Numbered from the stretch's first letter, positions 1 to 64,000 are shown. The stretch is 64,000 nt of DNA from Nitrospirota bacterium (GCA_040757595.1 JBFLWP010000004.1:146351-210350); one strand, 5' to 3'. Notes: generated from the sequence alone by a model not told the origin. A program made the numbers and translations.

Positions 1-852
1 ATGAAGCTCGGAGCGTTTGACATATTCCCGGTGACGGACGGGCGGTTCCGGCTGGACGGGGGCGCCATGTTCGGGGTGGTGCCGCGCGTCCTGTGGGAGC
101 AGTGCTGCCCGGCCGACGAGCGGAACCGCGTCCAGCTCGCGCTGACCTGCCTGCTGATCCGCGCCCACGGCAAGAACGTGCTCGTGGACACGGGCATCGG
201 GGACAAGTGGGACGGGAAGGGCCGCGACATCTACGCGATCGAGCGCACCACCCCGCTCGCCGGCTCGTTGAAGGCCCTCGGGCTCCGTCCCGGCGACATT
301 GACCTCGTCGTCAACACGCACCTCCACTTCGACCATGCGGGCGGCAACACCGTCCGGACGGACGACGGGACGCTCACCCCGTCGTTCCCCAAGGCCGCGT
401 ACGTCGTCCAGCGCGGGGAGTACGAAGCAGCGGTGCTGGCCAACGAACGGACGAGGGCCAGCTACAAAACCGACAACATCGCCCCGATCGCGCGCCGCCA
501 CCGGTGGGAGTTCCTGGACGGGGATACAGAGCTGCTGCCCGGTCTCTCGGTCATGGTGACGCACGGGCACACGGCCCACCACCAGGCAGTGAAGGTCGAG
601 TCGGACGGCCAGGTCGCCTTCTACCTGGGCGACCTGATCCCGACTGCGGCCCACCTCCCGCTCCCCTACATCATGGGCTACGACCTCTATCCGCTCCAGA
701 CCCTGGAGGCCAAGCGCAAGGTCCTCGAACAGGCCTCCGAGGAGCGTTGGCTGCTGGTCTTCGAGCACGATCCGCTCGTCTCGATGGGCTACGTCCGAAA
801 GGATGGAGAAGGGAAATACTGCTTGGAAGAAGCCGTCGCTCGTCAATCGTGA
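1..852 (+). CDS. MBL-fold metallo-hydrolase
   Basis: A 283-residue metallo-beta-lactamase-fold hydrolase. The zinc motif HLHFDH is at residues 107-112, with further candidate ligands at H188 (THGHTAHH), an Asp in YLGDLIP and a His in FEHDP near the C-terminus. The family hydrolyses esters, thioesters or lactones in the cytoplasm, and the substrate cannot be read from the sequence. No signal peptide is visible. The ATG is the first base of the window, so an upstream extension cannot be excluded. It lies 89 bp before a B12-binding mutase subunit and may belong to the same acyl-CoA block, for example as a thioesterase-like enzyme, which is inference. Confidence 0.85.
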   Translation: MKLGAFDIFPVTDGRFRLDGGAMFGVVPRVLWEQCCPADERNRVQLALTCLLIRAHGKNVLVDTGIGDKWDGKGRDIYAIERTTPLAGSLKALGLRPGDIDLVVNTHLHFDHAGGNTVRTDDGTLTPSFPKAAYVVQRGEYEAAVLANERTRASYKTDNIAPIARRHRWEFLDGDTELLPGLSVMVTHGHTAHHQAVKVESDGQVAFYLGDLIPTAAHLPLPYIMGYDLYPLQTLEAKRKVLEQASEERWLLVFEHDPLVSMGYVRKDGEGKYCLEEAVARQS

Positions 853-888
853 AGCGTATCTCGTCCGCTAATTCAGGCGCTCCTCGAC

Positions 889-929
889 CCGAGCTTCACG
901 AGACACGAACGACGCTTCACGAGAATCTG
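889..929. repeat. Degenerate tandem words in a spacer
   Basis: The spacer holds related words such as GCTTCACGAGA at about 892 and again at about 914, separated by ACGAACGAC. It resembles the degenerate heptamer repeats seen elsewhere in the window. No promoter or terminator stands out. Confidence 0.35.
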
Positions 930-941
930 TGAGGATAGACG

Positions 942-1343
942 ATGACCGTGGCAGCCAAGCCAATCCGAGTGTTGGTGGGCAAAGTCGGGCTGGACGGGCA
1001 CGACCGGGGGATCAAGCTCGTGGCGCGATCGCTCCGCGACGCGGGCGTGGAAGTGATCTATACCGGCCTCCACCAGACCCCGGAGCAGATCGTCGCTACC
1101 GCCATCCAGGAGGACGTGGACGCGATCGGGCTGAGCCTGCTCTCCGGCGCCCACAACTACCTCTTCCCCCGCGTGCTGGAGCTGCTCAAGGAGCAGGGAG
1201 CCGGGGACATCGCGGTCTTCGGCGGCGGGATCATCCCGGACGAGGACGTGCCCAAGCTCAAGGCCGCGGGGGTGAAGGCCCTGTTCCGGCCCGGCACCCC
1301 GATGAGCGAGATCGTGGACTTCGTGAAGGGGCTGCGCCGATGA
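942..1343 (+). CDS. Cobalamin-binding subunit of methylmalonyl-CoA mutase type
   Basis: A 133-residue B12-binding domain, the size of the small or C-terminal part of methylmalonyl-CoA-type mutases. It has the base-off motif DGHDRG (residues 18-23, with H20 as the expected cobalt ligand), then SLLSG and the FGGGIIP loop. Acyl-CoA mutases use this domain to hold adenosylcobalamin and isomerise the acyl-CoA carbon skeleton. The large catalytic subunit is not in the window and may lie upstream. A GAGGA ribosome-binding site precedes the ATG. The gene ends in an ATGA overlap with the thiolase, and meaB, the mutase chaperone, is two genes further on, which supports the mutase assignment. Confidence 0.88.
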
Positions 1344-2623
1344 GACCGGTCTACATGGTCAGCGGGGGGATCACGAAATTCGCCAAGGCGCATCCCGACA
1401 AGGACTTCCGCCTGATGGTCAAGGAGGCCTACGATTACGCGCTCCGGGACGTGCCGCGCCTCTCGAAGGATCGGATCGACGGGGCCGTCGGCTCCTACTT
1501 CTCCGATCACTTCACCAGACAGTTGAAGGCCGCCAGCATGGTCCAGGACTATCTGGGCCTTTGCCCCAAGCCCTCCAAGCGCGTCGAGGGTGGCGGCGCG
1601 ACCGGCGGCCTCTGCTTCCAGTCGGCCTGGGAAGCCGTGGCCTCGGGCCGCATGGACTGCTGCGTCGCCTTCGGCTTCGAGACCATGTCGCGGGTCAACA
1701 CCTGGAAGGGCAACGAGTTCATCGCCCTCGCCTCGGACACGAACTTCGACTTTCCGGTCGGCGGCTTCTACACCGGCTACTACGCGATGATGGTCCGCCG
1801 GCACATGCACGAGTTCGGCACGACGGTCGAGCAGATGGCGATGGTCTCGGTCAAGAACCACCTGAACGCCCTCTCCAACCCCTACGCCCAGAAGGCCAAG
1901 CGCCTCACGATCAAGCAGGTGCGCGAGTCCCCGATGGTCGCGACGCCGCTCACGATGGAGGACATCTGCACCATGTCGGACGGGGCCGCCGTCTGCGTCC
2001 TGGCCTCGGAGGAGGTGGCCGGCCAAGTCTGCGACCGGCCGGTCAGGATCACCGGCCTGGGCTCCGGCTCCGACGCCATGCGCATGGCCGACCGGCCGCA
2101 CGGGAAGGTCATCCTGCTGCCGCACGAACGGGAGTCGGACTACGCCCGCCTCCAATATCCCGGCGTGCACTCGTTCCGCGGCGGGCGGATGGCGGCCAAG
2201 CTGGCCTACGAGATGGCCGGCGTCCGCAACCCGCTCGAAGACCTGAGCTTCGTCGAGCTGCACGACGCCTATACCTCTTCGGAGATCCAGACCTATGAGG
2301 ATCTGGGCCTCTGCCGGTACGGCGAGGGCGGACATTTCGTGGAGAGCGGCGTCCCCTTCATGCCGGGAATAGACTACGGGCTGGAGCTGCCCAAGCAGGG
2401 CCGCTTGCCGGTCAACCCCTCCGGCGGCCTGCTGGCCTGCGGCCATCCGGTCGGGGCCACTGGGCTGATGCAGGCCGTCTTCGCCTTCTGGCAATTGCAG
2501 GGCACGATCGGCAAGCACCTGGGCAACGACCGGCTCCAGGTCGGGAACGCAAAGCGCGGCCTCATCCACAGCCACGCGGGCACCGGCACGTACATTACCG
2601 TGTCAATCCTGGAAGGGACGTAG
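1340..2623 (+). CDS. Thiolase of the SCP-x/archaeal type
   Basis: A 427-residue thiolase-fold protein that should cleave or form 3-ketoacyl-CoA, or act as a lipid-transfer-type thiolase. The candidate nucleophile Cys lies in GGLCFQSA, and the C-terminal catalytic segment [14 protein letters not shown] carries the conserved His. The start is the ATG at 1340, which overlaps the stop of the B12-binding subunit. A DUF35 Zn-ribbon/OB protein follows one base later. Such pairs are common for this thiolase branch, where DUF35 helps channel or bind acyl-CoA (family knowledge). The substrate is unknown, but the neighbours suggest branched or odd-chain acyl-CoA. Confidence 0.88.
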
Positions 2624-2624
2624 G

Positions 2625-3098
2625 ATGGTTTCCAGAGATACGATCCTTGTCCAGAACGATCCGCTTGTCATCCGCGACCACTACGAGATTGACTACCGTC
2701 ACAGCTACGCCCAGGATTCCCCGTTCTTCGCCGGGTTGAGCAAGGGCCAACTGCTCGGCTCCCGCTGCACGGCCTGCGGCTACACCTACGCCACCCCTCG
2801 ATCCCACTGCATGGAATGCGGCGCGCCGACGAGCTGGCACGAGTTACCGCTGACGGGCCGAGTGCACACGTTCACGACCTGCTATTACGGAGGCGAAGCC
2901 TTCCTCAAGGAAACCCCGTTCACGCTGATTTTGGTGGAGTTCGATGGGGCCGACACTCTGTTCCTGTCCCGCCTCAAGGGCGTGGAGCCGGACGCCGTGC
3001 AGATCGGCCTGCCGGTGAAGGCCCGTTTCGCCAAGACCCCCACCTTCAAAGTCACCGACGTCTGGTTCGAGCCCCTCGGACGTGCCGATGCCCGTTGA
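2625..3098 (+). CDS. DUF35 Zn-ribbon/OB-fold protein
   Basis: A 157-residue protein with a rubredoxin-like zinc ribbon (C48, C51, C62, C65) followed by an OB-fold of about 90 residues containing the TGRVHTFTT strand. Proteins of this family partner thiolases or HMG-CoA synthase-like enzymes as acyl-CoA-binding subunits. It begins one base after the thiolase stop with GGAAGG as ribosome-binding site, so it is almost certainly co-translated with it. Its 3' end overlaps the start of meaB. Confidence 0.88.
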   Translation: MVSRDTILVQNDPLVIRDHYEIDYRHSYAQDSPFFAGLSKGQLLGSRCTACGYTYATPRSHCMECGAPTSWHELPLTGRVHTFTTCYYGGEAFLKETPFTLILVEFDGADTLFLSRLKGVEPDAVQIGLPVKARFAKTPTFKVTDVWFEPLGRADAR

Positions 3099-3819
3099 TC
3101 CCGCAACGCTGGCCGCCGGAGTCAAGGCCGGCGACGTTCGCGCCCTGTCCCGCCTGGTCACCCTGCTCGAAAACCGGGACCCGGTGGGCCTGGCGGCGCT
3201 CGAACGGCTGGACGGGTCGTTGCAACGGGCGACCGTCATCGGGGTCACCGGTTATCCGGGCGCGGGCAAGAGCACGGTGATTGACCAACTCATCACTGCC
3301 CACCGGCGTCAGGGCAAGAGGGTCGGCATCCTCGCGGTGGACGTGACCAGCCCGGTCACCGGCGGGGCGATCCTGGGCGACCGGATCAGGATGCAGGACC
3401 ATGCGGAGGATCCGGACGTGTTCATCCGCAGCATGGCGACGCGCGGGCAGCACGGAGGGCTGGCGCGGGCCACGCGCGACGCCGCGCTCGCGCTGGCGGC
3501 GGCCGGCTACGACGTGATCCTCATCGAGACCGTCGGCGTCGGTCAGGAGGAAGGGGACGTCGCTTCGGTCGCGCAGACCGTGGTCGCGGTCGTCGCGCCG
3601 GGATTGGGAGACGAAGTCCAGGCCATGAAGGCGGGGCTGCTGGAGGTGGCCCACGTCGTGGTGGTCAACAAGGGGGACCGCGAAAGCGCGGAGAGCACGG
3701 TCCGCGACTTACAGGAATGGCTCCCGACGGTGATCCGCACCGTCGCGATCAAGGGAGAGGGAATCTCGGAGTTGCTCGCCGCCATCGCCGCGCACCAACT
3801 GTCCCTCAAGCCTGCCTAG
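3088..3819 (+). CDS. meaB: MeaB/ArgK family GTPase, mutase chaperone
   Basis: About 243 residues of a G3E-type P-loop GTPase. The Walker A motif is GYPGAGKST (residues 55-63 from the ATG at 3088). It is followed by DVTSP, IETVGVGQ as switch/Walker B, and NKGD as the base-recognition motif. MeaB gates cofactor loading and protects B12-dependent methylmalonyl-CoA mutase. A GTG at 3082 is an alternative start. Either start overlaps the DUF35 gene, and the 3' end overlaps the convergent rlmI-like gene by 4 bp. At about 245 residues it is shorter than the usual 320 or so, because the C-terminal dimerisation extension is missing or reduced. Confidence 0.88.
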   Translation: MPVDPATLAAGVKAGDVRALSRLVTLLENRDPVGLAALERLDGSLQRATVIGVTGYPGAGKSTVIDQLITAHRRQGKRVGILAVDVTSPVTGGAILGDRIRMQDHAEDPDVFIRSMATRGQHGGLARATRDAALALAAAGYDVILIETVGVGQEEGDVASVAQTVVAVVAPGLGDEVQAMKAGLLEVAHVVVVNKGDRESAESTVRDLQEWLPTVIRTVAIKGEGISELLAAIAAHQLSLKPA

Positions 3820-5006
3820 AGCGCCTGCAGGATAAAGCATTTGAGATACCGCGTTTCCGGCATGGAAGCCAGCACCGGATGGTCGCGCGCCTGCGACCGG
3901 GCTTCCAACAGGCGAAGCCGGCGCCGCGCGTCCCGGGCCGCCTCCAGGATCGTCTTCCACAGGGCCGGCTCGCTCACATGGTGGGAGCAGGAGCAGGTGA
4001 CGAGAAAGCCCTCGGGACGCACGAGCCGGAGGGCCAGCCGGTTGATCTCCTTGTAGCCGGCCAGCGCCTGGGCGACCGTCTGCCGGCTCCGCGCGAAGGC
4101 CGGCGGATCCAGAACGACCAGGCCGTAGCGCCGGCCGGTCCGCTCCAGCTTCCGAAGCTCCTGGAAGGCGTCCGCCTCCCGATACTGGCAGCGGCCCTCC
4201 ACCTTGTTGAGGGCCGCATGCTCGCGCGCCATCGCCAGGGCCTGCGCGCTGACGTCCAGCCCGAGCACCGATTCGGCCCCGTGCAACGCCGCCTGGATGC
4301 CGAACGCGCCCGTGTGGCAGAAGGCCTCCAGCACCGAGGAACCGGGGGCCAGCGCGGCGGCGGCCAGCCGGTTCTCCCGCTGGTCGCAGAACCAGCCGGT
4401 TTTCTGCCCCTGCTCGATGTCCGCGAAAAACCGCGCCCGGCCTTCGTGGATCTCCAGCTTCGTCGGCCCCTCCCCCATCAGAAAGCCCTGGCCCAGCGGC
4501 AGGCCTTCCTGCGCGCGGGCATGGGCGTCGTTCCGGAGATAGACGGCGCTTGCCCCGGTGAGGCCCTTCAACAATTCGGCCAGCAGGTCCTTCCGACGCT
4601 CCATCCCGAACGACAGCACCTGCATGACCAGGACCTCCCCGTACCGGTCCACGATGAGCCCCGGCAGCAGGTCGGACTCGCCGTGCACCAGCCGGTAGGC
4701 GTTCGTGCCGGACACGACCAGGGCGCGGAGCGCCGCCGCGCCCTCCAGCCGCCTGGTCCAGAAGCTCTCGGTGATCGGCTCGTCCCGGAAGGTCAGAAAC
4801 CGGACGCGAATCTTGGAGTGGGGATTGTAGAAGCCCCGGCCGCAGAACCGGTCGGCGCGGCTGTAGAGGTCAACGAGGTCGCCAGGCCCCGGCTCCCCCT
4901 CGACCTTCGCGACGTCGCTTTCATAGACCCAGAGGGACCCAAAAGCAATCTGCTGCGCCCGCTCGGAGGACAGCAGGACGCGGCCCGTTGCTCTCTCGCC
5001 GCCCAT
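3816..5006 (-). CDS. rlmI: RlmI-like 23S rRNA (cytosine-C5) methyltransferase
   Basis: A 396-residue class I SAM methyltransferase with an N-terminal PUA-like domain. The family architecture is clear: DLLPGLIVDRYG in the EEHEE-type linker, the SAM loop FCHTGAFGI and the LDPPAF motif that holds the target base. RlmI and its relatives methylate C1962 of E. coli 23S rRNA. It is convergent with meaB (4-bp overlap at the 3' end) and in the same direction as the enoyl-CoA hydratase, 23 bp upstream. It appears to be a housekeeping gene interrupting the acyl-CoA block, and the precise target base is inference. Confidence 0.82.
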   Translation of the reverse strand: MGGERATGRVLLSSERAQQIAFGSLWVYESDVAKVEGEPGPGDLVDLYSRADRFCGRGFYNPHSKIRVRFLTFRDEPITESFWTRRLEGAAALRALVVSGTNAYRLVHGESDLLPGLIVDRYGEVLVMQVLSFGMERRKDLLAELLKGLTGASAVYLRNDAHARAQEGLPLGQGFLMGEGPTKLEIHEGRARFFADIEQGQKTGWFCDQRENRLAAAALAPGSSVLEAFCHTGAFGIQAALHGAESVLGLDVSAQALAMAREHAALNKVEGRCQYREADAFQELRKLERTGRRYGLVVLDPPAFARSRQTVAQALAGYKEINRLALRLVRPEGFLVTCSCSHHVSEPALWKTILEAARDARRRLRLLEARSQARDHPVLASMPETRYLKCFILQAL

Positions 5007-5029
5007 CTCTCAATCGGGTCCAAGATCGG

Positions 5030-5809
5030 TTAACGGTCCGTGAACCTCGGCTGCCGCTTCTCCAGGAACGCCGAGATCCCTTCCTTCTTGTCCGCCGTCT
5101 CGCAGAGCCTTCCGAAGAGATCGGCTTCCCGCCTCAGCCCTTCGGCCAAGGGTCCGTCCAGCCCGGCACGGACGGCCTGGAGCGCGGCCTTCACAGCCAA
5201 CCGGCCCTTGACCGCGATCAAGCCGGCCACCATCCTCGCCTCCTGGATCACTTCCTTGGCCGGCGCCACCCGGTTGACCAGGCCCAAGGCCAGGGCCTCC
5301 TCCGCCGTCACGCTTTCGCCGGTCAGGATCAGCTCCGCAGCCTTGGACGGGCCGAGGATGCGCGGGAGCCGCTGGGTCCCGCCGAACCCGGGGATGAGGC
5401 CGAGCCTCGTTTCCGGCAGGCCCAGCGTCGCGCCGGCCGCGGCAACTCTGATGTGGCAGGCCATCGCCAACTCGAGCCCGCCGCCCAGGCAGGCGCCGTT
5501 GACCGCGGCGATCACGGGCTTGTGGAGCTGTTCGATCCGGTTCAGCAGGCCCTGGCCGAGCGCAGCGAATTCCGCCCCCTGCTGCGCGGACCCGATCTGC
5601 GCCAGCTCCTTGATGTCGGCCCCGGCGCAAAAGAACCGCCCCGCGCCGGTAAGGACGACCACGTGCACCGCGTCGTCAGCCTCCAGCTCGAGGAACAGGC
5701 GATCCAGCTCCTCGAGGACGGCTCGACCCAGGAGATTCGCCGGCGGATGGTCCAGCGTGACGGTGGCGATGCGGTCGGCAACGGCGGCGGTCGCAAGTCG
5801 GTTCGGCAT
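5030..5809 (-). CDS. Enoyl-CoA hydratase/isomerase family protein
   Basis: A 259-residue crotonase. The oxyanion-hole segments are AGADIKEL and GACLGGGLELAM, and both catalytic Glu positions are present (in GGGLELAM and LGLPETRLGLIPG), so hydratase activity is expected. I chose the ATG at 5809, because 16 codons further upstream are open but poor and lead into the divergent spacer with prpD. It is divergent from the prpDBC genes, so it may be expressed separately. Its likely role is hydration of 2-enoyl-CoA in fatty-acid or branched-chain degradation. Confidence 0.87.
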   Translation of the reverse strand: MPNRLATAAVADRIATVTLDHPPANLLGRAVLEELDRLFLELEADDAVHVVVLTGAGRFFCAGADIKELAQIGSAQQGAEFAALGQGLLNRIEQLHKPVIAAVNGACLGGGLELAMACHIRVAAAGATLGLPETRLGLIPGFGGTQRLPRILGPSKAAELILTGESVTAEEALALGLVNRVAPAKEVIQEARMVAGLIAVKGRLAVKAALQAVRAGLDGPLAEGLRREADLFGRLCETADKKEGISAFLEKRQPRFTDR

Positions 5810-5863
5810 GGGAGCACCCGTGCCGTCATGGTAGCAAAGTCGGGGGCCACGTGCCATCGCCTA

Positions 5864-5872
5864 TGGTACAAT
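5864..5872 (+). promoter_or_regulatory. Possible extended -10 promoter for prpD
   Basis: TGGTACAAT is a TGn-extended -10 element (TACAAT at 5867-5872), 24 bp before the prpD ATG. I see no good -35, so this is tentative. Confidence 0.3.
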
Positions 5873-5895
5873 CGTCAACGGGTGAGGCTGTTCCC

Positions 5896-7299
5896 ATGAT
5901 CGCCGATCGTCTTGCGGACTACAGCCGGTCGCTCTCCTTCACGACGCTCCCTCCCGACGCGATCCACGAGGCGAAGCGCCGCCTCCTCGACAGTCTGGGC
6001 TGCGCGTTCGGTTCCTGGTCCGCCGAGCCCTGCCGGATCGCCCGCCGCATCGCCCAGTCGGTCAAGGTCCCAGGCGGCGCGACCCTCTGGGGGACCGGCT
6101 GGAAGACCCTGCCGGACCTGGCTGCCTTCGCGAACGGCGCGCTGGTCCGCTACCTGGATTTCAACGACACCTACCTGTCCAAGGAGCCGGCCCATCCTTC
6201 GGACAACCTCTCCGCGGCCCTGGCGGTGGGCGAGACGGTCCGCGCCTCGGGCAAGCAGGTCGTCGAAGCGATCGTGTTGGCCTACGAGGTCCAGTGCCGC
6301 CTCTGCGACGCGGCGGCCCTGCGGCCCCGCGGATGGGACCACGTGACCTACGGGCCCTTCTCCTCGACCCTGGCCGCCGCCAAGCTCTTGAAGCTGTCCG
6401 AGGAGCAAACGGTCCAGGCCGTCAACCTGGCCGGCGTGGCCAACGTCGCCCTGCGGCAGACGCGGGTCGGCGCCCTCTCGATGTGGAAGGCCTGCGCCTT
6501 TTCCAACGCGGCCAGGAACGGGGTCTTCGCCGCCTTGCTCGCTCAAGCCGGCATGACCGGCCCTTCCCCGATCTTCGAGGGAGCCAAGGGCTTCACGAGC
6601 CTGGTCTCCGGCCCGCTGGATCTCCCGCCCCTGGGAGGCCAGCGGCAGACCGACGGCCAGCCGGCCCCGTTCAAGATCCTGGAGACGTACATCAAGCACT
6701 ACCCGGTGGAGTACCATGCGCAGACCGCGGTGGAGGCCGCGCTCGTCGTACGCGACCAGTTGCTCAAGGCGGAGGGACCGTCGGCGCTGGCCGGGATCAC
6801 GGAGGTGGAGATCGGCAGCTACGACGTGGCCATCGAGATCATCGGGCGGGACGAGGAGAAGTGGCGTCCCCGCACGAGGGAGACAGCCGACCACAGTTTC
6901 CCCTACTGCGTGGCCGTCGCCCTGCTGGACGGGACCGTGACATTGAAATCCTTCGGACCCAGGAGGCTCGCCGATCCGACCCTGCACCGGCTCATGCAGA
7001 AGGTCCGCGTGGTCCGGTTAGAGGACTTCGCCGACTGGTACCCCCAGGCCATGCCCACAAGGGTGACCGTCAGGACCGAGGCGGGCAAGGAGTACGTGAA
7101 GCAGGTGGACTTTCCGCTCGGCCATCCCCGGAATCCCATGTCGGACCGGGAGGTGGAGGAGAAGTTCCGGGCTCTGGCCGGCGGCAGGCTGGACCGGGGG
7201 CGGGCGGGCAAGGTGATCGAGGCTGTCTGGCGGCTGGACCGGCTCAAGGACACCGGCGAGCTGATGCCGCTCTTAAAAATCGTGACGCGTGACAGGTGA
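5896..7299 (+). CDS. prpD: MmgE/PrpD family protein, probable 2-methylcitrate dehydratase
   Basis: A 467-residue MmgE/PrpD protein. The family signature runs through DSLGCAFGS near the N-terminus, VRYLDFNDTYL at about residues 84-94 and KHYPVEYHAQTA around residue 270. PrpD dehydrates 2-methylcitrate to 2-methyl-cis-aconitate in the methylcitrate cycle. The ATG at 5896 has GGTGAGG as ribosome-binding site. PrpB- and PrpC-like genes follow, making the pathway assignment strong. The last residues (VTRDR) and the stop codon are encoded by heptamer repeat sequence, so the natural C-terminus appears to have been replaced. Confidence 0.88.
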   Translation: MIADRLADYSRSLSFTTLPPDAIHEAKRRLLDSLGCAFGSWSAEPCRIARRIAQSVKVPGGATLWGTGWKTLPDLAAFANGALVRYLDFNDTYLSKEPAHPSDNLSAALAVGETVRASGKQVVEAIVLAYEVQCRLCDAAALRPRGWDHVTYGPFSSTLAAAKLLKLSEEQTVQAVNLAGVANVALRQTRVGALSMWKACAFSNAARNGVFAALLAQAGMTGPSPIFEGAKGFTSLVSGPLDLPPLGGQRQTDGQPAPFKILETYIKHYPVEYHAQTAVEAALVVRDQLLKAEGPSALAGITEVEIGSYDVAIEIIGRDEEKWRPRTRETADHSFPYCVAVALLDGTVTLKSFGPRRLADPTLHRLMQKVRVVRLEDFADWYPQAMPTRVTVRTEAGKEYVKQVDFPLGHPRNPMSDREVEEKFRALAGGRLDRGRAGKVIEAVWRLDRLKDTGELMPLLKIVTRDR

Positions 7300-7367
7300 T
7301 GGGTGACGAGCGCACAGCAAGAAGGATACGCCGGAAGACAACCGACGCGGGCGGGTGACGCGTGACC
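7281..7367. repeat. GTGACG-type heptamer repeat across the prpD-prpB junction
   Basis: Tandem heptamers CGTGACG, CGTGACA, GGTGATG, GGTGACG run from 7281 to 7308, and a second piece, GGGTGACGCGTGACC, runs from 7353 to 7367. The first contains the prpD stop (TGA 7297-7299) and the second contains the prpB start (GTG 7362). Confidence 0.7.
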
Positions 7368-8267
7368 AGCGGCGAACAACCGAGCAAAGCCAAGAAGTTG
7401 CGGGAGCTCATCGCACGGGGCACGGTGATCATGCCCGGCGCCTTCAACGCGCTCACGGCGCTCCAGATCGAGCGGGCCGGGTTCGAGGCCCTCTACGTGT
7501 CGGGAGCCGGCCTCTCGGCGGCGCGAGGCCTGCCCGACATCGGGCTCCTGTCCATGACCGAAGTGGTCACGGAGGCCGCCGCCATCGCCCAGGCCGTGGC
7601 GATCCCGGCCATGGCCGACGCGGACACGGGCTACGGCCCTCCCCTGACCGTCACGCGGACGGTGCGGGAGTTCGAAGGGGCGGGGCTGGCGGGCATCCAA
7701 CTGGAGGACCAGGAATCCCCCAAAAAGTGCGGCCACCTGCCGGGCAAGCGGCTGGTGTCGGCCTACGAAATGGCCGAGAAGATCGGCGCGGCCGCCCAGG
7801 CCCGGCGGGACCCGGATTTCCTCGTCGTCGCGCGGACCGACGCGCGGGCCGTCGAGGGGCTGGAGGCGGCGGTCCGCCGGGCCGCCACCTACGTGGAGGC
7901 GGGGGCGGACGTCATCTTCCCCGAGGCGCTCGAAACGGCGGAGGAGTTCCGGACCTTCGCGCAGGCCCTCTCGAAGCGGGGAATCAAGGCGCCGCTCCTC
8001 GCGAACATGACGGAGTTCGGCAAGACCCCCTATCTGAGCGTCACGGAATTCGAGGAACTGGGCTACCGGATCGTTTTGTTCCCGGTCACCGCGCTGCGCG
8101 TCGCCATGAAGGCGGTCGAGGAGCTGCTGGCGGAGCTGAAGGCCCTCGGCACCCAGAAGGGATCGCTGGGCAAGATGCTCACGCGGCAGCAACTGTACGA
8201 GCTGCTCCGGTACGACGAGTACGAGAAGCGGGACAAGGAGTTGCGGGAACGGTATGGGCGAGGCTGA
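7362..8267 (+). CDS. prpB: Isocitrate lyase/PEP mutase family, probable methylisocitrate lyase
   Basis: A 301-residue TIM-barrel lyase. The catalytic loop KKCGH is at residues 121-125 with C123 as the general acid/base. DADTGYGPP and QLEDQ supply the magnesium ligands. PrpB splits 2-methylisocitrate into pyruvate and succinate. KKCGH is the family catalytic motif in both isocitrate and methylisocitrate lyases, and at about 300 residues the PrpB subgroup fits better than AceA. The GTG start lies inside a heptamer repeat. The gene overlaps prpC by 14 bp, implying translational coupling. Confidence 0.88.
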   Translation: MTSGEQPSKAKKLRELIARGTVIMPGAFNALTALQIERAGFEALYVSGAGLSAARGLPDIGLLSMTEVVTEAAAIAQAVAIPAMADADTGYGPPLTVTRTVREFEGAGLAGIQLEDQESPKKCGHLPGKRLVSAYEMAEKIGAAAQARRDPDFLVVARTDARAVEGLEAAVRRAATYVEAGADVIFPEALETAEEFRTFAQALSKRGIKAPLLANMTEFGKTPYLSVTEFEELGYRIVLFPVTALRVAMKAVEELLAELKALGTQKGSLGKMLTRQQLYELLRYDEYEKRDKELRERYGRG

Positions 8268-9429
8268 GAAAACCGTCACGCGCCACGCGTCACCCATCAC
8301 GGCCTATAGCCCCGGCCTGGAGGGCGTGCCGGCCGGAGAGACGGAGCTCTGCCTCGTGGACGAGGGCGAGATCGGCCTTCGCTACCGGGGCTATGCGATC
8401 GGCGATCTGGCCGAGCAGGCCTCCTTCGAAGAGGTCGCCTACCTGCTGCTGCTCGGCAAACTCCCGACCAGGAAAGAGCTGGACGACTTCTCCGCCCAGC
8501 TCCGGCAGGCCTGGCCGCTTCCCGGGCCGGTCGAGGCCTTCATCGGCGTCGTGCCCCCGGACGCGCACCCGATGGACGTTCTACGGACCGGCGTGTCGCT
8601 GCTCGGCATGACCGACCCGGACCGGGCCGACGGCTCCCACGAGGCCAACGTCCGCAAGTCCATCCGTTTGCTGGCCCAGACGCCGATGATCGTCGCCACC
8701 GCCCACCGGCTCGCGCAGGGGAAGAAGCCGGCCCAGCCTCGGAGCGACCTCGGTTTCGCGGAAAACCTCCTCTACCTGTTGACCGATCGCCGTGACGAGG
8801 ACCACGACCGGGCCATGGCGCGCGTCCTGGACGTCTCGCTCATCCTCTACGCCGAGCACGAGTTCAACGCCTCGACCTTCGCCGCGCGCGTCACGGCCTC
8901 GACCCTCACCGACCTGCACGCGGCGGTCACCGCGGCCGTCGGCACGCTCAAGGGGCCGCTCCACGGGGGCGCCAACGAAGCCGTGGCGGCCATGCTGCTG
9001 GAGATCAAGTCGCGGGACCGGGTGGAGCGCTGGCTCAAGGAGACGCTGGCCGCCAAACGGCGGGTGATGGGGTTCGGGCACCGCGTGCTCAAGAAGGGCG
9101 ACCCGCGCTCGCTCATCATCCGGCGCCACGCGGAGGCGCTCAGCCGGACCTGCGGCGACACCCGCTGGTACGAGATCGCCGCGATCCTGGACCGGCTCGT
9201 GCAGCAGGAGAAGGGCCTCTATCCCAACCTGGACTTCTACACGGCCGTGGCCTACCTGCTCATGGGCATCCCGCGCGACCTCTACACGCCGGTCTTCGTC
9301 TGCTCCCGCATGGCCGGCTGGTGCGCCCACGTCGTCGAGCAGCAGGACCACAACCGGCTGATCCGGCCCAGGGCCCTCTACACGGGGCCGCCGCCGCAAG
9401 CCTATGTCCCCCTCGACCGACGCGCGTGA
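8254..9429 (+). CDS. prpC: Citrate/2-methylcitrate synthase
   Basis: A 391-residue citrate synthase. The catalytic triad is complete: H237 in GPLHGGAN, H276 in MGFGHRV and D327 in NLDFYTA. Its place after PrpD and PrpB makes 2-methylcitrate synthase (propionyl-CoA plus oxaloacetate) the likely role, though sequence alone does not separate it from a si-citrate synthase. It overlaps prpB by 14 bp and the ligase by 26 bp. Residues 8-17 are encoded by four heptamers, so the N-terminal tail is repeat-derived. Confidence 0.88.
   Translation: MGEAEKTVTRHASPITAYSPGLEGVPAGETELCLVDEGEIGLRYRGYAIGDLAEQASFEEVAYLLLLGKLPTRKELDDFSAQLRQAWPLPGPVEAFIGVVPPDAHPMDVLRTGVSLLGMTDPDRADGSHEANVRKSIRLLAQTPMIVATAHRLAQGKKPAQPRSDLGFAENLLYLLTDRRDEDHDRAMARVLDVSLILYAEHEFNASTFAARVTASTLTDLHAAVTAAVGTLKGPLHGGANEAVAAMLLEIKSRDRVERWLKETLAAKRRVMGFGHRVLKKGDPRSLIIRRHAEALSRTCGDTRWYEIAAILDRLVQQEKGLYPNLDFYTAVAYLLMGIPRDLYTPVFVCSRMAGWCAHVVEQQDHNRLIRPRALYTGPPPQAYVPLDRRA
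8274..8301. repeat. Four heptamers inside the 5' end of prpC
   Basis: CGTCACG, CGCCACG, CGTCACC and CATCACG run in tandem and are translated in frame as part of the PrpC N-terminus. They read as the complement of the GTGACG words seen at the prpD-prpB junction. Confidence 0.7.
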
Positions 9430-11128
9430 GCCCATCCGGCTGGCCCGCTGCATGGGCGGCGCGCCGTTCAGCCTGCCCTGGCCGTCCTTCGCGGAGTTCT
9501 TCCTCTCCCGCGTCCGGGACCCGCTGCTGCGCGACCGGCCGTTCCTGACCTATTGCGACGACGACCGTTCCGTCACCCGCCGCTACGGCTACGCGGAGTT
9601 CGGAGAGCGCGTGACGAGGGCCGCCTCGTTCCTCCGCGACGAGCTGGGACTCAGGCGCGGCGACCGGCTCGCGACGGTCCTCTTCAACCACGACCAGACC
9701 GTTCTCCTCTACTTCGCCGCCTGGACGATCGGGGTCGCCGTCGTGCCGATCAACGTGGAGGAGCCCACAGAGAAGAAACGCTACATCCTGGAACATTCCG
9801 AGGCCAAGGCGGCCTTCTGCTGGCGGGACTATCGCGACGAAGTGGCCGGCCTCGCGTCGCAAATCCCGAGCCTGCGCACCGTGGTGGCCGTGGACGACGA
9901 GGGGTTGGCTCACCCCGCGTCGCCGCGTCCGCGCGTCGCCGCGTCCGACAGGGGGACAGGGGGACTGGGGGACGCGGGGGCCGGCGCCTCGCGCCTAGAG
10001 GACGAGGCGTTGATCGTCTACACCTCGGGCACGACCGGCCCGCCCAAGGGCGTGATCCTCACCGCCGAGAACCTCCTGGTCGACGCCGACGGCATCGCGG
10101 ACTGGCACGGCTTCGGCCGGGAGGACCGGCTCATGTGCGTGCTGCCGATCCACCACGTGAACGGCACCGTGGTCACGCTGGTGACGCCTTTCTACTGTCG
10201 GGGCGGCGTGGTGCTCACCCGCCGGTTCAAGACCGGCCTCTTCTGGCGGAGGCTGCACGAGGAGCGGGTCACCTGCGTGAGCGTCGTGCCGACGTTGCTG
10301 GAATTCCTGCTGGAAGCCGGCGAGGATCTGGCCCCCTACCGGCTCGACCGGTTCCGGGGCTTCATCTGCGGCGCCGGCCCCCTGCTGAAGGACACGGCGA
10401 CGCGCTTCGAGGACCGGTTCCCTTTCCCGATCCGGCACGGGTACGGGCTCTCGGAAACGACTTGCTACTCCTGTTTCCTGCCCAACGACCTGACGCCGGA
10501 GGAGCACCGGCGTTGGCTCGCCGATTACGAATTCCCCTCCATCGGGGTCCCGATCAAGCACAACGAGATGGCGATCCTGGACGACCAGGGCAAGGAGGCG
10601 CCGGAGGGCACGCGCGGCGAGATCTGCATCAGGGGCCGGACGGTCTGCGCCGGCTATTTCAAACGGCCGGACGCGAACGAGGCGGCCTTCCGATGGGGCT
10701 GGTTCCGCTCGGGCGACGAAGGGTTCTCCGTCCGGGACCGGTTGGGCCGGCCGTTCTTCTTCATCACCGGCCGGATCAAGGAGCTGATCATCCGCGGCGG
10801 GGTGAACATTTCCCCGCTGGAGATCGACGACGTGCTCAAGGGTCATCCGGCCGTCCAGTTCGCCATGGCCGTGCCGTTCGAGAACCGGTTCTACGGAGAG
10901 GAGGTGGCCGCCTACGTGGTTCCCCGCGAGGGCCGCACCGCCACCGAAGCGGACCTGCTCGCCTACTGCCGGGACCGTCTCCCCTTTGCCAAACGTCCCA
11001 AGGTCATCCTGTTCGGATGGGACGTACCCTACACGGCCACCGGCAAGCCCAAGCGGCTGGAGCTCAAGGCCCGTCTGGCCGAGCCGCTGGCCCGCTACCG
11101 CGACGTCCAATTCAAGGAGCAGAAATAA
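9404..11128 (+). CDS. AMP-dependent acyl-CoA synthetase/ligase
   Basis: A 574-residue ANL-superfamily adenylating enzyme. It has the P-loop YTSGTTGPPKG, YGLSETT, RSGDEG with the ribose-binding Asp, GRIKELIIRGG as hinge, and a C-terminal TGKPKR carrying the catalytic Lys. It activates a carboxylate to acyl-CoA. In this operon it could supply propionyl-CoA or another short or medium acyl-CoA in place of PrpE, which is inference. It overlaps prpC by 26 bp. Residues about 170-192 (Pro/Arg/Gly/Ala-rich) are encoded by a GC-rich repeat just before the P-loop strand and look like an inserted surface loop. Confidence 0.87.
   Translation: MSPSTDAREPIRLARCMGGAPFSLPWPSFAEFFLSRVRDPLLRDRPFLTYCDDDRSVTRRYGYAEFGERVTRAASFLRDELGLRRGDRLATVLFNHDQTVLLYFAAWTIGVAVVPINVEEPTEKKRYILEHSEAKAAFCWRDYRDEVAGLASQIPSLRTVVAVDDEGLAHPASPRPRVAASDRGTGGLGDAGAGASRLEDEALIVYTSGTTGPPKGVILTAENLLVDADGIADWHGFGREDRLMCVLPIHHVNGTVVTLVTPFYCRGGVVLTRRFKTGLFWRRLHEERVTCVSVVPTLLEFLLEAGEDLAPYRLDRFRGFICGAGPLLKDTATRFEDRFPFPIRHGYGLSETTCYSCFLPNDLTPEEHRRWLADYEFPSIGVPIKHNEMAILDDQGKEAPEGTRGEICIRGRTVCAGYFKRPDANEAAFRWGWFRSGDEGFSVRDRLGRPFFFITGRIKELIIRGGVNISPLEIDDVLKGHPAVQFAMAVPFENRFYGEEVAAYVVPREGRTATEADLLAYCRDRLPFAKRPKVILFGWDVPYTATGKPKRLELKARLAEPLARYRDVQFKEQK
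9913..9979. repeat. In-frame GC-rich octamer repeat within the ligase gene
   Basis: A 67-bp block bounded by CCCCGCGTC and its complement GACGCGGGG. Inside are GCCGCGTC-type words, then GGACAGGG-type words. It is translated in frame and separates two conserved parts of the adenylating domain. Confidence 0.65.
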
Positions 11129-11241
11129 CGCCAGTGGGCCAGCCTGACGACGATATCAGTTTCCCCAAGAAATGTCGTGACTCCGCGACCGCGCTTCTGC
11201 TACAGTGCGCGCCGTTTGTCTTCTGACCGGGAGGCGGATGG

Positions 11242-11526
11242 ATGGTGGAATGGAACTGGGACAAGTTCTGGCGATGGAACATGGGCCTAGTCCTGCCCGT
11301 GACGATCGGCTCGGCCTGTCTGGACCGGCAAGTGATCGAGACCCTCGCGGGCCTGTGGGAGGACCCCACTCCGTGGCGCGTGCTCTTCTTCGTTTCCTCG
11401 GCCTTTTTGCTGATCGGATTCGCCCGCAACACCGCCAGACTGCGGAAGCTGACCGAAGCGCAAGCGGACGCCGCTCACCGGCGGCAAGACGCGGAGGTTT
11501 CGATCCTGGAGCCGTGCAACGACTGA
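11242..11526 (+). CDS. Small membrane protein, unknown function
   Basis: A 94-residue protein I do not recognise. It has an aromatic N-terminus (WNWDKFWRW), one weak hydrophobic stretch at about residues 14-26, a clearer membrane segment at about residues 46-60 (VLFFVSSAFLLIGFA) and a charged C-terminal tail. The ribosome-binding site GGGAGG lies 8 bp upstream of the ATG. A possible promoter, GTGACT-N18-TACAGT, ends near 11205. The gene is convergent with the outer-membrane-like protein gene that ends 13 bp away. Confidence 0.6.
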   Translation: MVEWNWDKFWRWNMGLVLPVTIGSACLDRQVIETLAGLWEDPTPWRVLFFVSSAFLLIGFARNTARLRKLTEAQADAAHRRQDAEVSILEPCND

Positions 11527-11538
11527 CCGGACAGATGC

Positions 11539-12480
11539 CTAAAAACCATAGCCGATGCCGAACCCCAGGGCATAGGCCGGCGACCCGTCCGAGAGGCCGA
11601 TCTGCGTGGACAGGTTGACCTGCCACGACGCCGTGAGCGAATAGCTCACGGCGAACAGGAAGTCCTGCGGGTCCTGGAAGCCCTGCAGCAGCGCCCGGTA
11701 CCACTCGTAGTAGGCGCTGACCATCAGCCCCTTCACCACGTAATAGCCCAGCCCCACGTCGTAGTACCACTGGTTCCGCAGCGGGATCCCCTGGGGCTTG
11801 CCGATCATCGTGTAGCCCGTGTCGCCGAACGCGACCCACTTCTCCCCCAGCGTCTTCGTCAGCTCCAGGCCGAACCCCTCGTCGAACTCGCCGGTGCCGA
11901 GCCCCTTGTCCGCATCGGCCGTCGGGAACTTGATCCGCGCGGTCACGGCGATCGTGGGAACCCAGTCCTGCCCGTCCACGAGGTAGTAGCGCCCGCGCAG
12001 CACCACGTCGCCCAAGCCGCTGTTCGTGACGACCGGGTCCGGGACGTGGGGGCTCTTGCGGTGCCGGCCCCGGACGGGATCGGGTGCGCCGCACCGCTGG
12101 TTGGTCCGGTTGGGCACGCCGCTCAGGAGGACGACGGAGCAGTCCCCTTTCACAATGATGTAGGGCACGACCACCGTGATGTCGCCGTCGCGGAAGAGCC
12201 GCTGGACGCTGAGGGGCAAGTAGTAGATCGTGGTGTTGGAGCCCTGGCCGTAGTCGCCGATCGAATAGTTGGGGCTGAAGCTGACCTGCCAGGTCTGGTC
12301 CTGTTCCTGGTTCTGCTCCTTCTCCTCGACGTGCTCCCGCGCCGGCTCCTGGGCGGACAGGGGTTCCGCCCCCAGCGGCAAGAGAGGGGAAAGAGACAGG
12401 AGGAGGAACGGAAGCCGGCGTGCCAACCGCGGGAGAGGGAAAAGGCGAAGCAGGAAGCTGGAACGCGACCGGCTGGCCAA
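11539..12480 (-). CDS. Outer-membrane transporter-like protein (MetA-pathway/phenol degradation family)
   Basis: A 313-residue exported protein with an N-terminal hydrophobic signal segment (LLLSLSPLLPL), a short Glu/Gln-rich linker, then alternating beta strands ending in GIGYGF with a terminal Phe, as expected for a beta-barrel. Motifs such as GLGDVVLRGRYYL and KFPTADADKGLGTG are typical of the putative MetA-pathway of phenol degradation (outer-membrane transporter) family. No substrate is known. The start is uncertain. I used TTG at 12480, six bases after the stop of the upstream gene, because there is no in-frame ATG before the signal segment. Confidence 0.6.
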   Translation of the reverse strand: MASRSRSSFLLRLFPLPRLARRLPFLLLSLSPLLPLGAEPLSAQEPAREHVEEKEQNQEQDQTWQVSFSPNYSIGDYGQGSNTTIYYLPLSVQRLFRDGDITVVVPYIIVKGDCSVVLLSGVPNRTNQRCGAPDPVRGRHRKSPHVPDPVVTNSGLGDVVLRGRYYLVDGQDWVPTIAVTARIKFPTADADKGLGTGEFDEGFGLELTKTLGEKWVAFGDTGYTMIGKPQGIPLRNQWYYDVGLGYYVVKGLMVSAYYEWYRALLQGFQDPQDFLFAVSYSLTASWQVNLSTQIGLSDGSPAYALGFGIGYGF

Positions 12481-12486
12481 GCGAGG

Positions 12487-12831
12487 CTACCGATGGGGCC
12501 GCTCAACCCGCGGCGGCCGCTCGGGCCGGTGAGGCCGGTCCGGCCGGTTGTTGCGCGCGTCGTTCCGCACGCCGTTCTGCTGGGAGTCGGCCTCCTGCCC
12601 GCTCTCCTTCGCGCCGCTCGTCTGGCTCCTGGCTCCCCCGCCCTGCTGGTTCAGCGACTGGCCGAGCTGCGCGCTCTCGCCCGAGCTGGACGAGTCCCGG
12701 TCGCCCGCCTGCTCCCGCTCGCCCCCGGCCGATTCCGGCACGCCGGCTTGGCCCTGCGCCGTCACCACCCCTTGCATCAGGACCAGGACGAAGACCGAGA
12801 CGACGCCGGCCATTCCGAGCCGCTTCGACAT
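12487..12831 (-). CDS. Secreted low-complexity protein
   Basis: A 114-residue protein with a cleavable signal (MAGVVSVFVLVLMQG, cleavage near VTAQG). The rest is a Gln/Gly/Ser/Arg-rich disordered region ending in repeated RPHRPER/RPHR motifs. It is probably periplasmic or envelope-associated with no recognisable domain. The ATG at 12831 has GGGGGAGA as ribosome-binding site. It precedes the outer-membrane-like gene by six bases, so the two are likely co-transcribed. Function unknown. Confidence 0.6.
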   Translation of the reverse strand: MSKRLGMAGVVSVFVLVLMQGVVTAQGQAGVPESAGGEREQAGDRDSSSSGESAQLGQSLNQQGGGARSQTSGAKESGQEADSQQNGVRNDARNNRPDRPHRPERPPRVERPHR

Positions 12832-12961
12832 TCCGTCTCCCCCCGTCGGAGACTGTACCCTAGCAGACGGGACGGGCGCTGACAACTGGGCGGACGGGTT
12901 TGACCGGGGCAATCGGGCCGGACGATAATGCCTCTCCTCCACGAACATCGCGAGATCCAGG

Positions 12962-15322
12962 ATGCCTCTGACTCGACAACCGGTGCGCGATCTGCTCGAC
13001 GTCTGGCGGGACACGCGGCTCATCGTCCTGGCCGGGCAGACTGCGGCCGTCTACGCCGCGATCCTGATCCCCTTCAAGATGGGCATCCCGCTCATCCCCG
13101 GCTTCACGGAGCTGCGCCCGGCCAACGCCTTTCCGGTCGCCGCCTCCCTGCTGTTCGGCCCGGCGGCCGCCTGGGGCTCCGGCCTCGGCAACCTGATCGG
13201 CGACTGCTTCGGCACCCTGGGGCCGGGCAGCTTCTTCGGCTTCCTCGGGAACTTCTGCTACGGCTACGTGCCGTATCTCCTGTGGGGCCGGCTGGGTCCC
13301 TTCTCGTCGGGCCTGGAGCCGGAGCCCCGGTCCTGGCACCAGACGCTGGAGCTCGCGATCGTCTGCACGGCGGCCGCCCTGACCTGCGCCCTGGTGGTGG
13401 CCTGGGGCGTGGACCTGCTCGGTCTGTTCCCCTTTCACCTCCTGGCCCCGGCCATTTTCCTCAACAACCTGGTGATGGGCCTGGCGCTGGCTCCGCCCCT
13501 GCTGCTCTTCCTGCACCCCCGCGTCAAACGCTGGCGCCTGCGGTACGAAGACGTCCGTGAGACGTTGGACGTGAGACGTGAGAGGTTCAACGCAGGGCGT
13601 GAGCCGCTTCGCCCCACGCCTGCGACGCCCCCCGCCGCGTTCGTCGCCCTTCAGCAGGTCCGCTTCACCTACGAGGGAAGCCCCGCGCCGGCGCTGGACG
13701 GCCTCTCGCTGGAGTTCCATCGCGGCGAGTCGGTCGCGCTGCTGGGGCGGAGCGGGGCCGGCAAGTCCACCCTCTGCCACGTCCTGGCCGGGTTGGTCCC
13801 CAACCTGATCGCCGGCCACTGGTCCGGACGGGCGAGCGTCGGCGGGCAGGACACGACCACCCTGCCGGTCTGGAAGCAGGCGGAAACGGTCGGCCTGGTC
13901 TTTCAGGACTTCGAGGCGCAACTGGTCTCGACCAACGTCGAGATGGAGCTCGCGTTTCCGCTCGAATGTCTGGACGAGCAACGCACGCTGCCGCCGGCGG
14001 CGATGCGCGAACGGGTCGCGCGGACGCTGGACCTCGTCGGCCTCGCCGGCCTGGAGCGGCGCCCGCCCTCGTCGCTCTCCGGCGGACAACGGCAGCGGCT
14101 GGCCATCGCGGCGACGCTCATCAAGGAGCCGGCGCTGATCGCCCTGGACGAGCCCCTGACCGACCTGGACCCGGCCGGGCGGCGCACCCTCCTCTCGCTC
14201 CTCGACCGGATGAAGGCGGGCGGCGCCGCCGTCGTGCTCGCCGAACAGGACCCGGAGGCCGTCGTGCGGACCGACCGTCTCTGCGTCCTCGAGCGGGGCG
14301 CCCTCGCCTGGGACGGGCCGCCGCGCCGGCTCTTCAGCCGGCCGGACCTGCTCGCACGGTACGGTCTTGCGCCGCTCCCCATCGCGCGCTGCTTCGAGGG
14401 GCTGGGCCTCGCGGAACTGCCACTGTCGGTCGAAGAAGCCTGGGAGCTGGCCGACGAGCTGGGCCTGTCGGTCGTCCCGGCCGGACCGGCGCCGCGTCCC
14501 AAGGCCGGTCCCCCGGTCGTCGAGGTTCAGAAGACTTCCTTCGCCTATCAACCGGGCGCGCAAGCCCTCTCGGACCTGAGCCTCACGATCGGGGAAGGAG
14601 AATTCGTCGCGATCATCGGCCAGAACGGGTCCGGGAAAAGCACCCTGGCGAGGTTGCTGAACGGGCTGCTCCATCCGACCGCCGGCCGCGTCCTCGTCTA
14701 CGGGGAGGACACGAGGGCGCTCGGCGTCGGCCGGCTCGCCGCCACGGTCGGCTACGTGTTTCAGAATCCGGACCAGCAGATCTTCGCCGAAACGGTGGAG
14801 GCCGAGGTGGCCTTCGGCGCCCACAATCTGGGCGTGCCGGCGGCGGAGCGGGCGGCGCGCGTGGCCGACGCGCTCAAGGCGGTGGGGCTCGACGGTCCGG
14901 AGATTCTGGACCAGGACCCCTTCTCCCTCACGAAGGGGGACCGGCAGCGGGTCGCGGTGGCCTCGGTCCTGGCCGCCCGGCCCCGCATCCTGATTTTCGA
15001 CGAGCCGACCACCGGGCTGGACGCGGAGGAGACCGGCCGCATGATGGAGATGATCCGGCGCCTCAACCGGGCCGGGCACACGATCGTCATGATCACCCAC
15101 GCCCTCTCGCTCGTGGCGGCTTACGCGCACCGGTGTGTCGTCCTGCACCGGGGCCGGACCGTCGCGGACGGGCCCACCGGGGAGGTGTTCGGCTCGCTGC
15201 TCGCGGAGGATCGGGCCGCGCGGCTCGGCCTGGAGGTCCCGGCCCCGACCCGGTTCGCCGCCCGCTGGGGGCACCAGCTCCTGACCCCCGAGGAGGTCCG
15301 CGCCGCCCTGCGGAGAAGGTGA
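12962..15322 (+). CDS. ECF transporter fusion: S component plus two ATPase domains
   Basis: A 786-residue single polypeptide. Residues 1-190 are a multi-pass membrane domain resembling ECF substrate-binding (S) components, with small-residue-rich helices (FGPAAAWGSGLGNLIGD). Residues 225-450 are ATPase 1, with Walker A GRSGAGKST (K268), signature LSGGQRQRL and ALDEPLTD. Residues 510-760 are ATPase 2, with Walker A GQNGSGKST (K559), IFDEPTTG and a divergent signature LTKGDRQRV. EcfT follows 7 bp downstream, so the full transporter is S-A-A' plus T, importing a vitamin or metal. The substrate is unknown. Residues about 199-215, joining the membrane domain to ATPase 1, are encoded by heptamer repeats. 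The start at 12962 has a weak ribosome-binding site. Confidence 0.85.
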   Translation: MPLTRQPVRDLLDVWRDTRLIVLAGQTAAVYAAILIPFKMGIPLIPGFTELRPANAFPVAASLLFGPAAAWGSGLGNLIGDCFGTLGPGSFFGFLGNFCYGYVPYLLWGRLGPFSSGLEPEPRSWHQTLELAIVCTAAALTCALVVAWGVDLLGLFPFHLLAPAIFLNNLVMGLALAPPLLLFLHPRVKRWRLRYEDVRETLDVRRERFNAGREPLRPTPATPPAAFVALQQVRFTYEGSPAPALDGLSLEFHRGESVALLGRSGAGKSTLCHVLAGLVPNLIAGHWSGRASVGGQDTTTLPVWKQAETVGLVFQDFEAQLVSTNVEMELAFPLECLDEQRTLPPAAMRERVARTLDLVGLAGLERRPPSSLSGGQRQRLAIAATLIKEPALIALDEPLTDLDPAGRRTLLSLLDRMKAGGAAVVLAEQDPEAVVRTDRLCVLERGALAWDGPPRRLFSRPDLLARYGLAPLPIARCFEGLGLAELPLSVEEAWELADELGLSVVPAGPAPRPKAGPPVVEVQKTSFAYQPGAQALSDLSLTIGEGEFVAIIGQNGSGKSTLARLLNGLLHPTAGRVLVYGEDTRALGVGRLAATVGYVFQNPDQQIFAETVEAEVAFGAHNLGVPAAERAARVADALKAVGLDGPEILDQDPFSLTKGDRQRVAVASVLAARPRILIFDEPTTGLDAEETGRMMEMIRRLNRAGHTIVMITHALSLVAAYAHRCVVLHRGRTVADGPTGEVFGSLLAEDRAARLGLEVPAPTRFAARWGHQLLTPEEVRAALRRR
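13556..13604. repeat. Seven in-frame heptamers in the ECF fusion linker
   Basis: CGTGAGA, CGTTGGA, CGTGAGA, CGTGAGA, GGTTCAA, CGCAGGG and CGTGAGC follow one another exactly, 49 bp in total, within the coding region that links the membrane and ATPase domains. Confidence 0.75.
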
Positions 15323-15329
15323 CGCGACG

Positions 15330-16121
15330 ATGAGCCAATTCTTCCTCTACGTGGACCGCGACTCCTGGCTGCACCGGCTGGACCCGCGGACGAAGGTCCT
15401 CTCGCTGCTCGGCCTCTTCACGGTCGCGCTGCTCTTCACGGATCCCCGGTACCTGGCCGTCGCCGCCGGCCCGGCCCTGCTGACCCTCGCCGCGGCCGGC
15501 GCCCTCGGCCCTCTCCGGAAGCTGACCCCCCTGCTCCTCCTGCTGTTCCTCTACTGCTCGCTCCTGTGGCCCTTCTTCGTCGCGGGCCGGACGCCGCTCG
15601 TCTCCCTGGCCGGCCATCCGTTCACGCGCGAAGCCCTGGCCTTCGGCGTCGGGATGGGCCTGCGGCTGGACCTGATGCTGCTCGGCGGGCTCCTGCTCCT
15701 CGCCACCACGACGATCGAGGAATTCACCCTGGCCTTGCAGCGGCTGGGCCTGCCGGGTCCGATGGGCTTCGCCCTCTCGCTGGCCTTCCGCTGGGCGCCC
15801 AGCCTGATCGGCTCGGCCAGCCAGACCGTCCAGGCCCAGCGGTCGCGCGGGCTGGACCTGTCGGCCGGGCACCTCCTGGCCCGGATCAGGCACTACGTGC
15901 CGCTGCTGATCCCGATGATCGGCCACAGTCTGCGGCAGACCGGGCTCCTGGCCATGGCGCTGGAATCCAAGGGCTACGGCCCGGCCGCCTACCAGCGGAC
16001 CTATCTGGAGCTGCGTCTGCGAGCCGCCGACTACCTGGCCTTGACGGTGGTGGGGATCGTCGTCGCCGTTTGCCTCTGGCTCCGTTGGACCGGCCATGGC
16101 ATGATTGAGGTCCGTTTCTAG
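15330..16121 (+). CDS. ecfT: ECF transporter T component
   Basis: A 263-residue EcfT-like membrane protein with about five to six hydrophobic segments. It carries the two coupling motifs that bind the ATPase pair, AQRSRG at about residues 169-174 and ESKGYG at about residues 212-217. In the N-terminal helix, WLHRLDPRTKV is the family signature. It transmits ATP hydrolysis to the S component. The gene lies 7 bp after the S-A-A' fusion gene, so the complex is complete within two genes. Confidence 0.9.
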   Translation: MSQFFLYVDRDSWLHRLDPRTKVLSLLGLFTVALLFTDPRYLAVAAGPALLTLAAAGALGPLRKLTPLLLLLFLYCSLLWPFFVAGRTPLVSLAGHPFTREALAFGVGMGLRLDLMLLGGLLLLATTTIEEFTLALQRLGLPGPMGFALSLAFRWAPSLIGSASQTVQAQRSRGLDLSAGHLLARIRHYVPLLIPMIGHSLRQTGLLAMALESKGYGPAAYQRTYLELRLRAADYLALTVVGIVVAVCLWLRWTGHGMIEVRF

Positions 16122-16146
16122 CCGGAGGATTGCGAAGGAGGGCTCC

Positions 16147-17415
16147 ATGTCGCCGACCGAGTCACCTGCCAACCCGGACAGACCCGAACGGAAGCCAGGC
16201 CTCAAGCGCCGGACGTTCCTGACCGGTGCCGCCTCCCTGGCCGGACTGGCCGCCGCGAAACTGTGGCTCACGCCCCAATCCGCTGAGGCGGCCAAGCCGA
16301 AATCGCCGACCGTGCCGGACGACCCCACGAAGGTGCCCGGCTCCCCTCCCACCCCCTACGGACAGAGGTCGGCCTTCGAGCGGACCGTGCGCCTGGTCGT
16401 CCCCTCCCACTCCCTCACGCCGCTCCAGGACCTGCACGGCGTCGTGACGCCCTCGTCGCTGCACTTCGAGCGTCACCACAACGGCGTCCCGCTGATCGAT
16501 CCGGCCCGCCACAGGCTGCTGGTCCATGGCCTGGTCGAACGGCCCACGGTCTTCACCGTGGAGGACTTGCAACGCTTCCCCTCCGTCTCGCGCCTGGCCT
16601 TCATCGAATGTTCGGGAAACTCCGGGAGCGAATGGGAAGGTCAGGGAGGAGCCAGCGCGCAGGAGATCCACGGCCTGTTCAGCACCAGCGAATGGACCGG
16701 GGTGCCGCTGGCGCTCGTGCTGCGCGAGGTGGGCACCAGGCCGGAGGCGGCCTGGATGCTCGCGGAGGGGAGCGACGCGGGGGCCATGACCCGCAGCATT
16801 CCGCTGGCGGCGGCCCTAGACGAGGCGCTCCTCTGCTACGCGCAAAACGGCGAGCCGCTGCGGCCCGAGCAGGGGTATCCGCTGCGGCTGCTGATCCCCG
16901 GCTGGGAGGGGAACGCCTGCATCAAATGGCTCAGACGGCTCAAGCTCGGCGCCGAGCCGTTCATGACCAGGGACGAGACCGCCCGCTACACGGACCTCAT
17001 GCCGGACGGGAAGGCCCGGCAGTTCACCCTGGTCATGGAGGCCAAGTCCCTGATCACCAGCCCGTCCGGCGGACAGAGGATCAGGCCCGGCTTCGTGGAG
17101 ATCCGCGGGCTGGCCTGGAGCGGACGCGGCCGCGTCACGTCAGTCGAAGTCAGCACGGACGGGGGCCGGACCTGGCAGCCTGCCTCCCTCCTGGAGCCGG
17201 TCCTGCCGAAATGCACGACGGCCTTCCGACTCCCCTGGCGGTGGGACGGACGGGAAACGATTCTCCAGTCCCGGTGCACGGACGAGACCGGCTATGTACA
17301 GCCGACCAGACGGGCCCTGGTGGCCGTGCGCGGGGTCCATTCCGGCTACCACTACAACGGGATTCAGAGCTGGAAGGTAGGGGCGGACGGGAGGCTGTCC
17401 AATGTGCACCTCTAG
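16147..17415 (+). CDS. soxC: SoxC-like molybdopterin sulfane/sulfite dehydrogenase
   Basis: A 422-residue sulfite-oxidase-family molybdoenzyme with a twin-arginine signal (KRRTFLTG at residues 20-27), so it is exported folded to the periplasm. The molybdenum-ligand Cys is C155 in FIECSGNSG, and the C-terminal Mo-co dimerisation domain is present (SVEVSTDGGRTW). A c-type cytochrome overlaps its 3' end, which is the SoxCD arrangement for oxidising sulfane sulfur or sulfite. No soxXAYZB genes are in the window, so it may work alone as a sulfite dehydrogenase. The ATG at 16147 has GGAGGG. Confidence 0.87.
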   Translation: MSPTESPANPDRPERKPGLKRRTFLTGAASLAGLAAAKLWLTPQSAEAAKPKSPTVPDDPTKVPGSPPTPYGQRSAFERTVRLVVPSHSLTPLQDLHGVVTPSSLHFERHHNGVPLIDPARHRLLVHGLVERPTVFTVEDLQRFPSVSRLAFIECSGNSGSEWEGQGGASAQEIHGLFSTSEWTGVPLALVLREVGTRPEAAWMLAEGSDAGAMTRSIPLAAALDEALLCYAQNGEPLRPEQGYPLRLLIPGWEGNACIKWLRRLKLGAEPFMTRDETARYTDLMPDGKARQFTLVMEAKSLITSPSGGQRIRPGFVEIRGLAWSGRGRVTSVEVSTDGGRTWQPASLLEPVLPKCTTAFRLPWRWDGRETILQSRCTDETGYVQPTRRALVAVRGVHSGYHYNGIQSWKVGADGRLSNVHL

Positions 17416-17971
17416 CAGAATGTTGCAACTCGCCTCCTGGTTTCTGCTCTGGCTCGCCTGGAGCGCACCGGCTGGGGCCACCATGCCCGATCCTCGGCCG
17501 GCGCCAGAATACGGCTTCGGCCGGCCGGCGACGGAGGCGGAGATCAAGGCCTGGAACGTGGAGGTGGCACCGAACGGCGAGGGGCTCCCGCCCGGACGGG
17601 GAACGGTCAAGGCCGGCGCGACGGTCTTCGCCAAGAAATGCGCGTCCTGCCACGGAGCCACGGGCAAGGAAGGGCCGATGCCGCAACTGGTTGGCGGCCA
17701 GGGAACCCTCGCGACCGACCGGCCGGTCAGGACCGTGGGGAGCTACTGGCCCTACGCCACGACCCTCTACGACTACGTCGCCCGGGCCATGCCCTACCAG
17801 GCGCCCGGGTCCTTGCAGCCGGACGAAGTCTATGCGCTGGTCGCCTGGATTCTCTTCCAGAACGGGATCGTCACGGAAGATACGGTCATGGACGCGCGGA
17901 CGCTGCCGACGGTCCGCATGCCGAACCGACACGGCTTTGTGTCGGACCCGAGGCCGGACGTGGCAAAATAG
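17402..17971 (+). CDS. SoxD-like monohaem cytochrome c
   Basis: A 189-residue exported cytochrome c. It has an N-terminal hydrophobic signal, haem motif CASCH (C80, C83, H84) and a likely distal Met in RAMPYQAPG. The segment GSYWPYATTLYDYV is typical of SoxD. It overlaps the molybdoenzyme gene by 14 bp and should be its electron acceptor in the periplasm. At this size it lacks the second haem domain found in some SoxD proteins. Confidence 0.87.
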   Translation: MCTSSRMLQLASWFLLWLAWSAPAGATMPDPRPAPEYGFGRPATEAEIKAWNVEVAPNGEGLPPGRGTVKAGATVFAKKCASCHGATGKEGPMPQLVGGQGTLATDRPVRTVGSYWPYATTLYDYVARAMPYQAPGSLQPDEVYALVAWILFQNGIVTEDTVMDARTLPTVRMPNRHGFVSDPRPDVAK

Positions 17972-18018
17972 CCGCCGCGCCGGACGGGCAGGCTGAAGAG
18001 TGCCCCAAGGAGAGAGCG

Positions 18019-18345
18019 ATGGAGCGACGCACGCGCCGACGGATTCCCGTGGACCTGACCGTCCTGTTCGTCACGCCCGACATGGAAGGCGTCGGGCTCA
18101 AGAAAGGCAGCCTCCGCAACCTCTCGTCGGCAGGCTGTGCGGTGGAAAGCGGCGTCCCGGTGGAAGTCGGAGCCGACCTCGCCCTGTTCATTCAGGTGCC
18201 CCGGCAGGTCAACACGATCAAGGTGGATCAGGCCACCGTGCGATGGGTGACGGACGGCGAGTTCGGGCTGACGTTCCGCAACCAGCGTCCTGAGGAGCAG
18301 GAGCGCCTCCGCCTCTGGCTCGCGACGGAGCAGGGAGTCGCGTGA
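18019..18345 (+). CDS. PilZ domain protein
   Basis: A 108-residue single PilZ domain. The c-di-GMP binding elements are visible: an Arg-rich RRTRRR at residues 3-8 and the NLSSAG motif at residues 34-39. It should act as a small c-di-GMP receptor. AAGGAGAG lies just before the ATG at 18019. The stop overlaps the GTG start of the nitrilase-fold gene by 4 bp, so the two are probably translationally coupled. Confidence 0.85.
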   Translation: MERRTRRRIPVDLTVLFVTPDMEGVGLKKGSLRNLSSAGCAVESGVPVEVGADLALFIQVPRQVNTIKVDQATVRWVTDGEFGLTFRNQRPEEQERLRLWLATEQGVA

Positions 18346-19148
18346 ACCGCCGTCAACTCCAGACCGGCCCCGCGTGCACGTTGCGCATCGCCCTGCTGCA
18401 CCTCGCCCCTCGTCCCGGCGACCTGGCGCACAACCGCCGGCTCATCGAGACGGCGGTCACCGCCGCGGCGGGATTGGGAGCCTTCTGGATTCTCACGCCC
18501 GAGCTCTGCATCACCGGCTACACCTTCGCCGACCGGATCGGCACCGACTGGATCCTGCCGCAGCCGGACCGGTGGATGACGGGCTTCTGCCGGCTCGTCG
18601 CCCGGCTTCGGGTGACGGTGTTCCTGTCCCATCCCGAACGGGATCGGGCATCCGGCAAGCTCCACAACAGCCTGTTCGTGATCGCGGCCGACGGAACCAT
18701 CCTCGGCAAGCACCGCAAAATCCACACGCTGCGGGTGGGCTCGGAGGCCTGGTCGAGCCCGGGGGACAAGGCGGCGGCCGTCCCCGTTTCTCCCTTCGGG
18801 CAAGTCGGGATGCTGATCTGCGCGGACGCCTCTTCGAAGGAGCTGGCGAGAAACCTGAAAACCCAGGGGGCGGAACTCCTGGTCTCGGCCGCCGCCTGGG
18901 CGCCGGGCCTTCACGGGCCGAACGGCGAATGGGAGCGCTGCACCGGCGACACCGGGCTCCCGCTCCTCGTGTGCAACCGCACCGGGCCGGACCGGACGTT
19001 GGACTTCACCAAGGCCGAGAGCGTGGTGGTGAAAGACGGGCGGCGGCTCCTGTCCTTGTCGTCGGCACGCTCCGTGATCTTCCTGGTCGAGTGGGATCCG
19101 GCGGCTCAGAACCTGGCGACGAGCGAGTACCGGACCGTCCCGTTGTAA
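18342..19148 (+). CDS. Carbon-nitrogen hydrolase (nitrilase superfamily)
   Basis: A 268-residue cytoplasmic nitrilase-fold amidohydrolase. The catalytic triad is E54 in LTPELC, K126 in GKHRKIH and C160 in MLICAD. It hydrolyses an amide or nitrile, and the substrate is not evident. The GTG start at 18342 overlaps the PilZ stop. At 268 residues it is the usual length for a single-domain omega-amidase or carbamoylase-like member. Confidence 0.82.
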   Translation: MNRRQLQTGPACTLRIALLHLAPRPGDLAHNRRLIETAVTAAAGLGAFWILTPELCITGYTFADRIGTDWILPQPDRWMTGFCRLVARLRVTVFLSHPERDRASGKLHNSLFVIAADGTILGKHRKIHTLRVGSEAWSSPGDKAAAVPVSPFGQVGMLICADASSKELARNLKTQGAELLVSAAAWAPGLHGPNGEWERCTGDTGLPLLVCNRTGPDRTLDFTKAESVVVKDGRRLLSLSSARSVIFLVEWDPAAQNLATSEYRTVPL

Positions 19149-19163
19149 GTAAGGGCGCTTCCC

Positions 19164-20108
19164 ATGACCGTCAAGGCGCAATTCCCGGACGAGCAAACCA
19201 GCGAGGGCGAGTTCGAGCGGCAGCGGGACGCCTTCCGCGGCTGGGTCACGGCGGACGGCAGCTCCGGCCATCCCGCCGTCCGAGGGCGCTACCACCTGTA
19301 CGTGTCCTGGGCCTGCCCCTGGGCGCACCGCACGATCATCGTGCGGAAGCTCAAGAAGCTGGAAGACGTGATCGGCATGACGGTCGTGGACCCGGTCCGC
19401 GACGAGCGCGGGTGGGCCTTCCGCGAGGGGCCCGGCCATTCGACCGATCCCGTCAACGGGTTCCGCTTCCTCTCCGAGGCTTACCGGGCGACCGACCCGA
19501 ACTTCAGGGGTCGGGTCACGGTGCCCGTCCTGTGGGACAAGGAGACGAAGCGCATCGTCAGCAACTCCGACGACGACCTCATGCGCATGTTCAACCGCGA
19601 GTGGAACCGGTTCACCGACAGCCGGCTGGATCTGTGTCCGGAGGCGCTGCGGCAGGAGATCGACGAGCTCAACCGGTTCGTCTACGAGAACGTGAACGAC
19701 GGGGTCTATCGGGCGGGCTTCGCCACGTCGCAGCAGGTCTACGAGCGGGCGGTGCGGCGGCTCTTCGACGCCCTGGACCAGCTCGACGCGCGCCTCCGGG
19801 ATCGGCGCTACCTCTTCGGGTCACAGTTCGTCGAGACGGACTGGCGCCTGTTCGTGACGCTCGTCCGGTTCGACGCCGTGTACCACGGGCACTTCAAATG
19901 CAACGTCCGGCGGATCGCGGACTACCCCAACCTCTTCGGCTACCTCAAGGACCTCTACCAGCACGACGGGATCGCCGACACGGTGAATTTCGACCACATC
20001 AAGCGGCACTACTACGTCACCCACGCGGACATCAACCCCACCCGCATCGTCCCCCTGGGCCCGGACCAGGACCTGCGCGCCCCGCACGGCCGCGAGCGGC
20101 TGACGTAA
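19164..20108 (+). CDS. Glutathionyl-hydroquinone reductase (GST family, YqjG/PcpF type)
   Basis: A 314-residue xenobiotic-type glutathione transferase. The active-site Cys is C51 in SWACPWAH. An alpha-helical C-terminal domain follows, with GSQFVETDWRLFVTL. These enzymes reduce glutathionyl-hydroquinones with glutathione. The start ATG at 19164 lies 15 bp after the preceding gene. No terminator is obvious downstream. Confidence 0.88.
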   Translation: MTVKAQFPDEQTSEGEFERQRDAFRGWVTADGSSGHPAVRGRYHLYVSWACPWAHRTIIVRKLKKLEDVIGMTVVDPVRDERGWAFREGPGHSTDPVNGFRFLSEAYRATDPNFRGRVTVPVLWDKETKRIVSNSDDDLMRMFNREWNRFTDSRLDLCPEALRQEIDELNRFVYENVNDGVYRAGFATSQQVYERAVRRLFDALDQLDARLRDRRYLFGSQFVETDWRLFVTLVRFDAVYHGHFKCNVRRIADYPNLFGYLKDLYQHDGIADTVNFDHIKRHYYVTHADINPTRIVPLGPDQDLRAPHGRERLT

Positions 20109-20256
20109 CCAGCAAGAACAGGCTGTAGCGTTTTGTCCTTTCAGATAACAATCGCTTGTAGCACCCTTCCCTCCTTTCAGCACGCCCGGACCAGGCTGCT
20201 CTCTCAACCCCTTGAAGATTCTAAAGGTACGGCTCTATCGGACGGCCCGTTCCGAC

Positions 20257-20272
20257 TGGCAAAGGAGTTGCT
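20257..20272 (+). promoter_or_regulatory. Candidate sigma-54 promoter
   Basis: TGGCAAAGGAGTTGCT matches the -24/-12 pattern TGGCAC-N5-TTGCW, with GG and GC exactly 10 bp apart. Transcription would start near 20283, 45 bp before the ATG of the 64-residue protein. I see no activator-binding site with confidence. Confidence 0.5.
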
Positions 20273-20327
20273 ATTTTTTCTGATGGGTGGTGAACGAACG
20301 TGGGGCAACGGTGAGAAGGAGGCGACC

Positions 20328-20522
20328 ATGACGCCCGATCGCAACCGCACCCTCTCCTTCGACGAGAGGAAGGCCGCCGAAGCCGCTTTCCGGGCCTTGC
20401 CGGTGGACCCGACCTGGTCGGAGAGCGCCCAGGCGATCTACTTCGGCATCCTCGCACACACGCAAGGGCGGAACGTCGTGGAGGTCGTCGCAGAGGAAGC
20501 GCTGGAAGTCAGCGCCTTCTGA
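20328..20522 (+). CDS. Small hypothetical protein
   Basis: A 64-residue acidic protein with an excellent ribosome-binding site, AGGAGG, 5 bp before the ATG. It has no signal or membrane segment and is likely helical (FDERKAAEAAFRALPVD, then VVEVVAEEALEV). I do not recognise the family. It is preceded by a sigma-54-type promoter and followed by a 181-bp stretch with no gene and then the hicB remnant. Confidence 0.6.
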   Translation: MTPDRNRTLSFDERKAAEAAFRALPVDPTWSESAQAIYFGILAHTQGRNVVEVVAEEALEVSAF

Positions 20523-20703
20523 GCCGATCCCTGAGCCCGCCCCTCGTGACGACCGTCAATCCCCCCTGCCATCGGCCACCGCGCTGACGAGATCGCCATT
20601 GCATCTCAATCGTTCTGAGCACGGCGTCTGACGAAAGGCGGACGGAGGCGTGCGGCGCTCGCTCCCGCGCCTTGGCTTCTCTGCACGACTAAGGCACCAT
20701 CGA

Positions 20704-20859
20704 GCTACGCCCGGCTGCATGACCACAGGCGCCACGATCGAGGAAACGGAAAAGCTGATCCGTGAAGTGCTCGAGTTTCACCTTGAAGGCCTGCGGGCCG
20801 ACGGCCTGCCGGTCCCTCCCCCAAGCAGCCACGTGGAGTACATCCAGGTCTCTGCCTAG
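20704..20859 (+). pseudogene. hicB: HicB antitoxin remnant
   Basis: The frame encodes PGCMTTGATIEETEKLI, FHLEGLRADGLPVP and EYIQV, the C-terminal half of a HicB antitoxin. The N-terminal half is missing. Just upstream, SSYA in another frame may be the residue of the YSAYVPDLPGC core, implying a frameshift or deletion. No hicA toxin is present. The stop codon TAG (20857-20859) belongs to the terminal repeat of the adjacent MITE-like element. Confidence 0.65.
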
Positions 20860-21016
20860 GAGTCATTTCAAAACCCGCCGTTCACCCTTCGACGGGCTCA
20901 GGGCGAACGGGGAGTCCCTTGAAAACATTGGCATTCTGCCGTTCATGCTGAGCTTGTCGAAGCCTGTGGTGGGCAAAGTCGAACCGCACGGTCATGGGTT
21001 TTGAAATGACTTCTAG
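20856..21016. mobile_element. 161-bp MITE-like element flanked by CTAG
   Basis: The terminal inverted repeat AGTCATTTCAAAACCC at 20861-20876 is matched by its complement at 20996-21011. Including the CTAG-containing ends, 20 of 21 bp agree. The interior has the palindrome CCGTTCACCCTTCGACGGG...GGGCGAACGG and no ORF. CTAG at each end suggests a 4-bp target duplication. No transposase is encoded, so it would need one in trans. Confidence 0.7.
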
Positions 21017-21102
21017 AACCAGCGAGTCATCACCCGTTGCCTTGCTCAACGGAGCAACGGGGACCCGGCTGCCCGCCCCTCGTCAGCCCGGCAATTTCCC
21101 CC

Positions 21103-21152
21103 TTGACAGGGCGATTGCACTGGCCTATAAACATACCAACTGGTCGGTTTAT
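21103..21152 (+). promoter_or_regulatory. Promoter and operator of the TetR-family gene
   Basis: TTGACA (21103-21108), a 17-bp spacer and TATAAA (21126-21131) make a near-consensus sigma-70 promoter. Directly downstream is the dyad ACCAACTGGTCGGT (21135-21148), a TetR-type operator with 5 of 6 half-site bases matching. This position implies autorepression. Confidence 0.7.
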
Positions 21153-21164
21153 GAATAGGGCAAC

Positions 21165-21770
21165 GTGAGAACCCCGCAGAAGGACTCGCCCGCGAAAGAG
21201 AAGCTGCTCGACGCGGCCCAGCGGCTGATGCTGGCCAAGGGGTTCGTCGCCACCACCGTGGACGAGATCTGCGAGGCGGCGGGGCTGACCAAGGGCAGCT
21301 TCTTCCACTACTTCGAGAGCAAGGAAGACCTGGCCAGCGCGGCGCTGGACCGGTTCGTCGCGGCCAAAGCCGCCGGGTTCCAGCAGGCTCCGTTCGTGAA
21401 GAAGCGCGACCCCCTGGAGCGCGTCTACGGCATGGTGGACTTTGTCATGCAGATGTCGAAGTCCGCTCAGCCTGTGCAAGGCTGCTTGCTGGGAAATTTC
21501 GCCCAGGAGCTCTCGGACACGCATCCGGGCATCAGAAAACAGTGCGCCCAGCACTTCGCCCAGTGGGCCGATGCGTTCAAGCGGGACCTGGATCAAGCCA
21601 AAGCCCTGCATGCGCCGAAGGCGGCCTTTGACACTCAGAGCCTGGCTGAACACTTCATCGCGGTCCTGGAAGGGGCCCTGATCCTCGCCAAGGCCAAGCA
21701 GGACCGTGCGCAGGTCGCGGGGCACGTCCAGCACTTCAAGCGGTACGTGAAGAGCCTGTTCGAAGGGTAA
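21165..21770 (+). CDS. TetR/AcrR family transcriptional regulator
   Basis: A 201-residue repressor with an N-terminal TetR helix-turn-helix (ATTVDEICEAAG followed by LTKGSFFHYFESKED) and an all-helical ligand-binding domain with LGNFAQELSD. The GTG start at 21165 follows a strong promoter overlapped by a dyad operator, so it probably represses itself. The two small membrane-protein genes and the TfoX-like gene downstream are candidate targets. The ligand is unknown. Confidence 0.87.
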   Translation: MRTPQKDSPAKEKLLDAAQRLMLAKGFVATTVDEICEAAGLTKGSFFHYFESKEDLASAALDRFVAAKAAGFQQAPFVKKRDPLERVYGMVDFVMQMSKSAQPVQGCLLGNFAQELSDTHPGIRKQCAQHFAQWADAFKRDLDQAKALHAPKAAFDTQSLAEHFIAVLEGALILAKAKQDRAQVAGHVQHFKRYVKSLFEG

Positions 21771-21815
21771 GCGTCAAGCACAACGCGACACGTCGCAGGG
21801 CCGACACATGACATG

Positions 21816-21841
21816 ATCGAAACCGAACCGCTCGTTTCGAT
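21816..21841. other. Inverted repeat between tetR and a membrane gene
   Basis: ATCGAAAC (21816-21823) and GTTTCGAT (21834-21841) form a perfect 8-bp dyad with a 10-bp loop, 22 bp before the next gene. It lacks a T-tract, so it could be an operator rather than a terminator. Confidence 0.4.
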
Positions 21842-21863
21842 TCCCTAACCCTGGAGGTCTCCC

Positions 21864-22304
21864 ATGACCTTACTCCCCTCCCCGACCACGCTGCTCCGTC
21901 TCGCGCTCCGGTGCAACGCCTGGTTCTCCGGCCTGTCCGGCCTTCTGTTCCTTCTTGCAGCCAGACCGATCGCGGCATTACTCGGCATCGAGACGCCCTG
22001 GATCGTCACAACGCTCGGCCTCGGCCTGCTCCTCTATGCGCTCTGGCTCGCGCTGACCGTGCGGCGTCCGGCGCCGGATCGGCGCGAGGTCTTGGTTGCG
22101 ATCGGGCTCGACGCCGCCTGGGTACTCGGCAGCGCCCTGCTGCTGATCGCCGCCCCCATCCCGCTGACCCAGGCAGGCAAATGGGCAGTGGGGATCGCGG
22201 CCGACATCGTGGCAACGTTCGCTGTGCTGCAGGCGTACGGACTGCTCAAATTCGAGGCGACACACGCGTCGTATCAAGCCAAGACCTCGCACCCTTACCA
22301 TTAG
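21864..22304 (+). CDS. Four-helix membrane protein, unknown function
   Basis: A 146-residue integral membrane protein with four hydrophobic segments at about residues 18-38, 43-65, 77-98 and 104-126. It has no catalytic motif, and I cannot name the family. The ribosome-binding site CTGGAGG precedes the ATG. Its position 93 bp after tetR, with a dyad in between, suggests it could be a regulated target. Confidence 0.65.
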   Translation: MTLLPSPTTLLRLALRCNAWFSGLSGLLFLLAARPIAALLGIETPWIVTTLGLGLLLYALWLALTVRRPAPDRREVLVAIGLDAAWVLGSALLLIAAPIPLTQAGKWAVGIAADIVATFAVLQAYGLLKFEATHASYQAKTSHPYH

Positions 22305-22342
22305 TCATGGCGAATCGCTCAGGATCACCTGGAGGACACTCC

Positions 22343-22768
22343 ATGCAGAACAAAGTCTATTGGTCGGCGGTGGGCGCCTACGTTCTCTGCACCTTCCTGA
22401 TTGCCGCGCCTTGGCACCTGGTGTTCTTCAAACCGCTGTACGACGAGCTGGCCATCTTCACGCGGAAGGAGCCGCTGATCCCGCTCGGCCTCGTCTCGAT
22501 GCTGATGCAGGGGCTCGTCCTGAGCTATCTGTATCCCCTCTTTGCCCAAGGCCGGCACTCGCTCAAAACTGGCGCCGCCTTCGGCCTGCTCATGGGCGTG
22601 CTGCTGGCCAGTTCCGCGGTTTTTGCCGAAGCGGGAAAACAGAACGTCACGTCGCTCTCGACCTGGCTGGCGCTCGAAAGCTCGTACTACCTCTTCCAGT
22701 TCACCGTGGTGGGCGCCGTCATCGGCAGCATTTACGCAAGAGGAGAACCGGCTCATGGCCTACGATGA
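22343..22768 (+). CDS. Four-helix membrane protein, unknown function
   Basis: A 141-residue membrane protein with four hydrophobic segments (about residues 6-28, 46-66, 75-95 and 108-131). It begins with aromatic KVYWSAVGAYVL, reminiscent of small DUF1761-type proteins, but I cannot confirm a family. CCTGGAGG precedes the ATG at 22343. It overlaps the TfoX-like gene by 14 bp, so the pair is co-translated. Confidence 0.6.
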   Translation: MQNKVYWSAVGAYVLCTFLIAAPWHLVFFKPLYDELAIFTRKEPLIPLGLVSMLMQGLVLSYLYPLFAQGRHSLKTGAAFGLLMGVLLASSAVFAEAGKQNVTSLSTWLALESSYYLFQFTVVGAVIGSIYARGEPAHGLR

Positions 22769-23123
22769 ACGGCTGGCGGCGCGCGTGCGGGCGACGCTCA
22801 TGGGGCGGTCCGCGCTGGTCGAGAAAAAGATGTTCGGCGGCCTCGCCTTCCTGTCGCGAGGCAAGATGTTTGCCGGCATTCTCAAGCGCGATCTGGTCGT
22901 GCGTGTGGGGCCCGAAGCCAACGTTCAGGCGCTGAAGGAGCCGCACACCAGGCCGATGGATTTCACCGGACGACCCATGAAGGGCTATATCTACGTGAGC
23001 CCAGCCGGAACCAAGAGCGCCGCGCAATTGCGGAAATGGCTCGCGAAGGGGTTGGACTTCGCAGCGAGCTTGCCAACGGCCGAGCCCCGCGCTCGCCGGC
23101 GCGGGTCCCGGTCACAGCGATGA
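22755..23123 (+). CDS. TfoX N-terminal domain protein
   Basis: A 122-residue protein of the TfoX/Sxy N-terminal family, with KKMFGGLAFLSRGKMFAGI and PMKGYIYV as signature segments and a basic C-terminal tail. In Enterobacteria, TfoX/Sxy controls competence genes with CRP. Single-domain relatives like this have no established role. A second TfoX-like protein is encoded at 28515-28868. Confidence 0.8.
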   Translation: MAYDERLAARVRATLMGRSALVEKKMFGGLAFLSRGKMFAGILKRDLVVRVGPEANVQALKEPHTRPMDFTGRPMKGYIYVSPAGTKSAAQLRKWLAKGLDFAASLPTAEPRARRRGSRSQR

Positions 23124-23169
23124 GTGCACGATCTCTTATTCAGGTTGCCCGCCTTCGGAGGGAACGCAC

Positions 23170-23799
23170 ATGAGAAGGACGCCGTTCAGGAGTGTCTGCG
23201 TCGTCTCGATTCTCATCGGTCTGTGGCTCGCCGGCTGCGCCGAACTGGCGTATCGGCACATGAACGATCCCGGTCGGGACGCCTGGCAAAAGCCCAGGGA
23301 GGTCATCGAGACGCTCCACATCCAGCCGGGCTCGCGAGTGGCGGATGTAGGGGCCGGCGGCGGGTACTTCACCTGGTATCTGGCCGACGCGACCGGGCCA
23401 CGAGGGACGGTGTACGCGGTTGACATCAATGAGACCGCCTTGGACATCCTCACGAAGGAAATGAGGTCACGGGGGATCACCAACGTGACGCCGATCCGCG
23501 TTGAACCCAACGACGCGAAGCTCCCCGAGCCGGTGGATCTCGTGTTTAACTGCGACACCTACCACCACATGGATGATCGCGTGGCGTATTTCCGGTCATT
23601 GACCCGGTATCTCAAGTCCGATGGACGCGTGGCCATTCTGGACTTCCATCCCCGGGGATTCGTTTCCGGGCTGCTCGGCCACGGGACGGCAAAGGAAGAA
23701 GTCCGGCGCGAGATGGAAGCGGCGGGGTATCGGCTTGTGGGCGATTTCAACATCGTCGACAGCCAACATTTCCAGCTCTTCTCGCGGAAGGAACCCTGA
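23170..23799 (+). CDS. Predicted lipoprotein with SAM methyltransferase fold
   Basis: A 209-residue protein. The N-terminus has a lipobox LAGC (C23) after a hydrophobic segment, predicting lipidation and export. The remainder is a class I methyltransferase fold: motif I ADVGAGGGYFT, an acidic strand end AVDIN and FNCDTYHHM. An exported SAM-dependent enzyme is odd because SAM is cytoplasmic, so the fold may have another role or the lipobox may be misread. The ATG at 23170 has GGAGGG. The downstream 246 bp holds no gene I can support. Confidence 0.75.
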   Translation: MRRTPFRSVCVVSILIGLWLAGCAELAYRHMNDPGRDAWQKPREVIETLHIQPGSRVADVGAGGGYFTWYLADATGPRGTVYAVDINETALDILTKEMRSRGITNVTPIRVEPNDAKLPEPVDLVFNCDTYHHMDDRVAYFRSLTRYLKSDGRVAILDFHPRGFVSGLLGHGTAKEEVRREMEAAGYRLVGDFNIVDSQHFQLFSRKEP

Positions 23800-24045
23800 G
23801 CGGATTGGTGACAGCGTTTCGTGAGGCGCCTACTCGACGCACAGAGCTCAACCGGCCGCTGCCCCGCTTATGCCTGCGGCAAAACGCGAGGTTTGTTCAC
23901 TGGGAGCGTGGCTTACGGTCCAGACAGGTTTTCACCTGATTCCATTTCCGGCAACGGGGGTTATCCTAGGACTCGGTTTTGAGAAGAAGCCGGCCTCGCC
24001 TCGTGGCACGAGGCCGACACGGGAGCAACCAGAAGGGAGGACACC

Positions 24046-24543
24046 ATGGCGACACAGGTCAAAGCGATTCCAGCAGGCTATCACACCGTCACCCCGATGC
24101 TGACGGTTCGGGAGGTAGACAAGGCCATTGATTTTTACAAGCGTGCGCTCGGCGCGGAGGAACGGATGCGTTTTCCAGGACCGGACGGCAAGAGCATCAT
24201 GCACGCGGAGATCAAGATCGGGAATTCGGTCATCATGCTGGGCGAGGAACAGCCTCAGAGGGGGTGCAGTGGCCCGCAGACGCTGGGAGGCACGCCTGTC
24301 TCGCTCTATCTCTACGTCGAGGACGTGGACAGGGCCTTCAACCGGGCCACCTCAGCCGGCGTCACGGTCGCGATGCCGGTCGCCGACATGTTCTGGGGCG
24401 ACCGATGCGGGACGTTCACCGATCCGTTCGGCCACAAGTGGAGCCTGGCGACCCACAAGGAGGATCTCTCGCAAGAGGAAATCCAGAAGCGGGGCGCGGC
24501 TTTCTTCGCCCAGATGGCCAAGATGGGCAAGCAATGCGGCTGA
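24046..24543 (+). CDS. VOC/glyoxalase family protein (PhnB type)
   Basis: A 165-residue protein with paired beta-alpha-beta-beta-beta modules of the vicinal oxygen chelate fold (VREVDKAIDFYKRALGAEE, then YVEDVDRAFNRATSAG and FTDPFGHKW). The C-terminal tail EEIQKRGAAFF is typical of PhnB-like members. Metal-binding residues are only partly present, so the activity is unknown. The ribosome-binding site is AAGGGAGG. Confidence 0.82.
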   Translation: MATQVKAIPAGYHTVTPMLTVREVDKAIDFYKRALGAEERMRFPGPDGKSIMHAEIKIGNSVIMLGEEQPQRGCSGPQTLGGTPVSLYLYVEDVDRAFNRATSAGVTVAMPVADMFWGDRCGTFTDPFGHKWSLATHKEDLSQEEIQKRGAAFFAQMAKMGKQCG

Positions 24544-24576
24544 GACTTCCGGATTCGTTGAAGAGGGAGGACCGTC

Positions 24577-25758
24577 ATGACGAAGCGACACCGGGCTCCT
24601 GCAAAGCCCGCCATGACCATACAGAAGCCTGCGACCGGTCCCGTGGCCCTGCTGATCGGGACACGGAAAGGAGCGTTCATCGTACGTGGCGACAAGGCCC
24701 GCCGGACCTGGAAGCTGTCGGCGCCGATCTTCCTCGGCCACATCGTGCACCACCTGGTGCAGGACCCGCGCGATGGGCGCACGATGCTCATGGCCGCCCG
24801 CACCGGCCACCTGGGGCCGACCATCTTTCGATCCACCGACTTCGGCCGGACTTGGAAGGAAGCCAAGAAGCCGCCCGCCTTTCCCAAAGTCCCCGAGGGG
24901 CAAAACGGCCGCGTCGTCGATCACGTCTTCTGGCTGACGCCGGGACACGTGAGCGAGCCGAACGCGTGGTATGCGGGCACCTCGCCGCAAGGGCTCTTCC
25001 GTTCCGATGACGGCGGCGTCACGTGGCAGCCGTTTTCCCCCATCAACGACGATCCGCAATACCGTGAGTGGATGGGCACCGTGCAGGACGGCACGCCGGA
25101 CGGGCCGAAGCTGCACTCGATCCTCGTGGACCCGCGCGATCCCGCGCACCTCTACTTCGGCATGTCCGGGGGCGGCGTGCACGAATCCGGCGACGGAGGG
25201 AAGACATTCAGAACGCTCCTTGCAGGACTTGATGTCGTCGAGGGCTTCGACCGGTCCACTCCGACGTTCCACGACCCCCATTGCATCCGGCTCTGTCCGA
25301 CGAATCCTGACCGGCTGTACCAGCAGAATCATTGCGGCATCTACCGGCTCGATCGGCCATCAAACGAATGGGTACGGATCGGCAAGAACATGCCGAAGCA
25401 GATCGGCGACGTCGGGTTTCCCATGGTGGTCCACCCGCGCGATCCCGACACCGCCTGGGTCTTTCCGATGGACGGCGGCACCGTGTGGCCGCGCGTGAGT
25501 CCCGGAGGGAAACCGGCCGCCTACGTCACGAAGAACGCCGGGAAGAGTTGGACGAGGCAGGACCAGGGCTTTCCCCGATCGAATGCCTGGTGGACCGTGA
25601 AGCGCCAGGCCATGACCGCCGACGCGCACGAACCGGTCGGGCTCTATCTCGGCACGACCAGCGGCGAGGTCTGGGCGAGCCGAACGGGCGGCGCAAGTTG
25701 GACCTGCCTGGCCCGGCACCTGCCCGAGATCTATTCGGTCGAGGCGGCCGAGCGGTGA
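24577..25758 (+). CDS. BNR/sialidase-like beta-propeller protein
   Basis: A 393-residue protein without a signal peptide. Asp-box (BNR) motifs recur as STDFGRTW, SDDGGVTW, SGDGGKTF, KNAGKSW and RTGGASW, as in six-bladed sialidase or sortilin-like propellers. The catalytic residues of a sialidase are not evident, so it is more likely a binding or sensing propeller. The stop overlaps the GTG start of a MoaD-like gene, indicating translational coupling. Confidence 0.82.
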   Translation: MTKRHRAPAKPAMTIQKPATGPVALLIGTRKGAFIVRGDKARRTWKLSAPIFLGHIVHHLVQDPRDGRTMLMAARTGHLGPTIFRSTDFGRTWKEAKKPPAFPKVPEGQNGRVVDHVFWLTPGHVSEPNAWYAGTSPQGLFRSDDGGVTWQPFSPINDDPQYREWMGTVQDGTPDGPKLHSILVDPRDPAHLYFGMSGGGVHESGDGGKTFRTLLAGLDVVEGFDRSTPTFHDPHCIRLCPTNPDRLYQQNHCGIYRLDRPSNEWVRIGKNMPKQIGDVGFPMVVHPRDPDTAWVFPMDGGTVWPRVSPGGKPAAYVTKNAGKSWTRQDQGFPRSNAWWTVKRQAMTADAHEPVGLYLGTTSGEVWASRTGGASWTCLARHLPEIYSVEAAER

Positions 25759-26015
25759 CGGTCCACATCCCGAGCGCGCTTCGTTCTTACACCGGGCAGA
25801 AGAACGAAGTGGAGGCCGAAGGCCGGACCCTGGCCGAAGTCCTGTCGGCATTGGATCGGCGCTGCCCCGGCCTGCGCTTCCGCATCGTCACGGAGCAGGA
25901 CACGATTCGGCCGCACATCAGGATTTTCGTCAACGAGCAGCAGGCTTGGGACCTGACGACGCCGCTTCGTCCGGACGACCAGATCCACATCGTCTGCGCG
26001 CTGAGCGGAGGCTGA
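25755..26015 (+). CDS. MoaD/ThiS-like sulfur-carrier protein
   Basis: An 86-residue beta-grasp protein ending in the diglycine tail ALSGG, which is needed for adenylation and thiocarboxylation. The hydrophobic core pattern VHIPSALRSY, then LAEVLSALDRRCPGL, is the MoaD form. The GTG start at 25755 overlaps the stop of the beta-propeller gene. No MoaE or ThiG partner lies nearby, so the pair may serve an unusual sulfur-transfer task. Confidence 0.85.
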   Translation: MTVHIPSALRSYTGQKNEVEAEGRTLAEVLSALDRRCPGLRFRIVTEQDTIRPHIRIFVNEQQAWDLTTPLRPDDQIHIVCALSGG

Positions 26016-26069
26016 CGGACAACAAACTGCTGGCTCTCTTGGATCGAGCGGAGTATCCTGTGCCCGGCT

Positions 26070-27428
26070 ATGGCCAGCGCGCTGCTCTATGACCGGCTCC
26101 AGTTCGCGGTCACCGCCACCTTCCACTACCTTTTCCCCCAGCTCACCATGGGCCTGGCCCTGCTGCTCTTTTACCTGCGCAGCCGGGCCCTGCGGGCCGG
26201 CGATCCCCTCCATCACCAGGCCGCACGCTTCTGGACCAGGATCTTCGCCCTCAGCTTCGCCTTCGGGGTCGTCACGGGCATTCCGCTGGAGTTCCAGTTC
26301 GGCACCAACTGGGCCAAATTCTCCAACTTCGCGGGCGGGGTCATCGGCCAGACCCTGGCCATGGAGGGGCTGTTCGCCTTCTTCCTGGAATCCTCGTTCC
26401 TCGGCCTGCTCCTGTTCGGCGAGCGGTTCGGCCCGCGCGTTCAGTGGTTCGCCTCGTTGATGCTCCTGCTCGGCTCCTGGCTGTCCGGCTACTTCATCCT
26501 GGCCACGAACGCCTGGATGCAGCATCCGGTGGCCTACACGACGGCCCCGGACGGCCGCCTGTTCGTGACGAGCCTCTCCGGCCTGCTCGCCAACCCCTGG
26601 CTCCTTTGGCAGTTCACCCACAACATGACCGCCTCGGTCGTCACCGCGTCGTTCGTGATGGCGGCGCTCGGGGCGCTCTACCTGCTGGCGGGCCGGCACG
26701 GGGAGCAGGCCCGCCTGTTCCTCCGGACCGGCGTGGTCGCCGGCGCGATCGGCTCAGCCCTCCTCATCTTTCCGACCGGCCACGGCAACGCCCGGCAGGT
26801 CTTCGCGCACCAGCCGGCGAAGGGCGCGGCGTTCGAGGGACTCTTCCGGACCGAGCGGGGGGCCGCCCTGCTCCTGGTCGGCCAGCCCAACATGGAGACG
26901 CTGACGATTGACAACCCCGTCGCCGTGCCGGACGCCCTCAGCATCCTCCTCTACGACGAGCTGTACGCCCAGGTGAAGGGCCTCGATGCGTTCCCGCGGG
27001 AGGACTGGCCCGACAACGTGCCGCTGCTCTACTACTCGTACCACATCATGGCCGGGCTGGGGACGATCCTCGCCGGCGTCATGGCCCTGGCGCTGCTGCT
27101 GCTCTGGCGCGGGCGCCTGTTCGCCGCCTCCTGGATGCTCTGGGCCCTGCTGCTGGCCGCGCCGTTCCCCTACGTCGCCACCACCGCCGGCTGGATGACG
27201 GCGGAGCTGGGCCGCCAGCCCTGGCTCGTCTACGGCCTGATGCGCACCGCCGAGGGCGCCTCCCCGCTCGTGCACTCGGGCAACGCGCTGTTCACGCTGA
27301 TCGGGTTTCTCGGCCTGTACCTGCTGCTCGGCCTGCTCTTTCTGTTCCTGGTTGCGGAAACCGTCCGGCAAGGGCCCGCTCCGGCCGAGCGGGAGCCGTC
27401 CCGGCCAGCGGCACCAATTGGGTATTGA
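26070..27428 (+). CDS. cydA: Cytochrome bd-type quinol oxidase subunit I
   Basis: A 452-residue integral membrane subunit with the three haem ligands expected for bd oxidases: H19, H184 in QFTHN and M327 in YHIMAGLG. GRQPW is conserved. The protein is shorter than the 522-residue E. coli CydA, consistent with the short Q-loop (CioA-like) group. It reduces oxygen to water with quinol in the inner membrane. cydB follows 30 bp later. Confidence 0.9.
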   Translation: MASALLYDRLQFAVTATFHYLFPQLTMGLALLLFYLRSRALRAGDPLHHQAARFWTRIFALSFAFGVVTGIPLEFQFGTNWAKFSNFAGGVIGQTLAMEGLFAFFLESSFLGLLLFGERFGPRVQWFASLMLLLGSWLSGYFILATNAWMQHPVAYTTAPDGRLFVTSLSGLLANPWLLWQFTHNMTASVVTASFVMAALGALYLLAGRHGEQARLFLRTGVVAGAIGSALLIFPTGHGNARQVFAHQPAKGAAFEGLFRTERGAALLLVGQPNMETLTIDNPVAVPDALSILLYDELYAQVKGLDAFPREDWPDNVPLLYYSYHIMAGLGTILAGVMALALLLLWRGRLFAASWMLWALLLAAPFPYVATTAGWMTAELGRQPWLVYGLMRTAEGASPLVHSGNALFTLIGFLGLYLLLGLLFLFLVAETVRQGPAPAEREPSRPAAPIGY

Positions 27429-27458
27429 ACGGGCCGTTGATGATGAGGGCGACCTGAC

Positions 27459-28499
27459 GTGGAGACCTTCTGGTACATCGTGGTGGCGGGGATGCTGGCC
27501 GTCTACGTGGCGCTCGACGGCTTCGACTTCGGAGTCGGCCTGCTCCACCCGTTCGTCGCCCGGACGGAGCCGGAGCGGCGGGCAACGCTGGCCTCGATCG
27601 GGCCGGTCTGGAACGGCAACGAGGTGTGGCTGCTCGCGAGCGGCGGGCTGCTCTTTTTCGCCTTCCCCAGGGCCTATGCGGCCGGGTTCAGCGGGTTTTA
27701 CCTGGCCTTGGTGCTCGTGCTCTGGCTCCTGATTGGACGGGGGCTCGCGCTGGAGCTGCGCGCCCACTTGGACCATCCGCTGTGGCGGCAGTTCTGGGAC
27801 TGGGTGTTCGCCGGTGCCAGCGGCCTGCTCGCGATCGTGTTCGGCGCGGCCCTGGGCAACCTGATTCGCGGGGTGCCGTTGAACCGCGAGGGCTATTTTT
27901 TCGTGGCGCTCTGGACGGACTTCGCGACGGGGCCGGAGCCGGGCATTCTGGACTGGTACACCCTGCTCATGGGGCTCTCAAGCGCCGCGATCCTGGCCCT
28001 GCACGGCGCGAACTACCTGGCCATGAAGACGGAGGGCGAGTTGGCCAGCCGTGCGGACGGCCTGGGACGGCTGCTGGGCTGGATCGCGCTCGCGCTCACG
28101 CTCCTTTCGCTCCTCGCGATCCCGATCGTGCAGCCCCGGCTTCGGCTGAACTACGCCGCCCATCCGGTCGGCTACCTCTTTCCCGCCGCCGGTCTCCTCG
28201 CGCTGGCCGCCACGCTGGCGCTGCGCCGGCGGCGGCGCGACGCGGCAGCCTTTGCCGCCTCCAGCCTGTTCATCCTCGCGATGCTCGCAAGCGTCGCCTG
28301 GGGGGTCTATCCGAACGTCCTCATCGCCACGACCGACCCGGCCCACAACCTCACGATCTTCAACGCAACCGCCGGCGCCTACGGTCTGGAGGTCGGCCTC
28401 TGGTGGTTCGTCGTCGGCTTCGCGCTCGTCGTCGCCTATCAGGTCTATGCCCACCGGTCCTTCTGGGGCAAGGTCCGGCCCGATCTCGACTCCCATTGA
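27459..28499 (+). CDS. cydB: Cytochrome bd-type quinol oxidase subunit II
   Basis: A 346-residue subunit with about eight to nine membrane helices and the N-terminal signature LDGFDFGVGLL. GPVWNGNEVWLL and LYTLLMGL-type segments are conserved in CydB. The GTG start at 27459 is 30 bp after cydA. Together they form the oxidase, probably serving oxygen reduction at low oxygen tension or under stress. Confidence 0.9.
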   Translation: METFWYIVVAGMLAVYVALDGFDFGVGLLHPFVARTEPERRATLASIGPVWNGNEVWLLASGGLLFFAFPRAYAAGFSGFYLALVLVLWLLIGRGLALELRAHLDHPLWRQFWDWVFAGASGLLAIVFGAALGNLIRGVPLNREGYFFVALWTDFATGPEPGILDWYTLLMGLSSAAILALHGANYLAMKTEGELASRADGLGRLLGWIALALTLLSLLAIPIVQPRLRLNYAAHPVGYLFPAAGLLALAATLALRRRRRDAAAFAASSLFILAMLASVAWGVYPNVLIATTDPAHNLTIFNATAGAYGLEVGLWWFVVGFALVVAYQVYAHRSFWGKVRPDLDSH

Positions 28500-28514
28500 C
28501 CGCGTCGAATCTCC

Positions 28515-28868
28515 ATGAACACCGACTCGTTCAAGGACTTCGTGCTCGATCAGATGAGCGACCTGCCGGGCGTCGTCTGCCGGGCCATGTTCGGCGGGTA
28601 CGGACTCTATCGGGAGGAGGTCTTCTTCGGGATCCTCCACAAGGGACGCCTGTACTTGAAAACCGATACCGCCACCGCCGGCGCCTATCGGGAACGGGGC
28701 ATGAAGCCCTTCCGGCCGAACGCGACGCAGACGCTCAAGACCTACTATGAGGTGCCGGTGGAGGTCCTGGAGGACCAAGAGGCGCTCGTCGCCTGGGCCG
28801 ACCGGGCCAGCCGGTGCCGGCCGGAAAAGAAGTCTGGGCGGCGAACCGTCCGCCGGGCGAAGCGGTGA
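28515..28868 (+). CDS. TfoX N-terminal domain protein
   Basis: A 117-residue TfoX/Sxy N-terminal family protein, with CRAMFGGYGLYREEVFFGI and TYYEVPVEVLED typical of the family, and an Arg/Lys-rich tail. It lies 15 bp after cydB and one base before the DUF488 gene, so it is probably part of the same transcript. Function unknown. Confidence 0.82.
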   Translation: MNTDSFKDFVLDQMSDLPGVVCRAMFGGYGLYREEVFFGILHKGRLYLKTDTATAGAYRERGMKPFRPNATQTLKTYYEVPVEVLEDQEALVAWADRASRCRPEKKSGRRTVRRAKR

Positions 28869-28869
28869 C

Positions 28870-29454
28870 ATGCCTGTGCCGCCTGCCACGCCCGGTGACC
28901 GGACGGCTCGCATCTGGACCGTCGGCCATTCGACCCGTCCGATCAAGGAATTCGTCGGTCTGCTCAAGGCGCACGGGATCGCGCTCCTCGTGGACGTCCG
29001 CACCACTCCCTACTCCCGCAGGAATCCGCAGTTCAACATGGGGCTGCTCAAGCAAAGTCTGGAAGAAGCGGGCCTCGCGTACCGGCACCTCCCCTCGCTG
29101 GGCGGCCGCCGCAAGAGCCGGCCCGATTCCCCCAACCGGGGCTGGCGGAGCGCCGGCTTCCGCGGCTATGCGGACTACATGCAGGCCGTCCCCTTCCAGG
29201 ATGGGTTAGCCGAGTTGATGAAGCTAGCTGAGAGCACCAGGACTGCCGTCATGTGCGCCGAGGCCGTGCCCTGGCGGTGCCACCGGCAACTCATCGCGGA
29301 CGCCCTAGTCACCCGGGGCTGGACCGTCCTCCACATTCTCGGGAAGGAGGAGGCGGCTGCGCACAGCCTCACGCCCTTCGCCAAGGTGAACGGCGACACC
29401 CTGACCTATCCGGCCGGGTCTTCGTCCGAGAATGAGCCTGGGTTGTTTCCGTGA
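28870..29454 (+). CDS. DUF488 family protein
   Basis: A 194-residue DUF488 protein. The N-terminal segment IWTVGHSTRPIKEFVGLL, the VDVRTTPYSR loop and the Cys-containing MCAEAVPWRCHRQ are the family hallmarks. Biochemical function is unestablished. It starts one base after the TfoX-like stop. The 3' end faces the CBS-protein gene, which is convergent with an 18-bp gap. Confidence 0.85.
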   Translation: MPVPPATPGDRTARIWTVGHSTRPIKEFVGLLKAHGIALLVDVRTTPYSRRNPQFNMGLLKQSLEEAGLAYRHLPSLGGRRKSRPDSPNRGWRSAGFRGYADYMQAVPFQDGLAELMKLAESTRTAVMCAEAVPWRCHRQLIADALVTRGWTVLHILGKEEAAAHSLTPFAKVNGDTLTYPAGSSSENEPGLFP

Positions 29455-29472
29455 CCGGCCCGCACGGCCCGC

Positions 29473-29937
29473 TCAGACTGCGGTTCGCAAGGCCGCCTGC
29501 TGGGCAAAGAACAGGCCGCGGTTGATGTCTCCGATGCTCACCATCCCGACGAGCCGGCCTTGCTCCACGACGGGAATCCGTCGAAAGTTCTTGAGCCCCA
29601 TGTACGAAGCGGCCTGGAGGATCGGATCGCCGGGCGAGACGGTGAGCGGATTGCGCGTCATCACCTCGTCCACGTGCTTGGCGAGCACCTCCGGATAGCC
29701 GGCCTCCATCGCCACGAAATCCCGGCTGTGCACGTTGTCGTGGATGTAGTCGCCGTAATTGGGATAGAGCGGCAGCATGATGTCGCGCATGGCGACGATG
29801 CCGACCAGGCGATTTCCCTCATCCACCACCGGAATGGCTCCGCAGTGCCGACTCAGCATCTTGATGACGACCGAGCGCAGCGTGTCCGTCGCCCGGGCCG
29901 TCACGACCCCCGTTGACATGACGTCGCGTACCAGCAT
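29473..29937 (-). CDS. Two-CBS-domain protein
   Basis: A 154-residue protein consisting of a CBS pair: first module MLVRDVMSTGVVTARA to RLVGIVAMRDIM, second VDEVMTRNPLTV to RLVGMVSIGDI. CBS pairs bind adenine nucleotides and regulate partner proteins. I chose the ATG at 29937 because GGAGGT lies 7 bp upstream. A GTG at 29946 would overlap that ribosome-binding site. Confidence 0.85.
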   Translation of the reverse strand: MLVRDVMSTGVVTARATDTLRSVVIKMLSRHCGAIPVVDEGNRLVGIVAMRDIMLPLYPNYGDYIHDNVHSRDFVAMEAGYPEVLAKHVDEVMTRNPLTVSPGDPILQAASYMGLKNFRRIPVVEQGRLVGMVSIGDINRGLFFAQQAALRTAV

Positions 29938-30097
29938 GGCGGCCACCTCCTGTCCGGCGCCGCCTCATCCCAAGCGGCGCCTCCCTAGACCCGAACGTGA
30001 GGCCCTGTTGTGCTCTCCATGATCCCACCTCCCGACGAGTTCATCAAGAGGAGGGGATTGACAGGTCCTCGGCTTCGGCTCACAGTCCCGAAACCGT

Positions 30098-30314
30098 CTA
30101 GCCTGCATTATTCATGAGGGTTCGTGACGAAACCGCTGAGACGCCAGGCGAGACGGGTGCGTGGAGTCGCGAGAGAGGGAGGCGTGCTCCCTGCAGCACG
30201 TTGACCGACCGAGCGACGAGCCCACCCGCCTGCGTGCTCGAACGCCGCACGCAGGCTTGTCGCAGCGGCGTATCGGCAGTTGCAGTAGAAGCCGTCATGA
30301 ATAATGCGGGCTAG
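30098..30314. mobile_element. 217-bp MITE-like element flanked by CTAG
   Basis: CTAGCCTGCATTATTCATGA at 30098-30117 is matched by TCATGAATAATGCGGGCTAG at 30295-30314 (19 of 20 bp inverted). The interior holds no credible gene, since short frames open on both strands are just repeat sequence. It lies between the CBS and DUF2784 genes. A single related end is at 35099-35117. Confidence 0.7.
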
Positions 30315-30320
30315 AGAGGC

Positions 30321-30701
30321 ATGATCGTGGCGTATCGGGCGCTGGCCGACCTGGTGGTCCTGCTCCACTTGGCTTTCGTGCTCTTCGTGGTCTTCGGCGG
30401 ATTCCTGGTCCTACGCTGGCAGGGGCTCGCCTGGCTGCACGTCCCGGCGGCCCTGTGGGGCGCGGCCATCGAATTCGGCGGGTGGATCTGCCCGCTCACC
30501 CCGCTGGAGAACTGGCTGCGCGTGCAGGGCGGCGAGAGCGGGTACGGCGGGGGCTTCGTGGACCACTACCTCCTGCCGACCCTCTATCCGGAGGGCCTCA
30601 CGCGGGAGCTGCAGCTCGTCCTGGGCCTGATCGTGATCGTCATCAACCTTTCCGTGTACTGGCTCCTCTGGCACCGCCTCCGCCGCACCTCCCGCAACTG
30701 A
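30321..30701 (+). CDS. DUF2784 membrane protein
   Basis: A 126-residue inner-membrane protein with three to four hydrophobic helices and the DUF2784 signature (LRWQGLAWLHVPAALWG, IEFGGWICPLTPLENWL). Function is unknown. It starts 7 bp after a MITE-like element, so its native promoter may have been displaced. A strong hairpin terminator follows. Confidence 0.8.
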   Translation: MIVAYRALADLVVLLHLAFVLFVVFGGFLVLRWQGLAWLHVPAALWGAAIEFGGWICPLTPLENWLRVQGGESGYGGGFVDHYLLPTLYPEGLTRELQLVLGLIVIVINLSVYWLLWHRLRRTSRN

Positions 30702-30725
30702 CGCTCGAAGACGCGAGGAGCTATG

Positions 30726-30772
30726 ACGGGGATCGGTCTGTGAGCGACCGATCCCCGTTTCACTTGTTTTTA
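30726..30772 (+). terminator. Rho-independent terminator after the DUF2784 gene
   Basis: A perfect stem (GGGGATCGGTC with GACCGATCCCC, extended by two flanking pairs) encloses the loop TGTGAGC. It is followed by a T-rich tail with five consecutive Ts. Confidence 0.75.
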
Positions 30773-31057
30773 GCCGCGGCTGGAACGGATGGGCATGGAG
30801 GCGAGCGGCACGGCGGGAACGAGGCGTTCAGCAGCAGAGAGGGTGCCGGGCGCCGTTCTGCTATTCCGATGAGGCGGCCGGCCAACAGTACGGCTACAGA
30901 AGCACTCCGACATCAACGCATCGTGCCGGCGCCGGAGCTGCCCGCCGTTCGTCAGTCGCGGTCTTCTGTCGGACGGGCGGGTACCCACGCGAGTGGGTGG
31001 TGAGCCGGGAGCCCGCTTCGGGCGGCGAGCTGGCGACAGGCCCCGCTCGGCGTCCCC
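30773..31057. other. Gap with hairpins only
   Basis: No gene or promoter is supported here. A hairpin GCCCG-CTT-CGGGC at 31011-31023 and CCCACGCGAGTGGG near 30984-30997 lie downstream of the leftward haem-binding-like gene and could contribute to its transcription termination. Confidence 0.4.
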
Positions 31058-31579
31058 CTATTTCGGCGCCGGAATCTTCTTCGCCGCGCCGATGCTGTCC
31101 AGCCCCGCCTGCGAGCAGGCATCGTCCAGATGGGCCCCCGGCGCGCCGCCCACCCCGATCCCCCCGACGACCTCCCCGCCGACCTCGATCGGGAGGCCAC
31201 CGCCCAAAATCAGCACGTTCCGGTTCATCTCCCGCAGGGCTTGGAGGGTGGGCACCTTGGCGATCAGCTCGGCCAGCTCGCTCGTGGGCCGGCGGAGGCT
31301 GGCGGCCGTATAGGCCTTCTTCCTGCTGCTGTCCGTCGTGTGGGGGCCGGCCCCATCGCCCCGCAGGAGCACGCGCAGCACGCCGGCCCGGTCCACCACC
31401 GCCACGCTGACCCTGTAGCCGTCCTTCGTGCACTTGTCCAGCGCGGCAGACGCCGCCTTCTGAGCCAGGGCCAGGGGCAGCACGGATTCTTTGGGCAGGT
31501 CCTCGGCTCGGGCCCCGGTGCCGAGCAGGCTCAACGTCAGGACCGTGCAGGCCGAGACCAGGGTGAGTCGCAGGCTCAT
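31058..31579 (-). CDS. GlcG/HbpS-like haem-binding-family protein, exported
   Basis: A 173-residue protein with a Sec signal peptide (cleavage near GTGARA). The mature part is a GlcG/HbpS fold with the AVVDRAGVLRVLLRGDGA and GGGLPIEVGGEVVGGIGV segments. Relatives bind haem or cobalamin. The usual His and Thr ligands are not secure here. The ATG at 31579 has GGAGGA. Upstream, GGCCTCGGCCCGGCCG forms a small inverted repeat. Confidence 0.75.
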   Translation of the reverse strand: MSLRLTLVSACTVLTLSLLGTGARAEDLPKESVLPLALAQKAASAALDKCTKDGYRVSVAVVDRAGVLRVLLRGDGAGPHTTDSSRKKAYTAASLRRPTSELAELIAKVPTLQALREMNRNVLILGGGLPIEVGGEVVGGIGVGGAPGAHLDDACSQAGLDSIGAAKKIPAPK

Positions 31580-31737
31580 CTGTATCCTCCTTCTTCTCAT
31601 ACCGGGCCTCGGCCCGGCCGGTCACGAAAAGAAGTAGCAGGGGGACCCAGTGAAGTCAATTACCGGCTGGCGGAGCCTGCCGCGTCTCTGCTAAGCTCTC
31701 TAGCGATCAGGCTGCCTCTCCGAAACGGAGCATTGCG

Positions 31738-32799
31738 ATGGACCGGAACGATCAGTCTCCATTCTTCTGGAAATCCGTCAACCGCAGGCAGGTGCTCAAG
31801 GGCCTGGGACTGGCCGGCGCCGCCGCGGCCCTCACCGGCCCCTGGACCCTGGCCCGCGCGCTGGCCGAGGCGCCTACCGCCCCCAAGCCGGCCACCGGCG
31901 ACCTGCCCTACCGCCCGCTGGGCAGAACCGGGGTGGACGTGTCCGTCCTCTGCCTGGGCGGCGCGCACCTGGGCCGGGCCGACAGCGAGGCGGAGGCGGT
32001 CCGGATCGTCCACGAAGCGATGGACCAGGGGCTCACCTTCATGGACAACGCCTGGGAGTACCACGGAGGCCGGGCCGAGGAATGGATGGGCAGAGCCCTG
32101 GAGGGACGGCGCCACAAGGCGTTCCTCATGACCAAGGTCTGCTCGCACGGTCGGGACAAGAAAGTGGCCATGGAGCAACTGGAGCAGTCGCTGCGGCGGC
32201 TGCGGACCGACTACCTGGATCTGTGGCAGATTCACGAAGTGATCTACGAGGACGACCCGGACCGGCACTTCATGCCGGGCGGCGCGGTGGAGGCCCTGCT
32301 CGACGCCAGGAAGCAGGGGAAGGTCCGGTTCATCGGCTTCACGGGCCACAAGGACCCGAAAGTCCACCTCAAGATGCTGGCCCGCGACTTTCCGTTCGAC
32401 ACCTGCCAGCTCCCGCTGAACGTCTTCGACGGAACCTACCGGAGCTTCGAGCAGGAGGTGCTGCCCATCCTCAACCAGCGCAGGATCGCGCCGCTCGCCA
32501 TGAAGACCCTGAGCGGGAACGGCGAGCCGATCAAGCAGCGGATCGTCACGGTGGAGGAGGCCCTGCGCTACGTCCTGAGCCTGCCGGTCGCTTCGATCGT
32601 GAGCGGAATTGATTCGCGCGAGGTGCTCCGCCAGAACCTGGCCATCGCCCGCCGCTTCACGCCCATGAGCGCCCAGGAGATGGCCGCGCTCCGCACCAGG
32701 GTGGCCCGCTACGCGGCGGACGGACGCTTCGAACTGTTCAAGTCCTCACGGAACTACGATGGCCGGATCGGGCGCGAGCAGCACAACCTCCAGTCCTGA
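31738..32799 (+). CDS. Aldo/keto reductase with twin-arginine signal
   Basis: A 353-residue aldo/keto reductase. A Tat signal (NRRQVLKG at residues 15-22) implies export folded with its cofactor. The catalytic tetrad is D103, Y108, K133 and H166. The substrate is unknown, and NADP-dependent aldehyde or ketone reduction is the family activity. It overlaps the CoA-binding protein gene by 41 bp, so the two are coupled. Confidence 0.87.
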   Translation: MDRNDQSPFFWKSVNRRQVLKGLGLAGAAAALTGPWTLARALAEAPTAPKPATGDLPYRPLGRTGVDVSVLCLGGAHLGRADSEAEAVRIVHEAMDQGLTFMDNAWEYHGGRAEEWMGRALEGRRHKAFLMTKVCSHGRDKKVAMEQLEQSLRRLRTDYLDLWQIHEVIYEDDPDRHFMPGGAVEALLDARKQGKVRFIGFTGHKDPKVHLKMLARDFPFDTCQLPLNVFDGTYRSFEQEVLPILNQRRIAPLAMKTLSGNGEPIKQRIVTVEEALRYVLSLPVASIVSGIDSREVLRQNLAIARRFTPMSAQEMAALRTRVARYAADGRFELFKSSRNYDGRIGREQHNLQS

Positions 32800-33202
32800 G
32801 ACGATCCGGCGCATCCTGGCCGACTGCCGCACCATCGTCGTCGTGGGCCTTTCGGCCAATCCCACCCGCCCTTCCTACGAGGTGGCCGCCTACATGCAGC
32901 AGCAGGGGCGCCGGGTGATCCCCGTCAACCCGCTCGAGGTCCCCGTGCTCGGTGAGACCGCCTACCCGTCGCTCGACGCGGTGCCAGGCCCGGTCGATTT
33001 GGTCTCCGTGTTCCGGAAATCGGAGGAGGCGGGGGCCGTGGTGGACCAGGCGATCGGGATCGGCGCCAAGGCCGTCTGGCTCCAGGAGGGGATCGTGGAC
33101 GAGGCGGCGGCGCAGCGGGCCGAGCGGGCCGGGCTCCTCGTCGTCATGGACCGCTGCTGGAAGAAGGAGCACCGGAAGCGGGCAAAGTCTCTGCCCTCGT
33201 GA
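32759..33202 (+). CDS. CoA-binding domain protein (YccU-like)
   Basis: A 147-residue CoA_binding_2 family protein with a Rossmann-type CoA-binding fold: VVVGLSANPTRPSYEVAAYM, PVNPLE and AVWLQEGIVDE. Its role is unclear. The ATG at 32759 is inside the aldo/keto reductase gene, a 41-bp overlap. The 3' end is followed 14 bp later by the convergent SMR gene. Confidence 0.85.
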   Translation: MAGSGASSTTSSPETIRRILADCRTIVVVGLSANPTRPSYEVAAYMQQQGRRVIPVNPLEVPVLGETAYPSLDAVPGPVDLVSVFRKSEEAGAVVDQAIGIGAKAVWLQEGIVDEAAAQRAERAGLLVVMDRCWKKEHRKRAKSLPS

Positions 33203-33216
33203 CTGACGCACTCAAC

Positions 33217-33543
33217 TCAGTGCTTCGCACCGCCCAGGTTCAGACCCACGACGCCGACGATGATGAAGAGGAGGCTCACAAGTTTGAGCAGGGTGACCGG
33301 CTCCCGGAAGTACCAGACCCCGATCCCCGCGATCAGCGCCGTGCCCAGTCCGGACCAGACCGCGTAGGCGACGCTCACGTCAATCGTCTTGAGCGAAACC
33401 GTCAGCGCCACGAAGGACAGGCCGTAAAAGACAAAGATGAGTATCGAGGGGACGAGCCGCGTGAAGCCCTCGGCCAGCTTCATCGAGACGGTCCCCGCCA
33501 CCTCCAATACGATCGCCGCGATCAGGATCAGCCAACTCTGCAT
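33217..33543 (-). CDS. Small multidrug resistance (SMR) transporter
   Basis: A 108-residue four-helix SMR protein. The essential membrane Glu is E14 in LEVAGT, and the helix-4 segment LLKLVSLLFIIVGVVGLN is present. It exchanges protons for cationic drugs or guanidinium. Sequence does not distinguish EmrE-type from Gdx-type. GGTGAGGA precedes the ATG. Confidence 0.87.
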   Translation of the reverse strand: MQSWLILIAAIVLEVAGTVSMKLAEGFTRLVPSILIFVFYGLSFVALTVSLKTIDVSVAYAVWSGLGTALIAGIGVWYFREPVTLLKLVSLLFIIVGVVGLNLGGAKH

Positions 33544-33593
33544 GGATTCCTCACCCTCCGGCTAAAGGTTCGTTCACGCTCAAGGGGACGCGC

Positions 33594-34001
33594 ATGATCA
33601 CCTCTATGGCATTTACCGTCTATCCGGTCAAGGAGATGGCGCGGGCGCGAGCCTTCTATGAAGGCGTCCTGGGCCTGCGGCTCAGCCATCACTTCCAGTA
33701 CGATCGGTATGAGTGGGTCGAGTACGACCTGGGCGACTCGACCTTCGCCGTCACGACGATGGACATGGGGCACCCGCCGGGAGCCAAGGAAGCCGTCGTC
33801 GGCTTCGAGACCACGGACCTCGACGCCTTCGTCGCGACGCTCAAGGAGCGATCCATGCCCTTCGTCCTCGACGTGTTCGCCACCCCCGTCTGCCGCATGG
33901 CCGTCATCGAGGACCCGGACGGGAATCACCTGGTGATCCACAAACGGCACAGCCACCTCCAGTCCTCCCCTAAGGTGCGCCAAGGCCAGCGCACCATTTG
34001 A
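33594..34001 (+). CDS. VOC family protein
   Basis: A 135-residue vicinal-oxygen-chelate protein with one glyoxalase-like fold: FTVYPVKEMARARAFYEGVLGL, TTDLDAFVATLKE and VIEDPDGNHLVI. The metal ligands are only partly retained, so the activity is unknown. It lies 50 bp after the divergent SMR start and immediately before the Crp-type site at 34006. Confidence 0.8.
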   Translation: MITSMAFTVYPVKEMARARAFYEGVLGLRLSHHFQYDRYEWVEYDLGDSTFAVTTMDMGHPPGAKEAVVGFETTDLDAFVATLKERSMPFVLDVFATPVCRMAVIEDPDGNHLVIHKRHSHLQSSPKVRQGQRTI

Positions 34002-34005
34002 ACAA

Positions 34006-34048
34006 TGTAAGCTGGTTCACAGATTCCGCAAAGCTCTCCCCGTACTCT
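34006..34048 (+). promoter_or_regulatory. Class II Crp/Fnr-type promoter A
   Basis: TGTAAGCTGGTTCACA at 34006-34021 is TGTAA-N6-TCACA. The -10 element TACTCT at 34043-34048 follows exactly 21 bp later. The predicted start of transcription is near 34055, the ATG of the Trx-like gene. Confidence 0.65.
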
Positions 34049-34054
34049 GTCCGC

Positions 34055-34303
34055 ATGGTCGTTCTTGAAGTATTCCTTCATCCCGGCTGCCCGTCCGAAC
34101 AGCCGGCCCGCCGCCTTGCCCAGGAGATTCAGCAAGAATATTCCAACTGGCAGGTTCGGGTGATTGGCAGCAAGGACCGGGCACGCAAGTTGGGGATCTC
34201 AGTATTGCCGGCATTCGTGCTGAACGGGCGTGCGATTGCGGTCGGCGTGCCGCGGAAAGAATGGCTGATCGGCCTCCTCCGCGAGCTAAATCCAGACGGG
34301 TGA
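34055..34303 (+). CDS. Thioredoxin-fold small protein
   Basis: An 82-residue thioredoxin-like protein with the active-site region FLHPGCPSEQPA, a single Cys in a CPSE motif, and a cis-Pro-like VLPAFVLNG. Small proteins of this type, some thioredoxin-like with one Cys, occur next to metal-resistance genes. The ATG at 34055 coincides with the predicted transcription start of promoter A, suggesting a leaderless mRNA. It precedes the leftward crp gene by 14 bp. Function unknown. Confidence 0.68.
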   Translation: MVVLEVFLHPGCPSEQPARRLAQEIQQEYSNWQVRVIGSKDRARKLGISVLPAFVLNGRAIAVGVPRKEWLIGLLRELNPDG

Positions 34304-34317
34304 AAGGAATGCTTAGC

Positions 34318-35016
34318 TTAGGAGACCAGACGAGAGAGCCGTTGGGCCTGGAGGATCGTAAGGGATCGGCCGTCGATCCGGATAAGACCCTGCTCACGAA
34401 ATTGCCCGATGGTGGTGCTGACCGTCTCCCGGCTGCAGCCGATCAGATTGGCCATCTCCTGGTGGGTTAGCTTAGCGCGGAGGCGGACGCCGGTTCCGTC
34501 GGGTACCCCCTCGGTCTTGCTCAACTCCAGCAGCAGATGGGCCAGACGCGCAGGCACGTCGCGAAAAACCAAATCTTCAACGCGGCTTTGGATCTTCCGG
34601 AGTCTCAACCCGATCAGCTTCGTGAGTTTGCCGCTTACAGTGGGATGAGTCGCCAGATAACGCTCGAAGTCCTCACGCTGGATGACGCAAATAAGGGTGT
34701 CGTCCAGGGCTTCGGCCGCGGTTTCCCGTGGCGAGTGTTCCAACACCTCCAACTCTCCAAACACGTCCCCCGGCTCGAGTATTTCAAACGTCACTTCCTT
34801 GCCGCTGGGCGCAGTGCTCGCAATTTTGACACGTCCCTGCTTGAGGAGGTACACGTTGCTGCTGGGATCACCGGGCAGATAGAGGGGCTGGCGCTTTTTG
34901 ACTTCCTGCATCCGGGTCATGCGCTCCATTTCCTGGAGCTCAATCGGGCTGAGGCCGGAAAAAAGACGAATGTGCTTGAGATACCAAAGCTTCTTCGAGA
35001 CCGGAGTCTCGCTCAT
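34318..35016 (-). CDS. Crp/Fnr family transcriptional regulator
   Basis: A 232-residue regulator with an N-terminal cyclic-nucleotide-binding-like domain (PLYLPGDPSSNVYLLKQG, GDVFGELEVL) and a C-terminal HTH Crp-type helix-turn-helix (LTHQEMANLIGCSRETVS). There is no N-terminal Cys cluster, so it is not FNR-like. It is the obvious candidate for binding the TGTAA-N6-TYACA sites at 34006, 39162 and 43022. I chose the ATG at 35016. An in-frame ATG at 35028 is an alternative. The effector is unknown. Confidence 0.85.
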   Translation of the reverse strand: MSETPVSKKLWYLKHIRLFSGLSPIELQEMERMTRMQEVKKRQPLYLPGDPSSNVYLLKQGRVKIASTAPSGKEVTFEILEPGDVFGELEVLEHSPRETAAEALDDTLICVIQREDFERYLATHPTVSGKLTKLIGLRLRKIQSRVEDLVFRDVPARLAHLLLELSKTEGVPDGTGVRLRAKLTHQEMANLIGCSRETVSTTIGQFREQGLIRIDGRSLTILQAQRLSRLVS

Positions 35017-35045
35017 AGGGCATCCCATGGAGAGTGAACGGACGT

Positions 35046-35074
35046 AGTATACTCGGGGCCGAGGCACGGCGCAA
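35046..35074 (-). promoter_or_regulatory. Promoter of the Crp/Fnr gene
   Basis: On the reverse strand TTGCGC (35069-35074), a 17-bp spacer and TATACT (35046-35051) form a sigma-70-type promoter, about 30 bp upstream of the start codon. Confidence 0.5.
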
Positions 35075-35098
35075 ACCAACGAGCACGCACTCGCGACC

Positions 35099-35117
35099 CT
35101 AGCCGGATTATTCATGA
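35099..35117. mobile_element. Solo end of the CTAG-type element
   Basis: CTAGCCGGATTATTCATGA matches the left end of the element at 30098 apart from one base missing and one change. No partner end is seen within 1 kb. It lies between the crp promoter and the next gene. Confidence 0.5.
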
Positions 35118-35177
35118 GCGCTGTTGAACTGCCATGATAGGCTGCCGAAGCAGGAGATGGTGAGGACCGTTCAGGGG

Positions 35178-36539
35178 ATGGTGCCACACAGACGGTATCT
35201 GGCCAAAGCCACTGTGGGGCTGGCCGCTCTCATGACTGTGAGCGGCTCTTTTTGGTTTCAGGCGCGCTATGACGCGGCCCCAGACCAGACCGTCGAACTC
35301 AGGACCTTCAGCAACGCCGAATATCCCGAGGACCCTGAAGAGCGGAGTTTGGCCTTTGGGAATTATCCGCACCGAATGCTCCGTATACAGCAGATCGAGG
35401 GCACCCGCTTCCGGTTTGTCATCGAAGCGGGGTCGGACCAGGCCACGGTGATTGAATTGCCGGAGGCGGATCTGGCCCACATGGTGGCAGCCGTGCCCCA
35501 GTGGGTGAAATCCGATCCGGACTTGATCAGGGTGGGGCTCATTGATCGGGAGTGGAACCGGCAGCAGGTGAGCTTCCAACGCGACTCGGACCATGTTCGC
35601 GTCCGCGAGGGCGGTGACGGGTTCGAGCAGCGGGGGCTGAGCCGCGTGGACCTCGCCCGGAACTGCCTGAACGCGGGGCTCTGGGAATTGCTGCTGTTCA
35701 CCACTGAGGATGGACAGGAACGGGTGTATGAGCACCTGTGGTTCACTTTTCCGCTTGGCCTTTACAAGCAGCTCTTCGAGCGGGTGAATGGCCTGTCCTA
35801 TTGGGACTATTGGTGGTCGCTCGAACATTGGGTGGCCCCAGCCGGGACACCGATCCGGCTGGATCGGCTCAGAGCCGTTGATCGCGAGTGGCCCCTTACA
35901 GTCAGCGTCAAGTGGGACGAGGCTCCAGTGTGGCAGGGCGAGCAGCGGTTGAAGCGCAAGAACGTGCTGACTCACCCCGTCTACACGTACCGCGACTGGT
36001 ACCGCCAGCCGGTCAGGTTCGCGAGCTTTATCCCGCCGGGCCGCTATTCCGTCGCCCACCCGCGCGACACCAGGCTGCACTATCTATCTGAACTCACCGG
36101 AGCCCTGCTCCGCAAGGTTCGCACACCGGCCGGCCCGGAGCCGTTGTTCGAGCTGGAACTGGCTTTCCGGAGCAATGAAACCGGACAATCAACCAAGCTG
36201 GTCTTTGGCGGCCTGGACTTCCGTACGCTCCCCACCCTGCCCGTTGGCCGTTACGAGCGTGGTTGGCAGGTTCCCATGGGGATCGGGAATCCCGGCTTCT
36301 TCGAATCTTACGAAGGGGTGCAAACCCATCCCCCGACCAAACGTCCCTTTTACGGGTTCCACCTGGACGCGCAGGGCCGCTGGCTTGACCACCATGCGGT
36401 GGGCGTGGACGGTCCTCTGTTGCACTGGGATACGGCCGATCCAGCTACGCTGCACCTCTATCTTCTCAGCTATGAGCGTCACGCGTTGTTAAATCACTTT
36501 GTGCTCACCTGCCCGCTGGACGTCTGCTCCGCTCACTGA
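35178..36539 (+). CDS. Hypothetical exported or anchored protein
   Basis: A 453-residue protein I do not recognise. A hydrophobic N-terminal segment (YLAKATVGLAALMTVSG) could be a signal peptide or anchor. The rest is soluble with many aromatic residues (YWDYWWSLEHW) and no clear catalytic motif. The start could be an ATG at 35157 or 35178. I used the latter because its GTGAGGA ribosome-binding site is spaced at 11 bp. It lies among metal-stress genes and next to a solo mobile-element end. Confidence 0.65.
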   Translation: MVPHRRYLAKATVGLAALMTVSGSFWFQARYDAAPDQTVELRTFSNAEYPEDPEERSLAFGNYPHRMLRIQQIEGTRFRFVIEAGSDQATVIELPEADLAHMVAAVPQWVKSDPDLIRVGLIDREWNRQQVSFQRDSDHVRVREGGDGFEQRGLSRVDLARNCLNAGLWELLLFTTEDGQERVYEHLWFTFPLGLYKQLFERVNGLSYWDYWWSLEHWVAPAGTPIRLDRLRAVDREWPLTVSVKWDEAPVWQGEQRLKRKNVLTHPVYTYRDWYRQPVRFASFIPPGRYSVAHPRDTRLHYLSELTGALLRKVRTPAGPEPLFELELAFRSNETGQSTKLVFGGLDFRTLPTLPVGRYERGWQVPMGIGNPGFFESYEGVQTHPPTKRPFYGFHLDAQGRWLDHHAVGVDGPLLHWDTADPATLHLYLLSYERHALLNHFVLTCPLDVCSAH

Positions 36540-36689
36540 ACAGCCCTCGGTAGCGCGAACGCGAAGCATTCCATAGCCACCGCCCTGACTCCACTCACAC
36601 GTCATGGCGCGGCGTCTGGCGAAGCTGCGTCCCGGAGAGACATTCGGACAGGCACTTCTGCAGCTTTCCACTCAAAAGGAGGACAGAAC

Positions 36690-37045
36690 ATGGCAAAAGT
36701 GGCGATCATCGTTTTAGCGGACACGGAATCTCACGGAGATCTGGGGCGTGTGGTCAATACGCTTGAAGCGGTGAAAGAGTTCAAAGAAGCCAAGGACGAT
36801 ATCCAGCTCATCTTTGACGGAGCGGGTGTCAAGTGGATTGCGGAGCTTTCCCAACTTGACCATAAGCTGAACGACCTCTTTGACGCAGTGAAGGATCGTG
36901 GGGCCGGAGCCTGTGGCTTCTGTGCCCAAGCCTTCGGCGCTCAGGAGAAAATCCCGCTCTGCGGCGTTCCTCTGCTCGAAGAATTCGACCGCATCCGAGC
37001 TTCAGGAAGTTGGTCTCCGAGGGTTGTCAGGTCATCACTTTTTAG
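36690..37045 (+). pseudogene. DsrE-family protein, frameshifted near its end
   Basis: The first 100 residues (MAKVAIIVLADTESHGDLG, GAGVKWIAEL, GACGFCAQAF) are a DsrE/YchN-like sulfur-relay protein. At about 36990-36992 the frame shifts by one base. In the alternative frame the expected tail reads HPSFRKLVSEG then CQVITF and stops at 37043-37045. The in-frame reading instead continues nonsensically into the antisense of the next gene. It is either a genuine one-base deletion or a sequencing error. GGAGGA precedes the ATG. Confidence 0.75.
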
Positions 37046-37049
37046 CTGT

Positions 37050-37592
37050 TTAATACACGACGATGCGGTCCGCCTCGCTGAACAGTTGCACCATGCGATC
37101 CAGCGGGATTGGTGTCACAGCCGAGGCGACGCGCGACGGGTCAATCTTGTAGAGGAGCATCATCGTCTGGTTGCCGTAGATCTCGACGCCGAGCTTTTCT
37201 TTGAGAAACTCGAAATATTCGCCGTAATCGTGCGGGATCTGCTCCACCGGCACGCCCATTTGCTCGGAGAGAGACTTGCGTTCCCGCTCGGGCAGGCGAG
37301 CATGGTCCAGCGCGGTGCTGTCCGGCCGGAACATCCGATTGAAGAACCCGAAGCCTTTAGTCACCGAGGTGACCGCGCTGGCATCCACTAGGATCGTGAC
37401 CTTGTGGCCGGCCTTGACCGCGGCCCAGGCGACGTTCGGCACCGCGCAGATCTGGGCATCATCCTCTGCGAGCGAGGTTTTCATGTGAATGAGAATGCGG
37501 GTGGCTGGTGTGGTCTCCGCCGCTGACGATGGTGCCCATAAAAGCAAGGTGAAGCCACAGAGCAGAGCCAGCGTGATCGCTATCCGCTTCAT
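37050..37592 (-). CDS. Exported DsrE-family protein
   Basis: A 180-residue protein with a Sec signal peptide (LALLCGFTLLLWAPSSA), then a DsrE-like fold: ILIHMKTSLAEDDAQICAVPNVA and KVTILVDASAV. The single C49 in the mature part and the fold suggest sulfur or thiol handling in the periplasm. It is the last gene of the MerR-led operon and overlaps the AhpD-like gene by 4 bp (ATGA), so it is translationally coupled. Confidence 0.78.
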   Translation of the reverse strand: MKRIAITLALLCGFTLLLWAPSSAAETTPATRILIHMKTSLAEDDAQICAVPNVAWAAVKAGHKVTILVDASAVTSVTKGFGFFNRMFRPDSTALDHARLPERERKSLSEQMGVPVEQIPHDYGEYFEFLKEKLGVEIYGNQTMMLLYKIDPSRVASAVTPIPLDRMVQLFSEADRIVVY

Positions 37593-38011
37593 GCCTCGTG
37601 TCCTCCCTGGGACGCATCCGGATCACTGTTGCTTGTGCAGCAGGCAACCTCGACCGGAGGCGGTTGACTGTCGGCCCGTTCTTTATAGGCCGCGTAGGCT
37701 TTCAGCGCCCATTCCTCGCCGGGGCAGCCCTGCATCGTCATGGCCACTTCCAGGAATTCGATGAATTCCTCTTGCGAGACCCCCTTGTCGTAGGCCATGC
37801 GAACATAGGCCCGGATGCAGGGCTCGCAGCGAATCGCGATCGAGACAGCCAACGCAGCCAGCAGCTTATACCTGGCGGGAACCGCGCCGTCTCGATAGGC
37901 TTCCTGCCGCATCCGCAACAGGCCTCCGGTCACCTTCGGACTCAGACGTCGCAGCTCTTCGAACAACCGTTCTCCATCGGATTTCATCTCTTTCTTTTCG
38001 CCCGTTGCCAT
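37589..38011 (-). CDS. Carboxymuconolactone decarboxylase/AhpD-like protein
   Basis: A 140-residue all-helical CMD-family protein with a CxxC motif (CEPC, C62 and C65). The His that completes the AhpD relay appears as Y69, so peroxidase-relay activity is uncertain. A second Cys pair lies in the C-terminal tail (ACCTS), which could bind a thiophilic metal. The gene is in an operon with MerF and the Cys-rich Trx-like protein. Confidence 0.82.
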   Translation of the reverse strand: MATGEKKEMKSDGERLFEELRRLSPKVTGGLLRMRQEAYRDGAVPARYKLLAALAVSIAIRCEPCIRAYVRMAYDKGVSQEEFIEFLEVAMTMQGCPGEEWALKAYAAYKERADSQPPPVEVACCTSNSDPDASQGGHEA

Positions 38012-38014
38012 TGT

Positions 38015-38269
38015 TCAAGTCCTTCCAATCCGGTCCTGTTCCCTGCCTGCACAGCAGTTGAATACATCCTTTCCCTTTCGCGATAGCAGGCCATAGAGGG
38101 CCAAGCCAAGAAATCCGGCCAGGGTGGGGAGCAGCACATAGTCGAGATAGCCGGTGACCACTCCCAACCCGACGAGCCCCAACAGCCCTGCCAGGACCGG
38201 TGTAAAACAGCACAGAGCGGTCAACGCTGCTCCAACTAAACCGAACGTCACAAGACGTTTCCGGTTCAA
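38015..38269 (-). CDS. merF: MerF-like mercury transporter
   Basis: An 84-residue protein with two membrane helices and the MerF signatures ALCCFTPVL (Cys pair in helix 1) and TGYLDYVLLP. A further Cys pair is in the C-terminal cytoplasmic tail (NCCAG), as in known MerF. MerF imports Hg(II) across the inner membrane for reduction. The start is TTG at 38269 with GGGAGAGG just upstream. It lies 32 bp after the Trx-like gene. No merA is in the window. Confidence 0.85.
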   Translation of the reverse strand: MNRKRLVTFGLVGAALTALCCFTPVLAGLLGLVGLGVVTGYLDYVLLPTLAGFLGLALYGLLSRKGKDVFNCCAGREQDRIGRT

Positions 38270-38301
38270 AGACCTCTCCCTTCCGATGTTCGCCGGCGCC
38301 G

Positions 38302-38580
38302 TTACGGCTGTCCAATCCCTGCAGCCCTCAACCGATCGGCCGTGATCGGCTCCCGCCGGCAGCAATCGAGCAAGACGCCGTTCACCGCGACGGCCGGGAC
38401 TGCAGTAACTCCATAGCGCCTCGCCCTGTCCCGGCACTCGTTCGTCGCACAGCCTTCTCGCAGGTCATAGATCTGCACGTCGCAGCTCGGGCAGGCCAGC
38501 GACTTCACGAGTCCCACGGTTTCCCCACAAATCGGACACCCAGCCGTGAACACCTCAACGAGTCGTTTTGTCGTGTCCAT
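38302..38580 (-). CDS. Cys-rich thioredoxin-fold protein
   Basis: A 92-residue protein with a thioredoxin-like fold (VEVFTAGCPICGET, cis-Pro VPAVAVNG). It carries many Cys: CPIC, CPSC, CATNEC and a DCC motif near the end. It could accept Hg(II) from MerF or reduce thiols. The ATG at 38580 overlaps the end of merR by 26 bp. GGAAGCGGAG provides the ribosome-binding site. Confidence 0.72.
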   Translation of the reverse strand: MDTTKRLVEVFTAGCPICGETVGLVKSLACPSCDVQIYDLREGCATNECRDRARRYGVTAVPAVAVNGVLLDCCRREPITADRLRAAGIGQP

Positions 38581-38998
38581 AACTCCGCTTCCTTTCTTTC
38601 CGTTCCAAGGTTTGGAGAATCGGGCATTGATCCGTCGGCTGCCCCGCATGGCAGGCCGTGACCAAGCTTTGAAGCGCTCGCGCGAGGGCGCGCAGATCGC
38701 GCATCTTGGCCTCCACCTGCTTCAATTTCGCCTGCGCTTTCCTTTGGACATCCCCACAACGAGCCGTCGAGCTGACCCTCAGGTCCAACAATTCCGCGAT
38801 CTCCTGTAACGTGAAACCCAGCGCCTGGGCGTTCTTGATGAACCGCAGGCGGAGGACCTCAGCGGACCCGTACAGCCGATAGCCTGATGACTTCCGAGCC
38901 GACGGAGTGAGCAGCTTCAGCCGCTCGTAGTACCTCAAGGTCTGGACGTTGACCCCGATCATATCTGCCAACTGACCGATCGTACGCTCCGTCGCCAT
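38555..38998 (-). CDS. merR: MerR-family mercury-responsive regulator
   Basis: A 147-residue MerR. The winged HTH (IGQLADMIGVNVQTLRYYERL) is followed by a coiled coil, and the Hg-binding Cys triad C81, C116 and C125 is in positions matching Tn501 MerR (82, 117, 126). This predicts a trigonal Hg(II) sensor. It is the first gene of a leftward operon with a MerR-type promoter just upstream, so it likely controls itself and the downstream genes. Confidence 0.87.
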   Translation of the reverse strand: MATERTIGQLADMIGVNVQTLRYYERLKLLTPSARKSSGYRLYGSAEVLRLRFIKNAQALGFTLQEIAELLDLRVSSTARCGDVQRKAQAKLKQVEAKMRDLRALARALQSLVTACHAGQPTDQCPILQTLERKERKRSYGHDKTTR

Positions 38999-39019
38999 CG
39001 CAGCACCTCATCGTTGACG

Positions 39020-39051
39020 ACTCTACACCCTGTACTAGGGTACCGAGTCAA
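39020..39051 (-). promoter_or_regulatory. MerR-type operator and promoter of the mer-like operon
   Basis: On the reverse strand TTGACT (39046-39051), a 20-bp spacer and TAGAGT (39020-39025). The long spacer holds the dyad ACCCTAGTACAGGGT (39027-39041). An over-long spacer with a central dyad is the standard MerR target. Confidence 0.75.
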
Positions 39052-39161
39052 GAGGGGCGCAAGAAAATGTCTGGCGCCCCAACTGTAAGGATTGCCGGCC
39101 TCGAACGACTGAACGTACGGACGTGCGGAAGAATCGCCATCCAACGGGCAAACTCAGGCGA

Positions 39162-39204
39162 TGTAAGCCAGCTTACAGAAAAGCTCCCCCCCGGCTGGTA
39201 TTCT
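39162..39204 (+). promoter_or_regulatory. Class II Crp/Fnr-type promoter B (arsenic operon)
   Basis: TGTAAGCCAGCTTACA at 39162-39177 has perfect TGTAA/TTACA arms. TATTCT at 39199-39204 follows exactly 21 bp later. The predicted start is near 39211, with a 73-bp leader before arsM. Confidence 0.65.
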
Positions 39205-39248
39205 CTGCCAGGACAGTTGACGGGGGGACGTGCGGCCTGCTACATGGA

Positions 39249-39262
39249 CCTATCTCGATAGG
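39249..39262. promoter_or_regulatory. Candidate ArsR operator in the arsM leader
   Basis: CCTATCTCGATAGG is a 6-bp perfect dyad around TC, at about +38 to +52 of promoter B. The core TATCTCGATA recurs at 43089, each time exactly 10 bp after TACATG. Binding by the ArsR encoded downstream is inference. Confidence 0.5.
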
Positions 39263-39283
39263 TTGATGACCAGAGAGGCACTT

Positions 39284-40471
39284 ATGGGAAACGACACGAT
39301 CACGCAACAGGTGAGCGAACGGTACGCCCGGGCCGTCACGACGGGCGAGCAGATGTGCTGTCCCACCGGCTACGACTTCGACGACCTGCGCCGGTTCGTC
39401 CCCGAGGAGGTGCTCAAGGTTTCCTACGGCTGCGGCACGCCGGCCGGCCTCCGGACCGTGAGGCCCGGCGAGACCGTGCTCGACATCGGCTCCGGCGGCG
39501 GGATCGACTGTTTCGAGGCCCTGCGGCGCGTGGGCCCGACCGGCCTGGTGATCGGCCTCGACATGACCGACGAGATGCTGGCGCTGGCCCGGCGCCACGC
39601 GCCGGTGGTCGCCGCGAACCTGGGCCACCCGACCCCCAACGTGGAGTTCCGCAAGGGATTGGCGGACGCCATGCCGGTCGAAGACGGGACCATTGACCTC
39701 ATCATCTCGAACTGCGTCATCAACCTGGCCCCGGACAAGCCCAGGGTCTTCCGCGAGATGTACCGGAGCCTCAAGCCTGGCGGCCGGTTCACGATCTCCG
39801 ACATCGTCTCGGATCAGCCGCTCCCTCAGTACCTGGTGCACGACACGGAGAAGTGGGGCAATTGCCTGTCCGGCGCCCTGCAGGTGGCCGACTACCTGGA
39901 CGGGTTGCGCCAGGCCGGCTTCCTGGGCATCCACCAGGTCACGTTCACCCCCTGGCAGGTCATTGACGGCATCCGCTTCCTGTCCCTCACGCTGACCGGC
40001 TACAAGCTGCCGGAGCAGCCGGAGCCCAACGGCGCCCGGTTCGCCACGCTGCGCGGCCCCTTCAGCCGCGCGGTGGACGAGCTGGGGCAGGTCTATCTCC
40101 GCGGCGTGCCGCAGGCCGTCAATGCCCGGACGGCGCACCTGCTGCACACGCCGCCGTTCGATGGTCTGTTCCTGTTGACCGATACCCCGGTGGCCCTGGA
40201 TGCCTCCGACCCGCACTGGACGGCCATCCTGCCGGAGCAGGCCTCCTGCATCTGGGAGGGCCACTTCGCCCTGTTCACCGGCCCGCTCCTGGAGGTCTGC
40301 GACGACGACCAGCACTGTTACGTTCGTGGCCAGCCGCTGGAGATCTGCTCGAAGACGTTGAAGGTCCTGCGGCACGAGGCCTACGCGGGCCATTTCGCCG
40401 TCATCAACCGGGCTCAGTCGGCCGTCACCGGCGCGGCGGTCTCCTGCAACCCCAGCGGGAGTTGCTGCTGA
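39284..40471 (+). CDS. arsM: ArsM-like arsenite methyltransferase
   Basis: A 395-residue SAM-dependent arsenite methyltransferase. Motif I is LDIGSGGGIDC, and the arsenic-binding Cys residues are C50 in YGCGTP, C144 in SNCVINL and C194 in GNCLSGAL. An extra C25-C26 pair and a terminal SCC are present. It methylates As(III), and with ArsS it may feed arsenosugar synthesis. The ATG at 39284 has AGAGAGG. It is the first gene of the ars operon, 8 bp before arsR. Confidence 0.87.
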   Translation: MGNDTITQQVSERYARAVTTGEQMCCPTGYDFDDLRRFVPEEVLKVSYGCGTPAGLRTVRPGETVLDIGSGGGIDCFEALRRVGPTGLVIGLDMTDEMLALARRHAPVVAANLGHPTPNVEFRKGLADAMPVEDGTIDLIISNCVINLAPDKPRVFREMYRSLKPGGRFTISDIVSDQPLPQYLVHDTEKWGNCLSGALQVADYLDGLRQAGFLGIHQVTFTPWQVIDGIRFLSLTLTGYKLPEQPEPNGARFATLRGPFSRAVDELGQVYLRGVPQAVNARTAHLLHTPPFDGLFLLTDTPVALDASDPHWTAILPEQASCIWEGHFALFTGPLLEVCDDDQHCYVRGQPLEICSKTLKVLRHEAYAGHFAVINRAQSAVTGAAVSCNPSGSCC

Positions 40472-40478
40472 CCCGACC

Positions 40479-40832
40479 ATGACCACCCGAAGCCAGACCA
40501 GTCGGACCCTGTCCACCGGCGAGTGCGCCGGCGTCATGCGGGCGATGGGCGACGCAACCAGGCTGCACATCCTGGAATCGCTGCTCGCCCGAGAGAAGTG
40601 CGTCAGCGACCTGGTAGCCGAGACCCGGCACACGCAGCCGCATGTCTCCCACCACCTGCGCATCCTGCGGGAAGCCGGACTGATCGAGGGCATTCGGGAG
40701 GGGAAACGCATCTGCTACCGCATCTCACCGAAGATTCGGATGCTCTTGGAAGAGCGGCGGGGGAAGGCCCTCGACTTCGGCTGCTGCCGGATCAGCTTTC
40801 CAGGGACCGTCCTCGAATCCTCCGGCCGATGA
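40479..40832 (+). CDS. arsR: ArsR-family repressor
   Basis: A 117-residue winged-helix ArsR/SmtB regulator (LVAETRHTQPHVSHHLRILREAGLI). The usual CxCxxC arsenic site is changed to EKCVSDL with one Cys, while C-terminal Cys residues (FGCC) and ECAG near the N-terminus could complete a different As(III) site. It lies between arsM and arsS, so it probably regulates its own operon. The start at 40479 overlaps nothing and is 7 bp after arsM. Confidence 0.85.
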   Translation: MTTRSQTSRTLSTGECAGVMRAMGDATRLHILESLLAREKCVSDLVAETRHTQPHVSHHLRILREAGLIEGIREGKRICYRISPKIRMLLEERRGKALDFGCCRISFPGTVLESSGR

Positions 40833-40843
40833 AGGAGCAGCCC

Positions 40844-41881
40844 ATGGGGCTCAGCCTGCTCGCCCGCAACAGCCCGCTCGTGTCCACCGAAGAGCAGTTA
40901 CGCATCCTGGCCCGGACGGAAGGCTGTCCATCCTTCGAGGCACGGATGCAGGCGGCGGGGCTCCATCCCCTGCACGCGACCGGCATCACGGTGTTCCAGA
41001 TCAACGTCGGCAAGCTCTGCAACCAGACCTGCCGGCACTGTCATGTGGACGCCGGCCCGGACCGGCGGGAGGTCATGACGCGCGAGACGGCCGAGCTCTG
41101 TATCAAGGCCCTGGCGCAGACCGACATCCCCACCGTGGACATTACCGGCGGGGCGCCCGAGTTGAACCCCCATTTCCGCTGGCTGGTCGAGCAGGCCCGG
41201 AGCCTCGGCCGCCACGTAATGGACAGGTGCAACCTCAGCGTGCTTCTTTTACCTGCCCAGGCCGACCTCGGGGAGTTTTTGGCCCGGCATCGGGTCGAGA
41301 TCATCGCCTCCCTCCCCTATTACCGTCCGTCCCAGACGGACGCGCAGCGCGGCGAGGGGGTCTTCGACAAATCCATCCAGGCCCTGCGGCGGCTCAACGC
41401 CCTGGGGTACGGAATGGAAGGGAGCGGCCTGGCCCTCACCCTCGTCCACAACCCGGTGGGCGCGTTCCTCCCGCCCAGGCAGGAGGCGATCGAAGCTCAG
41501 TTCCGGCGGGAGCTCAAGCGGACGCATGGGGTGACGTTCACCCGGCTCTACACGATCACGAACATGCCGATCAGCCGGTTCCTGGAGTTTCTGGTGGAGA
41601 CAGGGAACTACGAGGGCTACATGGAGCGACTTGCGAATGCTTTCAACCCGTCCGCCGCCGCCGGCGTCATGTGCCGCTATACGGTCTCGGTGGGCTGGGA
41701 CGGCACCCTGTTCGACTGCGACTTCAACCAGATGCTGGATCTATCGGTGAACCATGGGGCTCCACGGCACATCCGCGACTTCGACCCGGCCCTCCTCCAC
41801 ACCCGTCGGATCGTGACGGGCAACCACTGTTACGGCTGCACGGCCGGCTCCGGCTCCTCCTGCGGCGGTTCCGTCGTTTAG
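40844..41881 (+). CDS. arsS: ArsS-like radical SAM arsenosugar protein
   Basis: A 345-residue radical SAM enzyme. The cluster motif is CNQTCRHC (C59, C63, C66), a CxxxCxxC. A C-terminal Cys-rich region (CDFNQMLD, HCYGCTAGSGSSCGG) follows. ArsS catalyses the adenosylation step of arsenosugar biosynthesis from methylated arsenic. The start ATG at 40844 is 6 bp after AAGGAG. It directly follows arsR. Confidence 0.85.
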   Translation: MGLSLLARNSPLVSTEEQLRILARTEGCPSFEARMQAAGLHPLHATGITVFQINVGKLCNQTCRHCHVDAGPDRREVMTRETAELCIKALAQTDIPTVDITGGAPELNPHFRWLVEQARSLGRHVMDRCNLSVLLLPAQADLGEFLARHRVEIIASLPYYRPSQTDAQRGEGVFDKSIQALRRLNALGYGMEGSGLALTLVHNPVGAFLPPRQEAIEAQFRRELKRTHGVTFTRLYTITNMPISRFLEFLVETGNYEGYMERLANAFNPSAAAGVMCRYTVSVGWDGTLFDCDFNQMLDLSVNHGAPRHIRDFDPALLHTRRIVTGNHCYGCTAGSGSSCGGSVV

Positions 41882-41892
41882 CGACTCGTTCC

Positions 41893-43026
41893 ATGGACGG
41901 CTCCCTCCTCGCGTTCCCCCTCGTCCTGGCCCTGGCCTTCGCCAACGGTACGAACGACGTGTCCAAGGCCATCGCGACCCTGGTCGGCAGCGGGGTCACG
42001 AACTACCGGACCGCCATCCTCTGGGGCGCGGTCTGGACCTTGATCGGAGCGGGGCTCTCCGGACTGATCGCCACGGCGATGGTGAAGACCTTCAGCAGCG
42101 GGCTGCTGATGTCCGGCGTGAGCCCCCGGCCAGCCTTGGCCCTGGCGGTGCTGGCCGGAGCCATGGCCTGGGTCCTCTTCGCTTCCCGGACCGGGCTCCC
42201 CGTCTCCACCACCCACGCGCTGACCGGCGCGATCGTGGGAGCCGGGTTGACCGCATTCGGAAGCGCCGGATTGATCTGGTCGTCAATCGCCAGCAAGCTT
42301 GCGCTCCCATTGCTCCTGAGCCCGGTGCTGGCCTTCTCCCTGTCGTTCCTGTTGCACCCGGCGATCCGAGCACTGGCCAGTCGCTGGGAGGGAACCTGCC
42401 TCTGTCTGATGCCGAGCGCACGCGCGTTGGTCACCGTGGACGCCCGGGGCTCGACCCGCACGATTCTTCAGATGACGGCCTTTGGACAGCCCGTCGCCTC
42501 CGTGCCGGTCCAATGTGAACGGGCCGGCCTCAGGGGCCTGACCATTGGGCTCGATAGCATCCACTGGGTTTCCAGCGGGCTCGCGTCTCTGGCCAGGGGA
42601 GCCAACGACGCCCCCAAGATCGCGGCGATGCTCCTCCTGGGCAACACGGCCGTCTCCTGGCCCAGCTCCCGGGTCCAAATCCTGACCTTTATCGGGGTCG
42701 CCTTGGCCATGGGGATCGGCAGTTACCTCGGAGGACTCCGCGTGACCGCAGTCTTGGCCGAACGGGTCACGAGGATGAACCATACGGAGGGCCTGTCGGC
42801 CAACCTGACCACCTCCTCGCTCGTCCTCGTCTCCGCCACAATGGGCCTGCCGGTCTCCACGACTCACGTCAGCGGTTCAGCCATCATCGGCATCGGCCTG
42901 CTCAAGGGTCGCAGCGCCATCCGCTGGGGCACCGTTCGCGACATGATCCTGGCCTGGGCTGTTACGCTTCCCGCCGCCGCGCTGCTCGCCTGCCTGGCCT
43001 ACCCGTTCCTCGCCAGGCTGTTGTAA
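41893..43026 (+). CDS. PiT-type inorganic phosphate transporter
   Basis: A 377-residue PiT-family membrane protein with the repeated GxNDxxK motifs (NGTNDVSKA and RGANDAPK) and two GLPVSTTH segments. It imports phosphate, and arsenate as an analogue, or exchanges them. Its place at the end of the arsM-arsR-arsS operon suggests a role in phosphate balance during arsenic metabolism. The stop codon lies inside promoter C. Confidence 0.86.
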   Translation: MDGSLLAFPLVLALAFANGTNDVSKAIATLVGSGVTNYRTAILWGAVWTLIGAGLSGLIATAMVKTFSSGLLMSGVSPRPALALAVLAGAMAWVLFASRTGLPVSTTHALTGAIVGAGLTAFGSAGLIWSSIASKLALPLLLSPVLAFSLSFLLHPAIRALASRWEGTCLCLMPSARALVTVDARGSTRTILQMTAFGQPVASVPVQCERAGLRGLTIGLDSIHWVSSGLASLARGANDAPKIAAMLLLGNTAVSWPSSRVQILTFIGVALAMGIGSYLGGLRVTAVLAERVTRMNHTEGLSANLTTSSLVLVSATMGLPVSTTHVSGSAIIGIGLLKGRSAIRWGTVRDMILAWAVTLPAAALLACLAYPFLARLL

Positions 43027-43064
43027 GCCAACTCACAGTTTCTCGGCAGCTCATAGGGTATTCA
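43022..43064 (+). promoter_or_regulatory. Class II Crp/Fnr-type promoter C
   Basis: TGTAAGCCAACTCACA at 43022-43037 (TGTAA-N6-TCACA) is followed after exactly 21 bp by TATTCA at 43059-43064. The site overlaps the stop of the phosphate-transporter gene. The predicted start is near 43071. Confidence 0.6.
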
Positions 43065-43088
43065 AATGCCCACGACAATACATGTAAT

Positions 43089-43098
43089 TATCTCGATA
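43089..43098. promoter_or_regulatory. Candidate ArsR operator before the outer-membrane gene
   Basis: TATCTCGATA, preceded by TACATG exactly 10 bp upstream (43079), repeats the arrangement at the arsM leader (39241/39251). It sits at about +19 to +28. Confidence 0.45.
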
Positions 43099-43124
43099 TG
43101 CTTATACGGCAAGGAGGGTGTCTG

Positions 43125-44219
43125 ATGCACAAACGGTTGGTGGAGCGGTCCAGGAATCAGCGAGTTGAGCGATCACCGTCTCAACCCAGGCTGAGTTTGG
43201 TACTGGCCTGTCTTTTGGGTTTGGGATCGATCTTTATAAGCGACGTCCAAGCCTTTGACTGGGTGCCATCCCAGGAAGAAATCCGAAAGTACCGGAATAC
43301 CTGGAACCCGCTTGCCAACGGCCCCATCTTTATTACCAGCGTGGACGTGCACCCCAAGGGACAACTGACGATCCATCCCTTTCTTTTTTCCCAGATCAGC
43401 GAGAAACGCTTCGGCAACGACCTCAGTGTGAATCGGAGTCCGGCTCCCACTCATTCGTATCAGATCAATCCGCTGACTACGATCGCTTATGGAATTACCG
43501 ATCACTTGGAATTGAACGTTGGTCTGTCGGAATCCACCTTCTGGGCTCGAGACTCAAGTCGGTTCAACCAAGGCAAGGGCGGACCTGTCACGACCAACTC
43601 GGGCATGGGAGATACCCAGGTCTACCTGAAGTACCGGCCCGTCGTTCAAGACCCGGATACCTGGCGCCCTTCGATCACGACGTTCAACATGATTGTCCTG
43701 CCCACAAGTCGCTGGTTCACCGGGACACAGAGCCCGCCAGGGGGCTTCGCTCCCTTAGGCCGTCTCCCCGCAACGCGCTTCGGCTCCCTGACCTGGACGG
43801 AGGGACTGATGGCCAGAAAGATTCTCCAGCCGTTCCGAATCAGCGGCGGTATCTTCTATTCCTACCATTTACCTGGCAGCGATGCCGGGCAGACCACGTA
43901 CCCAGCCGACATCATCAACACCCGGTTGATCATCGAGCATATTCTGGACGACAAACGAGGCTTGGGATACAGCCTCGAATTCGTCGGATTCCACGGGCTG
44001 ACCTGGCGGGCAGATGGACACCGGATCAATGCCGGTGGCCAAAACGGGTTCAGCACGCTGGGGGTCCAGCCAAGCCTCCAGTTCCGGATCGGCGACAATT
44101 GGGTCGGCGCAACCGGCGTCCTCTTCTCCGTCGCTGGCCAGAATACTCTGGCCGCGATTTACCCCAATTTCTCCATCTATTACTACTGGAACCCGAAGGG
44201 GAAGGTGGTCATGCGGTAG
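43125..44219 (+). CDS. Predicted outer-membrane beta-barrel protein
   Basis: A 364-residue exported protein with a signal segment (LVLACLLGLGSIFISDVQA, then FDWVP). The mature part is rich in alternating strands with Gly and aromatics (GMGDTQVYLKYRP, GYSLEFVGFHGLTW, IYYYWNPKG), as in transporter-like barrels. No substrate can be named. AAGGAGGG precedes the ATG at 43125. Shared Crp- and ArsR-type sites suggest it belongs to the arsenic regulon. Confidence 0.7.
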   Translation: MHKRLVERSRNQRVERSPSQPRLSLVLACLLGLGSIFISDVQAFDWVPSQEEIRKYRNTWNPLANGPIFITSVDVHPKGQLTIHPFLFSQISEKRFGNDLSVNRSPAPTHSYQINPLTTIAYGITDHLELNVGLSESTFWARDSSRFNQGKGGPVTTNSGMGDTQVYLKYRPVVQDPDTWRPSITTFNMIVLPTSRWFTGTQSPPGGFAPLGRLPATRFGSLTWTEGLMARKILQPFRISGGIFYSYHLPGSDAGQTTYPADIINTRLIIEHILDDKRGLGYSLEFVGFHGLTWRADGHRINAGGQNGFSTLGVQPSLQFRIGDNWVGATGVLFSVAGQNTLAAIYPNFSIYYYWNPKGKVVMR

Positions 44220-44237
44220 CGGCGTGCACGAACCGGG

Positions 44238-44265
44238 CACCCGTTGCGCTCACTTGCAACGGGTG
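44238..44265 (+). terminator. Terminator-like hairpin after the barrel-protein gene
   Basis: CACCCGTTGC and GCAACGGGTG form a perfect 10-bp stem around an 8-base loop. Downstream AATCGTTATT is only weakly T-rich. Confidence 0.6.
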
Positions 44266-44367
44266 AATCGTTATTCCTCGCATCGTGCGCCCTGCGGCGG
44301 GGCGGTCACCTAGAAACGGTGAATAGGGAGGTTGAGTAGGGTGGAGATGGCGAGGAACAACCGTGTG

Positions 44368-44604
44368 CTACGGCGCTGAGCCCGCCAGTTCTCGTGCATG
44401 AGCAATCTCATGCTTGTGGACGGGACGAACCTGAAAGTCCTCAAGCGTCACAACCGCTACCGTCTCGCCATCCAAGGTTGTAAACTCTACCTCGTAACCC
44501 TTGCCCTCCTGGTGAACCAACACCACGGTTCCAATGTCCCCTCGTCGAAGACCGTGCTGGGGAAGGTCACACTCCAGAACGACATCGTCCAGATCCTGAA
44601 TCAT
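44368..44604 (-). CDS. DUF4926 protein
   Basis: A 78-residue small beta-rich DUF4926 protein (LPQHGLRRGDIGTVVLVH, EVEFTTLDGETVAVVTL). It overlaps the DUF6883 gene by 4 bp (ATGA), so the two are translated together. DUF4926 genes often accompany DUF6883 ones in what look like toxin-antitoxin-style pairs. The activity is unproven. Confidence 0.75.
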   Translation of the reverse strand: MIQDLDDVVLECDLPQHGLRRGDIGTVVLVHQEGKGYEVEFTTLDGETVAVVTLEDFQVRPVHKHEIAHARELAGSAP

Positions 44605-44948
44605 GGCGTCCTCCGTTTCAGGGGATAAGCGGTCACGAACCGCGGCGTCTGGCCACCTTCATCTATAAACCAGACCGTTCGAACTTGCAATTGCCGTCCA
44701 CTCGGTGCGACAAGCGGGCCTTCAATCACGTAACGTCTACCGAACCGCGTGTTCTCGTAGGACGTGACGAGGTTGTCTCTGGCATGCTGTTGCAACGCCC
44801 TTGCCAAAACTTCCCAGGCAGATGCCTGGAACCCGAGTCCAGAAAAGAAAGCCGCCTTCCCCTTGCCCGCCCGATGAGTCGAGGAAAGCAGATACTGAAC
44901 GACCTTGGCCTGACGAATTTCAAGGCGGTCCACATGGGGGAGTTTCAT
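44601..44948 (-). CDS. DUF6883 protein
   Basis: A 115-residue DUF6883-like protein (KVVQYLLSSTHRAGKGKAAFF, RRYVIEGPLVAPSG, VRTVWFIDEGG). I chose the ATG at 44948. Its start overlaps the stop of the RM remnant (ATGA), and its stop overlaps DUF4926. It resembles small proteins encoded as two-gene cassettes, possibly a toxin partner, which is inference. Confidence 0.68.
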   Translation of the reverse strand: MKLPHVDRLEIRQAKVVQYLLSSTHRAGKGKAAFFSGLGFQASAWEVLARALQQHARDNLVTSYENTRFGRRYVIEGPLVAPSGRQLQVRTVWFIDEGGQTPRFVTAYPLKRRTP

Positions 44949-45034
44949 GCTTGCGCCATGCCTCCCACAATCCCGATTTCCTTCCACACCAGGCCATAAA
45001 GATCGGAGACGCGGCCTATCTCGCGATCGGGGGC
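44945..45034 (-). pseudogene. Remnant of a second type IIG RM enzyme C-terminus
   Basis: In one reverse frame this encodes APDREIGRVSDLYGL followed by VWKEIGIVGG, closely matching residues ATDREIDRLVYDLYGL and EEIGIVEG of the intact enzyme at 45156-49094. The upstream part is not recognisable. It looks like a duplicated or deleted copy of the enzyme's 3' region. Confidence 0.6.
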
Positions 45035-45155
45035 GTGGAGAGCCCTGTTGCTCGGATTGTACCTGCGCCCAAGCTGGCGGAGTCGTGCGCGCAATGGGCG
45101 GAAATCGCGGGCAATGGCTTGACGTTCGTCGGTCTCGTTAGCGTGCGCCCTCGTC

Positions 45156-48100
45156 TCAAAGCGCCGTCAGAAGCCTCTGCGCCCATAACTCGGTCAACGG
45201 CTCCAGGTCGCCGTGATCAGCGGCCTGCAAGGCGTCGAGGTACTGCCGGCGTCCATCCGGGTTCAGCGGCGCGGTTCCGACGTGGGGCAGGGAAAGCTTG
45301 TACAGCAAGGCGGCAAGGAGGACGCGCCCGATTCGGCCGTTGAAGTCCTTGAACGGATGAATGGCCTGGAACCGACCATCGGTCCACGCAAGCAGTTCAG
45401 CCAGGGTCTGAAGATCGGTGTGCCGAGGACGGATATGGCGTTGGCGTTCGGCTAGGTCGTCACAATAGAGCCGGATCTGGACCGGCACTTCATAGAACGG
45501 TGGCGGGGTATGCGCCCCGACTTGCACATTCACGTCACGGAATCGTCCAGCCCAATCAGGAAAGAGCTCGCCGGCCAAGTCTTTGTGACGCAGGCACAGC
45601 CACTCGGGGGTGATGGCAATCTGTTCGGGCGGCGTGCCGGGGATATTGTCCAGGATGCCCGCCAACGCGACGGCCAGCCGTTCCGAGACTTGCTGGTGGG
45701 ACAGAGTCCCCTCCGCTGTCTCGAAATAGCGTGTCGTGCCTAGCTGACCTGAGCTTTTTTCCGATTCTTCAGGAGAGTCTTCAGGCGGGCCATACTCAAC
45801 GGTTCGTTCTCGAACGCCATGGACTCCACGACTCGCTCCAGAACAACCTTCCGGTGCGCGGCCGCCACTTTTTCCGGCGTGTCGTGCCGCTGTTGCCATT
45901 GACGGAGCTTGGCATCCGCCTTCTTGAGATCGAGAGGAGCTTGGGTTTTCATGGCTGGTATTTTCGCATGCCGTGGGCTCGGAGGCAACCGCCGTCCCCT
46001 CTACGATCCCGATCTCCTCCTGCGTCAGGCCGTAGAGGTCGTAGACGAGCCGGTCAATCTCGCGGTCGGTGGCGCCAATCTGCGCCTGCAGGCGGGTCTT
46101 GTCGTTCGGGTTCTTCGTGGCCGCAAGCCGCTTGTGCAGGTCCAGCATGCGCTCGACCAGCGAGACCATCTTGTCGTGTCTGGCTTTGCCAGTTGGGTCA
46201 GAGAAGTCGACTGAGTAGATAGGCGCGGAACGGATAAAGCGGGCTTCAAAGGAATAGTACCCACTCTCCATCTGTTGGCCAGACGAGGTGATGAAGAAAT
46301 TGAGTGCGCGGCTGTTCAAGAGGCCCAACAAGTAGAGAGGATTGACGCCTTCTTTTGGCAACAGCCCGTATCCGCCAGCAGCGCCACCCAGGAAGAACAG
46401 GTCTCCCGATGAGTCAAAGAGGAAGGACGAGCGGGGGGCTAAATCAGGGGTGATGAGTTTAGAAAGAGGCATGACATCAAGAGCCTGTGTCCTTCCGTAT
46501 CCATACCAGCCAGCATGGTTCATGCTTCCGTCTTCGCGATCGCGAAGATATCTCTCGTTTGCCTTCAGGTATCGGTATGTCTTGGGAAACCGGCGTCTCA
46601 ACTCGCCTTCTTCTATTAATCGCACTGATTCACCAGATTGAACGTACGGGAAAATGACGACCCGCTCGGGAGGCAATGAAACATACGGTCGCATTTCAGT
46701 GCCCTTAATCAGTTTGTGGCACAGGCCGCGTTCTAGCTCTACGTCCTTGCCGAGATGAATGGAATGGCCTTTGACGGATCGTGCGGTTTCACGCTTGAGC
46801 TCCAGCGCATAAATCTTGTCTGCGCTCGTCTTCAATCCCTGGAAAATCCGCGTTGTGCACTCCTCAAGCGGCAAGCCACGTTTGGCAAGCTTCTCGATCA
46901 ATGCCATCGCCTTTGCTGGCTTGAAGACCCACGGTGCTTCAGAAAGGAACCTTGCGGACAGAGCAGACGCCGGTGCGTCGGCCAGAGCCTGGGACAGTGG
47001 GATATCCTCTGTTAGCTTGGGCACTTCGATGTATTGGAACGAATCCTTGGGGGCCTTGGACAGGATTAGGATGCACGTGTTCACGAAGGCTGCACCAAAG
47101 ACCTGATTGTTTGTAAAGCTCACAACCGTATCAACGTTCTTCCCGGCCGCAAGGAACGCGCGCAAGGCTGCGCCATACTGAACCTGCCAAAATTTCTGCG
47201 GCATGATGAACCCAAGCCGCCCGTTTACGTTCAATAGGGATAGTCCGTGCTCGACAAAGACCACGTAAATGTCATAGTTGCCTTCCCTCGCCGATTCGTA
47301 GCTTCGTTTGAATATCTCAGCGACCGCCGGCATCCATTCTTGCATAGTCTGAATCCGCACGTACGGCGGATTGCCGATCACGGCATCGAAGCCGCTCGCA
47401 TCCACACCCTCACCCTTACCCTCTCCCTTCGAGGGAGAGGGAGTTCGTGAAAGGATCTCCGGGAACTCGGCCTGCCAGTCGAACGGATTGACGCGCCTCA
47501 TTTCGTCTTCGTCCGGCAGGAGTTGCCCGCTGAAGTAGTCCGGGCCGATCAGACTGTTTCCGCATTTGATGTTCTTGCCGAGGTCCGGCAGCGCCCGTTC
47601 CTTGACGAACGACAACTGCCGCCTGAGCGTTTCGTCGTTTTCGCCTTCGAGCACCTTGAGCAACAGGCTGAGCTTCGTGACCTCCACGGCCTGGGGGTCA
47701 ATGTCCACGCCGTAGATGTTGTTCAGGAGAATGCGCTTCTTCTCCTGGGTCGTCAGACGCCAGTCGCCTGCAGCGGTCTTGTAGAGTTCCTTTTTGTGTC
47801 GCTCCGGTCCGTCCTTCACGTACCAGTCGCGGTGGTAGGTCACGAGATAGTCATAGGCGCCGATCAGGAAGGAGCCGGAACCGCAGGCTGGGTCGAGGAT
47901 GCGGAGTTTGGCGATCTGCTTGGGTGTCTTCTCTTCACAGAGTTTCCCCACGGTCTGCTTGACGATGTAGTCCACGATGTAGGCCGGCGTGTAATAGACG
48001 CCGCCGGCTTTCTTGACCTCCGGCTTCTCTTCGACCCTGGCCTGGTGCCCGGCCGTGAGGCGGATGACCTTGCCGAGGAACTGCTCATACACCTGCCCGA

Positions 48101-49094
48101 GAATCTCCGCCGGAAAGACGGAGAACTCGTAGGGGCTTTTCGGCGCATAGAGGCGGTCAATGATGTCTTTGAGGACCTTGTCGTCAACGATGAGGTCGAG
48201 CGTCAGCTCATCCGGCGCCTCGGCGCGGTCCGCTTCGCGCTGAAAGTGGAAGAGGCCGGAGTTGTACCGGTCGTCGGCTTGGCGGAACAGGTGCTTCAGC
48301 CGGGCGTAGGTGTGCTCGCCGTTCAGCAGCGCCTGGAGCTGTCCATAGTGCTCGGCGCCCCGGTCTTCGCAGATGCGCAGGAAGATGATCCGGTCAATGG
48401 TACGCTGGACGGCGAAGTTGAGGTCATGCACGGACAGCGCGCGATTCCGCAGGGCCAGGTTCTTGGCGAGCACGTCCCGCCACTGTTCGATCTCCGCCAG
48501 GAACTCGGCATCCACCGTGGCCGTGCCGCGTTTGCGGTCCGCCGCCGCGTATTTGTCGAAGGAGCCCTTGAGCACGGCGTCCTTGGAAAAAACGGACGCG
48601 ATCTCCTCCCACCGGGTCTCATAGTCCCGATAGGTCAAATAGAGGCTGCGGTGCGCGCTGGGCTTGTCGGTCGAAGCCGGACGGGTCCGGCAGTCATAGA
48701 CGACGAACTCTTCGAAATCGGTCAGGATGGACAGGGGGAGCTTGGCGGACCAGGCATAGCGCCGCAGTTGATAGGCCGGCGCCGGATCGTCTTTCAGATT
48801 GACGGCGGGATTTTTCGCTTCGACGAAGAACTTGCGCGTCCCGCCGATGCGAAAGCAGTAATCGGGCGCCTTCTCCACACCACCGATCTTGACCGCATCC
48901 TCGTGGGTCACCTCACGGTAGGCCGGCGCGTACCCTTGCCGGTTGGTGACATCCCATCCCAAGGCTTCAAAGAAGGGGTCCAGGTATTCCCGGCGCAGTT
49001 GCGTTTCATTCAGCCCATGCTCCCGGTACTCGTCCCGGTTGTGTCCGAACCGGGCGATGAGATCCAGGACTTGTTGCGGCGGACCTTGGGGCAT
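45156..49094 (-). CDS. Type IIG restriction-modification enzyme fused in frame to a Fic domain
   Basis: A 1312-residue open frame. Residues 1-200 contain a PD-(D/E)xK-like nuclease (APDYCFRIGG, then FVEAKNP). Motif I for SAM is LDPACGSGSFLIGAYD and motif IV is IGNPPYVRI. A target-recognition region follows, ending near EEIGIVEGT. After a low-complexity stretch read through a small ORF in another frame, residues about 1120-1312 form a Fic domain with HPFKDFNGRIGR starting at H1246. Residues about 549-563 come from a REP-like insertion. No internal in-frame ATG, GTG or TTG precedes the Fic domain, so it is either a true fusion or split by a one-base sequencing error. Confidence 0.72.
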   Translation of the reverse strand: MPQGPPQQVLDLIARFGHNRDEYREHGLNETQLRREYLDPFFEALGWDVTNRQGYAPAYREVTHEDAVKIGGVEKAPDYCFRIGGTRKFFVEAKNPAVNLKDDPAPAYQLRRYAWSAKLPLSILTDFEEFVVYDCRTRPASTDKPSAHRSLYLTYRDYETRWEEIASVFSKDAVLKGSFDKYAAADRKRGTATVDAEFLAEIEQWRDVLAKNLALRNRALSVHDLNFAVQRTIDRIIFLRICEDRGAEHYGQLQALLNGEHTYARLKHLFRQADDRYNSGLFHFQREADRAEAPDELTLDLIVDDKVLKDIIDRLYAPKSPYEFSVFPAEILGQVYEQFLGKVIRLTAGHQARVEEKPEVKKAGGVYYTPAYIVDYIVKQTVGKLCEEKTPKQIAKLRILDPACGSGSFLIGAYDYLVTYHRDWYVKDGPERHKKELYKTAAGDWRLTTQEKKRILLNNIYGVDIDPQAVEVTKLSLLLKVLEGENDETLRRQLSFVKERALPDLGKNIKCGNSLIGPDYFSGQLLPDEDEMRRVNPFDWQAEFPEILSRTPSPSKGEGKGEGVDASGFDAVIGNPPYVRIQTMQEWMPAVAEIFKRSYESAREGNYDIYVVFVEHGLSLLNVNGRLGFIMPQKFWQVQYGAALRAFLAAGKNVDTVVSFTNNQVFGAAFVNTCILILSKAPKDSFQYIEVPKLTEDIPLSQALADAPASALSARFLSEAPWVFKPAKAMALIEKLAKRGLPLEECTTRIFQGLKTSADKIYALELKRETARSVKGHSIHLGKDVELERGLCHKLIKGTEMRPYVSLPPERVVIFPYVQSGESVRLIEEGELRRRFPKTYRYLKANERYLRDREDGSMNHAGWYGYGRTQALDVMPLSKLITPDLAPRSSFLFDSSGDLFFLGGAAGGYGLLPKEGVNPLYLLGLLNSRALNFFITSSGQQMESGYYSFEARFIRSAPIYSVDFSDPTGKARHDKMVSLVERMLDLHKRLAATKNPNDKTRLQAQIGATDREIDRLVYDLYGLTQEEIGIVEGTAVASEPTACENTSHENPSSSRSQEGGCQAPSMATAARHAGKSGGRAPEGCSGASRGVHGVRERTVEYGPPEDSPEESEKSSGQLGTTRYFETAEGTLSHQQVSERLAVALAGILDNIPGTPPEQIAITPEWLCLRHKDLAGELFPDWAGRFRDVNVQVGAHTPPPFYEVPVQIRLYCDDLAERQRHIRPRHTDLQTLAELLAWTDGRFQAIHPFKDFNGRIGRVLLAALLYKLSLPHVGTAPLNPDGRRQYLDALQAADHGDLEPLTELWAQRLLTAL
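45740..45952 (-). CDS. Fic-antitoxin-like small protein, alternative frame
   Basis: A 70-residue helical ORF in a different frame from the RM-Fic gene and within it. It carries SMAFEN (S44 to N49), which fits the Fic-inhibitory motif (S/T)xxxE(G/N) of antitoxins such as VbhA. It ends two bases before an ACG codon that could start the Fic domain alone. No good ribosome-binding site is visible at its ATG. If real, the antitoxin is nested in its toxin's own coding DNA. Confidence 0.5.
   Translation of the reverse strand: MKTQAPLDLKKADAKLRQWQQRHDTPEKVAAAHRKVVLERVVESMAFENEPLSMARLKTLLKNRKKAQVS
47407..47441. repeat. REP-like palindrome inserted in the RM gene
   Basis: CCCTCACCCTTACCCTCTCC leads into the perfect 9-bp stem CCTCTCCCT-N3-AGGGAGAGG. 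It is translated as TPSPSKGEGKGEG, a common product of such repeats, and splits FPEIL from GFDAVIGNPPY. Confidence 0.7.
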
Positions 49095-49221
49095 GGACGG
49101 CCTCGCGGTGACCAGGGAACAGCGGCCTGCGGGAGTCTACGGAGCAGGGTCCGCCCTGTCAAGGTTGAGCGGGAACCCAGGGCAGGGTACAATGCACTTG
49201 CAGGCCGGAGGAGACAACCTG

Positions 49222-49830
49222 ATGACGTCCCCGCGGGAGCTGGACGAGGTGCTGGCCCGGTACGTGGCCGATTTCGTGGCGCGGAACGCCGCGGCGCGAA
49301 TCCTGAAGAAGGGCCTGGATGAGGTCGGGGTCGGCTTCTTTCCCCTCGCCGACCACATCACGTTCCGGACGGACGACATTGACCGCCGCGCGGAGGAGTT
49401 TCTCACGCTGGGCTACGCCTTCTCCGAGACGCTCCACTACGAGGACTGGTTCGCCAAGGTCTACCGCAAACCGGGCTACCCCGCCCTGTTCATTGACCAG
49501 GCCTACCCGGACGAGCGGGGCAAGACCAGCATCATTCCCGCCTGGGTCCGGCAGTTCGGCGACCGGACCCTGCATCACGTCGCCGTCCGGGTCGAAGACA
49601 TCGAGCAGGCGATGGCCCGGCTGCAGCGGGCCGGCGTGCGGTTCGCCGGCTCGATCGTGGGCGCGCGCGGCGGCCCGCTGCGGCAGATCTTCACGGTGCC
49701 CGAGGAGGTCAACGGCGCCCCCTTCTCCGTCGTGGAGTTGGCCGAGCGGCGCGAAGGGTTTCTCGGCTTCTCCCCGCCCCAGGCCGACGGCCTCATGAAA
49801 TCCACCGTCCGAAAAACCAGTGACAAGTGA
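49222..49830 (+). CDS. VOC family protein
   Basis: A 202-residue protein with vicinal-oxygen-chelate features (LADHITFRTDDIDRRAEEF, then HHVAVRVEDIEQAM). It resembles DUF1338-like or small dioxygenase-related members. GGAGGAG precedes the ATG at 49222. The stop codon lies in heptamer repeat sequence. Function unknown. Confidence 0.75.
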   Translation: MTSPRELDEVLARYVADFVARNAAARILKKGLDEVGVGFFPLADHITFRTDDIDRRAEEFLTLGYAFSETLHYEDWFAKVYRKPGYPALFIDQAYPDERGKTSIIPAWVRQFGDRTLHHVAVRVEDIEQAMARLQRAGVRFAGSIVGARGGPLRQIFTVPEEVNGAPFSVVELAERREGFLGFSPPQADGLMKSTVRKTSDK

Positions 49831-49966
49831 CGGGTGACGGGTGAGGGGGACGCGGGGACAGCGAGGCCCGCTGGATCCCTAGAGCAACGGGCGATCCGCG
49901 TCGCCCCTTCGCCGCGTCTCCGCGTCGGTCACTTTACGTTTCACGTCTCACGTTTCACGTCTCACG
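49819..49966. repeat. Compound heptamer repeat after the VOC gene
   Basis: AGTGACA, AGTGACG, GGTGACG, GGTGAGG begin near 49819 and merge into GACGCGGGGACAG. After about 60 bp the complement appears (GCCGCGTCTCCGCGTC), then TTTCACG, TCTCACG, TTTCACG, TCTCACG to 49966. The whole block is roughly an inverted repeat, and its first part contains the VOC stop. Confidence 0.7.
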
Positions 49967-50078
49967 ATTATTACCTCTCCATCGTTTCTGCTGTTGCCCC
50001 CATCGGTAAAGTTTGCTATGGTGAGGGCCGCGTTTCCGCCGGCCCGCTGAGCTGGCCCCCGCGCACCGAGGAGCCTGC

Positions 50079-51128
50079 ATGGTCTGGAACCCGAAAGATC
50101 CCTGGAGCAAGCGGACCGACCCGCTCGAGGACGTGCTCCGCCAGGCCCAGGAACGGTGGGGCCCGCGGCTCCCCTCCGGCGGCGGGCTTCGCGGGGCGAT
50201 CCTGGTCCTCGTCGCGATCTTGTTCATCTGGCAGGGCACCTTCATCGTGGCACCGGACGAGGAAGGCGTCGTCAAGCGGTTCGGCGACGTGGTCCGCACC
50301 GCCGGCCCCGGCCCTCACCTCAAGATCCCCTTCGTCGAGACCGTCGAACGGCCCAAGGTGGAAAAGCTGCACCGGCTGGAGATCGGGTTCCGCACCGACC
50401 GGCAGGGCCGCCAGCAGATGCTCCCCAAGGAGGCCCTCATGCTGACGGGGGACGAGAACATCCTGGCCGTGGAGTTCATCGTCCAGTACAAGATCAAGAG
50501 CGCGAGAGACTACCTGTTCAACGTGGACGAGATCGAGGAGACCATCCAGAAATCGGCCGAGGCCGCGATGCGCGAGGTCATCGGGAAGAGCAAGATCGAC
50601 GAGGCTCTGACCACCGGGAAGGCGCAAATCCAGCAGGATACCCAGACCTTGCTCCAGGGCATTCTGGATTCGTACCAGGCCGGCGTGCAGATCGCCGCGG
50701 TCCAGTTGCAGGACGTGGACCCGCCGGAGGCGGTCGTGGCGGCCTTCAAGGACGTGGCCAGCGCGAAGGAAGACCGGGAGAAGCTGATCAACCAGTCCCA
50801 GGGCTACCGGAACGACATCATTCCCAAGGCCAAGGGGGAAGCCGCGCAAGTCGTGAACCAGGCCAAGGGCTACGCCCAGGCCCGCCTCACGAGAGCGCAG
50901 GGCGAGGCCAACCGGTTTCTCCGGACCCTGAAGGAGTACAACCAGGCCAAGGACATCATCAGCAAGCGCATCTACATCGAGACGATGGAAGAGGTCCTGC
51001 CGGGCATCGAGAAGGTCATCGTGGACGGCAAGGCCGGGGACCGGCTGCTTCCCTTCCTGCCTCTGGAGCGGCAGCGCCAGGGGGCCAAGGCGCCGGCTGC
51101 CTCCGCGGAGAAGAAGGACTCGCCGTGA
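50079..51128 (+). CDS. hflK: HflK, SPFH-domain membrane protein
   Basis: A 349-residue HflK. One membrane anchor is at about residues 40-58 (ILVLVAILFIWQGTF), followed by an SPFH/prohibitin domain and a long coiled coil with a Pro/Ala-rich C-tail. With HflC it forms a ring that regulates the FtsH protease. The ATG at 50079 has GAGGAG. The stop overlaps hflC's GTG start. Confidence 0.9.
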   Translation: MVWNPKDPWSKRTDPLEDVLRQAQERWGPRLPSGGGLRGAILVLVAILFIWQGTFIVAPDEEGVVKRFGDVVRTAGPGPHLKIPFVETVERPKVEKLHRLEIGFRTDRQGRQQMLPKEALMLTGDENILAVEFIVQYKIKSARDYLFNVDEIEETIQKSAEAAMREVIGKSKIDEALTTGKAQIQQDTQTLLQGILDSYQAGVQIAAVQLQDVDPPEAVVAAFKDVASAKEDREKLINQSQGYRNDIIPKAKGEAAQVVNQAKGYAQARLTRAQGEANRFLRTLKEYNQAKDIISKRIYIETMEEVLPGIEKVIVDGKAGDRLLPFLPLERQRQGAKAPAASAEKKDSP

Positions 51129-51982
51129 AGCAGAACCTCCTGATCGGAATCGGCGTCGTCCTGATCCTCCTGGTCGTGCTGGGGGCGTCGCCCTTCTTCA
51201 TCGTGGACGTCACCCAGACGGCCATCGTGGTCCAGCTCGGGAAACCGGTCCGCACGATCACGCAGCCGGGGCTCCAGTTCAAGGCCCCCTTCATCCAGGA
51301 GGTGACCTATTTCGACAAGCGGCTGCTGGACTACGACTCCTCGGCGCAGGACGTGATCACTCAGGACAAGAAGACGCTCCTCATCGACAACTTCGCCAAA
51401 TGGCGGATCATCAATCCGCTGAAGGTCTACCAGGCCTTCCAGACCCAGCGCGGCGCCCTTCGGCGGCTGGACGACATCATCTACTCCGAGCTGCGCGTCG
51501 AGCTCGGCCGGCACGACCTCTCGGAGATCGTCTCCAAGACCCGCGCGCAGATCATGGCGGTGGTGACCGAGCGGGCCAACGAGAAGGCCAAGGCCTACGG
51601 GATCGAGATCCAGGACGTGCGGATCAAGCGGGCGGACCTGCCCGAGCAGAACGAGAAGGCGGTCTTCGCGCGGATGCAGGCGGAGCGGGAGCGGCAGGCC
51701 AAGCAGTACCGGGCCGAGGGAGCCGAGGAGGCCCAGAAGATCCGGTCCGACGCGGAGAAGGACCGGGAGATCATCCTGGCGGAAGCCTATAAGACGGCGG
51801 AGGAGCTGCGGGGGGACGGGGACGCCAAGGCCTTCAAGATCTACGCGGAGGCCTACCGGCAGGACCCGAAGTTCTTCGAATTCACGCGCTCGATGGAAGC
51901 CTACAAGAAGACCTTCAGCACCAACTCGACGATCGTGATCAGCCCCGATTCCGAGTTCTTCAAGTACCTCAAGCAGCGCTGA
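51125..51982 (+). CDS. hflC: HflC, SPFH-domain membrane protein
   Basis: A 285-residue HflC with a single N-terminal anchor (IGIGVVLILLVVLG) and an SPFH domain (TAIVVQLGKPVRTITQPGL). The C-terminal helix contains repeated Glu/Arg/Ala. It starts with GTG at 51125 within the last codons of hflK. The two form the FtsH-associated complex. Confidence 0.9.
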   Translation: MKQNLLIGIGVVLILLVVLGASPFFIVDVTQTAIVVQLGKPVRTITQPGLQFKAPFIQEVTYFDKRLLDYDSSAQDVITQDKKTLLIDNFAKWRIINPLKVYQAFQTQRGALRRLDDIIYSELRVELGRHDLSEIVSKTRAQIMAVVTERANEKAKAYGIEIQDVRIKRADLPEQNEKAVFARMQAERERQAKQYRAEGAEEAQKIRSDAEKDREIILAEAYKTAEELRGDGDAKAFKIYAEAYRQDPKFFEFTRSMEAYKKTFSTNSTIVISPDSEFFKYLKQR

Positions 51983-51991
51983 TTCCAAAAC

Positions 51992-52048
51992 GATGAATGC
52001 GGAACGCAGAATGCTGCACTGACAGCACTCCCCCGTTCAGCGTTCATC
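51992..52048. terminator. Inverted repeat between hflC and the fhs gene
   Basis: GATGAATGCGGAACG (51992-52006) and CGTTCAGCGTTCATC (52034-52048) are near-complementary (12 to 13 of 15), with a smaller hairpin TGCTG-N6-CAGCA inside. It lies between two convergent genes and may end both transcripts. It also looks like another degenerate repeat family. Confidence 0.5.
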
Positions 52049-53737
52049 TCACGAGAGTCCCACGATCTCTCCCGTCTCCGGGTCCAGGTCAATCCGTTCC
52101 CCGGACGGCACCCTGGGCAGCCCCGGCATGAGTTGAATCCCGGAGCAGACCGCGGTCAGGAAGCCGGCCCCGGCCAGGATGCGCAGCTCCCGGATCGGCA
52201 AGGTGAAGCCGGAGGGCCGGCCCTTGAGCGCCGGATCGTGAGACAGCGACAGGGGGGTCTTGGCCATGCAGACGGGAAAGCGGCCGAATCCCAGCTTCTC
52301 GGCCGTTTCGATCTGAGCCCGGGCCGACCCCTCGTACGCCACGCCGGCGGCCCCGTAGATCCGCCTGGCCACCGTCTCGATCTTCTGCGTGATCGGTGCC
52401 TCGTCGGGATAGAGCGGGGCATAGGTCGAAGGCTGCCGGCAGGCTTCGACCACCGCCCTGGCCAGTTCTTCCGCCCCCTTGCCCCCGTCCGCCCAGTGGG
52501 TGGACACGGCCGCGCGGGCGGCGCCAGCCGACAAGGCCCAGGTCCGCACGTATTCCAGCTCCTCCGCCGGGTCGCCCTTGAAGACGTTGATCGCCACCAC
52601 CGCGGGAATTCCGAAAGCCTTCACGTTGGCGATGTGCTGCTCGAGGTTGGCGAGCCCCCTGGTCAGCGCCCCCCGGTTCGGGCCGGTCAAGCCGGGCGGG
52701 AGCGGCGACCCGGCCTTCACGACGCCGCCTCCCCCGTGGAGCTTCAAGGCCCGCAGCGTGGCCACGACCACCGCGGCGTCGGGGCGGAAGCCCGACGCGC
52801 GACACTTGATGTGGAAGAACTTTTCCGCGCCGAGGTCGCTGCCGAACCCGGCCTCGGTCACGGCATAGTCCGCGGTGCGAAGGGCGATCGCGTCGGCCAG
52901 GATCGAGCAGTTCCCGTGGGCGATGTTGCCGAAGGGGCCGGTGTGGACCAGGGCCGGCGTGCCCTCGAGAGTCTGGACTAGGTTGGGACAGAGGGCGTCC
53001 TTGAGCAGGGCCGCCATGGCGCCGGCGCATCTCAATTCTTCCGCATGTACGGCTTTTCCGTCCCTGGCCAGCCCGACTAGGATCCGGCCCAGCCGCTTCC
53101 GCAAGTCGGAGAGACCGGAGGCGAGGGCCAGGATCGCCATCACTTCCGAGGCCTCGGTGAGAACGAACTCCCCCGGCCGGTCCGCCTTGCCCTCCGAGCC
53201 GCGCAGGAGCACCCGGCGGAGCGCCCGGTCGCTCACCCCCATGACCCGCGGCCAGGCGATCCGAGCCGGATCCAGATTCAGGCTGTTCCCGTGGAACAGA
53301 TGATTGTCCAGAAAGGCCGAGAGGAGGTTGTGGGCGGCCCCTGTCGCGTGGGCGTCGCCGGTCAGGTGGAGGTTGATGTCCTCCATCGGCACGACCTGTG
53401 CCCGTCCTCCTCCCGCGCCTCCCCCCTTCACCCCGAACACCGGCCCCAACGAGGGCTGGCGCAGCGTGACGACGGCCTTATGCCCCAACCGGCAGAGCGC
53501 CATCGCCAGACCGATGGAGGTCGTGGTCTTCCCCTCCCCGAGCGGCGTCGGATTGATGGCGGTGACGAGGACGTACCGGCCCAGCGGACGGCCGGCGAGG
53601 CGCCCGAGGACCGACAGGGACACCTTGGCCTTCCAGCGACCGTAGGGGATGATCTCGTCTTCACGGAGCCCGATGTCCTGGGCAACCTGTTGGATGGCGC
53701 GCGGCTTCACTGACCGGACAATGGCGAGATCGCTCAC
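52049..53737 (-). CDS. fhs: Formate-tetrahydrofolate ligase
   Basis: A 562-residue enzyme that ATP-dependently joins formate to THF, supplying one-carbon units. The P-loop is TPLGEGKTTTS, with RQPSLGPVFGVKGGGAGGG, and the usual length is about 555-560. The GTG at 53737 has GGGAGAAG as ribosome-binding site. It is convergent with hflC and divergent from nothing close, with 190 bp to the M23 gene. Confidence 0.92.
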   Translation of the reverse strand: MSDLAIVRSVKPRAIQQVAQDIGLREDEIIPYGRWKAKVSLSVLGRLAGRPLGRYVLVTAINPTPLGEGKTTTSIGLAMALCRLGHKAVVTLRQPSLGPVFGVKGGGAGGGRAQVVPMEDINLHLTGDAHATGAAHNLLSAFLDNHLFHGNSLNLDPARIAWPRVMGVSDRALRRVLLRGSEGKADRPGEFVLTEASEVMAILALASGLSDLRKRLGRILVGLARDGKAVHAEELRCAGAMAALLKDALCPNLVQTLEGTPALVHTGPFGNIAHGNCSILADAIALRTADYAVTEAGFGSDLGAEKFFHIKCRASGFRPDAAVVVATLRALKLHGGGGVVKAGSPLPPGLTGPNRGALTRGLANLEQHIANVKAFGIPAVVAINVFKGDPAEELEYVRTWALSAGAARAAVSTHWADGGKGAEELARAVVEACRQPSTYAPLYPDEAPITQKIETVARRIYGAAGVAYEGSARAQIETAEKLGFGRFPVCMAKTPLSLSHDPALKGRPSGFTLPIRELRILAGAGFLTAVCSGIQLMPGLPRVPSGERIDLDPETGEIVGLS

Positions 53738-53927
53738 CTTGCTCTTCTCCCTCCCCCGTTCACGCTCTCCCCGGTCGAGGCGAAGCGGAGTATAGCACAC
53801 CGGCTTGCAGGCGCCAGCGGACCGGAAGCAGAGCGGCCCGACGAGGGGAAATCGGCGAGCTGGGACAAGCCCGAGCGGGGAGCTTTCTCGAAAAGAGCGG
53901 GAACGGATTCGGAGCGGAGGGGACCGG

Positions 53928-54905
53928 TCAGTTGAGGATGTACCGGTGGGGATTCACGGGGCGGCTGTTGAACTTCACCATGTAGTGGAGGTGCGGGCCT
54001 GTGGACATGCCAGTGCTTCCCACCAACCCGATGAGGTCTCCGCGCTTCACCCGATGGCCGGTCTTGACCAGGACCTTGGCCAGGTGTCCGTATTGAGTTT
54101 CGACCCCGTACTGATGGTCAATGGCCACCATGTTGCCCATTTTGTTGTCAAAGCCGGTGGCCACCACCAGTCCACCAGCCGGGGCATACACCGGAGCGTT
54201 GGGCGGCGCGCCGATGTCCAACCCGTCGTGCATGGCCGGCTGGCCCGTGAACGGCGAGATTCTGACGCCGAACCCCGAGGTCACCCAGCCTTTCACCGGC
54301 CAGACGGAAGGGGTCGAGGCCCACCGGACGGTCCGCTCCCTGGCGACTTCAGACAGCTCTTCCAGGGACCGTTCCTGGGTCAAGGCCTCCCGTTCCAACC
54401 AGGCGATTCTCCGCCGCACCTGGGTGGCAAGGTCTATGTCCGGGGTCTGGTTTTCACCCGACAGTTGAAGCTCCGTCCGTCGGTTGGGCTCGGCCGGAGG
54501 CCCCCCGTCCGTTCCACCCACCCCCTCGCCGTTCAGAGGCGTTTCCTCTCCGCCCTGCCCGTTCAAATAGTCTTCCGGCTTGAGCGTCTCGATTCCCAGC
54601 ATAACCCGGAGCTTTTCGTTCACTTCTTTCATGGCCAGGACCCGGCGTCGCAGATCCTCCAGGGCGGTCGCGAAGGAGCTCGTCTGCTCACGGGCGGTCA
54701 CCAGCTCTTGGCGGATCGTCTGCAACTCCCACACTTCCCCCGTCTGGATCACATACTGGGCCATGAAGCCCAACTGGGCCAAGACCAACAGCATCCCGAT
54801 CACGACCGCTTTGCGGACGATCGCTTTGGGAAGACTGAACCGGAGGGGACTGACCGTCGGCCCCCGAAAGATCACGATGGTGTAGGCGTCGCGTTCCCGG
54901 TCCAT
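53928..54905 (-). CDS. M23-family peptidase with membrane anchor
   Basis: A 325-residue protein with a membrane anchor at about residues 30-50, a long coiled coil, and a C-terminal LytM domain. The zinc and catalytic motifs are HDGLD and HLHY. It resembles murein hydrolase activators or endopeptidases. The ATG at 54905 has AGGAGA. Upstream lies the cutA terminator. Confidence 0.87.
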   Translation of the reverse strand: MDRERDAYTIVIFRGPTVSPLRFSLPKAIVRKAVVIGMLLVLAQLGFMAQYVIQTGEVWELQTIRQELVTAREQTSSFATALEDLRRRVLAMKEVNEKLRVMLGIETLKPEDYLNGQGGEETPLNGEGVGGTDGGPPAEPNRRTELQLSGENQTPDIDLATQVRRRIAWLEREALTQERSLEELSEVARERTVRWASTPSVWPVKGWVTSGFGVRISPFTGQPAMHDGLDIGAPPNAPVYAPAGGLVVATGFDNKMGNMVAIDHQYGVETQYGHLAKVLVKTGHRVKRGDLIGLVGSTGMSTGPHLHYMVKFNSRPVNPHRYILN

Positions 54906-54919
54906 ATCCGGCTCTCCTT

Positions 54920-54961
54920 AAAAAGGCCCCTGACCAGCGGGGGTTAGTCTACTGAACCCCC
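54920..54961 (-). terminator. Terminator of cutA
   Basis: On the reverse strand CCCCCGCTGGTCAGGGG is followed by CCTTTTT. An alternative upstream hairpin, GGGGGTT with AACCCCC, overlaps it. Both lie between the cutA stop and the M23 gene start. Confidence 0.6.
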
Positions 54962-55000
54962 CTTCAAACGGTCAAGAATTATTCGCGTTCGCCAATTCCC

Positions 55001-55342
55001 TCAATTTTTCTTCGGCTTGCCGGTCATTTCGCTGATCCAGTCCAGGTAGTTGCCGGCCCCTTTTGCGAGTGGAACCGCGATGATCTCCGGTACCGAATAA
55101 CTATGCAGGCTCTTCACGGCCTTTTCCAGTTGATCAAACAGCTCCATACGGGACTTCAGGATGAGCAAGGCTTCCTGCTCCTCGGCGACCTTCCCCTCCC
55201 ACCGAAATACCGAGCGAATCCGAGGGATCACGTTGGCACAGGCAACCAGTTCTCCCTCGACCAGCTTTCGCCCGATCGTGACGGCCTCTTCCTCTGACGA
55301 GGCGGTAACGAATACGATGATCTGATCGGTCGCGTCAGCCAT
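55001..55342 (-). CDS. cutA: CutA1-like divalent-ion tolerance protein
   Basis: A 113-residue CutA1 with a ferredoxin-like fold (ACANVIPRIRSVFRWEGK, SYSVPEIIAVPL). CutA forms trimers and is linked to divalent-metal tolerance. It is a single gene with a terminator downstream and an AT-rich inverted repeat upstream. Confidence 0.88.
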   Translation of the reverse strand: MADATDQIIVFVTASSEEEAVTIGRKLVEGELVACANVIPRIRSVFRWEGKVAEEQEALLILKSRMELFDQLEKAVKSLHSYSVPEIIAVPLAKGAGNYLDWISEMTGKPKKN

Positions 55343-55418
55343 CCACAGGCTTCTCTATCGGAAGAAACTGAGCAACTTTTATGCTCGCGCTTCCCAAATT
55401 TCGCAATAACTTTCAGGA

Positions 55419-55441
55419 AAATCAACTCGTTACGTTGATTT
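55419..55441. promoter_or_regulatory. AT-rich inverted repeat upstream of cutA
   Basis: AAATCAAC and GTTGATTT form an 8-bp perfect dyad with a 7-bp loop, within an AT-rich spacer. A possible leftward promoter (TTGCGA-N17-CATAAA) lies between it and cutA, so it could be an operator. Confidence 0.35.
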
Positions 55442-55561
55442 ATTGTGGCTGACTCCCCCCTCCACGAGGGAGTCTGTTCCATCCTGATTGGCTCATTTTC
55501 CGTCCCCTTCGTGCAAATTCTGCCTACCAGCCCGCCTGGATCGGTCCCTCTGGTCCGTCCG

Positions 55562-55591
55562 TTGACAGGCTCTGAAAGCGGGGCTTATCAT
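55562..55591 (+). promoter_or_regulatory. Sigma-70 promoter of the rhodanese gene
   Basis: TTGACA (55562-55567), an 18-bp spacer and TATCAT (55586-55591), 43 bp before the ATG. Confidence 0.6.
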
Positions 55592-55634
55592 ACAGACGAC
55601 CACCCGCATACAGGATACAGACGGAGGCACGGAC

Positions 55635-55958
55635 ATGGGCTTCACCATCACTCCCCATGAGTTGAAGGATCGTTTAGATAAAGGCGAGACGTTATGCCTG
55701 CTGGATGTGCGCGAGCCGTGGGAAAACTCTCTGGCGAAGATCGCGGGATCGGTCCTGATCCCGCTGGGCACGCTCCCGCAATCGCTGGATAGACTGGACC
55801 GGGAGGCCGAGATCATCGCCTATTGCCACCACGGGATGAGGAGCGCCGACGCAACGGGGTTCCTGCTCCAGCAGGGCTTCAAGAACGTCAAAAACCTGGT
55901 CGGAGGGATTGACGCCTGGTCGCTGCAAGTCGACCCAAGCGTCCCGCGGTACCGCTGA
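55635..55958 (+). CDS. Single-domain rhodanese
   Basis: A 107-residue rhodanese. The persulfide-forming Cys lies in AYCHHGMRS, with VREPWENS earlier in the fold. It transfers sulfane sulfur to thiol acceptors in the cytoplasm. GGAGGC lies upstream of the ATG. The promoter is near-consensus. Confidence 0.9.
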   Translation: MGFTITPHELKDRLDKGETLCLLDVREPWENSLAKIAGSVLIPLGTLPQSLDRLDREAEIIAYCHHGMRSADATGFLLQQGFKNVKNLVGGIDAWSLQVDPSVPRYR

Positions 55959-55995
55959 TCCATCCAATAAACGCCCTTTCGATTCGTGAGTCTCC

Positions 55996-56021
55996 GGCTG
56001 GGACCGTTCACGTTCCCAGCC
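55996..56021. terminator. Hairpin at the rhodanese-galE junction
   Basis: GGCTGGGA and TCCCAGCC form an 8-bp stem overlapping the end of the epimerase gene. There is no T-tract, so termination is only possible. Confidence 0.35.
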
Positions 56022-56931
56022 CGCGGAAATATTCCACGGTCCGGGCCAGGCCTTCCCGAAGCAGGACCCGGGGTTCCCATCCAAGTTCCCGCCGCAGTTT
56101 GCTGGAGTCCACGGAGCTGCGCAGCTGCTCTCCCTTTTTCGCCGGCCCGTGGAGCTCTTTGCAGCCCGGGTTGGTCAGATCCGCGACCAGCCGGAACAGA
56201 TCGTTGATCGAGGTCTCTTCCCCCGTGCCCACATTGTAGGTCCCCTGGACATCCTTTCCTATCGCCGCCAAGTAGGCTTCGACCACGTCGTCCACGTAGA
56301 CGAAATCCCGGGTCTGCCGGCCGTTTCCATTGATCACCGGCTGCTCACCGGCCAGGATCTTTTGGGCAAAGATCGCGACCACGCCGGCCTCCCCGTGCGG
56401 ATCCTGGCGCGGCCCGTAGACATTTCCCAGGCGGAGGCTCACGGCTTGGATCCCGCTGAGTTGCTGGTAATAGGTCAGGTAATACTCGCCGGCGAGCTTA
56501 CTGATCCCGTAGGGTGAGAATGGTTTCGTCGGATGGGTTTCCGGGGCCGGATAGACCTCCTGTTCTCCGTAAATGGCTCCGCCGGAAGAGGTGAAGACGG
56601 CCTTCCGCACCCCGTGCTGGACGGCCTGTTCGAGCACGTTGATCGTGCCGAGGACATTTACCTGCGCATCGAAAATCGGATCCTCGACCGACCGGCGGAC
56701 GTTCATCTGGGCGGCCAGATGCATCAACATCGCCGGACGCTCCTTCCGGAATACCCGCTCCAGACGACTGCCCTGGATGTCCAGCTTGTAGAAGCGGGCG
56801 GCCCGGTTCAGGTTTCGCCGCTTGCCGGTCGAGAGGTTGTCCACCACCGCCACCTCGTGGCCCTCCTGGATCAGGCGGTCCACAAGGTGAGAGCCGATGA
56901 ACCCGGCTCCCCCGGTCACCACGATCTTCAT
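56008..56931 (-). CDS. NAD-dependent epimerase, GalE-like
   Basis: A 307-residue extended SDR. The Rossmann motif is TGGAGFIGSH and the active-site YGISK follows, with NVYGPRQDP. It probably epimerises a nucleotide sugar (UDP-glucose 4-epimerase type). It is convergent with the rhodanese gene and downstream of tlyA. Confidence 0.88.
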   Translation of the reverse strand: MKIVVTGGAGFIGSHLVDRLIQEGHEVAVVDNLSTGKRRNLNRAARFYKLDIQGSRLERVFRKERPAMLMHLAAQMNVRRSVEDPIFDAQVNVLGTINVLEQAVQHGVRKAVFTSSGGAIYGEQEVYPAPETHPTKPFSPYGISKLAGEYYLTYYQQLSGIQAVSLRLGNVYGPRQDPHGEAGVVAIFAQKILAGEQPVINGNGRQTRDFVYVDDVVEAYLAAIGKDVQGTYNVGTGEETSINDLFRLVADLTNPGCKELHGPAKKGEQLRSSVDSSKLRRELGWEPRVLLREGLARTVEYFRGLGT

Positions 56932-56994
56932 GCCATCCCTATCGCCATTCCCAACGCCACCGAAGAGCCCAGCCGATCGTTATCCGTCTGCACG

Positions 56995-57771
56995 CTACGT
57001 TGCTCTGGCCGAGTCCTCCGTCATGCGTCTGAGTCCGACCAGCACTTCCCGGTTGCCCTTCTGCCCCGGCACGGGGGAGTCCAGGACCCCGACCTGCGTC
57101 AAGGCCAGGCCGTCCGCACAGGCCAGGACCTTCTCGGCCGCCGCGCGGCGCAGCCGCTCGTCACGGACGATGCCGCCCTTGCCCACCAGTCCTCGGCCGA
57201 CCTCGAACTGGGGCTTCACGAGGGCGATCACCCAGGCCGGATCGCCGAGAAACGGCGTCACGCAGGGCAGCACCAGCGTGAGCGAAATGAACGAGACGTC
57301 GATGACCGCCAGATCGATCGGCTCCGGCACGGCGGACCGCTCCAGGTAGCGGATGTTGCGCCGCTCCAGGACCGTGACCCGGGAATCCTGCCGCAGCCGC
57401 CAGTCCAACTGCCCGTATCCCACGTCCACCGCGTAGACCCGGCGCGCCCCCCGCTGCAGGAGACAATCGGTAAACCCGCCGGTGGAGGCGCCGACGTCCA
57501 TCGCGACGAGGCCGGTCGGATCGATTCCGAACGCATCCAGCGCCGCCGCCAGCTTCCCCCCGCCGCGGCTCACGAACGGCGAGGCCCGGTGTGCGACCTC
57601 GATCCTGGCGTCGGCCGACACGAGCTTCGCCTGCTTGTCCACCGGGACGCCGTCCACCGTCACCGACCCGGCAAGGATCAATCGTGCCGCTTGCTCGCGG
57701 CTCGGCACCAGCCCGCGTACGACCAGCGCGCGATCCAATCGTTCGCGGGCCGGAGACGCCTTGCGGACCAT
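56995..57771 (-). CDS. tlyA: TlyA-family rRNA methyltransferase
   Basis: A 258-residue protein with an N-terminal S4 domain (VRGLVPSREQAARLILAG) and a methyltransferase (MDVGASTGGFTDCLL) of TlyA type. It 2'-O-methylates rRNA cytidines in other bacteria. It lies downstream of xseB and xseA. Confidence 0.9.
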   Translation of the reverse strand: MVRKASPARERLDRALVVRGLVPSREQAARLILAGSVTVDGVPVDKQAKLVSADARIEVAHRASPFVSRGGGKLAAALDAFGIDPTGLVAMDVGASTGGFTDCLLQRGARRVYAVDVGYGQLDWRLRQDSRVTVLERRNIRYLERSAVPEPIDLAVIDVSFISLTLVLPCVTPFLGDPAWVIALVKPQFEVGRGLVGKGGIVRDERLRRAAAEKVLACADGLALTQVGVLDSPVPGQKGNREVLVGLRRMTEDSARAT

Positions 57772-57833
57772 AGTGGGTCGGGAAAGGCCGGACGAGCGGG
57801 CGCCCGTGGAGCCGCGCCGACTCGGCAGGCAGG

Positions 57834-58091
57834 TCAGGTGGACGGGGACGAATCGCCGGACTCTTCGTCGTCAATCGTAAAGGCACGGAGCCGCTTTTTG
57901 CCGTCCTTGTCTTGAATCAGCACCTCGACCTTCCGTTCCGCATCATCGAGCATCTTCAAGCAGGTCTTGGACAGTTTGACGCCTTCTTCGAAAATCTTCA
58001 GCGATTCGTCGAGCGACAGATCGCCTTTCTCCAGCTCCGCCACGATGGTCTCGAGCCGGGCCATGGCATCTTCAAACTTGATCGCAGCCAC
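57834..58091 (-). CDS. xseB: Exonuclease VII small subunit
   Basis: An 85-residue XseB (KFEDAMARLETIVAELEKGDL, SLDESLKIFEEGVKL). It partners XseA. Its place between xseA and tlyA is the expected order. Confidence 0.92.
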   Translation of the reverse strand: MAAIKFEDAMARLETIVAELEKGDLSLDESLKIFEEGVKLSKTCLKMLDDAERKVEVLIQDKDGKKRLRAFTIDDEESGDSSPST

Positions 58092-58169
58092 ACGGACCTC
58101 CTCGTGAACGGCGCGCGCCGGCGAATCGGCGGACGCTATTATACCCTCACGGCCTCCGGGGTCAAGCGC

Positions 58170-59519
58170 TCAACGATCGGGCAGGACCTTGCGGACCGCG
58201 CAGAGCAACTGGCCCTCCGCGAGTCTCGCGCGCACCTCGTCCCCGATCGAGACGTCGGTCGCCCGCCGGACCACCCGGCCGTCCGGAACGGTCTGCACGA
58301 TCCCGTAGCCGCGGGCCAGGATCGCCAGCGGACTCAGCCCGTCCAAGGCCAGGGCCAACGAACGCACCGCCTGGTGCCGGAGGGCCAGCGTGCCCGCCAC
58401 GCTCCGCTCCGTGCGCTTCAACAGCTGCGGCACCAGCAGGAGCGCGCCTCGGATTCTGGCCAGCGGACTCGCCAGGCCCAACTCATGCCGGGATGCCACG
58501 AGCCGTTGCCGGAGTCCCAGAAGCGAATCCTGCACCGCATGCAAGAACCGGCCGGTGGCGTCGTCCAGCCGCTGCGCATGACGCTGGAGCGGCAGCACCC
58601 GGACCGAGAGGGTCCCTTCGCAAGCCTCGACCCGATGCCGGGCCAGGGTCAGCCACAGACGCATCGCCCGCTCCCGCCGCGAGCGGAGGTCCTCCAGGGT
58701 CTGGAACAATTCTTCCCGCACCGGCACCACCGCCTCCGCCGCAGCCGAAGGGGTCGGCGCCCGGTAGTCCGCCGCGAAATCGGCCAACGTGTAGTCGATC
58801 TCGTGCCCCACGGCGGACACCACGGGAACGAGCGAGGAGGCGATCGCCCGGACGACCGCCTCCTCGTTGAAGCACCAGAGATCCTCCCACGACCCGCCGC
58901 CCCGCCCGACGATCATCACGTCCACGAGACCGGAGGCGCCCAGCGTGCGGATCGCCTCCGCGATCCGCGGCGCCGCGTCGGCCCCCTGGACCGGAACGGG
59001 ACAGATCACGACGCCCAGGGAGGGGCAGCGGCGCGCGAGCACGGCCAGCAAGTCCCGGACGGCGGCGCCGGTCGGAGAGGTCACCAGCCCCACCCGACGC
59101 GGCAGGAAAGGCAGCGGCCGCTTGCGGGCCTCGTCGAAGAGCCCCTCGCGCGCCAGCCTCTCCTTGAGTTGCTCGAACGCCAGTTGCAGGGCGCCGACGC
59201 CCTTGGGCTCCAGATAGTCCAGGATGACCTGGTACTCCCCGCGGGGCTCGTACACGGTGAGGCGGCCGCGCACGATGACCTGGAGACCTTCCCGGAGCGC
59301 GAAGCGGAGGCGCTGCGCGCCGGTCCGGAACAGGACCGCCCGGAGCTGACTGTCGGAGTCCTTCAGGGTGAAATAGAGGTGCCCGGAGGAGGGAGTCCGG
59401 AGGTTGGACACCTCGCCCTCGATCCAGACGTCGGGGAACTCCTGCTCGAGCCGGTCACGAACCAGCGCGGTGAGTTCGCTGACCGTGAGAATCCGCTTCG
59501 GCTGAGCGCCCGCGCCCAT
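58170..59519 (-). CDS. xseA: Exonuclease VII large subunit
   Basis: A 449-residue XseA with an N-terminal OB fold (VWIEGEVSNLRTPSSGHLYF), a catalytic core (VGLVTSPTGAAVRDLL, GRGGGSWEDLWCFNEE) and a long coiled coil. It degrades single-stranded DNA. It is in a run with xseB and the YmdB-like gene. Confidence 0.93.
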   Translation of the reverse strand: MGAGAQPKRILTVSELTALVRDRLEQEFPDVWIEGEVSNLRTPSSGHLYFTLKDSDSQLRAVLFRTGAQRLRFALREGLQVIVRGRLTVYEPRGEYQVILDYLEPKGVGALQLAFEQLKERLAREGLFDEARKRPLPFLPRRVGLVTSPTGAAVRDLLAVLARRCPSLGVVICPVPVQGADAAPRIAEAIRTLGASGLVDVMIVGRGGGSWEDLWCFNEEAVVRAIASSLVPVVSAVGHEIDYTLADFAADYRAPTPSAAAEAVVPVREELFQTLEDLRSRRERAMRLWLTLARHRVEACEGTLSVRVLPLQRHAQRLDDATGRFLHAVQDSLLGLRQRLVASRHELGLASPLARIRGALLLVPQLLKRTERSVAGTLALRHQAVRSLALALDGLSPLAILARGYGIVQTVPDGRVVRRATDVSIGDEVRARLAEGQLLCAVRKVLPDR

Positions 59520-59582
59520 GCGGATACGATCACCTGCGACGCAAGCAGGCGGACGGGAGACTCCATCGCATGCGCCTGCCGA

Positions 59583-60362
59583 TCATTCCGGGATCCGAAG
59601 CCGCTGGATGCTGACGGCCTTCCCGATCGCCCCGTCCAGCTCGATCAACGCCGCGCTGAAGACGGCCGGCCCGGAGGCGACCTCGAAGCGGCGCGGCATC
59701 TGCGTCAGGAACTTCTCGATGGCGAGCTCTTTCCTGATGCCGATCACGGAGTGGACCGGACCGGTCATGCCGATGTCCGTCAGGTAGGCGGTCCCCTTCG
59801 GCAGGATCTGCTCGTCGGCGGTCTGGACGTGGGTGTGCGTGCCGACCACCGCCGTCACGTCCCCGTCCAGAAAATGGCCCATCGCCATCTTCTCGGAAGT
59901 CGCCTCCGCGTGCATGTCCACGATGATCGCCCGCGTCTCAGCCTTGAGCTTCGCCACTTCCCGCCTGGCCGCCTGGAACGGGCAGTCCAGGGACGGCATG
60001 TACACCCGCCCCATCAGCTGCAGCACCGCGAGCCGCTCCCCGCCGGCCGTCTCCACCACCAGGCTCCCGCGTCCCGGGGCCCCGTCGGGATAGTTCGCCG
60101 GCCGCAGCAGCCTCGGCTCCCGCCCGATGAACTCCACAATCTCCTTCTTGTCCCACGCGTGGTTGCCGGTGGTGATCACCGAGAGCCCCAGATCGAACAG
60201 CTCACCGGCCAGCTCGGGAGTGATCCCGAACCCGCCGGCCACGTTCTCCCCGTTGCCGACGACCAGGTCGACGCCGTGCTGCGCGACGACCCTGGGAAGC
60301 GTGCGCGCGATCGCCCGCCGGCCCGGCTCCCCCACGATGTCGCCGATGAACAGAACTTTCAT
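59583..60362 (-). CDS. YmdB-like metallophosphoesterase (TIGR00282)
   Basis: A 259-residue calcineurin-like phosphoesterase with GDIVGEPGR at residues 6-14, GNGENVAGG and a GNHAWD motif. YmdB, its Bacillus relative, hydrolyses cyclic nucleotides and is often next to rny. The ATG at 60362 is used. It follows rny in the same direction. Confidence 0.88.
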   Translation of the reverse strand: MKVLFIGDIVGEPGRRAIARTLPRVVAQHGVDLVVGNGENVAGGFGITPELAGELFDLGLSVITTGNHAWDKKEIVEFIGREPRLLRPANYPDGAPGRGSLVVETAGGERLAVLQLMGRVYMPSLDCPFQAARREVAKLKAETRAIIVDMHAEATSEKMAMGHFLDGDVTAVVGTHTHVQTADEQILPKGTAYLTDIGMTGPVHSVIGIRKELAIEKFLTQMPRRFEVASGPAVFSAALIELDGAIGKAVSIQRLRIPE

Positions 60363-60370
60363 GGCTTCGC

Positions 60371-60458
60371 CCAGGCACGAGGTAAGGGACGCGGGGCGCG
60401 GGGCCAAAACAGCCTCGGCCCAGCCTCGCGCCTCGAACCTCGCACCCCACGCCTCACT
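60371..60458. repeat. Degenerate words between rny and ymdB-like
   Basis: GGGACGCGGGGCGCGGGG and the words CTCGCGC, CTCGAAC, CTCGCAC, together with CACGCCTCAC, fill the spacer. These belong to the same style of degenerate heptamer repeat as elsewhere. Confidence 0.5.
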
Positions 60459-62031
60459 TCGCGTAATCCACGTACCGGCTCTCGCGGATGACGGTCACCT
60501 TGATCTGGCCCGGGTAGGTCAGCTCCTGCTCGATCTTCTTGGCCAATTCCCGGGACATCAGCGCCGAATCGGCGTCGCTGATCTCGTCCTGCCGGACGAT
60601 GACGCGGATCTCCCGGCCCGCCTGGATCGCGTAGGCCTTCTGCACCCCCTTGAACCCGGTCGCCAGGGACTCCAGCTTTTCCAGCCGCTTGACGTACGAC
60701 TCGAGCGCCTCTCGCCTGGCCCCGGGCCTGGCCGCCGACAAGGCTTCCGCCGCCGCCACCAGCACGGTTTCCGGACAGATCGGCTCGACCTGCTCGTGGT
60801 GGGCGGCGATGGCGTTCACGACTTTCGGCGACTCCCCGTAGCGCTTGGCGATCTCCGCGCCCAGCATCGCGTGGGGCCCCTCCTCCTCGTGGCTGACCGC
60901 CTTCCCGATGTCGTGCAGCAGCGCACCCCGCTTGGCCAGCTTCACGTCCAGGCCCAGCTCGGCCGCCATGGTCCCGCAGATGTACGCGGCCTCACGGGCG
61001 TGGTAGAGGTTGTTCTGCCCGTAGCTGGTCCGGTATTTCAGCTTGCCCAGCACCTTGACCAGCTCGGGATGGAAATCCGCGAGCCCCACCTCGAAGATGA
61101 CCTTCTCCGCCTCTTCCACCATCAGCTTGTCGAGGTCGGTCTTGACCTTTTCGACGATCTCCTCGATGCGGGTCGGGTGGATCCGGCCGTCCTGCATCAG
61201 CCGCTCCAGCGAGACCTTGGCGATCTCCCGGCGCAGGGGATCGAATCCGGACACGATGACCGCCTCCGGCGTCTCGTCGATGATCAGGTCGATCCCCGTG
61301 GCCGCTTCGATCGCCCGGATGTTGCGCCCCTCCCGCCCGATGATGCGGCCCTTCATCCCGTCGTTGGGAAGCGGCACGACCGAGATGGTCGCCTCGGAGA
61401 CGTAATCTCGCGTCACCCGCTGGATGGACCGGGCGATGATCTCCCGCGCCTCCCGCTCCGCATTCTCCTTCGCCTCGTCAATGATGCGCTTGGCAGCGCC
61501 GGCCGCCTCGAGCCGCGCCTCGCTCTCGATTTCGCTCAACAGCTGGCGCTTGGCCTCCTCGACCGTCATGCCGGCGACCCGCTCCAGCGCCTCCCGATGC
61601 TCCTTGACAGCCCGATCGCAGGCGGCCTCCTTGGCGGCAATCGCCTCGTCGCGCTTCGCCAAGGCCTGCTCGCGTTTCTGTATCTCGGCTTCGCGCTTGT
61701 CGACGGTGGCGGTCTTGCGGTCCAGATTTTCCTCGCGGGAGAGCAGCCGCTTCTCCTGCGAGGCAAGCTCCGACCGCTTCTCCTTCTCCTCCTTTTCAAG
61801 CTCGGCCTTGGCCTGAAACAGCAGACCCTTGGCTTCCAGCTTGGCTTCCTTGACGAGATTCTCCGCCTCCCGTTCCGCTCCCTGGAGAACCTGTCGCGCC
61901 TGCTCTTCGGCCTGGCTCCGGCTGGCGGCCAAGGCCTTCCTCCGGAGCGCGGCGGCGACTCCGATCCCCACGAGCGCGCCCAGGAGCGCGACGATCCCGT
62001 AGATGACAACGGTCGTTAGAATGGTCTCCAC
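60454..62031 (-). CDS. rny: Ribonuclease Y
   Basis: A 525-residue RNase Y with an N-terminal membrane anchor, a long coiled coil, a KH domain (GRIIGREGRNIRA) and an HD domain (LLHDIGKAVSHEEEGPH). It begins RNA decay in many bacteria without RNase E. The start is GTG at 62031, and the ribosome-binding site is close (AAAAGGGG), so the true start is uncertain. The ymdB-like gene follows. Confidence 0.92.
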   Translation of the reverse strand: METILTTVVIYGIVALLGALVGIGVAAALRRKALAASRSQAEEQARQVLQGAEREAENLVKEAKLEAKGLLFQAKAELEKEEKEKRSELASQEKRLLSREENLDRKTATVDKREAEIQKREQALAKRDEAIAAKEAACDRAVKEHREALERVAGMTVEEAKRQLLSEIESEARLEAAGAAKRIIDEAKENAEREAREIIARSIQRVTRDYVSEATISVVPLPNDGMKGRIIGREGRNIRAIEAATGIDLIIDETPEAVIVSGFDPLRREIAKVSLERLMQDGRIHPTRIEEIVEKVKTDLDKLMVEEAEKVIFEVGLADFHPELVKVLGKLKYRTSYGQNNLYHAREAAYICGTMAAELGLDVKLAKRGALLHDIGKAVSHEEEGPHAMLGAEIAKRYGESPKVVNAIAAHHEQVEPICPETVLVAAAEALSAARPGARREALESYVKRLEKLESLATGFKGVQKAYAIQAGREIRVIVRQDEISDADSALMSRELAKKIEQELTYPGQIKVTVIRESRYVDYAK

Positions 62032-62322
62032 CCCCTTTTGGCAGAATCAGGGCAATCCGGGAGCTGGATAAGAAACAGGAGGTCAGCGGACCGAAGCAGG
62101 ACGGGCTCGGACGCCCGCCGTCGTAGCGGATCAGACCGTGGGACGAGGCACGAAGGACAACCGACGGCTGAACGAGTCGAGTCGAGGGGGACGAGGCCGA
62201 CCCCTTGGATACGCGCGAGGTCTCGCCTCTCTCACGAGAGCCAACTGGCGATCGGGCGTCGGATCCGGACGATCAGGCGTCGCCCGATCGGCTTCCCCCG
62301 CCCACCTTGGCCAGCCCCACCA
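62032..62322. other. Gap between rny and the candidate ncRNA
   Basis: No gene is visible. The sequence has many GC-rich inverted stretches, for example GATCGGGCGTCGGATCC and GGCGTCGCCCGATC. It may include a 5' leader of rny or its promoter, but I see no clear one. Confidence 0.35.
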
Positions 62323-62527
62323 GCCGGCCTCAAATGGCGCTCGGCCGGCGGGAACTCCTAGCAGCACTGTCTTTCCCCACTCAACGATCCAGCGTATCAC
62401 CGACAACTGCATCATCTTCTCGTTCGAAACAACCGTCAATGCGTTATCCCGTCTCCTTGCGAAGCCACGCGGTCCAACCTGCATCGGGGCTTCCTGTGAT
62501 TCCTGCCCAGGCTCCCCAAGTCAGTGT
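62323..62527 (-). ncRNA. ssrS: Candidate 6S RNA
   Basis: In the zapA-rny gap, a leftward transcript from a promoter at 62534-62562 could run about 200 nt. The 5' CACTGACTT near 62526 pairs with 3' AAGACAGTG near 62365 (8 of 9), giving a long-range closing stem as in 6S RNA. A GC-rich hairpin, GCCGGCC with GGCCGGC at 62323-62349, could end it. 6S RNA is often next to zapA. The central bubble was not verified. Confidence 0.35.
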
Positions 62528-62533
62528 GAACGT

Positions 62534-62562
62534 ACCGTAGCAGATACGAACGAGCAATGCAA
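62534..62562 (-). promoter_or_regulatory. Promoter of the candidate 6S RNA
   Basis: On the reverse strand TTGCAT (62557-62562), a 17-bp spacer and TACGGT (62534-62539), with a TGC extension before the -10. Confidence 0.45.
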
Positions 62563-62587
62563 GGGCTTCTCCCGCCGCGCACCCCGC

Positions 62588-62881
62588 TCAGCGGCGGTGA
62601 GCCGGCTCCAACTGCTCGTCGATGGATTCCAGCAGGCTCAGGGCGCGTCGCTCGACCGCCGCCCCCTCCTGTTGGCGGATCTGCTCGGCCTGAAACAGCT
62701 GATGCGCGATGTTGATGGCGGTCAGCACGGCCAGCTTGACGGGGGTCGCGGTCTTCATGCCGCTGGCGAGGCTGCGCATCTGCTCGTCCACGTGAGCCGC
62801 CACCCGTCTGATGTACTCTTCGTCCGCGTCCCCTCGGATCACATACCGCTGGCCGTAGATCTCCACCTGTGAGGTCCTCAA
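62588..62881 (-). CDS. zapA: Cell division protein ZapA
   Basis: A 97-residue ZapA-like protein (QVEIYGQRYVIRGDADEEYI, KLAVLTAINIAHQL). It promotes FtsZ bundling. The TTG start at 62881 has AAGGAGG 6 bp upstream, and the stop of the ZapB-like gene overlaps it (TTGA). Confidence 0.85.
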   Translation of the reverse strand: MRTSQVEIYGQRYVIRGDADEEYIRRVAAHVDEQMRSLASGMKTATPVKLAVLTAINIAHQLFQAEQIRQQEGAAVERRALSLLESIDEQLEPAHRR

Positions 62882-63129
62882 GACGCCACCTCCTTGGATT
62901 GCTCCATGCACTCCAAGACGTCCAGCTCGCCCAACACCTTTTCGATCCGCGAGCGGATATCGTCCCGCTCGTCTTCCCACCGTCGGTTCGATTCCTCCTG
63001 CTTGAGGAGCTGCTGTCGTGCCGACCGCAGCTCTCCCTCTAACGCAGTGTTGGCGCGTTTGAGCGATTGAACCAGCTCGACCAGGCTCCGCACCCGGGCC
63101 TCCAGGGCATCCATCTTATCCAGTGCCAT
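62878..63129 (-). CDS. ZapB-like coiled-coil protein
   Basis: An 83-residue coiled-coil protein (VRSLVELVQSLKRANTALEG) in the position expected for ZapB, before zapA. It is probably a division-associated partner. Function inferred from position and fold. The stop overlaps zapA's TTG. Confidence 0.68.
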   Translation of the reverse strand: MALDKMDALEARVRSLVELVQSLKRANTALEGELRSARQQLLKQEESNRRWEDERDDIRSRIEKVLGELDVLECMEQSKEVAS

Positions 63130-63156
63130 CCGTCCTCCTCTTCTCAGCTCTCAGCC

Positions 63157-63200
63157 ATCAGCAGTCAGCTTTGACCGCCGGTCGGCAACTGACTGCTGAT
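63157..63200. repeat. Inverted repeat of AGTCAG-type words
   Basis: ATCAGCAGTCAG (63157-63168) and CTGACTGCTGAT (63189-63200) are a perfect 12-bp inverted repeat. Tandem TCAGCTC words precede it. It lies between slt and the zapB-like gene. Confidence 0.6.
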
Positions 63201-63224
63201 CGCTGTCGGCTTCTTATAGAAGCC

Positions 63225-64000
63225 TCAGCAGACCTTGTCAAGGAAGCGGGGCCCGCAGGCGGCGCCGCCGAGCCGGCGATATTCGCGGTAGCTGCGGAGC
63301 ACCCGTTTGACGTAGAGCCGGGTCTCCTGGTAGGGGATCAGCTCCACGAACTCGTCCGCGTCCCTGGCCCCGTTCTTGGCGATCCAGCCGGTCACGGCCT
63401 GCGGTCCGGCGTTGTAGGCCGCCACCGCGTGCATGACGTTGCCGGAAAACTGCTGGAGCAACTGCTCCAGGTAGCGGACGCCCACCCGGATGTTGGTTTC
63501 CTGATCGAACAGTTCGTCCCGGCCGACCGCGGCCATGCCCCGCCGTCTGGCCACCGCCTGGGCCGTGTCCGGCATCACCTGCATGAGCCCCACCGCCCCC
63601 ACGCGCGAGACGGCCCGCGGATCGTACTGGCTCTCCTCGCGGATGATCGCGGCCGCCAGGTAGGGATCAACGAGCCCGCCGGCGTTCTCCCGGATCGTGG
63701 GCAGGTAGGCGGTCGGATAGGCGACGGGCCAGAGCGCGAGCGGCACCGCGTCCCCGCCCCGCTCCAGCGCGTCCTTGAAATACAGCCGCGCCAGCCTGAG
63801 GGCCTGGTAGTGGGCGCCCGCCTCGCTGAGCAGGGAGGAGAGGGCGACCAGTACGTCGCGATCACGGGCGTAGCGCTCGACGAGGGAGCCCCATTCCCTG
63901 GCCGCTTCCTGATCCAAACCGAGGAGCTTCAACTCCGCGGCCCGGCGAGCATGCACGTCGTGCAGGAGCGGGCTTCCGTCCGCCAGCGCCGGAGGCCCCG
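63225..64000 (-). CDS. Soluble lytic transglycosylase, 5' end outside window
   Basis: The C-terminal 258 residues of an SLT-type lytic transglycosylase. The catalytic Glu is in IIREESQYDPRAVS, followed by GLMQVMPDTA and AYNAGP. It cleaves peptidoglycan. The frame stays open to the window edge, so the N-terminal superhelix is missing here. Downstream are the zapB-like and zapA genes. Confidence 0.87.
   Translation of the reverse strand, partial: GPPALADGSPLLHDVHARRAAELKLLGLDQEAAREWGSLVERYARDRDVLVALSSLLSEAGAHYQALRLARLYFKDALERGGDAVPLALWPVAYPTAYLPTIRENAGGLVDPYLAAAIIREESQYDPRAVSRVGAVGLMQVMPDTAQAVARRRGMAAVGRDELFDQETNIRVGVRYLEQLLQQFSGNVMHAVAAYNAGPQAVTGWIAKNGARDADEFVELIPYQETRLYVKRVLRSYREYRRLGGAACGPRFLDKVC

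Follow-up and report, generated by a model that had tools for sequence, protein, structure and literature searches.

A type IIG restriction-modification enzyme in one frame with a Fic domain, and a candidate antitoxin gene nested in the join, in a Nitrospirota bacterium

The window analysed here is a 64,000-nucleotide stretch from a Nitrospirota bacterium (GCA_040757595.1, JBFLWP010000004.1:146351-210350) whose 3.37 Mb genome is rated 100% complete. Some genomes of its family-level group have Nitrospira species as their named counterparts, which probably places the bacterium in Nitrospiraceae. On the minus strand an ATG-started frame of 1312 codons runs exactly from 49094 to 45156; its product starts as a type IIG restriction-modification (RM) enzyme and ends in a Fic domain, with about 88 disordered residues linking the two. 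This confirmed the uninterrupted frame described in the initial annotation, which gave no strand, and the motifs it had placed there (PD-(D/E)xK, a SAM motif, NPPY and a C-terminal Fic motif) were all located with Pfam and PADLOC support. The RM part, delimited by Pfam, PADLOC and the end of unfused homologues, covers residues 1-1033 (45996..49094, minus strand) up to ...LYGLTQEEIGIVEG and comprises nuclease, N6-adenine methyltransferase and target recognition regions. Its sequence carries on the minus strand the PD-(D/E)xK nuclease motif PDYCFRIGGTRKFFVEAK (48813..48866), which is also present in the related loci L032, L034, L036, L037, L040, L041 and L055, together with the SAM-binding motif DPACGSGSF (47868..47894) and the methyltransferase catalytic motif (G)NPPY (47361..47375). 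Searching the 1312-codon frame with Pfam returned HSDR_N (2e-9), N6_Mtase (5e-20), Eco57I (6e-44) and Fic (9e-11), and the PADLOC type IIG model PDLC03604 matched residues 7-1029 at 839 bits. TaqI_C falls under the cut-off in the window and over it in L041, L039, L069, L080 and L035. Nuclease, N6-adenine methyltransferase and specificity region thus lie in one chain, the combination that marks type IIG, and the RM part is assigned to that type with both cleavage and methylation predicted. Two other identities were rejected, BREX PglX (NCBIfam 92 bits vs 500 required) and mobile mystery protein B (TIGR02613; 38 bits vs 124 required), and no Rfam element was found in 44000-49500.

The linker (residues 1034-1121; 45732..45995, minus strand), supported by AlphaFold pLDDT and the stop-codon test described below, is of low complexity, as had been noted, and predicted to be disordered, with pLDDT <50 over most of its length; it is free of stops in all fused loci. 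It looks odd because its DNA doubles, in another frame, as a conserved candidate antitoxin gene. This nested ORF, found by tblastn and HMM in the +1 frame relative to RM-Fic (45952->45740; 70 aa plus stop), is unannotated and translates as MKTQAPLDLKKADAKLRQWQQRHDTPEKVAAAHRKVVLERVVESMAFENEPLSMARLKTLLKNRKKAQVS, with a TTG at 45988 as an alternative start in the window. It contains SMAFEN (45806..45823, minus strand), conserved across alignment A4 and conforming to (S/T)xxxE(G/N), the Fic-inhibitory motif of the antitoxins whose genes directly precede those of class I Fic proteins (PMC3667792). The start Met, one Trp and the S, M and E of the motif (S-M-x-x-E) are invariant in 23 antitoxins, and the final motif position varies among G, N, K, R and C. 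By sequence, the SMAFEN protein matches a class I antitoxin such as VbhA and is probably the toxin's antidote; a profile of the family gave no convincing match to Pfam or PDB. The antitoxin ATG is preceded by a weak Shine-Dalgarno site in the window and by AAGGAG, 10 nt upstream, in several fused relatives.

The Fic domain, in frame with the RM enzyme, occupies residues 1122-1312 plus the stop (45156..45731, minus strand), as defined by Pfam, a start scan, the structural model and PDB matches. AlphaFold modelled it mostly at pLDDT 85-97, and Foldseek matched its fold to FICD (9.5e-8), VbhT-VbhA (VbhT 5.8e-5), EcFicT-EcFicA and Fic-1-AntF. The scan for start codons found no ATG, GTG or TTG near the Fic N-terminus in the window. 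The active-site motif HPFKDFNGRIGR (45324..45359, minus strand), identified from the sequence and alignment A1, has Phe in place of the consensus Gly and so departs from the canonical HxFx(D/E)GNGRxxR; in alignment A1 HPF-DFNGR is invariant, with Phe for Gly throughout. Because this Phe sits where the AMPylation consensus has Gly, the Fic reaction is uncertain and its chemistry may differ.

Relatives were sought in 396 genomes of the phylum and in a scan of 84,980 species genomes, and were found, mostly in metagenome-assembled genomes, in Nitrospirota, Nitrospinota, anammox Planctomycetota, Methylomirabilota, Betaproteobacteria, Deltaproteobacteria and Verrucomicrobia. The antitoxin is present in 76/80 loci of the genome scan, and its frame relative to Fic is identical in every locus where both genes are intact. 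We sorted the loci of the tree set into class A, in which a single frame spans RM and Fic (28 loci, the window included), class B, with an ATG or GTG of its own a few codons upstream of Fic (23 loci), and class C, with no proximal start and the Fic frame open through the antitoxin to a remoter one (36 loci), often within a remnant of an RM tail. The initial annotation had proposed looking for the same fusion in other genomes, and had allowed that homologues might always be separate; the 28 class A loci answer both points in favour of the fusion. Their RM parts are as little as 30% identical, and two loci first counted as fused, L110 and L095, were rejected as chance open frames and reclassified. 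Standalone antitoxin-Fic pairs without RM persist as class B two-gene pairs. The RM enzyme has been lost or Fic broken in L014/L046, L047, L070, L094 and L107, so the device is dispensable. No relative was found among viral contigs, on which ground phage carriage was rejected, and plasmid matches were limited to distant Fic proteins at about 28-31% identity.

Conservation of the open frame was measured by keeping the antitoxin amino acids, resampling synonymous codons by local usage and counting stops in the Fic frame. Across the antitoxin, class A showed 0 stops vs 108.5 expected and class C 0 vs 98.4, these being totals over mutually related loci and hence not independent counts. Class B, where 22 of the 23 loci have stops, showed 70 vs 82.8 expected, a closeness that calibrates the null; its sole stop-free locus is L110, in 68% GC DNA. 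A proximal ATG or GTG before Fic is present in every class B locus by definition, in 0/28 of class A and in none of class C, and since the Fic tree shows 4 changes of this state the contrast between classes does not go back to one ancestral event. Upstream of codon -57 the 28 fused loci again held 0 stops vs 21.6 expected. Within the phylum, RM homologues that lack the fusion terminate at ...LYGLTEEEIKIVEG (IVEG) or within a few residues of it, which is where the linker begins; one of them, L128, retains the fused-type tail before its stop, as though its toxin had been lost. Beyond IVE, 155/240 pairwise differences fall at RM-frame third positions, and the extension evolves as RM-frame coding sequence. 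The overlap evolves as antitoxin coding sequence: the majority of changes there affect third positions of antitoxin codons, and amino acid identity is 84% in the antitoxin frame vs 64% in the linker frame, making the antitoxin the more constrained protein. Constraint on the linker seems mainly to be that it remain stop-free.

Three distinct type IIG families serve as RM partners among the fused loci: a PDLC03604-like family in the window and in Nitrospira, a PDLC03613/DrmMI-like family (the second RM type) in Nitrospirota, Nitrospinota and Deltaproteobacteria, and a PDLC03596-like family in Nitrosospira L080. The best model for L039, L056, L069 and L089 is the DISARM DrmMI model. One locus, L076, has a Schlafen AlbA_2 domain as its partner. 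The second RM type has the cassette within its RM gene, whose N-terminal part ends near ...ISFTTP..ERKKRVSEAI.LY and is followed by antitoxin and Fic and then by a separate ORF of about 150 aa for the C-terminal part (RM-C), WVERELK.GRNDTVHDFLAYLAEQMIE...IVYKLYGLTEEEIGIVEG. Uninterrupted homologues of this type, of about 1290-1390 codons, cross the insertion point without a break. The usual arrangement, seen in 8 loci, is that the RM-C start overlaps the Fic stop by 4 bases (ATGA or GTGA); from the position of the cassette inside the RM gene, ribosomes probably re-initiate at the Fic stop to translate RM-C. In the window a degenerate relic of an RM C-terminal tail, DREIGRVSDLYGLVWKEIGIVGG, remains downstream of Fic (44945..45028, minus strand; 69% identity to the RM tail over 26 residues, E 2e-5) and hints that this cassette too may formerly have been flanked by RM sequence on both sides.

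The simplest alternative is that RM, antitoxin and Fic are three ordinary neighbours, that the open frame reflects coincidence or assembly error and that Fic is translated separately. Standalone pairs in which Fic has a start of its own do exist (class B), and a GTG or ATG recurs at codon -55/-56 of the Fic frame. We rejected initiation there, since the recurrent codon is a by-product of the invariant antitoxin Trp and such a start would leave the stop-free frame upstream unexplained: initiation at -55/-56 does not need the absence of stops above codon -57. Coincidence is refuted by the missing 108.5 stops, no fused locus has a proximal Fic start, and fused RM genes continue past the IVEG at which unfused homologues terminate. 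Error in assembly or frame was likewise rejected because the same open frame is found in independent genomes; the one-base correction that the initial annotation had envisaged as ending the RM gene early would require the same indel in each of dozens of assemblies. Its view of the joining segment as an accident of frame fails for the same 28 open frames and for the homologues that stop where the linker begins. We regard separate genes as highly improbable. Programmed ribosomal frameshifting out of the antitoxin frame, whose product would be antitoxin-Fic instead of RM-Fic, would fit the -1 frame of Fic relative to the antitoxin and the A6 run near the antitoxin end in the window. However, that run is not conserved in relatives, which share no slippery run, and frameshifting needs no stop-free RM frame through the antitoxin, yet 64/64 class A and C loci keep one; we give this explanation scarcely any credence.

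A different objection accepts the fusion as real and denies that it is a toxin-antitoxin system, Fic instead reversibly modifying the RM enzyme or a host protein so as to tune restriction, with the small protein as a regulatory subunit. The departure of the Fic motif from the AMPylation consensus speaks for this, as does the report of Fic-1-AntF as a deAMPylase complex acting on GyrB (PMC13327609). It sits poorly with the persistence of two-gene antitoxin-Fic pairs without RM, and with broken Fic genes beside intact antitoxins, the trace expected of a costly toxin, and we consider it unlikely.

We therefore think it likely that the locus is a natural entangled toxin-antitoxin cassette joined to an RM enzyme, which it would make addictive or self-guarding. 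Because the arrangement recurs in dozens of genomes, the fused frame is read as an evolved device and not as a sequencing accident. The initial annotation was right that RM and Fic are covalently joined; it missed the antitoxin in the linker DNA, and what it took for an RM enzyme plus Fic would be an RM enzyme plus toxin-antitoxin. The architecture, that is the fusion, nesting, frame conservation and splitting, is well supported by comparison of the loci; toxicity, Fic chemistry and trigger are inferred. One gene would make the RM-linker-Fic protein, and an internal second start would yield the 70-aa antitoxin from the linker DNA in the +1 frame, so that, as comparative genomics shows, toxin and antidote share nucleotides. 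By motif and gene order, the antitoxin very likely binds Fic and, as VbhA does with VbhT, uses its motif Glu to keep ATP from binding productively. So long as expression of the locus continues, all RM-Fic molecules would be neutralised; were the locus lost, or its expression halted by phage or stress, the antitoxin would decay first. FicT toxins modify gyrase and topoisomerase IV, arresting growth. By analogy, the freed, RM-tethered Fic may modify an essential host protein and arrest growth. The RM system would then be both addictive and guarded, with addiction or abortive infection protecting the RM locus, and the cassette could spread by hitching to RM genes. Since the linker and the antitoxin are encoded by common DNA, frameshifts or deletions there would tend to eliminate the toxin along with its antidote, and the antidote would be encoded on every transcript that covers the whole toxin.

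Class I Fic modules (VbhA-VbhT, EcFicA/YhfG-EcFicT, AntF-Fic-1) likewise have a small antitoxin with (S/T)xxxE(G/N) directly upstream, the Fic fold and the active-motif residues His, Asp, Asn and Arg. In them, however, the ORFs are separate and at most slightly overlapping, whereas here the RM-Fic frame contains the whole antitoxin ORF. Further differences are the fusion of the toxin with an RM enzyme, the active motif HPF.DFNGR, in which Phe replaces Gly, and an antitoxin family for which Pfam offers no convincing match. Type IIG enzymes (PDLC03604, PDLC03613, PDLC03596) share the single chain of N6-adenine methyltransferase, TaqI-like specificity and nuclease, the PD-(D/E)xK nuclease being seen in the window's RM type; ordinary ones are neither fused to Fic at the C-terminus nor, as in the second type here, split by a toxin-antitoxin cassette. 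A latent cell-arresting effector tied to RM is known from EcoprrI-PrrC, where an anticodon nuclease guards a type I system (PMC12707154), although that effector is unrelated, the RM system is type I and there is no antitoxin gene. The same recent review of RM does not mention Fic (PMC12707154). The nearest engineered analogue is the synthetic entanglement of relE inside ilvA (PMC10359631), in which another gene likewise accommodates a complete toxin-system gene in an alternative frame; there the nesting is engineered and the toxin is nested, whereas here it is natural and widespread and the antitoxin is nested. Searches of openly available full texts found neither an RM-Fic fusion nor an antitoxin nested in a toxin gene.

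On balance we lean, with some reserve, towards a broader reading in which this would be a mobile toxin-antitoxin cassette whose antitoxin lies out of frame within the toxin gene, entering RM genes in the manner of an intein but without splicing, so that RM and toxin form one polypeptide and, in one RM type, translation of the remaining RM part is tied to the toxin stop; it would be a natural, selected and previously undescribed entanglement. Gene entanglement has been built synthetically against the loss of costly genes, and here it is apparently natural, involves a toxin-antitoxin pair and extends over several phyla. To annotation pipelines such a fusion would be an odd RM protein, and its antitoxin may be overlooked altogether. 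If true, the arrangement would link restriction and Fic-mediated arrest in one molecule, and would show how selfish cassettes capture RM genes.

Directly downstream of the fused restriction-modification (RM)-Fic gene, and on the minus strand, lies a DUF6883 gene (44601-44987), followed by a small ORF (44368-44604, minus strand) whose product we take to resemble DUF4926 proteins. The C-terminal tail of an RM enzyme is also present, as a degenerate copy, just 3' of the Fic stop codon (44945-45028, minus strand); this relic is similar to the flank encoding the separate RM C-terminus at the split RM loci, where the antitoxin-Fic cassette sits inside the RM gene.

Among the related loci, a Fic domain of the same family is joined at L076:4257-5549 to a Schlafen AlbA_2 domain, which replaces the RM enzyme, and here the Fic frame is stop-free through the antitoxin. 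The RM enzyme is absent altogether from five standalone verrucomicrobial antitoxin-Fic pairs (L097, L099, L103, L106 and L109), in which the Fic ORF begins at codon -58 and covers most of the antitoxin ORF; these are overlapping toxin-antitoxin genes.

Elsewhere the Fic frame is disrupted by stops, frameshifts or truncation (L014/L046, L047, L070, L094 and L107). The antitoxin went undetected solely at L107, and its frame is open at all the others, as expected for decaying toxin-antitoxin loci.
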